A stretch of 25,373 bases of DNA from a virus. The notes under the pieces are model-generated. The model made no database searches. It had not been told where the DNA came from and was given only the letters and a program-made list of their open reading frames with translations. This document shows positions 1 to 25,373 of this stretch, piece after piece. Where the stretch lies: IMG/VR virus record IMGVR_UViG_3300043775_002185, positions 1 to 25,373 of that record; one strand, written 5' to 3'. The position numbers and the translations under genes were made by a program. The first letter of the stretch is position 1; the number at the start of each line of letters is the position of its first letter.

Positions 1-126
1 GTGGCTGGTGGCTGGTGGCTGGTGGCTGGTGGCTGGTGGCTGGTGGCTGGTGGCTGGTGGCTGGTGGCTGGTGGCTGGTGGCTGGTGGCTGGTGGCTGGT
101 GGCTGGTGGCTGGTGGCTGGTGGCTG
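1..126. repeat. Perfect 7-bp tandem repeat, 18 copies of GTGGCTG
   Basis: Eighteen uninterrupted copies of GTGGCTG run from the first base of the window to 126, so the array probably extends further left. Each junction between units creates the octamer GCTGGTGG, giving 17 copies at 7-bp steps starting at 4, 11 and so on to 116. Because 7 is not a multiple of 3, all three forward frames read the same Trp/Gly-rich heptapeptide, so the open frames here are a by-product of the repeat and not genes. Confidence 0.95.
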
Positions 127-145
127 GCGATGTGGATTACCTCGG

Positions 146-457
146 CTAACCAGCCTGGCGGGAGCTCGGGCGTCTCGCTGGCGCGGACCCAGAGTCTAAA
201 GGTTCGTTGATAGTCGCTATTTCGGCACCAACAGGAGGGGAGACATTGGACGGTTTGCTTGATGATTTTTGCGAAGATTTGAGGGGCGCGGCGTTTCCCT
301 GGGTAATTGGGTTATCCATTACAGGCCGTCCAAATAATTGTAATAAGGCCCGCTCTACTACTTGAGCACGGCTGAGGCGCGAAGATTTTGCGTAATTGTC
401 AACCAAATCGAAAAGCTCTTGATCTAAACGAACATCGATTTTTTTAGTTTTTAGCAT
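146..457 (-). CDS. Ribbon-helix-helix (CopG/Arc-like) transcriptional regulator
   Basis: This 103-residue protein has an RHH DNA-binding domain at about residues 3-42. A short basic beta strand (KKIDVRL) is followed by two helices carrying the typical LFDLVDNYAKSSRLSRAQVV and ERALLQLFG patterns. The remaining 60 residues are Ser/Pro-rich and look disordered. I chose the ATG at 457 because GGGGTG lies 4 bases upstream; an in-frame GTG at 481 would add 8 residues but would place the operator-like dyad at 465-481 inside the gene. It is the only minus-strand gene in the window and is divergent from a second RHH gene. Small RHH proteins usually repress their own promoter, so it is probably one arm of a phage switch. 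The partner and the lytic or lysogenic role are inferred. Confidence 0.82.
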   Translation of the reverse strand: MLKTKKIDVRLDQELFDLVDNYAKSSRLSRAQVVERALLQLFGRPVMDNPITQGNAAPLKSSQKSSSKPSNVSPPVGAEIATINEPLDSGSAPARRPSSRQAG

Positions 458-464
458 TTTCACC

Positions 465-481
465 CCGACAGTGTCGGACAC
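465..481. promoter_or_regulatory. Operator-like dyad, site 1 of the divergent RHH region
   Basis: The site CCGACA-G-TGTCGG is a perfect dyad around one base (465-477). It overlaps a second dyad, GTGTC-G-GACAC (471-481). It lies 8 bases upstream of the chosen minus-strand RHH start and overlaps its ribosome-binding region. A nearly identical site is 61 bp away at 526-542. Confidence 0.7.
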
Positions 482-516
482 AAAAGGGCGGGTTGCAAAT
501 AAGTATTATTCCCTAC

Positions 517-522
517 TTGACA
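517..522 (+). promoter_or_regulatory. Candidate -35 box for the rightward early operon
   Basis: A perfect TTGACA sits 4 bases before operator-like site 2 and 32 bases before the ATG at 554. I see no convincing -10 hexamer at 16-18 bp spacing, so the promoter call is weak. If real, the operator would cover the spacer and -10 region, a classic repression geometry. Confidence 0.4.
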
Positions 523-525
523 TAC

Positions 526-542
526 CCGACATTGTCGGACAA
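526..542. promoter_or_regulatory. Operator-like dyad, site 2 of the divergent RHH region
   Basis: CCGACA-T-TGTCGG (526-538) overlaps TTGTC-G-GACAA (532-542). It matches site 1 at 15 of 17 positions. It lies just upstream of the rightward RHH gene (ATG at 554) and follows a TTGACA hexamer. A degenerate copy (TGTCGG half at 718-723) lies inside that gene. Confidence 0.7.
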
Positions 543-553
543 GGTCGGCAAAG

Positions 554-745
554 ATGAAAACATCAAATAAAGAAATAAAACTCTCTGCGCGACTCCCTGA
601 GACGCTCGGTGGGCTGCTGGCCGACGAAGCCAAGCGGCGTTTGTGCAGCAATTCTGATGTGGTGCGTTTAGCGTTGCTGCGTTTTTTGCGCCCTGACGGT
701 CAGACAAAGTCTGATGTTGTCGGGAATCATGGAGGTCAACTATGA
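554..745 (+). CDS. Small ribbon-helix-helix DNA-binding protein
   Basis: The 63-residue product is almost entirely an RHH domain: a beta strand (KEIKLSARLP, residues 6-15), helix 1 (ETLGGLLADEAKRR) and helix 2 (SNSDVVRLALLRFLR). It resembles the Arc/CopG group in size and pattern. It opens the rightward early operon and faces the other RHH gene across two shared dyads, an arrangement reminiscent of the Arc/Mnt region of phage P22. Only a weak AAGG precedes the start. The stop overlaps the next start by ATGA. The DNA-binding role is well supported by pattern, but which promoter it controls is inferred. Confidence 0.8.
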   Translation: MKTSNKEIKLSARLPETLGGLLADEAKRRLCSNSDVVRLALLRFLRPDGQTKSDVVGNHGGQL

Positions 746-888
746 GCCGTCGCTTTTATTGCCGGGCTGTGGATCCGTTTCGGGGTCCGTTTGGCGACTA
801 CGTGGACGCCTCGAGCCGGGAGGCTGCGCAGGCGCGTTTTTTTGAAATTTTCGGATTGCGGCCGTTTTCCGTGGAGGTGGACAAATGA
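742..888 (+). CDS. Small early protein of unknown function (48 aa)
   Basis: This short gene starts within the stop of the upstream RHH gene (ATGA overlap) and has a strong GGAGG at 731-735, six bases before the ATG. The product is basic and aromatic-rich (MSRRFYCRAVDPFRG at the start) and shows no motif I recognise. Its own stop overlaps the next start by ATGA. The good ribosome-binding site and both couplings are the main evidence that it is translated. Confidence 0.65.
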   Translation: MSRRFYCRAVDPFRGPFGDYVDASSREAAQARFFEIFGLRPFSVEVDK

Positions 889-992
889 TCACCCCTGATG
901 CCATCCACTACATTACTTGGACCTGGGAGGCGTTTTGCGCTCTCGGACCGGCTGCGGCGCTGGCGTTGATCGCCTGGAGGATCGGAACATGA
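885..992 (+). CDS. Tiny single-span membrane protein (35 aa)
   Basis: The gene is coupled to both neighbours by ATGA overlaps and has GGAGG at 873-877, seven bases before its ATG. The product has one hydrophobic stretch (about residues 17-31, CALGPAAALALIAW) ending in an Arg, so it is probably a single membrane span with a very short tail. Function is unknown. Tiny membrane proteins in phage early operons are sometimes involved in exclusion or lysis timing, but nothing here shows that. Confidence 0.55.
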   Translation: MITPDAIHYITWTWEAFCALGPAAALALIAWRIGT

Positions 993-1213
993 TTGAGCAA
1001 CATTATTCACCGGCGCAGCTCGTCAAGCTCCTCAGCCTTTCGAGATCGGCAGTTCAGTCGCGCCTTTATGACGGGACTTTCCCGCATGTCCGCCTCGGGG
1101 ATCGCATCCTCATCCCTGAATCCAGCATCAAGCGAGTCCTCGAGGAGGGCCGCATTGGGGGCTCGGTTTATCTCCGCCCTGGTCGCAAACCGTGGGTTGC
1201 GTCGATCACATAG
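989..1213 (+). CDS. Excisionase/MerR-like helix-turn-helix DNA-binding protein
   Basis: The 74-residue product matches the compact HTH_17 (excisionase-like, MerR-type winged helix) pattern: YSPAQLVKLLSLSRSAVQSRL forms the helix-turn-helix, and RLGDRILIPESSIKRVLEEG forms the wing and following helix. A longer frame from 917 exists, but the ATG at 989 is preferred because it overlaps the upstream stop by ATGA and has GGAGG at 976-980, eight bases upstream. No integrase is visible in the window, so it may be a regulator and not a true excisionase. Confidence 0.75.
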   Translation: MIEQHYSPAQLVKLLSLSRSAVQSRLYDGTFPHVRLGDRILIPESSIKRVLEEGRIGGSVYLRPGRKPWVASIT

Positions 1214-1234
1214 CCGCCGCCGTTTTTTGTTTTT

Positions 1235-2071
1235 ATGGAATCCCCTTTGATGAAAGCCGACGCCTTGGAGTCTGCCGCGCCTTTTCTTTTTGCGGAGGCG
1301 GAAATCGGGGCTGAGAAGCTCGAGGCTACTGGAGAGTTTAGCGGGGAGCGGTTGCTTGCCCGCCGGCCGGAGGTTTACCGGGCGATCTGCCGCATGAGCG
1401 CCGAGGGGCTGAGCATGTCGGCCATGGCTCGAGCCTTGGGAGTCAGCCGCAACACGGTGGCGGCGGTCCAAGAGCGAGAAGGAATTTCTATAGAGCAGCA
1501 TAAAAAGGAGTTGCTGCGGAATGTGCGGACTGCGGCGCGGCTTTCGGTGGAGCGGGTCGTTGAGTTGGTGCCGACTATTAACAACGCCAAGGATGCGGCC
1601 ATTGTGGCCGCTGTGATGGTGGACAAGCTGCAGTTGTTATCGGGTGAGGCGACAAGCCGGGTGGAGAAGGTTGAGGTTTCCCAGGACAAACTAAGCGAGA
1701 TGCTGGCCAGCCTGCCGCTCCTCGAGGCCGAAGTTGTCCCGGTAACCGGTCCAAGCGGGAGCGGGTCCACACAAAAGGGGCTGCTTGGCGTGGGTGCCGG
1801 GAGCGTGTCGGGATGCCTGGCCGGGCTGGTCTCTGATACCGAATCAGAAGGGTTATACTACGCAGACGGCAGGCGGGACACCACTTTAGACACCACTTGC
1901 GCCGTCGAGCCGGTCGAGGTCGAGGCCGTGGCGGTCGATCAAGAGGGGGGGGAGGGGGTCGGATTTTCGGACACCCCCCCATTACATAGCACTGATTTGG
2001 GTGAGCAGAAAATTTTATGCAAAGGGGCCTCTGTATCGCAGGAGGCCGCTGAGGAGCTTTCCACTAACTAA
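1235..2071 (+). CDS. Helix-turn-helix phage protein, possibly small-terminase-like
   Basis: The 278-residue product has a clear HTH at about residues 46-75 (YRAICRMSAEGLSMSAMARA, then LGVSRNTVAAVQ). A helical region to about residue 165 follows. The last 110 residues are acidic, Gly/Ser/Thr-rich and low in pattern. An N-terminal HTH plus helical core would fit a terminase small subunit, but the gene is over 5 kb from the large subunit, so a regulator is equally possible. Runs of eight G (1945-1952) and seven C (1974-1980) lie in the C-terminal part and are indel-prone. No Shine-Dalgarno is evident, and an in-frame ATG at 1250 is an alternative start. Confidence 0.65.
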   Translation: MESPLMKADALESAAPFLFAEAEIGAEKLEATGEFSGERLLARRPEVYRAICRMSAEGLSMSAMARALGVSRNTVAAVQEREGISIEQHKKELLRNVRTAARLSVERVVELVPTINNAKDAAIVAAVMVDKLQLLSGEATSRVEKVEVSQDKLSEMLASLPLLEAEVVPVTGPSGSGSTQKGLLGVGAGSVSGCLAGLVSDTESEGLYYADGRRDTTLDTTCAVEPVEVEAVAVDQEGGEGVGFSDTPPLHSTDLGEQKILCKGASVSQEAAEELSTN

Positions 2072-2074
2072 CCT

Positions 2075-2362
2075 ATGTCTGACTCAAAAAATAAAAAAAA
2101 CGCGGCGGTGGCCGCTGCTGTGACACCGGAGGCGGTGCCTGATCAACCGGTGAAGGTGAAGGTGTATCGCCCGACTCCTAACCGCTACCTGATGCAGGTG
2201 CAAATTCCTACGGGCGAGGCGGGCACGATGCGTGTGGCGCTGATGCGGGTGAAGGACAGCCGGTTCTACCGCCCTGGCGAGATGGTTCCGGCGATGCCTG
2301 GGGAGCAGGACATCTGGATGCCTCTCAAACAACGCTTTGCCCCTGCTATTGGATCTTTATGA
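2075..2362 (+). CDS. Hypothetical phage protein (95 aa)
   Basis: The product starts with a Lys/Ala-rich tail (about 25 residues) and continues with a compact beta-rich part (VKVKVYRPTPNRYLMQVQIP, later RFYRPGEMVPAMPGEQD). I recognise no family. It starts three bases after the upstream stop, and its stop overlaps the next ATG by ATGA. No ribosome-binding site is obvious, so it may depend on the upstream gene's ribosomes. Confidence 0.6.
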   Translation: MSDSKNKKNAAVAAAVTPEAVPDQPVKVKVYRPTPNRYLMQVQIPTGEAGTMRVALMRVKDSRFYRPGEMVPAMPGEQDIWMPLKQRFAPAIGSL

Positions 2363-2454
2363 AAAAAACAAAAACCCTGTATCAAGATGCGGTCGTGAGC
2401 GTTGCGCTTTATCGCCGTTTCTTGGAGCAAAAAAAAACAGCCCCGAAAAAATGA
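2359..2454 (+). CDS. Tiny basic protein (31 aa), unknown
   Basis: This very short frame is joined by ATGA overlaps to the genes on both sides, which is the main reason to call it. It encodes a Lys-rich peptide (MKKTKTLYQDAVVSVALYRR at the start) ending in KKTAPKK. It could be a real small protein or simply a coupling frame that delivers ribosomes to the exonuclease gene. Runs of A at 2362-2368 and 2430-2437 flank it. Confidence 0.45.
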   Translation: MKKTKTLYQDAVVSVALYRRFLEQKKTAPKK

Positions 2455-3029
2455 AAACACGATTGATTGTCATCGACACGGAAACGGGGGGCTTCGACCC
2501 CTCGACAAACGCGCTCTTGAGCGTGGCGGCAGTGGATTCCATGGATGGAGAGGCGTTTACTGCAATTATTAAGCCGAATCCTGAGTGGATTTGCGAGCCC
2601 GAGGCGCTGGCGAAGAATGGCTTTACGCTGGATTTTCTGGAAAAAAACGGGCGGCCGGAGCGTGATGTGATGCAGGACTTGGCTCTCTGGCTGGGCACGC
2701 GCCGGTTCTCGGTGCTGGCTGGCTGCAATGTGGCTTTCGACCGTGACTTCCTTCGCACGGCGTTTGCGCGGAATGAGCTGACATGGCCTATGGGCAAGCT
2801 GGTGGACCTGCAAGCGGCTGCGTGGCTGGCCTACGAGGCGGACGCGCTTCCCCTGCCGGTGGGCAAGGATGGGCAGCCTCGGTTAAACCTGGACCATATC
2901 GCGGCGTCGCTGGGCTTCTCCCGCTCGGGGAAGACTCACAATGCCCTGGAGGATGCGCTGATGACGCTGGCGTGCTTCCACCGCCTGCATCGGCTGGTCG
3001 AGATGGCCCCTAAGAATGTGACTGCATGA
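2451..3029 (+). CDS. DEDDh 3'-5' exonuclease (DnaQ/RNase T-like)
   Basis: The 192-residue protein carries the full DEDDh set. Exo I is VIDTETGG with D9 and E11, Exo II is NVAFDRDFL with D97, and Exo III is THNALEDA with H163 and D168. These residues bind two metals and remove nucleotides from 3' ends. The length fits a free-standing exonuclease, not a polymerase domain. It lies in the replication operon upstream of the initiator and helicase, so it may serve repair, proofreading or nucleotide scavenging. The start at 2451 overlaps the upstream stop by ATGA; a longer frame from 2337 exists but would overlap two genes. No polymerase is visible, so replication probably uses the host enzyme. Confidence 0.9.
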   Translation: MKTRLIVIDTETGGFDPSTNALLSVAAVDSMDGEAFTAIIKPNPEWICEPEALAKNGFTLDFLEKNGRPERDVMQDLALWLGTRRFSVLAGCNVAFDRDFLRTAFARNELTWPMGKLVDLQAAAWLAYEADALPLPVGKDGQPRLNLDHIAASLGFSRSGKTHNALEDALMTLACFHRLHRLVEMAPKNVTA

Positions 3030-3238
3030 GAGAGGTCCCTTACTCCGAGTTTCGAGCACTGGTCAGTTGCAATGGTTCCATGAAGGCGTTGCATGGCTGC
3101 GATGCCCGAGTGGGCGGTATTTCCATGCGACATGCGCTGGAGATGTCGGCGGCTTGCGACCGGTGGCTGGCCTCCAGGGGGCTTCGCACTCGGAGCGTTT
3201 GGTGGGATTCGCAGCTTCAAAAAAGAAAGAAAAAATAA
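3026..3238 (+). CDS. Hypothetical small protein (70 aa)
   Basis: It is coupled to the exonuclease gene by an ATGA overlap and ends two bases before the initiator gene. The product is moderately basic with three Cys residues (C15, C25, C44) and a Lys-rich tail (QLQKRKKK). I recognise no domain. Another frame, the upstream extension of the initiator, is also open here, but the ATGA coupling favours this reading. Confidence 0.55.
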   Translation: MREVPYSEFRALVSCNGSMKALHGCDARVGGISMRHALEMSAACDRWLASRGLRTRSVWWDSQLQKRKKK

Positions 3239-3240
3239 GT

Positions 3241-4143
3241 ATGTCAAACTGGATAAAAATGCGCAGCAACCTTTGGAACGATACTCGTATCGCCAAGATT
3301 TGCGACATCACAAACAAGCCCGAGCGCGAGGTCATCGGCGGGCTGTATTGGATATGGTCAATGGCCGACGAGCAGAGCACGGATGGACGGTTGGAAGGAC
3401 TCTCCCTCGGAGCCATCGACCGCAAGACGGGTTTCAAAGGACTCGGAGCGGCCTTGGTAAAAGTCGGGTGGATTTTGGAAGATGAAGACGGCGTGGAGAT
3501 TGCACGCTTCGATGAGCACAATGGAGCGTCTGCAAAAAAACGCGCTGTGATGGCTAAAGCGTCATCAAGATACAGAAGTTCGTCATCAGACCGTCATGCA
3601 CCCAGTATGACGGATGCATTACGGGTAGATGACCTAGATAAGAATAGAATAGATAATACCCCTATAAGTCCCCAAGGGGACATCGAGTTGGTCATGGAAT
3701 GCGAACCAACACCGGCACCACCGCATCCTGTCCTCACCCGCTTCCGAAACCTCTTCCACATTCGAGCCGAGACACCTCTCGACTCATCCGCCACCCGTGC
3801 TTGGGAGAAAAATAAAAAGGCGGCGGCGGACGTGAGCGAAGAGGATTGGCGCTTCCTGGAGTGGGCCTACCGGCAAAAAGAAGGCGCGGCCGCGCAGTTC
3901 CGCCGCAAGGATTTATCCACGCTTCTCAACAACATCCTCGCCGAGGTGACCCGTGCCCGCGATTGGGCAGGCCGCTCGGGCATGAGCCTCTCGGCAGCGC
4001 CCGCAGTCTCCGCTGAACCGGAAGGCTGGCAAGACCTTGTGACCTCTGAATTTCCCGAATGCAACCTCTCTACCTGGTCGCTTCTCCCTGATTCCATGAA
4101 AGCTTGGGTGCGTGAAAAACATCGCACCCAAGCCGCAGCATAA
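3241..4143 (+). CDS. Phage replication initiator / helicase-loader-like protein
   Basis: The 300-residue product begins with a conserved-looking phage replication-protein pattern (MSNWIKMRSNLWNDTRIAKI, then EVIGGLYWIWSMADEQSTDG and ARFDEHNGASAKKRAV), interpreted as a winged-helix DNA-binding domain of about 110 residues. A Ser/Asp-rich linker follows (about 110-160), then a C-terminal helical domain containing EEDWRFLEWAYRQK. The gene is directly upstream of the helicase region, so it probably opens the origin and delivers DnaB. I chose the ATG at 3241 over the frame from 3067 because the family pattern starts there. The linker-coding DNA carries an origin-like repeat cluster (see 3560-3657), as in the lambda O gene. 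No classical Shine-Dalgarno is seen; the leader is A-rich. Confidence 0.72.
   Translation: MSNWIKMRSNLWNDTRIAKICDITNKPEREVIGGLYWIWSMADEQSTDGRLEGLSLGAIDRKTGFKGLGAALVKVGWILEDEDGVEIARFDEHNGASAKKRAVMAKASSRYRSSSSDRHAPSMTDALRVDDLDKNRIDNTPISPQGDIELVMECEPTPAPPHPVLTRFRNLFHIRAETPLDSSATRAWEKNKKAAADVSEEDWRFLEWAYRQKEGAAAQFRRKDLSTLLNNILAEVTRARDWAGRSGMSLSAAPAVSAEPEGWQDLVTSEFPECNLSTWSLLPDSMKAWVREKHRTQAAA
3560..3657. other. Candidate replication origin inside the initiator gene
   Basis: CGTCAT occurs three times in direct orientation (3560, 3581, 3592) and once inverted (3607-3612). This cluster is followed at once by an AT-rich tract with TAGATG/TAGATA/TAGAAT words starting at 3626, 3635, 3645 and 3650. The dyad GTCCCC-AA-GGGGAC stands at 3668-3681. 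Iterons followed by an AT-rich unwinding element within an initiator gene is the lambda-type layout. The encoded residues form a low-complexity linker, which leaves the DNA free to carry signals. Confidence 0.45.
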
Positions 4144-4159
4144 AAACAAAAAAACCAAC

Positions 4160-4486
4160 ATGATAAACGTAATCGAAACGATTGAACTTAAATCCACCGA
4201 CACGGAGGCATTCTGTGTCGTGACGCGACACAATGCGGAGTGTGTCAATGACTTCCTTTGCTGGCAGGTCGGCACCTATGAGAGCCGCCCCATGGATGAC
4301 CCTATCTACGCCCCTATGACGCACGCCGATGGCTCGCCCATGGTGAACGCGGACGGCACGGAGATGTTTCGCCTCCTCGGCCATGAGGTGAACCCGACCG
4401 TGTGCTGCAAGGTTTTCCACCTTCTCGGCTTTGGATCGAACCTCCGGAAGGCCACCGCCATGGCTGCTTCGAGAATCAAAAAATGA
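4160..4486 (+). CDS. Hypothetical early protein (108 aa)
   Basis: The product reads as one compact domain (MINVIETIELKSTDTEAFCV to the end) with Cys and Trp residues, a repeated Ala-Asp-Gly turn (HADGSPMVNADGTE) and a basic C-terminus. I recognise no family. The ATG at 4160 is preferred over an in-frame ATG at 4112, which would overlap the initiator gene by 32 bases. The leader is A-rich with no Shine-Dalgarno. The stop overlaps the helicase start by ATGA, so it may couple helicase translation. Confidence 0.6.
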   Translation: MINVIETIELKSTDTEAFCVVTRHNAECVNDFLCWQVGTYESRPMDDPIYAPMTHADGSPMVNADGTEMFRLLGHEVNPTVCCKVFHLLGFGSNLRKATAMAASRIKK

Positions 4487-5850
4487 AAAACCCCCTTCCC
4501 GAAAATCAAATCGCCGAAAAAGCCGTCGTCGGCGCGGCGGTCAGCGATGGCCGCACGGCCGATAGCGTGCTCGAAGCGCTCACGCCTGAGCAATTTGTCT
4601 TGCCCGCGCACCAGTGCATCATGGGCATCGTCGCCGCCATGCGGCAGGGCGCCCGGCCGGTGGATGTCATCCTGGTCACGACCGAGTTGGAGAAGGCTGG
4701 CCAGCTTGAGGAGTGCGGCGGCTACGCCTATCTCACTGAGCTTGTGCAGGAACTCGCCATCACGATGAACTGGCGGCACTACGCTGCCGAAGTGCTCGAC
4801 GTGTGGAAACGCCGGGCCATGCGCCAAGCGGCCCTCGCCATGGCCGAGGCGGCAAACGACTTTGCACTCACCACAGAGGATGCCCAAGAACGCTGCGAGC
4901 AGGCCCTCTACGCCCTCCGAGACACCTCGACAAGGGAAAACCCCGTCTCGCACTGCCGAAACGCCGTGCTGGCCGCTGTGGAGCATATCGAGAATGTGCA
5001 TCGCCACAGAGGAGAAACGGTAGGGCTTACGACTGGCGTCCACGATCTGGACCGCTCCACAGGCGGGCTTCTTGGCGGGCAGATGATCGTCATTGCAGCT
5101 CGCCCTGCCTGCGGCAAGTCGGCTCTTGGCATGCAGGTAGCCTTGCATAGTTCCATGGAAAAAGCCGTTCCCACTCTTGTTTTTAGCGTGGAAATGCCAA
5201 GCCAAGAATTGATGGTTCGGGCTATTTGCTCGGAGGCGTGTGTTGATCTTCAGCGTGTGCGCGACGGTTTTTTCAAGTCCGGAGATTTGAATACGGTGTC
5301 CGCTGCGGCCTCTCGACTCACAAAAACGCCACTCTACCTCGACGACACGCCGGGGCTTACCGTGGCGCAGTTCCGCTCCCGTGCGCGTCGCGCTAAGGCC
5401 CAGCATAATATCGGGCTAATCGTGGTCGATTATTTGCAATTTATGGCAGGATCGTCCAAGCGAGCGGGTGATTCCCGTGCTCTTGAGGTTTCTGAGATTT
5501 CCCGGGCAATTAAGCAGACAGCCAAGGAACTTGATATTCCTATCATAGCCTTGGCGCAGCTCAACCGTGACGCTGAGGAAAGCGCCAAGCCTAAGCTCTC
5601 GAACCTTCGTGAATCCGGAAGCATCGAACAGGACGCCGATATTGTGCTTTTAATCCACCGCTTGGATAAAAACAAAAAACGCGATGAAGAAGAAGAGCCT
5701 CTTGAATACAATACGCTTCTGATTGTGGCAAAAATAAGAAACGGGAAATCCGGCGACATTAAGCTCAATTTCAAGGGGGAACATACGATTTTCCGAAATG
5801 TCACTGAAAAACTCTATAGCAACAACCAGAACGAAAGGCAAAAACAATGA
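4483..5850 (+). CDS. dnaB: DnaB-type replicative DNA helicase
   Basis: This 455-residue protein has the full DnaB layout. The N-terminal helical domain (about 5-105) starts ENQIAEKAVVGAAVSDGRTA, and the RecA-like motor domain follows from about 180. Walker A is ARPACGKSA with K212, and Walker B is IVVDYLQFM with D316. The segment LRESGSIEQDADIVLLIHR carries the conserved late motifs and arginine finger region. It forms a hexamer that unwinds DNA at the fork. Walker A has AC in place of the more usual SM before GK, a tolerated change. The start at 4483 overlaps the upstream stop by ATGA; the frame is open from 4402, but the family begins here. With the initiator upstream, the phage controls its own origin firing. 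Confidence 0.95.
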   Translation: MKNPLPENQIAEKAVVGAAVSDGRTADSVLEALTPEQFVLPAHQCIMGIVAAMRQGARPVDVILVTTELEKAGQLEECGGYAYLTELVQELAITMNWRHYAAEVLDVWKRRAMRQAALAMAEAANDFALTTEDAQERCEQALYALRDTSTRENPVSHCRNAVLAAVEHIENVHRHRGETVGLTTGVHDLDRSTGGLLGGQMIVIAARPACGKSALGMQVALHSSMEKAVPTLVFSVEMPSQELMVRAICSEACVDLQRVRDGFFKSGDLNTVSAAASRLTKTPLYLDDTPGLTVAQFRSRARRAKAQHNIGLIVVDYLQFMAGSSKRAGDSRALEVSEISRAIKQTAKELDIPIIALAQLNRDAEESAKPKLSNLRESGSIEQDADIVLLIHRLDKNKKRDEEEEPLEYNTLLIVAKIRNGKSGDIKLNFKGEHTIFRNVTEKLYSNNQNERQKQ

Positions 5851-6101
5851 ATGAAAGCGAATTAGATAACTTAATGGTTCTTACTTACTGCAAAGAACAA
5901 GGTCAATTTCATATTGGCTCTGTAGTGGAAGAGCGAATTCAATCAATCAGAAAATGCAAAAACAAAAATAAAATCCCAAGTTACTTATTCTTATGTGTTT
6001 TTCCAAAAGACAAATCCCCCTCCATTTATATTAGGGCTTTTTCAAAAATGCTTAACATTAAATGGGATGAGAAGAAAATCCGCTGGATAGCAATAAAATA
6101 A
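5847..6101 (+). CDS. AT-rich hypothetical protein (84 aa)
   Basis: It is coupled to dnaB by ATGA. The product is Lys/Ile-rich (KKIRWIAIK at the C-terminus) with a beta-rich centre (PSYLFLCVFPKDKSPSIYIR). Base composition is visibly more AT-rich than the GC-rich genes around it, which suggests recent acquisition from another source. I recognise no family. Confidence 0.6.
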   Translation: MNESELDNLMVLTYCKEQGQFHIGSVVEERIQSIRKCKNKNKIPSYLFLCVFPKDKSPSIYIRAFSKMLNIKWDEKKIRWIAIK

Positions 6102-6104
6102 CAC

Positions 6105-6341
6105 ATGACCATTCACCACACATCCACCCGCAATATTACCGAATATCACTTCGATCTTGACGCAAACACGCCCTCCCCAAAGTGTCCGGACACTTTGGAT
6201 AAAGTGGTGATTACCTTTGAGAACGGCAAATTTTCTCGGTGCGATTTCCCGTTTCGAGGCACCTACACCCGCGAGCAGTGGTCGATGCTGGCGGAGATCG
6301 AGAACGAGATTCACCGCATCGAGCTCGGTCTTTTGAAATGA
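6105..6341 (+). CDS. Hypothetical protein (78 aa) with palindromic insert
   Basis: The product has a beta-rich N-terminal half (ITEYHFDLDANTPSPKCPDT) and an amphipathic helix at the C-terminus (EQWSMLAEIENEIHRIELGL). The codons for residues SPKCPDTLD contain a perfect 22-bp palindrome (6177-6198), so that segment may be a palindromic element captured in frame. The start is three bases after the upstream stop, and the stop overlaps the next ATG by ATGA. No known family. Confidence 0.6.
   Translation: MTIHHTSTRNITEYHFDLDANTPSPKCPDTLDKVVITFENGKFSRCDFPFRGTYTREQWSMLAEIENEIHRIELGLLK
6177..6198. repeat. Perfect 22-bp palindrome inside a coding sequence
   Basis: The left half CCAAAGTGTCC is the exact reverse complement of the right half GGACACTTTGG, with no spacer. 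The core GTGTCCGGACAC differs from the operator-like core GTGTCGGACAC at 471-481 by one inserted central base. Confidence 0.85.
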
Positions 6342-6772
6342 GAGAATCGGTAAGCCGTGAGTGCCAGTCGGTGAGAGTCACGCAAGGCGGCCGAAGTCTG
6401 AACGGAAAATTTGCGGATGGCTCAAATCATTATGACCTCCCTCTTTCAGGTCTCCACAAACCACGGACAAAGAGCCGGGGCGCGGCGGATACGCGCACAA
6501 CAACCTTCAACCCACCCATAAAACAAATGTCAATCATCTCAGATTCAGCCATATCCTGCCCTGCCTGCCACCGCGAGTGGCAGGACCACCCTGGAGCCGC
6601 ACATTGTTGCAAGCTCGCCACCGACCTGGCCGCCAACCTCCGCGCCGTCCTCACCTATACGCGCCCACCGGAATACAACCGCGACATCGGCGCACAGGAG
6701 GTTTTCTTCGACCTCATGGAAAACGCCAGGCGCTTGATCGTGAAGGCGCGGACTTTTGAAAGCGAGCTATGA
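6338..6772 (+). CDS. Hypothetical protein with a possible zinc-binding motif
   Basis: The frame from 6338 (ATGA overlap with the upstream stop) gives 144 residues. A second in-frame ATG at 6527, preceded by the A-rich leader common in this window, gives 81 residues. The C-terminal 81 residues look like the conserved part: CPACHREWQDHPGAAHCC could hold a metal through CxxC plus His/Cys, and an amphipathic helix follows (EVFFDLMENARRLIVKA). The first 63 residues are poor in pattern. A separate 34-residue frame at 6417-6521 lies in the same stretch, so the true arrangement is uncertain. Function unknown. Confidence 0.55.
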   Translation: MRESVSRECQSVRVTQGGRSLNGKFADGSNHYDLPLSGLHKPRTKSRGAADTRTTTFNPPIKQMSIISDSAISCPACHREWQDHPGAAHCCKLATDLAANLRAVLTYTRPPEYNRDIGAQEVFFDLMENARRLIVKARTFESEL

Positions 6773-7116
6773 GCCGACGACCAACACCAGAGACGGATGC
6801 CGAACGACGGGAAGGACTGATTCGAGGGAATGCAGTTCCGACGCACGTTGTTCCGGTTGAATTTGCTGAAGAGCTGGAGCGCGAGCGAGACGAGGCGCGG
6901 GAGGAGCAAGAAAAATACAAAGCATGGGCCGAAGATTCCAAACGCAACGCGGCTTATTCGGTCGAGCTTTATTACCAAGAGGCAAAAGAGGCAAAAGCCA
7001 TTGCCGACGATCTGGCCGCCATCGCCTCCCACTGCCTCGGATCGCATAGCTTTGCATCGAATGACACTGCCATAAAAATTGCCGCTGCGTTGAAGCGTTG
7101 GAAGAAATCCAAATGA
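6769..7116 (+). CDS. Coiled-coil hypothetical protein (115 aa)
   Basis: The N-terminus (RRPTPETDAERREG, then VPVEFAEELERERDEAREEQ) resembles a small family that I associate with phage early operons, consisting of a short motif followed by a charged coiled coil (about residues 30-75). The rest is Ala-rich and basic at the end. No catalytic motif is visible. Both ends are coupled to neighbours by ATGA. Family recollection is from memory and unverified. Confidence 0.6.
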   Translation: MSRRPTPETDAERREGLIRGNAVPTHVVPVEFAEELERERDEAREEQEKYKAWAEDSKRNAAYSVELYYQEAKEAKAIADDLAAIASHCLGSHSFASNDTAIKIAAALKRWKKSK

Positions 7117-7295
7117 ACTCCCTCCGCGACTACATCGCCCTCCGCCGCATCGATGCCATCCATGCGCTCAACCTCCTCCAAGACGCCGGAGTCATCTCCG
7201 ACCTGTGCGTCACGGTCGATGATGTCGGCGACGCTGGCAAGGCCGTCGCCTGGTTAAGCCTGCATGAGGATGAACTGAAAAGGGCTACAAAATGA
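7113..7295 (+). CDS. Hypothetical small helical protein (60 aa)
   Basis: The product (MNSLRDYIALRRIDAIHALN at the start) is predicted mostly helical with acidic loops. I chose the ATG at 7113 because it overlaps the upstream stop by ATGA; an ATG at 7098 would add five residues. No recognised family; it is one of a chain of coupled small genes running into the terminase. Confidence 0.55.
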   Translation: MNSLRDYIALRRIDAIHALNLLQDAGVISDLCVTVDDVGDAGKAVAWLSLHEDELKRATK

Positions 7296-7474
7296 AAGAG
7301 GTAGATTGTCTGGTGCATACATCCGCTGATGATTTGCGGGTTCAAACCAGGTATTTCCGCATGACGGGCGTTTATCCTGAGAGCGCTGTTCTGCGCGAAG
7401 CTCACGAAACTTGCGTGCGGCTTGGCTACAAAACAAAGGCGAAAATTTTGCAACCCCTTCTGAAGCGGCCATGA
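7292..7474 (+). CDS. Hypothetical small protein (60 aa)
   Basis: The product is a short mixed-structure protein ending in a basic tail (YKTKAKILQPLLKRP). It overlaps both neighbours by ATGA, and its stop is coupled to the terminase start. No family recognised. Confidence 0.55.
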   Translation: MKEVDCLVHTSADDLRVQTRYFRMTGVYPESAVLREAHETCVRLGYKTKAKILQPLLKRP

Positions 7475-9174
7475 TTCCTCAAACCAAAAGCCCAGTCATC
7501 CCCGAGATCGTCATCGAAGGCCGCCGACCGGACGGCACCTTTGTTGTGCAGTATCGTGGCCAACGCCTGGGAGCCACCGAGGCGCAGTTGCTTGCCATCC
7601 ACCGCGAGCGCGAGGAGCAGATCGCCCGCATGGTGGAGGATCCGTGGCGCTACGGGTGGGAGAATCCCGCTTGGGCGCGGGCGGATGCCGCATTCTCGGA
7701 GTTGCGGGAAAAATTTCCAAAAGGCGTTACAGAGCTTCTCATCCTCGGCGGAAACCGCTCGGGCAAGTCGCGCTACTATGCGCGGCGGGCCATGCAACAC
7801 CTCGTCAACAAACCCGGCGCAAAGGTGTGGTGCCTGCAAAGCACGGAGGCCGCATCAATCCAGAGCCAGCAACCCTACATTTGGGAATATCTGCCGCAGG
7901 AATGGCGGCCGGCCGGAAGTGGCAAACTCAAAAAAGGCAGCGTGGCAAACATCACCTACTCGCAGAAAGGGGGATTCACCGAAAACTCGCTGGTGCTGCC
8001 GAATGGATCGCAGTGTTGGTTCAAATTTTACTCGATGGATGTCACCTCTATCGAGGGCAGTGAGTTGGATTTCGTATGGGCCGATGAATTGGTGACGCCG
8101 GATTGGATCGAGGCGCTGCGCTTCCGTTTGCTCACCCGCGACGGCGAGCTGGGCATCGGCTTCACGCCGATTGAAGGCTACACAACGACTGTCAAAGAAT
8201 ACCTCGACGGCGCGAAGACGATTGAAGAAGTCGATGCCCCGCTCCTGCCGCGCTACCGCGAGGGCAACTTGATCGGCTTGGAGCAAGTGCCGCGCATCCA
8301 GCAATGCACCCGCGAGAAAGCCCGAGTTGTTTATTTCCACACCAGCGACAACCCCTACGGAAACCCCGAGGCCATGGAGACGGAGCTGCGCGGCAGCAAC
8401 CGCGAGCGAATCTTGATGCGTGCCTATGGCGTGCCGACAAAAGCCAAGATGTCGATGTTTCCAAAATTCCGCGAAGGCGTGCATGTGGTGCCTGCCGACA
8501 AGGTGCCGGGCGATGGCACGGTCTTCCAATTTGTCGATCCCGGCGAGGGCAAGACATGGGCCATGTTGTGGATCCGCTACACGCCGGATGGCCGGTGCTG
8601 GATTTACCGCGAGTGGCCCGACCAGCTTGAATACATCGAAGGCGTGGGTTATCCCGGCGCGTGGGCCGAGGCGGATGGCAAGCTGCAAGACGGCCGCCCT
8701 GGGCCTGCCCAAAAAGCCTGTGCCGGTTTTGGATTCGATGACTACAAGCGCATCATCGAAGCCGCCGAGAAAGCCGACTCCGCCGAAGTCGCCGAGCGTT
8801 GGATGGATAGCCGCTATGGCAACACGCCGACCATGACGCATGAAGGCGTGCGCACGCTCATCGAGCAATGCAGCGACCGCATCGGGCTCGACTTCCGCGC
8901 CACCAGCGGGCAGGCCATTGTGGAAGGCGTCACGCTCATCAACGATTGGCTGGCCTACAACGAAGACGCGCCGGTCGATGCCCTCAACTCACCGCGACTC
9001 TACATTTCCGACCGCTGCAAAAATCTCATCTACGCGCTCAAAACTTGGACCGGTGCGGATGGCAAAAAGGGAGCGACCAAGGATTGGATCGACATCTGCC
9101 GCTACATCACGCTTTCCGGCGTGGGCTACGAAGACCCCGCCATGCTGCGAGCCCGACCAGGAGGCTGCTATTGA
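7471..9174 (+). CDS. terL: Phage terminase, large subunit
   Basis: This 567-residue protein is the DNA-packaging motor and nuclease. The ATPase domain shows Walker A GGNRSGKS (G93-S100, K99) and Walker B DFVWADE (D200-E206, catalytic E206). The C-terminal RNase H-like nuclease begins near FVDPGEG with D356, a likely metal ligand, and continues to FGFDDYKR. The start at 7471 overlaps the upstream stop by ATGA; the frame is open from 7411, but that would overlap the previous gene by 64 bases. The stop codon lies inside the TTGACA of a promoter-like motif. It would act with the portal encoded at 12786 to fill the head. The small subunit is not obvious next to it. Confidence 0.95.
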   Translation: MIPQTKSPVIPEIVIEGRRPDGTFVVQYRGQRLGATEAQLLAIHREREEQIARMVEDPWRYGWENPAWARADAAFSELREKFPKGVTELLILGGNRSGKSRYYARRAMQHLVNKPGAKVWCLQSTEAASIQSQQPYIWEYLPQEWRPAGSGKLKKGSVANITYSQKGGFTENSLVLPNGSQCWFKFYSMDVTSIEGSELDFVWADELVTPDWIEALRFRLLTRDGELGIGFTPIEGYTTTVKEYLDGAKTIEEVDAPLLPRYREGNLIGLEQVPRIQQCTREKARVVYFHTSDNPYGNPEAMETELRGSNRERILMRAYGVPTKAKMSMFPKFREGVHVVPADKVPGDGTVFQFVDPGEGKTWAMLWIRYTPDGRCWIYREWPDQLEYIEGVGYPGAWAEADGKLQDGRPGPAQKACAGFGFDDYKRIIEAAEKADSAEVAERWMDSRYGNTPTMTHEGVRTLIEQCSDRIGLDFRATSGQAIVEGVTLINDWLAYNEDAPVDALNSPRLYISDRCKNLIYALKTWTGADGKKGATKDWIDICRYITLSGVGYEDPAMLRARPGGCY

Positions 9175-9191
9175 CACCCTCACCCTATAAT
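9171..9191 (+). promoter_or_regulatory. Short-spaced TTGACA-N9-TATAAT motif, copy 1
   Basis: TTGACA (9171-9176) and TATAAT (9186-9191) are separated by nine bases, followed by AAAATT and an ATG at 9201. The same layout recurs at 16711 and 21207. The hexamers are perfect sigma-70 consensus, but the spacing is far from the usual 17, so the element is either a phage-specific promoter type or something else. Confidence 0.5.
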
Positions 9192-9200
9192 AAAATTCGC

Positions 9201-9353
9201 ATGAAACTACTCCGTCGCCGCGATGTCATGGCCCGTCTTGGGGTCAGCGCCAAGCAAGTCACCAAACTCATCGATGCAGGCATCCTGCGCCCACTCCTCA
9301 AGCGTGGCTGCCGCGCCTGGTATCGAGCCGCTGATCTGGAAAAATTAACATGA
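9201..9353 (+). CDS. Mini helix-turn-helix protein (50 aa)
   Basis: The product (MKLLRRRDVMARLGVSAKQV, then TKLIDAGILRP) is a minimal MerR/excisionase-like HTH with a C-terminal wing (WYRAADLEKL). It starts ten bases after the TATAAT of the promoter-like motif, so an mRNA from it would be nearly leaderless. It could be a late regulator or a small DNA-binding accessory for packaging; its place straight after terL is suggestive only. The stop overlaps the next gene by ATGA. Confidence 0.68.
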   Translation: MKLLRRRDVMARLGVSAKQVTKLIDAGILRPLLKRGCRAWYRAADLEKLT

Positions 9354-9607
9354 GCGAAGAACGCATTCGATTTGATGGCTCACTGAGCCGAAACAAAAAA
9401 CAGGAAAAGCCAACGCAGCCTTCGCATAAAGGTTCCTGCACCATCGAGGGCGTGCCCTACTGGATCAGCGCGTATGTGAACGAGAGCCGCGACACCAAGG
9501 AAAAGTATTTCAAGCTCTACTTTGAGCCAAAGAAAGGCGAGTGGGCCGCGACCGCCGCAGAGCAAATCGCCGTGCCTCTCTCCGAGTCTCCTGACATTCC
9601 CTTTTGA
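9350..9607 (+). CDS. Hypothetical beta-rich phage protein (85 aa)
   Basis: The N-terminus has a charged linker (about residues 1-28) and the body looks like a small beta domain (TIEGVPYWISAYVNESRDTK, then KYFKLYFEPKKGEW). It resembles small phage proteins with a GxxxIxGxxYWISAWV-type pattern that I have seen without a function. It overlaps the upstream gene by ATGA, and its stop shares one base with the next start. Confidence 0.6.
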   Translation: MSEERIRFDGSLSRNKKQEKPTQPSHKGSCTIEGVPYWISAYVNESRDTKEKYFKLYFEPKKGEWAATAAEQIAVPLSESPDIPF

Positions 9608-9843
9608 TGAGCGCCGAAGACCTACAAGCCGCATGGTGCGTGCCGCCCGAGGAACTCTGGTTCCGCACCGTCTTGGCAAAAATAACCGACGCCATCGAAG
9701 ACGCCGCCGACATTACCTGCATGCCGCAAACGGCGCAGAACCCGGGTCTGCTGGCCCACAGCGCAGGCGGCTTGGAAGCCCTTCGCACCTTGCGCGAAGA
9801 GATCGAGCGCACACGCGCCGAGGCATTCGATTCCAAGAAATAA
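9607..9843 (+). CDS. Hypothetical small acidic helical protein (78 aa)
   Basis: The product is Ala/Glu-rich and mostly helical (AEDLQAAWCVPPEELWFRTV, then EALRTLREEIERTRAEAF), with two Cys residues. I use the ATG at 9607, which overlaps the upstream stop by one base; a TTG at 9604 is in frame. It is the last gene before the large intergenic region. No family recognised. Confidence 0.55.
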   Translation: MSAEDLQAAWCVPPEELWFRTVLAKITDAIEDAADITCMPQTAQNPGLLAHSAGGLEALRTLREEIERTRAEAFDSKK

Positions 9844-9868
9844 GTCGTCTTTGTTTTCTTAAAAAGGA

Positions 9869-9901
9869 ATCGGGCGCAAGCCGCCAAGCAATGCGCCCGA
9901 T
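9869..9901. terminator. Stem-loop after the terminase cassette
   Basis: ATCGGGCGCA (9869-9878) pairs perfectly with TGCGCCCGAT (9892-9901) around a 13-base loop. There is no T-run after it on the plus strand; on the minus strand it is followed by TTCCTTTTT. It could end minus-strand transcription or be an RNA-stabilising hairpin for the plus-strand message. Confidence 0.45.
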
Positions 9902-9960
9902 CACATAAACTACGAAATAATCCTAGCACACCCGCTCACCCTCGCGCAAGCCAAAATAAA

Positions 9961-9985
9961 AAAGGGTGAATAGTTTTCACCCTTT
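9961..9985 (-). terminator. Terminator-like hairpin, strongest on the minus strand
   Basis: AAAGGGTGAA (9961-9970) pairs with TTCACCCTTT (9976-9985) around a five-base loop. Read on the minus strand it is followed by TTTATTTT, a good Rho-independent layout. On the plus strand only the stem's own TTT follows. No minus-strand gene ends here, so its use is unclear; it may block antisense readthrough. Confidence 0.5.
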
Positions 9986-10039
9986 CTGGCGTTCACCTGG
10001 TGAAACAAAAAAGAATATAGGTAAGCCAAGTTTCCCCTC

Positions 10040-10066
10040 CTCCGTGGTCTCCGTGTCCTCCGTGGT
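10040..10066. repeat. Three 9-bp tandem repeats CTCCGTGNN
   Basis: CTCCGTGGT, CTCCGTGTC and CTCCGTGGT follow one another exactly. I recall similar period-9 CTCCGTG phrases in intergenic DNA of diverse bacteria, which would make this a captured host element and not a phage signal; that recollection is unverified. Confidence 0.75.
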
Positions 10067-10075
10067 GAAATCTTT

Positions 10076-10122
10076 TTAGCGCCCGTTAGCGCCCATTTAG
10101 TCCCGTTAGTGCCCGTTACGCC
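10076..10122. repeat. Iteron-like cluster of TTAGnGCCC repeats
   Basis: Five imperfect direct repeats of 7-11 bp follow one another: TTAGCGCCCG, TTAGCGCCCAT, TTAGTCCCG, TTAGTGCCCG and TTACGCC. The spacing is about one helical turn, so a protein could bind all copies on one face of the DNA. Candidate uses are a replication or packaging site, or an operator for the head genes. Confidence 0.7.
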
Positions 10123-10269
10123 AGCAGCCCATTCCCTTTCGGAAAATCAGCAGGCAGATTCCGAATCAAAGGCGAGTGCTGAACTGCTCGCCGCGAGTCC
10201 GTGAAAATGTCGGACCCGCACGCAGCCTCAGTTCTGACACATACCCGCGACTTGGACGCAAAACAAACC

Positions 10270-11310
10270 ATGGACCAGACAGAAACAGCATTCAGCATCG
10301 GCGACGTTATCGACACGCTGGGAATCACACTCCCGACTATCGATGAGACACCGGAAGCCGCAGAGGCCACACCGGAAACAGACGCGGATGAGACCACCAC
10401 TGACATAAACCCCGAGGATCAGCCCGAGGAAACCGACGCGCCGGAAACGGATGCCGACGACTCCACGGAAGATTCTGAACAACCCGAAGACCCCGCCGAG
10501 GAAGAGGACGACACCGCCGAGGAAGACCCCGAGTCTGCCGAAGCCCCCGCCGTCAAGAAGCTCGCCAAGCGAGTGGACAAGCTCACCGCCCGCGCCAAAA
10601 GCGCCGAGGAGCATGCCACCAGCCTGCAAGCCGAACTCACCGCTACCAAGGATGCGCTCACCCGCGCCCAGCCTATCGTGGTGCAAGATGCCGCCGACCC
10701 ATTGGCGGATGTCACTACGACCGAGGCCCTGGAGAACCGACTGGCCGCAGCGAATACGGTGCTCGACAATGTGCCCGACCTCATCGCCCAAGCCGATATG
10801 GATGGCGAAGTGGAAGTGCCCATGGGAGACGGCAGCACCCGCAAGTTCACGAAGCAAGAGCTTCAAGAACGCTTGCGAATCGCCCGCCAGATTCTCAAGG
10901 CCGAGCCTTCCCGCCGCAACTATCTCGCCCAGCGAGAGAATTTCCAGCACGAAGCCCGGCAGGTTTACCCCGAGTTGTTCCAGGAAAAATCCGAAGCCCG
11001 GCAGATGATGATGGCTACGCTGCAAGCGTATCCCGGCATCGCCAAGCTGCCGAACCTCGAACTCGTCATTGGAGACGCCATTCGTGGCCAAGCCCTCCGC
11101 TTCCAGCAAGCCGAGGCTCTCCAAAAGAAAGCCGCCACAGCCAAGGCCAAACCTGCCGCATCCGCAGCAGCCAAGCCCGCCATGGCCCCCAAGGTTGTCA
11201 GTCCCTCAGCCGCCCCCAAAACCAAATCAAAATCCGACCCGCTCGAAGCGCTGAAGAAATCTGGAAACCGTGATGCCGCCGAAAACTTCGTCGCCTCACT
11301 TTTCAACTAA
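10270..11310 (+). CDS. Scaffold-like acidic head assembly protein
   Basis: The 346-residue product sits between the packaging cassette and the capsid gene, the usual place for a scaffold. Residues 15-95 are highly acidic and repetitive (Asp/Glu/Pro/Thr). A coiled coil follows (VDKLTARAKSAEEHATSLQA), then a helical middle, then a Lys/Ala/Pro-rich linker and a C-terminal helix (DPLEALKKSGNRDAAENFVA) that could bind the capsid protein. I chose the ATG at 10270 because it follows the A-rich leader seen elsewhere; in-frame ATG 10207 and GTG 10201 would add 21 or 23 residues. No protease motif is seen. The role is inferred from position and composition. Confidence 0.7.
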   Translation: MDQTETAFSIGDVIDTLGITLPTIDETPEAAEATPETDADETTTDINPEDQPEETDAPETDADDSTEDSEQPEDPAEEEDDTAEEDPESAEAPAVKKLAKRVDKLTARAKSAEEHATSLQAELTATKDALTRAQPIVVQDAADPLADVTTTEALENRLAAANTVLDNVPDLIAQADMDGEVEVPMGDGSTRKFTKQELQERLRIARQILKAEPSRRNYLAQRENFQHEARQVYPELFQEKSEARQMMMATLQAYPGIAKLPNLELVIGDAIRGQALRFQQAEALQKKAATAKAKPAASAAAKPAMAPKVVSPSAAPKTKSKSDPLEALKKSGNRDAAENFVASLFN

Positions 11311-11355
11311 CTAACCCCAATGCCCCCCCAAACCTAACCCCACCCCCAGAATATT

Positions 11356-12366
11356 ATGGCAGCTACACCCATCACGACAGTCAAAGGCCAACGCGAGGAT
11401 CTCTCCGACGCAATGGTCCTCATCGAACCCGGCGATACACCGCTTTTCTCCATGTGCAAAAAGGCCAAGGAGCCAACCAATGTGCTCTTCCAGTGGCCTG
11501 CCGACCGCTACAACGACCCGCAGACAGCAGGCGTCCTCGCTTCCGATGATGTCACCAGCTTCGACGACCAGCACGCTAACCGCGTCCTCCTCAGCGGCCG
11601 CATCCAGAAAGTGCGCCGGGCGTTCCAAGTGGACGACCTCGTTGAAAATGTCGCCGACCTCGCAGGAGTCGGCAAAAAGCAAGCGTTCAACAAGTCCGCT
11701 GCCAAAGCTCTCGTTGAGCTGAAGATCGACATCGAAGCCATCATGGGCTCCGACAATGACAGCCAGGTGCAATCTGGCGCAAACCCCTACAAGACCCGTG
11801 GCGTCGGCGAGTGGATCAAATCCACAGCGCAGGCTGATACGGCTACCGCAGTGGACACCACGTTCCGCACCCCAGCGGCTTCGATCAACACGACCGCGAC
11901 CACTTCTCTCACAGAGAACAATGTCATCGACGTGCTTCAGAGCATCTACGGCGTGCGCCGCGCTCGCCGGAACTACGACCTCGTTTGCGGCGTCGCTCTC
12001 AAGCGTGCGTTCACAAACTTCATCCGCACCCAAGCGGGCAGCACGAATGTCATGTCCTCCGTGCGCACCTTCAACGCCAATGTTTCCGACAAGAAGATCG
12101 TAAACACCATCGACATCTACGAAGGCGACTTCGGCGTTCTCTCGCTGCATGTCTCGACCTACCTCGCTCATGGCGCGGCAGCCGCCGTTTCAGCCGCTCG
12201 CGGCTATGTGCTCGACATGGACCTCGTTTCCATCGGGTTCAATCGCAAACCAAGAATGGAAGAGCTTGAAGACCGTGGCGGTGGACGCCGTGGCTTCTGC
12301 GACGCCATCTTCGGCGTAGCGGTCAGCAACCCGCAGGTTCTCGGCAAATTTGCCGCAACGACCTAA
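11356..12366 (+). CDS. Major capsid protein, SU10-like (HK97 fold)
   Basis: The 336-residue product fits the SU10 major capsid family (DUF5309-type). The N-terminal region reads EDLSDAMVLIEPGDTPLFSM, followed by FQWPADRYND, ASDDVTSFDDQHANRVLLSG and a Q/V-rich strand region (QKVRRAFQVDDLVENVADLA). The C-terminal half has GDFGVLSLHVSTYL and RKPRMEELEDRGGGRRGFCD, typical of capsid A-domain strands. It would form the icosahedral shell. It is followed by a strong stem-loop (12383-12421), and the portal follows one small gene later. There is no Shine-Dalgarno: the start is after an AT-rich TATT. Assignment rests on remembered family patterns. Confidence 0.85.
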   Translation: MAATPITTVKGQREDLSDAMVLIEPGDTPLFSMCKKAKEPTNVLFQWPADRYNDPQTAGVLASDDVTSFDDQHANRVLLSGRIQKVRRAFQVDDLVENVADLAGVGKKQAFNKSAAKALVELKIDIEAIMGSDNDSQVQSGANPYKTRGVGEWIKSTAQADTATAVDTTFRTPAASINTTATTSLTENNVIDVLQSIYGVRRARRNYDLVCGVALKRAFTNFIRTQAGSTNVMSSVRTFNANVSDKKIVNTIDIYEGDFGVLSLHVSTYLAHGAAAAVSAARGYVLDMDLVSIGFNRKPRMEELEDRGGGRRGFCDAIFGVAVSNPQVLGKFAATT

Positions 12367-12382
12367 TTCCGCCCCCCAGCCC

Positions 12383-12421
12383 TTGCCGGTGGCCCCTCGT
12401 CTCAGGACAGGCCACCGGCAA
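12383..12421 (+). terminator. Strong stem-loop after the capsid gene
   Basis: TTGCCGGTGGCC (12383-12394) pairs perfectly with GGCCACCGGCAA (12410-12421) around a 15-base loop, and a TTTTT run follows at 12433-12437. The 11-base gap to the T-run makes it an imperfect Rho-independent terminator, but it would still reduce portal expression relative to capsid or protect the capsid message's 3' end. Confidence 0.65.
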
Positions 12422-12441
12422 CCGGGCTCCCCTTTTTGACA

Positions 12442-12789
12442 ATGGAAATCCTCAAAGAAGCCCTCAGCGACCTCCCCGGCGACCTCGCCGAAGGAGCAAA
12501 AAGCGAACTCTTCGAGCAGTGGAACTCCCGCGCCGTGCAGGCCGACGCCCGCCAGCACGCCATCGCCGCCGACCACGCCAAGCAAGACCTCCGCTCCATC
12601 GAAGGTGTGGGCGCTTTGACCCTTTCCGTTGACCCCCAAATTTATCACTTCTGGAATTGGAAAGTCCCCGGCTGCTGGCGTGATTCCGATTTCATCGCCT
12701 GGTTCAAACGCAACTTCCCTCAATGCGTCGTGAAATGCGGCGGCACAGGGAAGTTCGCCATCCTCATGCCCGGCCTACGAACAGCATGA
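12442..12789 (+). CDS. Hypothetical small head-module protein (115 aa)
   Basis: The product has an acidic helical N-terminal half (about residues 1-50) and a C-terminal part rich in aromatics (IYHFWNWKVPGCWRDSDFIA, then WFKRNFPQCVVKCGG). It lies between the capsid gene and the portal and overlaps the portal start by ATGA. I use the ATG at 12442; an in-frame TTG at 12436 is possible. No family recognised. Confidence 0.65.
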   Translation: MEILKEALSDLPGDLAEGAKSELFEQWNSRAVQADARQHAIAADHAKQDLRSIEGVGALTLSVDPQIYHFWNWKVPGCWRDSDFIAWFKRNFPQCVVKCGGTGKFAILMPGLRTA

Positions 12790-14903
12790 CTGAATCCGAC
12801 GAGCCAGACCGCGACACAAAATACTGGATCGGCCAGCTCACCGAAGCCGCCACCGATGGCGGCTGGTTCTCCTCCGTCCGCTCGCGGAACTACGACACCC
12901 GCATGGCTCTGTGGGATGGCCAATCCTCCGATGGCCGCAAGTGGGCCAGCAACTACGGCAAAAATGTTTTCCCCTGGGAAGGCTCCGCCGACAGCCGCAT
13001 CCGCCTCGCCGATCTCGTCTGCAACCGCGAGGCCCAGCTTTGCCTCACCGCCACCTTTGCCGCCCGCTTGCAAATGATGCCGGTCGAATCCTCCGACGCC
13101 CTCTCCCGCACGGCCGCCGAGGCCGTGTTGAAGTGGATGCTCTTCACCCACTGCGCCAGCGACCTCCGGCGCGAACTCGAACTCGCCCTCAACATCCGCG
13201 CCACCTACGGCATCGCCATCATGGGCGTGTTCTGGAAAACCACGACACGCATCGAGGAAAAATCCGTCAGCCTCGAAGACATCATCCTCATGGCCCAAGA
13301 GCAAGGCGACCCGAACTCGCCCTTTGCCATGCTCATCGGCGCCATCCTCGACCCGCTCCAAGAGGAAGTCGCCATCGAGCTCGCCGAGCAATATGCCCCC
13401 GGCACCGGCACCGCCGCCAATATCCGCAAGCTCCGTGAAGGCGGCACGGTGGAATACTCGGTGCCCTATATTTTTGAGAGCAAGCCCGAGTGGACCGCCC
13501 TCGAGCCCTTCAACGATGTCATCTTCCCCACCGCCACCTACGACCTCCAACGCGCCCCATGGATCGCCCGCCGCGAGATGGTGACTTGCGAGGAGCTGGA
13601 AGAGCGCACACTTACCGAGGGCTACCCCTACGAATTTTACGAGAAGGCAGAGAACTACAAGGGCGCAAGCCTCTGGCCCGTCTATTCGCAGCAGAATCAA
13701 AACCGCCGCGACAACATCCTCTGGCAAGATCACCGCGACCTGGTGGAAATCTGGCATGTTTATAGCAAGGAGACTGACGAGAAGACCGGAGCCACCAAGG
13801 TCATGTGCCGTGTCATGCACCCCAATGTGGACATCTTTGCCAAGGAAGAGCTCTCCTCCTACTCCCACGGCGAGTATCCCTTCATCGAGCTGGCCCGCGA
13901 GCGCGTGAGCCGGTGCATCCTCGAAGCCCGTGGCATCCCCGAGATCGTCTCGACCATGCAGTCCGAGATTAAGACCCAGCGCGACTACCGCACCGACCGC
14001 GCCGGAATCGCCCTCCTGCCCCCCATGCGAGTGCCAGCCAATCGCGGCAAGCTCGACATTATCCTCGGCCCAGCCGTGCAAATCCCCGAGCGCCGGCCGA
14101 ATGAGTTTGGCTGGATGTCGCCGCCGCCGGCCGACCAGGGAACCATCGAGATCGAACGTGCCGTCCGCCGCGATGTGAACGAATATTTTGGGATGTCGGG
14201 CGATGGAGTCGATCCCAACTATGTCGCCCTTGTCACCCAGCACACGGTGGACCGTTGGCTCCGCGACTTTAAAGCGATTATCACACAGACCTACCAGCTC
14301 ATGCAGCAATACATGCTGCCGGTGCAAATCCTCCGCGTCTCCGGCGGGCAGGCTCTCCCCTTCCAGGCCGACCGCGAAAGCATCCAAGGCAAGTTCGACC
14401 TCATCATTGATTGGGACGCCAAGAACCTCGATGCCGAAGCCCTCGGCGTGAAGCTGAACTATATCTCCCAAGCCATCGTCCCTATGGATGTCGCCGGTGT
14501 CATCGACCGCGCCGGACTCGTGAAATTCATCATGGCTGCCGTGGATCCAAACCTCGCCGATATTTTGGTCCGCGACCCCGGCCCCGCCGCCGCCATCGAG
14601 TCCAACGAAGAGCAACTTGCCTTCACGAAGATCGCCGCAGGCACCGAACCCGAACTCCCAGGCGAAGGCCAAAACCACCAGCTCCGCGCCCAAGTTCTGC
14701 AAGGCATCATCCAAGCCAACCCCGCCCTGCAACAACGCCTCCAGCAAGACGAGATTTTCCGCTCGATGATCGAGGCCCGCATGAAGGGCTTCAACTTCCA
14801 GATGCAGCAACAACAAAACGCCCAGATCGGCCGCCAAGGCACCCTGCCCGCGTTGCAACAATCCCCCCAACAACCCACCCCCCAACAACCCACCCCCCAA
14901 TAA
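12786..14903 (+). CDS. Portal protein (large, P22-like size)
   Basis: At 705 residues it matches the size of P22-type portals (about 725). Recognisable stretches are WIGQLTEAATDGGWFSSVRS near the N-terminus, FPWEGSADSRIRLADLVCNR, LNIRATYGIAIMGVFWKTTT and the crown/stem-like helices near IPEIVSTMQSEIKTQRDYRT. The C-terminal 100 residues are Gln/Pro-rich and end in QQPTP repeats from a 15-bp tandem repeat (14863-14900). The portal ring is the docking site for terminase and the neck. The start overlaps the upstream stop by ATGA; the frame is open from 12723. An antisense open frame of 811 codons spans the gene but is a GC-bias shadow. Confidence 0.88.
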   Translation: MTESDEPDRDTKYWIGQLTEAATDGGWFSSVRSRNYDTRMALWDGQSSDGRKWASNYGKNVFPWEGSADSRIRLADLVCNREAQLCLTATFAARLQMMPVESSDALSRTAAEAVLKWMLFTHCASDLRRELELALNIRATYGIAIMGVFWKTTTRIEEKSVSLEDIILMAQEQGDPNSPFAMLIGAILDPLQEEVAIELAEQYAPGTGTAANIRKLREGGTVEYSVPYIFESKPEWTALEPFNDVIFPTATYDLQRAPWIARREMVTCEELEERTLTEGYPYEFYEKAENYKGASLWPVYSQQNQNRRDNILWQDHRDLVEIWHVYSKETDEKTGATKVMCRVMHPNVDIFAKEELSSYSHGEYPFIELARERVSRCILEARGIPEIVSTMQSEIKTQRDYRTDRAGIALLPPMRVPANRGKLDIILGPAVQIPERRPNEFGWMSPPPADQGTIEIERAVRRDVNEYFGMSGDGVDPNYVALVTQHTVDRWLRDFKAIITQTYQLMQQYMLPVQILRVSGGQALPFQADRESIQGKFDLIIDWDAKNLDAEALGVKLNYISQAIVPMDVAGVIDRAGLVKFIMAAVDPNLADILVRDPGPAAAIESNEEQLAFTKIAAGTEPELPGEGQNHQLRAQVLQGIIQANPALQQRLQQDEIFRSMIEARMKGFNFQMQQQQNAQIGRQGTLPALQQSPQQPTPQQPTPQ
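14863..14900 (+). repeat. 15-bp in-frame tandem repeat at the portal C-terminus
   Basis: Two full copies of CCCCCCAACAACCCA (14863-14877, 14878-14892) and a partial third encode QQPTP repeats. Copy number could vary by slippage without disturbing the frame. Confidence 0.85.
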
Positions 14904-14909
14904 ATCGCC

Positions 14910-15755
14910 ATGAGAACCGTAACATTCCAATCCGTCCTCGACGGAGCCGCAGCCCGCATCGGGCTTGACCCAACGCAGACTATCCAGCCATCCACGGCGT
15001 CTGCGCTCACTGAATATATCAACACCCGCACCCGCTTTGCGTGGGAGGCTTACAAGTGGCCTGAGCTTTCGGCAATCGAGAAGCGGCAGTTCCGCCCGAC
15101 TTTTGATGCGGCAGTCGTTTACGCTACCGGCGCAGAGGTTTTTTACCTTAGCCAATACTACCGCAAGATTGCTGCTGGCTTGGCTGGCGTGCTGCCTACC
15201 GTCACGGCGACATGGACCTCGGCCGCGACTCTCACCGATTTCGTGCGCTCGATTGATTTCGACCAGACCTTTACGGCCACCTCAGCCACCACGGCGGCGA
15301 CGCCGATTGGCGAGGTGATGCATGTTTACCGCCAGGATCCTCGTGTGGTGCGCTATGCCGAGCGAGTGAACTTTTGGGTCACAGACTCGGGAGCCATCGT
15401 AGGCCCGACTCAGTTCACAAATGCAACGCCGAACGAGGTGTATGTGGAGTTCACCATTCGTCCGACCATGTTCAACACCAGCTCGAACGACGATGACTTC
15501 CCTCGCGTGATTTCCGAGTATGTCAAATTCTCGGCCGCTGCCGACGCTCTGCGCGAAGACGGGCAGTTCGACAAAGCCTCCTACATGGATGGCTTGGCCG
15601 CTGATGCGCTCCAGAAGGAGATGGACATCATCGAGCTCAAGCAGGGCCAGACTCGCTTGCAGGGCAACCGCCGCGACCTCTTCCCAAGCACTCCGATGCA
15701 GCGGACCTCCTCCAGCCCCATCGCCAGCGCACTCGACAAAGCCGTTCGCCAGTAA
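14910..15755 (+). CDS. Head-tail adaptor / neck protein 1
   Basis: The 281-residue product begins with a helical module (MRTVTFQSVLDGAAARIGLD, then YINTRTRFAWEAYKWPEL) shared with the next gene. A beta-rich middle (about 85-190) follows, and helices at the C-terminus contain DALREDGQFDKASYMDGLAA. It follows the portal by six bases, the position of tail-tubular-A or gp4-like adaptors in podoviruses. It would form the ring under the portal. Its length and tandem paralogue suggest a two-layer neck. The start has no clear Shine-Dalgarno. Confidence 0.75.
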   Translation: MRTVTFQSVLDGAAARIGLDPTQTIQPSTASALTEYINTRTRFAWEAYKWPELSAIEKRQFRPTFDAAVVYATGAEVFYLSQYYRKIAAGLAGVLPTVTATWTSAATLTDFVRSIDFDQTFTATSATTAATPIGEVMHVYRQDPRVVRYAERVNFWVTDSGAIVGPTQFTNATPNEVYVEFTIRPTMFNTSSNDDDFPRVISEYVKFSAAADALREDGQFDKASYMDGLAADALQKEMDIIELKQGQTRLQGNRRDLFPSTPMQRTSSSPIASALDKAVRQ

Positions 15756-15758
15756 CGC

Positions 15759-16703
15759 ATGAAAACCGTCCGCCTCCAGCAGCTCCTCGACAGTATTACA
15801 GCCAGGGCAGGGATCGATCCCAACCTGCCTGAGAATGCGCGTCGCGGGGCTCTGGTGATGGACTATGTGCAGGAGGCCGTCAACTACGCTTGGACCTTTT
15901 TCGATTGGCCCGAGATCAACCATATCGAGGAGCGCATCGTCTTGGGTGCAGGCTTTGCCGAAGGCGGATACACCTATGAGAGCGACTATGCCGGGACGGT
16001 CTCCTACATTGGCCGCGCCATCGAGGGCAGCACCTTTGACCAAGCCGTGTGGCGCATCAAGCGCGTCACCACCAATGCCGCCGGTGCAGCCCTTAACATC
16101 GACACCGCGCTGAATGTGGCGTGGAACAACCGACTCACCGCGACCTATGTCGAGGATAGCCAAAATTCGCCATCTACTGAAATCCCGTATGTGTTGCTTT
16201 ATTCGGAGGGCCGCACGCCCATTGGCTCAGTCTCTGCCGTGTATGCGTCAAACCCCGACACCTCGCTCGCGTATTCGCTGAAATTCAGCATCACTGCCGA
16301 CCGGCTTCTCATTACAGATACCGCCTACGCTGGCGGCACGGTTTACATCAGCTTTTGCGAGCCAGTGCCGGAACTCACTATTGCCAGCTACGAGGCCCAG
16401 ACTGCCTATGCGAGCGGCGACCTCGTTTACCACAACCCCACCGGCGACTGCTACCGCGCCACCCTCGCCACCACCGGCAATGCGCCAACGAATACCGGCT
16501 ACTGGTCCAAGCAAGCCATTCCGTTTTTTCTCGGAGACTACATTAAGACCAGCGGCCTTGCCTCCATCATGCTCGAAGAGCCTGGCATGGAGAACAAATC
16601 CAACTACCTCACGGCCCGCGCCGAGGGGCAACTCCTCAAAGCGATGGACGACGCGTGGCTCCGCCGAGGCGAGGTCCGCCGCTACTCCGCCAGCTTCCAA
16701 TAA
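15759..16703 (+). CDS. Neck protein 2 with a carbohydrate-binding-like insert
   Basis: The 314-residue product is a paralogue of the previous gene: the N-terminus MKTVRLQQLLDSITARAGID and the NYAWTFFDWPE segment align with it, and the C-terminus returns to helices (ARAEGQLLKAMDDAWLRRGE). Between them, residues 211-249 read YEAQTAYASGDLVYHNPTGD followed by CYRATLATTGNAP and a closing YW. This matches the CBM5/12 (chitin-binding-like) small beta fold pattern, and such folds often decorate phage virion proteins. It starts three bases after the upstream stop. It is probably a neck or tail-tube ring protein with a surface-exposed sugar-binding domain. Confidence 0.75.
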   Translation: MKTVRLQQLLDSITARAGIDPNLPENARRGALVMDYVQEAVNYAWTFFDWPEINHIEERIVLGAGFAEGGYTYESDYAGTVSYIGRAIEGSTFDQAVWRIKRVTTNAAGAALNIDTALNVAWNNRLTATYVEDSQNSPSTEIPYVLLYSEGRTPIGSVSAVYASNPDTSLAYSLKFSITADRLLITDTAYAGGTVYISFCEPVPELTIASYEAQTAYASGDLVYHNPTGDCYRATLATTGNAPTNTGYWSKQAIPFFLGDYIKTSGLASIMLEEPGMENKSNYLTARAEGQLLKAMDDAWLRRGEVRRYSASFQ

Positions 16704-16710
16704 TCACCCC

Positions 16711-16731
16711 TTGACACCCTTCACCATAATT
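16711..16731 (+). promoter_or_regulatory. Short-spaced TTGACA-N9-ATAATT motif, copy 2
   Basis: TTGACA (16711-16716) is followed after nine bases by ATAATT (16726-16731) and an AT-rich run, with an ATG at 16743. The text TTGACACCCT is identical to copy 1 at 9171. It opens the small virion/fibre module. Confidence 0.5.
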
Positions 16732-16742
16732 AAATTAACGAC

Positions 16743-17030
16743 ATGAGTAACCCCACCGTCCAGATCGCCGCCCGCTCCTCTGCTGGCATCGTGCAGCCCG
16801 TCCAAGCCACATCAGATGGGGCTCTGCGAGTCACCACCGGATTTCCAGTTCCTCTCTACGACAAGTTTGAAGTCTTCAAAGTCGGTGCCACGAACAACAC
16901 CGATTACACCGAATACTCCTTCGCCGGAACCGCAGTCGCCCGCATCCGCATGACCTATTTCGGTGGCGTTCCCGCGACTGACAACGCCCAGCTCAAAACT
17001 TCCTTCGTTCAGTATCCCCCATTCGCGTAA
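16743..17030 (+). CDS. Small beta-rich virion-type protein (95 aa)
   Basis: The product (MSNPTVQIAARSSAGIVQPV, then ALRVTTGFPVPLYDKFEVFK) looks like a small beta-sandwich, without membrane or catalytic features. It opens the module after promoter-like motif copy 2 and ends two bases before the next start. Such small proteins between neck and fibres may be head decorations or fibre connectors; this is inference from position only. Confidence 0.6.
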   Translation: MSNPTVQIAARSSAGIVQPVQATSDGALRVTTGFPVPLYDKFEVFKVGATNNTDYTEYSFAGTAVARIRMTYFGGVPATDNAQLKTSFVQYPPFA

Positions 17031-17032
17031 CC

Positions 17033-17305
17033 ATGTCGCAAGTTTCGTTCGATCCCCTCACGGGAAACATGATCTCGACCACCGCCCAGGTGGCGCAGCT
17101 CGACTCCTCGGGCCAAATCTCCGGCACGATGATCCCGGACGATTTCGACGATGTGCAGAGGTTCGACTCTGTGGGCGACTTCCCCGCCACAGGCGTCGTA
17201 GCCCGCATCTATTTTCCCGCAGATACCAACATTCCCCACCGTTGGGATCCGCCCACACTTTCCTACATACCCATCGTCGCCGATTCGGACGGCGGTGAGT
17301 TTTAG
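17033..17305 (+). CDS. Small hypothetical virion-module protein (90 aa)
   Basis: The product has an N-terminal Ser/Thr-rich part (VSFDPLTGNMISTTAQVAQL) and a tail-fibre-like segment near the end (RIYFPADTNIPHRWDPPTLS), resembling the PGGRW-like trimer joints seen in fibres but not identical. It starts two bases after the upstream stop. Function unknown; a fibre joint or connector is the best guess. Confidence 0.55.
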   Translation: MSQVSFDPLTGNMISTTAQVAQLDSSGQISGTMIPDDFDDVQRFDSVGDFPATGVVARIYFPADTNIPHRWDPPTLSYIPIVADSDGGEF

Positions 17306-17350
17306 GAGTAACCCCGCAGTAACAACCCCCCATAGAAAGCATCCAATAAC

Positions 17351-18049
17351 ATGCCCTCAAACATTCGCATCAAACGCCGGTTGACCGGTGCAGCCGGAGC
17401 TCCTGCAAGTCTCCTCTCAGGTGAGCAAGCCTACAACAAAGTTGACGGAATCCTCTACATCGGCGACGGCTCCGCAGTCGTGCCAGTAGGCGGAAGCCAC
17501 TACGCGACCGCAGCAGCCCTCGCTACAGAGACCAGCAACCGCACATCGGCAATCTCCTCGGAGAATTCCCGTGCAGTCGCCGCAGAGCTCGCTCTCGGCA
17601 CTCGCATCGACAATGTCCTCAGCAATGTGGACGGTGCAGCCCTCGACTCCCTCACAGAGGTTGTCTCGGCCTTCCAATCGGCAGACAGCACCCTCAACGG
17701 TGCCATCAGCTCCCTCGCAGCCAGCGCTTCCAGCGCCCTGACAGCAGAAGTCAACCGCGCCACCGCAGCCGAAGGCGTCATCGCCGCGAATCTCGCGACA
17801 GAGCTGACGACACGCGCAGCAGCCGACACGACCCTCACCAACAATCTCTCCTCAGAGATCGCCCGTGCCACAGCAGCCGAAGGCGTCGTCGCCGCAAATC
17901 TCGCAACTGAGATCACGGATCGTGCCGCAGCAGTGTCCGCAGTGACCAGCTCGCTGAACAGCGAGATCAGCCGCGCCACAGCAGCCGAGAGCTCCATCTC
18001 GACCCGCGTTTCCGCGCTCGAGGCAGAAATCGACGGCGGCAGCTTCTAA
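17351..18049 (+). CDS. Coiled-coil fibre-like protein with 36-residue repeats
   Basis: The 232-residue product begins with an attachment-like motif (MPSNIRIKRRLTGAAGAPAS, LLSGEQAYNKVDGILYIGDG) that resembles N-termini of phage head or tail fibres. From about residue 55 it is almost wholly heptad-like and Ala/Thr/Glu-rich. A 108-bp DNA repeat (units at 17759, 17867, 17975) encodes the core NRATAAEGVIAANLATE, so the coiled coil grew by tandem duplication. It is likely a trimeric fibre shaft. Confidence 0.75.
   Translation: MPSNIRIKRRLTGAAGAPASLLSGEQAYNKVDGILYIGDGSAVVPVGGSHYATAAALATETSNRTSAISSENSRAVAAELALGTRIDNVLSNVDGAALDSLTEVVSAFQSADSTLNGAISSLAASASSALTAEVNRATAAEGVIAANLATELTTRAAADTTLTNNLSSEIARATAAEGVVAANLATEITDRAAAVSAVTSSLNSEISRATAAESSISTRVSALEAEIDGGSF
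17759..18000 (+). repeat. 108-bp in-frame repeats in the coiled-coil fibre gene
   Basis: Units starting GCCACNGCAGCCGA occur at 17759, 17867 and 17975, exactly 108 bp (36 codons) apart, the last one partial. Third-base changes between copies show that the repeat is not brand new. Confidence 0.8.
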
Positions 18050-18071
18050 GCTCCCTCCCTCCCCACAGCGG

Positions 18072-18093
18072 TGGCGCGGTTCATCCCGCGCCA
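18072..18093 (+). terminator. Stem-loop after the coiled-coil fibre gene
   Basis: TGGCGCGG (18072-18079) pairs with CCGCGCCA (18086-18093) around a six-base loop. No T-run follows directly; a smaller GGGGCCCC then TTTCTT lies at 18103-18116. It could be a weak terminator or an RNA 3'-end stabiliser. Two CTTAAAACT repeats follow at 18114 and 18128. Confidence 0.45.
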
Positions 18094-18149
18094 TCGCTCC
18101 ACGGGGCCCCTTTCTTAAAACTTAATCCTTAAAACTCAAAACTTCCCAA

Positions 18150-18518
18150 ATGGCCACGGTCCTCAAGCTCCTTCGCACCACGGTTCCAGGCCGAGTGCCC
18201 ACCGCCGCGCAAGTGGCCCAGGGCTCCCTCGCCCTCAACCTCGCCGACCGCCGCCTCTACAGCAAAGACCACACCAACGAAGTTTTCCGCCTCGCCCGCC
18301 CCCGCGACCCCTCCGACTACCAGCTCCTCCACGCCGTAGACGGCGACCACCTCTACCTCGGCCGCCTCGCCTGGGCAGACTACCCCGCCTCAGGCCCCGC
18401 CGAGGACTCCATCGCCTGGACAATTTACAAAATTACCACCAACAGCGCCGGGGATGTTCTCTCGGAGCAATCGGCCACCGGCGCGTGGTCGAACAAAACC
18501 AATCTCCAATTTTCTTAA
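18150..18518 (+). CDS. Small fibre-attachment-like protein (122 aa)
   Basis: The N-terminus (TVLKLLRTTVPGRVPTAAQV, AQGSLALNLADRRLYSKD) matches a pattern common at the start of phage fibre proteins: a basic strand, then GxxP, then GxLALNxxDxxLY. The rest is a short beta-rich domain (DHLYLGRLAWADYPA, then SIAWTIYKI). It could be a fibre base whose distal part is encoded separately, or a head-fibre protein. It is separated from the previous gene by about 100 bases with a hairpin. Confidence 0.65.
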   Translation: MATVLKLLRTTVPGRVPTAAQVAQGSLALNLADRRLYSKDHTNEVFRLARPRDPSDYQLLHAVDGDHLYLGRLAWADYPASGPAEDSIAWTIYKITTNSAGDVLSEQSATGAWSNKTNLQFS

Positions 18519-18536
18519 CCCAAAAATCCAAACACC

Positions 18537-18818
18537 ATGAACGCTACCAACCCCATCGAAATCGACGGCAAACAATACCCGAAATACTCGCTCAACTTGG
18601 CCATAACGGGCCGGTATCTGGGCGATAACTCTTCAGACGCGCAGGTCGCCATGCGCCTCGTTCCGACGGCCATCGAAAACGGCGAGGTCATCACCGCTGA
18701 CGAAGCCGCCATCGGCATCGCGCTTGGTTCACTCACAGGTGCAGACGAGGCAACCCAGCAAGCCGTCGGCGCGATCCAAACCGCGCTCCAAACCTACATC
18801 ACCGCGAAAGGACTCTAA
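18537..18818 (+). CDS. Hypothetical protein in the fibre module (93 aa)
   Basis: The product starts with EIDGKQYPKYSLNLAITGRY and is mostly small and acidic, with an Ala-rich helical C-terminal half (EATQQAVGAIQTALQTYITA). I see no membrane span or catalytic motif. It could be a fibre-assembly helper, but nothing direct supports that. It starts 18 bases after the upstream stop and is followed three bases later by the large fibre-like gene. Confidence 0.55.
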   Translation: MNATNPIEIDGKQYPKYSLNLAITGRYLGDNSSDAQVAMRLVPTAIENGEVITADEAAIGIALGSLTGADEATQQAVGAIQTALQTYITAKGL

Positions 18819-18821
18819 GCC

Positions 18822-20207
18822 ATGGCAAATGTTCGCGCATTCCGAGCTGGCAACTGGTCAGACACTAATACAACCACATCGCCTTGGGCTACTGGCGGCG
18901 TTCTCTATGCGCCCAATTCGTCCGACGATGTTTACACCAATGGGTTTACAATCACTGTTGATAATTCGCCAACTGTAATTTCTATCACGAACACATCAGC
19001 GACTTCGCGAGTGTGGAAAGACGGCGCGACAACTACAGCCGCCGCAGGAGGGGGATTCGTGCTCGCCAACGGCGTCACATTGACAGCCACCACGGCCTCG
19101 CTTACGACGGTAGGAGCAAATTTTCTCACTCTATCCGGCACAAATTCAGCGTCTTTTGTTGGGAATATTACTGGAAACCCTAGTTTTTCTTACTCTGTTG
19201 TAAACACCAGCTCTGGAACATTAAATTTCACAGGATTTACCGAAGCAACAGGCTCGGGTGGTGGAACATTTCGCAACCAAGTCGGCGGATCGTTAATAAT
19301 AAACGGAGGAGTAATTAGCAGTGCAAGCTCTGTTGCAATTTACCAAGACGCTGGCGGGAACACGACACTCAATGGGTATTGCACATCAAACGGCGTATCA
19401 GCAGTAAATAATAATGGCGTTGGTCAAGTTACCATTGTTGGAACCATGACCGCCTCAAATGGAGGCGGCAATGCAGTCCGATCAACCAACACCTCAAGCC
19501 TCGTTCGAGCCTCTGGATCATTCATTTGTGCGGCTGATGGGACAATGGCAGTGGCAGCCATAAAAATGATACTGAATACCACGCCAACAATGGCCAAAAC
19601 CCGCTACGCCCTCAATGGAACCAGCACCTATGCGGACATGTTTACCGCCGACAACGGCTTGACGCAAGCCGCCCCCGCCGATGTCCGCAGCGGCACCGTC
19701 TATGCTGATGGCAATCTCACCGGCACATGTGCAGTCCCAGCCGCAGGGTCGGTGGCGCTGGGCGTGCCAGTCGATGCAACCACCGGCACGGCAGTCCTGA
19801 CGCCAGAGGCCGTGTGGGGCGCGGCCACGCGCACGCTCACCACATCCAGCGGCCCGACTGCCGTTCAAATTCGGCAGGAGATGGACAGCAACAGCACCAA
19901 GCTCGCAAACCTCGACACCACCGTTTCAAGCCGCCTCGCGCCAAGCGGCACGCTGGCAACCGTCACCACCCTCACCAACGCCCCTACCGTCCCAACCGCA
20001 GCCGCCATCGCCACACAGGTGAGATCGGAGCTAACCACCGAACTCGCTCGCCTCGACACAAATGTGGGAAGTCGCGCAGCCTCCGGCACGCTTGCCTCGG
20101 ATGTCACCGCCATCAAAGCGAAAACCGACGCCCTCGTCACCGACCGCCTGGCGCAGGTCTCGACGGTCTCGACCACCGGAGCCCAACTCGCAGCCGCCCT
20201 CAGCTAA
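18822..20207 (+). CDS. Large fibre or receptor-binding-like beta-rich protein
   Basis: The 461-residue product opens with a short N-terminal motif (MANVRAFRAGNWSDTNTTTS). Residues 30-270 are Thr/Ser/Gly/Asn-rich strands of the beta-helix type (TFRNQVGGSLIINGGVISSA and similar). Then comes an Ala/Pro/Thr-rich stalk with VRSGTVYADGNLTGTCAVPA, and coiled-coil-like heptads follow (MDSNSTKLANLDTTVSSRLA, later ARLDTNVGSRAASGTLASDV). The middle of the gene is more AT-rich than the rest of the window, often a sign of exchange in receptor-binding regions. It overlaps the first holin-like gene by one base. Confidence 0.72.
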   Translation: MANVRAFRAGNWSDTNTTTSPWATGGVLYAPNSSDDVYTNGFTITVDNSPTVISITNTSATSRVWKDGATTTAAAGGGFVLANGVTLTATTASLTTVGANFLTLSGTNSASFVGNITGNPSFSYSVVNTSSGTLNFTGFTEATGSGGGTFRNQVGGSLIINGGVISSASSVAIYQDAGGNTTLNGYCTSNGVSAVNNNGVGQVTIVGTMTASNGGGNAVRSTNTSSLVRASGSFICAADGTMAVAAIKMILNTTPTMAKTRYALNGTSTYADMFTADNGLTQAAPADVRSGTVYADGNLTGTCAVPAAGSVALGVPVDATTGTAVLTPEAVWGAATRTLTTSSGPTAVQIRQEMDSNSTKLANLDTTVSSRLAPSGTLATVTTLTNAPTVPTAAAIATQVRSELTTELARLDTNVGSRAASGTLASDVTAIKAKTDALVTDRLAQVSTVSTTGAQLAAALS

Positions 20208-20386
20208 TGGACACGCACCAAGCCACAGCCTCGTTCACCGGCCTGCTCGCTACAGCGACGGGGCTCACGGTCTCCATGCTGCCGGAGCTCGAGGCGTGGT
20301 TGCGTGTGGCCTCGCTCGTCATCGGCTGCCTCGTCGGCCTCGCCTCGCTCTACGCCATCCTCCGCAACAGAAAACACCCCCAATAA
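20207..20386 (+). CDS. Holin-like small membrane protein (59 aa)
   Basis: The stop of the fibre gene shares one base with this ATG. The product has a strong hydrophobic span at about residues 32-53 (LRVASLVIGCLVGLASLYAI) and a weaker one near the N-terminus (residues 10-27), followed by a basic tail (RNRKHPQ). One or two spans plus a positive tail is usual for small holins, and it is the first gene of the lysis group. It could instead be an antiholin of the next gene. Confidence 0.6.
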   Translation: MDTHQATASFTGLLATATGLTVSMLPELEAWLRVASLVIGCLVGLASLYAILRNRKHPQ

Positions 20387-20401
20387 CCCCCATGATCCCC
20401 T

Positions 20402-20569
20402 ATGAATAACATCCTCTCCCGCCTCAAAGAAAAATCCACCTACGCTGGCCTTGCCGCCCTCCTCAGCGCATTCGGCCTTGTCATCGACCCCTCCTTGTTT
20501 GGCCATGCCAGCACGATCCTAATCTCCCTCGTTGGCCTCTACGAAGTTTTCCGCAAGGAATCCAAATGA
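20402..20569 (+). CDS. Second holin-like small membrane protein (55 aa)
   Basis: This gene encodes MNNILSRLKEKSTYAGLAAL then a turn (VIDPSLFG) and a second hydrophobic stretch (ASTILISLVGLYEVF) with a basic tail (RKESK). Two hydrophobic segments joined by a short loop fit a two-span holin. It overlaps the lipoprotein gene by ATGA. Which of the two small membrane proteins forms the hole is not decidable from sequence. Confidence 0.7.
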   Translation: MNNILSRLKEKSTYAGLAALLSAFGLVIDPSLFGHASTILISLVGLYEVFRKESK

Positions 20570-20742
20570 TCCACCCCGCCCAGATCGTCCTCGGCCTCCT
20601 CGCCACCGCCTTTTCTGTAGGAGCGCTCCTGCTCCTCGGTGGGTGCGCCAGCATGGGCTCGCCGCAGCTCTGCCTCAAGACGGACTACGGCAATTTCTGC
20701 TACCAACTCCCCGAGCTGCCTAAGACGACCTCGAGCAAATGA
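20566..20742 (+). CDS. Small lipoprotein, outer-spanin-like (58 aa)
   Basis: The product has a short signal sequence (residues 1-26) with the lipobox LGGC and acylation at C27, then only 31 residues with two more Cys (C36, C45) and a Pro-rich end (YQLPELPKTTSSK). Such a tiny lipoprotein next to an endolysin fits an outer spanin or similar lysis accessory in a diderm host. No inner-membrane spanin partner is obvious. It is coupled to both neighbours by ATGA. Confidence 0.65.
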   Translation: MIHPAQIVLGLLATAFSVGALLLLGGCASMGSPQLCLKTDYGNFCYQLPELPKTTSSK

Positions 20743-21191
20743 GCGTCGACGAGCGCACTGAGCGGAATATCTCGACGCTGCACCCGGCCGCCCAGCCGAG
20801 AGCGCGAGAGTTCATGCGGCTCGCGCTCGACCTCGCAGCCAAGCACGGCGTGGTAGTCCGCATCATCAGCGGTCTGCGTAGCTACGCCGAGCAATCTGCC
20901 CTCTACGCCAAAGGCCGCACCACCGCAGGCCCGAAAGTGACCAACGCCCGCGCCGGATTTTCCAATCACAACTTCGGCACCGCCTGGGACATCGGCCTCT
21001 TCAAGGGCAAATCCTACCTCACCGACTCGCCCATCTACACCGAGATCGGCCAAGCCGCCCGCAGCCTCGGCCTGACATGGGGAGGGGATTTCAAATCCTT
21101 CCGCGACACCCCGCACTACGAAGTGCCCACCGGCCTCACCCTCGCTCAAATGCGCCAGCGAGTCGCCGCAGGCAAAGACATCTTCGCATGA
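20739..21191 (+). CDS. M15-family peptidase endolysin
   Basis: The 150-residue enzyme belongs to the zinc peptidase family of L-alanyl-D-glutamate or D-Ala-D-Ala endopeptidases (VanY/M15C type). The motif SNHNFGTAWD supplies H77 and D84, and DTPHYE supplies D123 and H126, matching the H-D-H zinc set and the acidic base three residues before the last His. SGLRSYAEQSALYAKGR is the usual substrate-loop motif. It cuts peptidoglycan stem peptides after the holin opens the inner membrane. It has no signal peptide, as expected for a holin-dependent lysin. The gene overlaps the lipoprotein gene by ATGA and ends just before promoter-like motif copy 3. Confidence 0.9.
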   Translation: MSVDERTERNISTLHPAAQPRAREFMRLALDLAAKHGVVVRIISGLRSYAEQSALYAKGRTTAGPKVTNARAGFSNHNFGTAWDIGLFKGKSYLTDSPIYTEIGQAARSLGLTWGGDFKSFRDTPHYEVPTGLTLAQMRQRVAAGKDIFA

Positions 21192-21206
21192 GCAAGCCGG
21201 ACCCCC

Positions 21207-21227
21207 TTGACAAGGTCTCCCTATAAT
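21207..21227 (+). promoter_or_regulatory. Short-spaced TTGACA-N9-TATAAT motif, copy 3
   Basis: TTGACA (21207-21212), nine bases, TATAAT (21222-21227), then AAAAGGAG and ATG at 21236. Both hexamers are perfect. The GGAG is only one base from the ATG, too close to work as a normal ribosome-binding site. It opens the last virion module. Confidence 0.55.
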
Positions 21228-21235
21228 AAAAGGAG

Positions 21236-23158
21236 ATGCCAGACGACCAGACCATCACAGAAGGCGACGCCGGGTTTCTCGGCATGGCCTCGCGTCTCAA
21301 TCCCCTCCAGCTCCAGCCGGGCATGGTCCAGTATGTTGAAAACATGCGCCTCGACCGTGGCGTGGCGCAGACCCGCAAGGGCGCGAAGCGACTGGGTGAT
21401 GGCATAAGCTCGGGCACGCAACCTCTCACCATGCCGTTTGCTCTCAATAGCACGGCGATCATCCGCACGGTTTACAGCGGCGGCATCTTGGCCAGTGGCG
21501 TCTTCTCCTCACCGAACTACGACGATGCGAATGAATACATCGTGCTGTGCGGGCCGACCTCGGCTTTTCTCTACCGTCAGGGTGCGGCTATCGAGGAGAT
21601 TTATTATCCCGAAAATGGCACGGCCTCGGACGAGGTATTGGAGCCGACGGATGATGTCTCCTGCATCCAGGCTTTCAACCGATTTTACCTGCTGCGCGAG
21701 GCGGATGCTTCGTTGCCAGGGTGGGGCTGGAAGCTCACCAGCTCCGGTGGCATCGCGGTCTCTGGAAGCACGGCCACGGTCTTCGTGCCCGCACATGGCC
21801 TCGCGGCCGGACAGCGCGTGCGGATCGAGGAGGGTAACGAGGCGGCATTCCAGGGGCATGAGTTCGACATCCTCTCGGCCTCGACAAATTCTTTCACCAT
21901 CGAGGTGCCTGCGCCGACATTAGAAAACCCTGCGGGCACGGCCAGCGACATCGCGGCAGGCATCGCTATCCGCCGGGTGAAGCCGCCGCTGTGGTGGGAT
22001 GGCTCGACGGGGGAGTTCCTCCGCGCCGAGGCGGGCGTGCCTGCGGAGGGCGTCACCTACAAGCGCCTGCGCTCTTGCGCGTGGGCGGCCTATATTGGCA
22101 ACCGCCTCTGGATCCCCGATGGCCGCGACACGGTGGCGATCTCGGATGTGCTGGATCCCGACTTGTTCGACCCCTTTTTCCAAAGCTTCCGCGCCAACCA
22201 GGGCTCGAATGACTACCTGGTGGCGATTCACCCATGGGTGGAGGGCCAAGCGCTGGTCTTCCTGCGCAACTCGATCTGGCTGGCAAACCTCACCGACACC
22301 AGCAACGCGACGGGCGACACCTTCACGGTGGACTCCGCCGTTTCCCGCCTCACCCTGCTCACCGACGAGATCGGCTGCGTAGCGCGGCGCTCGGTGGTGA
22401 CGGCCGGGCAGTTTGTCTTTTTCCTTTCGGATGCCGGGGTTTACCGCCTCGACACCCAGCTCGACCTCAAGCTCCGCGCCAATACCCAGCCGCTGTCGGA
22501 TGCCATCGCCGACCAGCTCGACGAGATCAATACCGACTACGCCTACGCGGCCGTGGGAAAATGGTGGGACAACCGCTACTACCTGGCCGTGCCGCTCGGA
22601 GACACCACGGAGTCGAATAACGCGCTCTTCATTTGGAACGCCCTCAATCAAGCCTGGGAGAGCCGCGACACCTATGCCGTCTCGCTCGATGAGCTCCTCA
22701 TAGCAGGCTACGAGAGCCAGCGCCGCCTCTTCGTGGCCGCCCGCACGGGCTCGCTCTTCCTCTTGGACGAAAACGAATACGGCGACGATGTGCCATTTGC
22801 AAATACCGAGGACCTCTATACCGATGTGGAAGCGGTGCTCGAGACCCGGCGCTTTGGTTTTCAGTCGCTCAACTCCAAACGCCTCCTCCGCGCCAAGGCC
22901 AGCGTGCTCCTGCCGCCGGATGCGGCTTGCGCGATGGATGCCATCACGACCGACTACGACAAAGATTTCCAGATCGCCTCCCTCGCCAACACCACCGAGG
23001 AGGAGGAGACCTACACGCTCAAGGCCCCGCTGCGCTGCAAGGCCACCGCAATCGATATCCGCTTCCGCACCACCGCCGGCCGCCCCAGCCTCCGCACCCT
23101 CATGCTCGAAGCCGCCCGCTCCAGCATGGACCAGACCGAAACCCGCACACTCAACTAA
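21236..23158 (+). CDS. Tail nozzle / DNA-stabilisation-like protein
   Basis: The 640-residue product has the start LGMASRLNPLQLQPGMVQYV, then ENMRLDRGVAQTRKGAKRL, a pattern I associate with podovirus nozzle or stabilisation proteins (T7 gp12 or P22 gp10-like). The body shows repeated beta-propeller-like strands such as RNSIWLANLTDT, FFLSDAGVYRL, ALFIWNALNQAWESRDTYAV and RTGSLFLLDENEYGDD. The C-terminus is a beta domain (KRLLRAKASVLLPPDA). It would close the tail tube and hold the packaged DNA. It follows promoter-like motif copy 3 and the lysis genes, which is not the usual place next to the adaptors. Confidence 0.75.
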   Translation: MPDDQTITEGDAGFLGMASRLNPLQLQPGMVQYVENMRLDRGVAQTRKGAKRLGDGISSGTQPLTMPFALNSTAIIRTVYSGGILASGVFSSPNYDDANEYIVLCGPTSAFLYRQGAAIEEIYYPENGTASDEVLEPTDDVSCIQAFNRFYLLREADASLPGWGWKLTSSGGIAVSGSTATVFVPAHGLAAGQRVRIEEGNEAAFQGHEFDILSASTNSFTIEVPAPTLENPAGTASDIAAGIAIRRVKPPLWWDGSTGEFLRAEAGVPAEGVTYKRLRSCAWAAYIGNRLWIPDGRDTVAISDVLDPDLFDPFFQSFRANQGSNDYLVAIHPWVEGQALVFLRNSIWLANLTDTSNATGDTFTVDSAVSRLTLLTDEIGCVARRSVVTAGQFVFFLSDAGVYRLDTQLDLKLRANTQPLSDAIADQLDEINTDYAYAAVGKWWDNRYYLAVPLGDTTESNNALFIWNALNQAWESRDTYAVSLDELLIAGYESQRRLFVAARTGSLFLLDENEYGDDVPFANTEDLYTDVEAVLETRRFGFQSLNSKRLLRAKASVLLPPDAACAMDAITTDYDKDFQIASLANTTEEEETYTLKAPLRCKATAIDIRFRTTAGRPSLRTLMLEAARSSMDQTETRTLN

Positions 23159-23160
23159 CC

Positions 23161-23946
23161 ATGGCAACTCTCATTAAAGGCAAAACCTTCACCAACGGCG
23201 AACTCGTCACCCCCGCCACGATCCACCAGCTCGTCGATGCGGCGACCATCAGCGGCATCGTCAATGCCGACATTGCGGCTGGTGCGGCCATCGCCGACAC
23301 GAAGCTCGCCACAATTAGCAGCGCAGGAAAAGTGCTACCCGCTGCGGTGCAAGGCACGGCAGTCATCACGACTGATTCCCGTCTCTCGGATGCCAGGACA
23401 CCGACCACGCACACCCACGACGACCGCTACTACACCGAGACGGAGATGACTACTCTGCTGGCAGGCAAGCAAGCCTCTGGAAGCTATGCGCCTGCAACGG
23501 GGATTGCCGCTACTGCCATCACAGGCACGGCTGTTATAACGACAGACTCCCGTCTCTCGGACGCCAGGACACCGACCTCGCATACACACGACGCCTCGGC
23601 AATCAACGCAGGCACACTGGCTATCGCCCGCATTCCGACGGGCGCGACAGCCACCACCGCCTGCATCGGCAACGACTCTCGCCTCTCGGATGCCAGGACA
23701 CCGACCACGCACACCCACGACGACCGCTACTACACCGAGTCGGAGATCGACACAAAACTCTCAGGGTTGCCGGTGAGCGGCCACACGCACACGATTGCCA
23801 ATGTCACTGGCTTGCAAACGGCCCTTGATGGCAAGCAAGCGTCTGGAAGCTATGTCACCAACGGCGGAAGCGTTTCTTCAATTCAGCGGGTCACAGCCAT
23901 GCCAGCTACGCCTGCCGCAAACACTCTTTATATCGTTATTCCTTAA
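23161..23946 (+). CDS. Tail-fibre protein with His-rich repeats
   Basis: The 261-residue product begins with a fibre-like N-terminus (FTNGELVTPATIHQLVDAAT) and contains three repeats of the motif DSRLSDARTPTTHTHD, two of them followed by DRYYTE. The HTHD motifs are of the kind that bind metal along trimeric fibre shafts, and a fourth HTHT occurs near residue 210. The C-terminus (VTAMPATPAANTLYIVIP) is typical of fibre ends. I use the ATG at 23161, two bases after the upstream stop. A 57-bp identical DNA repeat 300 bp apart (23383, 23683) could recombine. It is a distal shaft or collar fibre. Confidence 0.78.
   Translation: MATLIKGKTFTNGELVTPATIHQLVDAATISGIVNADIAAGAAIADTKLATISSAGKVLPAAVQGTAVITTDSRLSDARTPTTHTHDDRYYTETEMTTLLAGKQASGSYAPATGIAATAITGTAVITTDSRLSDARTPTSHTHDASAINAGTLAIARIPTGATATTACIGNDSRLSDARTPTTHTHDDRYYTESEIDTKLSGLPVSGHTHTIANVTGLQTALDGKQASGSYVTNGGSVSSIQRVTAMPATPAANTLYIVIP
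23383..23739 (+). repeat. Exact 57-bp direct repeats 300 bp apart in the fibre gene
   Basis: The segments 23383-23439 and 23683-23739 are identical by eye and start with CTCTCGGATGCC and end with CTACTACACCGAG. A third, diverged copy starts near 23553. Offsets of 171 and 129 bp keep the frame, so unequal exchange would change fibre length by 100 codons. Confidence 0.8.
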
Positions 23947-24894
23947 ATGTCTGATATATCCACAGCGAGCGAAATACGCTTAGGCAGCCAAGCCGCGCCT
24001 GAGGTTTGGTATGGCTCGACAAAGATATGGCCGAGCTTTCAGTTTTTAGTTTCAACTATGCCTTTTGCAAAGCTTCTAACTTCCGTTGCCTACGGTAACG
24101 GAACATTTGTTGCTATTGGTTTTAGTTCAATTTCAGTTTTTTACAGCACTAACGGAACTGATTGGCAAGAAAGAAGCATTGGAGCTTTGAATAGTTTTTT
24201 TTGCATCACATACGGCAATGGAAAATTTGTTGCTTTAACTTACACGGCTTCTAAATCCTGTTTCTACAGCACAGATGGAATTACTTGGGCATCTTCAGCT
24301 CTGCCTTCTTCAGCGACTTCACAAGCTTGGAAATCCGTTACCTACGGGAACGGAAAATTTGTTGCTATTTCTCGTCTTAGCGACAACGCCCTCTACAGCA
24401 CAGATGGAATTAATTGGACATCTTCGACTCTGCCCATTGCGGAAGATTGGCAATCCGTCGCCTACGGAAACGGCAAGTTTGTTGCTGTTTCTGGTTCTCA
24501 ATCTGTTGGTTCTAACAACGCCGCCTACAGCGCAAGTGGTATTACTTGGACATATTTTACTCTGCCTTTTTTGGGAGCATGGAGTTCCATAACTTACGGC
24601 AACGGCAAGTTTGTTGTTGTTGATCTCGGATCAAATAAATCCCTTTACAGCACAGATGGAATTACTTGGGCATCTTCAACCCTGCCTTCTTCGGCAAGTT
24701 GGCAATCCGTCACCTACGGAAACGGCAAGTTCGTTGCTGTTGCCTACGGCACCACAGCAGCTTACAGCGCTGACGGCATTACTTGGACAGCTTTGAATCT
24801 CCCAGATCAAAATTGGCGCTCCCTCACCTATGGAAACGGAAAATTTGTTGCGGTCGCCTATGACTCCAACCAAGCCGCCTACGCAAATGGATAA
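23947..24894 (+). CDS. Asp-box seven-repeat beta-propeller virion-type protein
   Basis: The 315-residue product starts with an attachment-like motif (IRLGSQAAPEVWYGSTKIWP). It then has seven repeats built on YGNGKFVAVA followed by YSTDGITW, the Asp-box pattern S-x-D-x-G-x-T-W. The YGNG codons begin at 24091, 24211, 24343, 24463, 24595, 24715 and 24829, so spacing is 40, 44, 40, 44, 40 and 38 residues. Seven units suggest a seven-bladed propeller; the seventh lacks its Asp box, and the N-terminal strand may close the ring. Asp-box propellers are found in sialidases, but no catalytic set is visible. The gene is AT-rich compared with the head genes, which hints at recent acquisition. It abuts the upstream stop without a gap. 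Confidence 0.8.
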   Translation: MSDISTASEIRLGSQAAPEVWYGSTKIWPSFQFLVSTMPFAKLLTSVAYGNGTFVAIGFSSISVFYSTNGTDWQERSIGALNSFFCITYGNGKFVALTYTASKSCFYSTDGITWASSALPSSATSQAWKSVTYGNGKFVAISRLSDNALYSTDGINWTSSTLPIAEDWQSVAYGNGKFVAVSGSQSVGSNNAAYSASGITWTYFTLPFLGAWSSITYGNGKFVVVDLGSNKSLYSTDGITWASSTLPSSASWQSVTYGNGKFVAVAYGTTAAYSADGITWTALNLPDQNWRSLTYGNGKFVAVAYDSNQAAYANG

Positions 24895-25282
24895 CCCCCC
24901 CTCCATGCTCAAGCAAGACCTCTACCGCAGCCCGAAGCTCGCGGTGCGGCGGAGCCCTGTGCATCGCTGGGGAGTCTTTGCCGTGCAGCCTATTGCCGCA
25001 CATGAACTCCTTGAAGAGTCGCCCTTTTTCTACATCGAAAAGCGCGAGCTCAAGAAAGCCCCCGCGTGCGAGCCATACACTTATTACTTTGACGAATCCT
25101 GGAGCGTCGTCGGCCTCGGCCTCGCCGGGCTCTACAACCACGCAACCACCCCCAACGCAGACCACCAACTCGACAAACTGAACGAGGTCATGCGCCACTA
25201 CTCCACCCGCGCCATCGCAGCCGGTGAGGAGATCACCCTCAACTACGGCGAAGAAAACGCCGCATCCTTCCAGAAAGACTAA
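24887..25282 (+). CDS. SET-domain protein (candidate lysine methyltransferase)
   Basis: The 131-residue product carries the SET landmarks: HRWGVFA (residues 26-32) for the N-terminal glycine loop, LYNHATTPNA (82-91, normally NHSCxPN) for the cofactor pocket and knot, and AGEEITLNYGE (112-122) with Y120 as the likely catalytic tyrosine. No post-SET Cys cluster is present. SET enzymes use S-adenosylmethionine to methylate lysines. The gene overlaps the propeller gene by 8 bases if the ATG at 24887 is used; the ATG at 24905 is also possible and 24830 less likely. It sits inside a virion module, so a capsid, fibre or host protein could be the target. That target is unknown. Confidence 0.8.
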   Translation: MDNPPSMLKQDLYRSPKLAVRRSPVHRWGVFAVQPIAAHELLEESPFFYIEKRELKKAPACEPYTYYFDESWSVVGLGLAGLYNHATTPNADHQLDKLNEVMRHYSTRAIAAGEEITLNYGEENAASFQKD

Positions 25283-25287
25283 ATACT

Positions 25288-25373
25288 ATGGCAATGAACA
25301 TGAGCAGCGGCGGCGGTGGAGGAGGAATGTCCGGTGGGGGAGGGGGCGGCGGTGGCGCGATGAGCGCAGCCCC
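25288..25373 (+). CDS. Gly-rich protein, N-terminal part (cut by window edge)
   Basis: An ATG at 25288, five bases after the SET stop, opens a frame that runs off the window. The visible 28 residues are Met/Ser/Gly-rich with two runs of six to eight Gly. A flexible Gly-rich N-terminus would fit a virion or ejection protein, but too little is visible to name it. Confidence 0.5.
   Translation, partial: MAMNMSSGGGGGGMSGGGGGGGGAMSAA

Follow-up and report, generated by a model that had tools for sequence, protein, structure and literature searches.

What does a SET-domain protein do among the structural genes of a phage, and on which partner and residue does it act? The question is raised by a 131-aa open reading frame near the end of IMG/VR virus record IMGVR_UViG_3300043775_002185, analysed here from position 1 to position 25,373 ('the window' denotes this whole stretch of 25,373 nt). 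To our knowledge, only a minority of SET proteins from prokaryotes and viruses have an established target. A comparison of related genomes suggests that the enzyme of the window phage acts on methionine and not on the usual lysine, since a methionine tract in the neighbouring protein comes and goes with it.

The window contig, a linear IMG/VR fragment, encodes DnaB, a terminase and a capsid protein of the SU10 type. The phage is podovirus-like, and its SET gene sits, as the preliminary description had it, in a virion module (Table 1). The overlap between the SET start and the end of the Asp-box propeller gene was also described correctly and measures 8 nt; the SET stop codon is separated from the next ORF by 5 nt, and the contig end falls 28 codons into this next gene. 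The cyanophage host marker psbA/psbD (PF00124) was absent from the 23 contigs examined.

Table 1. Features of the window around the SET gene and in the virion module
Feature	Position	Strand	Basis
Short tandem repeat at the contig start (GTGGCTG...), possibly an assembly end effect	1-60		
Terminase large subunit	7411..9174	+	PF03237, phrog_2
SU10-type major capsid protein	11356..12366	+	PF17236, E = 3.5e-38
Conserved 640-aa virion protein	21236..23158	+	phrog_3287 virion structural protein, E = 5e-7
Tail-fibre-like protein resembling phage tail repeats (MATLIKGKTF...)	23161..23946	+	PF12789, weak, below cut-off; fibre homologues in relatives
Asp-box-like propeller protein, variable fibre slot	23947..24894	+	Repeats YSTDGITW/YGNGKFVAV
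SET-domain protein, 131 aa, vSET/Set7-like predicted fold, catalytic residues intact	24887..25282	+	Pfam, predicted model, homologues
Met/Gly/Ser-tract protein, start only (MAMNMSSGGGGGGMSGGGGGGGGAMSAA...)	25288..25373	+	Translation; contig end cuts the gene

The identification of a short SET protein with the main motifs is borne out at the levels of sequence and predicted structure. The ORF covers 104 of the 105 positions of the Pfam SET profile PF00856 with 41.8 bits (E = 1.5e-10; the curated cut-off is 22.4 bits), and a sequence search of the PDB places chlorovirus vSET (E = 6e-13) and Schizosaccharomyces pombe Set7 (E = 8e-13) at the top. No PHROGs or NCBIfam match was found for P0001. The AlphaFold2 model (pLDDT 85.9, pTM 0.79) is predicted to be a SET fold; Foldseek matches it best to Set7 and vSET (E about 4e-10; TM normalised by target 0.77 and 0.87, respectively), and the top ones listed among 345 PDB matches at E ≤ 0.001 were all SET proteins or SET-containing complexes. 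The NHxxxPN motif is present as YNHATTPN and the E-...-Y-G motif retains its catalytic tyrosine, with E115, Y120 and G121 invariant.

SET relatives were found in at least 106 IMG/VR contigs in a scan with a three-sequence alignment; 80 were fetched, being 41–100% identical, and residues were compared across 62 unique sequences. Alignments of 45–62 sequences contain invariant R22, H26-R27-W28-G29-V30-F31, Y64, Y66, Y83-N84-H85 and Y120-G121. The NG86 dN/dS ratio is about 0.09–0.30 in 11 of 12 pairs, the twelfth being nearly identical and uninformative. The invariant motif residues and low dN/dS indicate a functional gene under purifying selection, and the protein is very probably an enzyme. A non-catalytic role, in which the SET fold would act as a chaperone in the assembly of the fibre or the tract protein, can be considered, as genes for tail-fibre assembly often occupy the position 3′ of a fibre gene and, in most window-type relatives, SET lies just 3′ of the fibre gene with a 4-nt overlap. 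The residues YNH, YG and RWGVFA, however, are constant even among SET sequences only 41–48% identical, and SET does not share the high variability of the fibre slot, which makes this role very improbable.

The preliminary description had placed SET between two neighbours, the propeller gene and a Gly-rich virion-type gene, and only the second pairing recurs in related phages. The propeller is ruled out as the SET partner because the content of its slot varies; in relatives L004 and L006, it is occupied by fibre genes with S74 or Collar domains. Downstream, all fetched SET loci with sufficient room have a same-strand gene directly 3′ of SET, at a distance of 1–112 nt. The product of this gene is the true constant partner, but it is better termed a protein with a Met-Ser/Gly repeat tract than a Gly-rich one. 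Where complete in relatives, it has 602–981 aa (e.g. the homologue at L002:8402-10666). Its predicted model is poor (pLDDT 46); judging from long helices and from its position in the virion module, the protein may be internal to the virion or ejected from it. Among the virion genes 3′ of the tract protein, a PAPS-reductase-like gene was noticed at two loci (L004:9957-11006 and L118:5633-6727), and downstream in the operon of L002, the locus end truncates a giant protein (L002:11886-16393; more than 1500 aa) with a weak ART-PolyVal match below the cut-off (E = 8e-6).

Co-occurrence was assessed in relatives gathered via the upstream 640-aa virion protein, a marker independent of SET (180 contigs). 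The downstream protein could be read in 64 relatives, and an N-terminal Met tract was present in 45 of the 45 loci with SET and in none of the 19 loci without it (Fisher test, 1e-16, not corrected for relatedness). In the SET-containing loci, the downstream protein starts with [A/G]-M-S repeats and has 9–19 Met and almost no Lys in the first 80 residues; the same region in SET-less loci contains at most three Met and at least three Lys, and many of these proteins begin with a lysine cluster, often MGKKKKSK. On the marker tree, the SET state changes nine times on the best tree, at least five changes being forced by supported branches, and tract presence followed SET at each change. A relatedness-aware sign test found five of five independent pairs concordant (p = 0.06, the floor of the test at five pairs).

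Four SET-containing loci (L134, L129, L135 and L026) have 0–5 Gly but 13–19 Met in the first 80 residues; methionine, not glycine, is thus the constant feature, and glycine is ruled out in this role. Complete partner proteins from SET-containing loci (602–977 aa) have 0–5 Lys each. The body of the protein is Lys-poor in the closest SET-less relatives as well, so lysine scarcity in the body is not specific to SET and the swap concerns the N-terminus. In some SET-less relatives, the SET slot is occupied by another gene of about 120 aa (L165:12843-13208, L166:9137-9502, L163:4209-4616 and L136:3877-4284), followed by an orthologue starting with MGGGGGGSKPK or similar. The L165 copy has no Pfam or PHROGs match; this small gene is possibly an alternative partner.

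The composition of the tract was examined in 47 unique tracts with 565 Met. Met precedes Ser in 464 cases and Gly in 98, and mostly follows Ala or Gly; AMS occurs 346 times, versus 22 in shuffled sequences. Tract serines are encoded by a mixture of AGY and TCN codons in eight of nine phages checked, which indicates that the repeats are mostly constrained at the protein level and makes DNA slippage unlikely as their sole source; the exception is L025, where 17 of 22 units use one codon triplet.

The pairing is also found in unrelated phages. In the window-type phages (context A; longest contigs 35–43 kb, SU10-type capsid), the order is fibre gene, SET and the protein with the Met/Gly/Ser N-terminus. 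Another podo-like group (context B1) has SET, a Gly/Met-rich protein, a 161–198-aa gene and terminase, and the T7-like phage L083 (context B2) has SET, a Gly/Met-rich protein and a head–tail adaptor (phrog_449, E = 2e-172). BLASTP among the partner proteins of A, B1 (two kinds) and B2 revealed no significant similarity outside the tract. At L545-L547, a Met-Ser/Gly tract follows an 88% identical SET. In T4-like phages (context C), with capsid gp23 found in three of their contigs, SET is flanked by genes for a giant protein of about 1770–1910 aa and for an 834–836-aa protein. Both flanks match phrog_358, and in SET-less cyanophages such as S-SCSM1 they form one fused gene. At its end, the giant protein has a Gly/Met/Ser tract and then the first part of an S74 chaperone domain, which places the tract on the side of SET opposite to that in context A.

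Some other features of the T4-like loci can be mentioned. In all the loci read (L082:5291-5969, L068:5277-5977 and others), the Peptidase_S74 domain is divided between the giant protein, whose end contains one part, and a separate ORF of 85–90 aa matching PF13884; a simple programmed frameshift is ruled out, as overlaps and frames vary. The giant protein of L082, of the baseplate type, has a Hint/intein-like domain at residues ~1512–1625 (PT-HINT, E = 8e-5, below the cut-off). The cultured cyanophage S-SCSM1 has a 2OG-Fe(II) oxygenase gene amid its baseplate genes (L089:706-1257), possibly encoding another protein-modifying enzyme in a virion module.

Since SET adjoins the DNA encoding the tract, the two could be exchanged jointly without any interaction of their products. 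SET might be an ordinary lysine methyltransferase of another virion or host protein, the Met tract being a separate linker of low complexity, carried along by adjacency. The nearest structures are lysine methyltransferases, the SET end is contiguous with the tract start so that one recombination moves both, and L006 does not differ from the window at the 3′ end of SET or at the beginning of the following gene. Co-transfer of adjacent genes explains part of the correlation within the window-type group but not the recurrence in unrelated phages: the pairing appears beside non-homologous partners in several lineages, the tract is on the other side of SET in T4-like phages, and the repeated emergence of a Met tract is not expected from hitch-hiking. 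This explanation is considered unlikely. A structural protein, as suggested by the preliminary description, is a possible target of SET, and nothing in this analysis points to the host nucleoid or ribosomal proteins named there.

Reverse scans started from the tract. A scan of IMG/VR for AMSxAMS showed an adjoining SET at every dense-repeat locus among the matches listed, the positives all belonging to group A; 70 further loci among the matches listed, with at most three units each, were without SET. A DNA scan for GGGMSGGGG-type tracts found 16 dense ones; SET lies within 100 nt of 15 of them, and the remaining one belongs to a fragment of a contig with a known SET. There are exceptions: L445 has a short, weaker C-terminal Met/Gly tract and no SET within 11.8 kb. 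The main one is a T4-like trio (L080-L082), in which SET is present and the tract is Arg/Pro-rich with about two Met. An uncultured 735-kb megaphage (L088, LR756501) encodes a 36–39% identical SET that is accompanied by neither a Met tract nor a recognisable virion module. The first round of a genome-contig scan for the host gave no relative; the second gave only chromosomal-type homologues with 27–42% identity, mostly from Acidobacteriota MAGs, and the neighbourhoods of these cellular homologues were without a Met tract.

Among characterised proteins, vSET (PBCV-1 A612L; 31% identity in the Foldseek alignment) is, like the window protein, a compact single SET domain in a virus. It differs in belonging to a virus of a eukaryote and in being an H3K27 methyltransferase with a histone substrate, and we know of no Met tract neighbouring it. 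Set7 (5h6z), the best Foldseek match (E = 3.5e-10, 31% identity), differs as a eukaryotic histone methyltransferase. Uncultured Caudovirales proteins in BFVD (e.g. A0A6J5L8Y2) also have a phage-encoded SET fold and are annotated by name only. Literature searches on phage SET biology and virion lysine methylation yielded one mention, at the annotation level only; a SET ORF is annotated in Stenotrophomonas phage Ps15 (PMC9025141).

The partner tract is almost free of Lys, so ordinary lysine methylation of the tract is unlikely; as this nearly Lys-free Met-repeat tract travels with SET, methionine itself is the indicated ligand or substrate. The active site of SET enzymes accommodates side chains that are long and unbranched, such as that of methionine. 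We know of no established natural SET methionine methyltransferase and of no established natural enzyme–substrate pair for such methylation. SETD3 can methylate a methionine placed at actin position 73 (PMC8446795), and the H73M peptide is bound 76-fold tighter (PMC8537074); this likens SETD3 to the proposed activity, although this large enzyme of eukaryotes has actin His73 as its natural target and contains a RuBisCO LSMT domain. The residues H3K9M, H3K36M and EZHIP M406 occupy SET active sites, and binding of K-to-M peptides to SET domains is SAM-dependent in several cases (PMC5030085, PMC5335568, PMC6513997). Methionine thus enters the lysine channel in these oncohistones and in EZHIP, a natural K-to-M-like sequence (PMC6513997); they differ from the window phages in having a single Met site, and act as inhibitors of human PRC2, whereas the phages have a long repeat tract.

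The explanation tentatively preferred here is that an active vSET/Set7-type methyltransferase works on the Met-repeat tract of the adjacent virion protein and that the pair moves as a unit. The analysis bears out the SET fold, the conserved catalytic residues, selection, co-occurrence, recurrence in unrelated contexts and the lack of lysine in the tract; the contact between tract and enzyme, and the chemistry, are inferred. The [A/G]-Met-[Ser/Gly] repeats would offer their Met side chains to the lysine channel of SET, and the methionines would most likely be S-methylated, yielding sulfonium cations and a positively charged N-terminus. Such a polycationic tract would parallel the KKKK start of many SET-less orthologues. 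The narrower proposal that a SET-type enzyme is dedicated to methionine methylation and places many S-methylmethionine (sulfonium) charges along the repeat tract of a phage virion protein is rather doubtful.

In a close alternative, the methionines would be bound as unreacted pseudo-substrates, loading the enzyme in the virion or silencing it there. In one form of this mimicry, the enzyme, docked to tract methionines, would enter both the virion and the infected cell with them and there methylate lysines of another host or phage protein. Besides the known K-to-M peptides, this form would be favoured by the many Met per chain, which could load many enzyme copies, and by the tract motifs MSAPA and MSTGG, corresponding to the residues after K27 and K9 in the H3 K-to-M peptides. 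MSAPA occurs 27 times in 16 of the 47 unique regions versus 0.3 in shuffled sequences, and MSTGG nine times versus 0.2, but low complexity and shared descent inflate these counts and make them weak, and shuffles preserving MS units give up to seven and six, respectively. No other substrate is obvious, and the docking of a lysine enzyme also seems unlikely.

The genome comparison points to a specific SET partner and a specific residue, methionine. If the methionines are methylated, the phages would possess a new system of protein modification whose repeat substrate is genetically encoded; if they are pseudo-substrates, the oncohistone K-to-M trick would have evolved in phages in a natural, repeated form.
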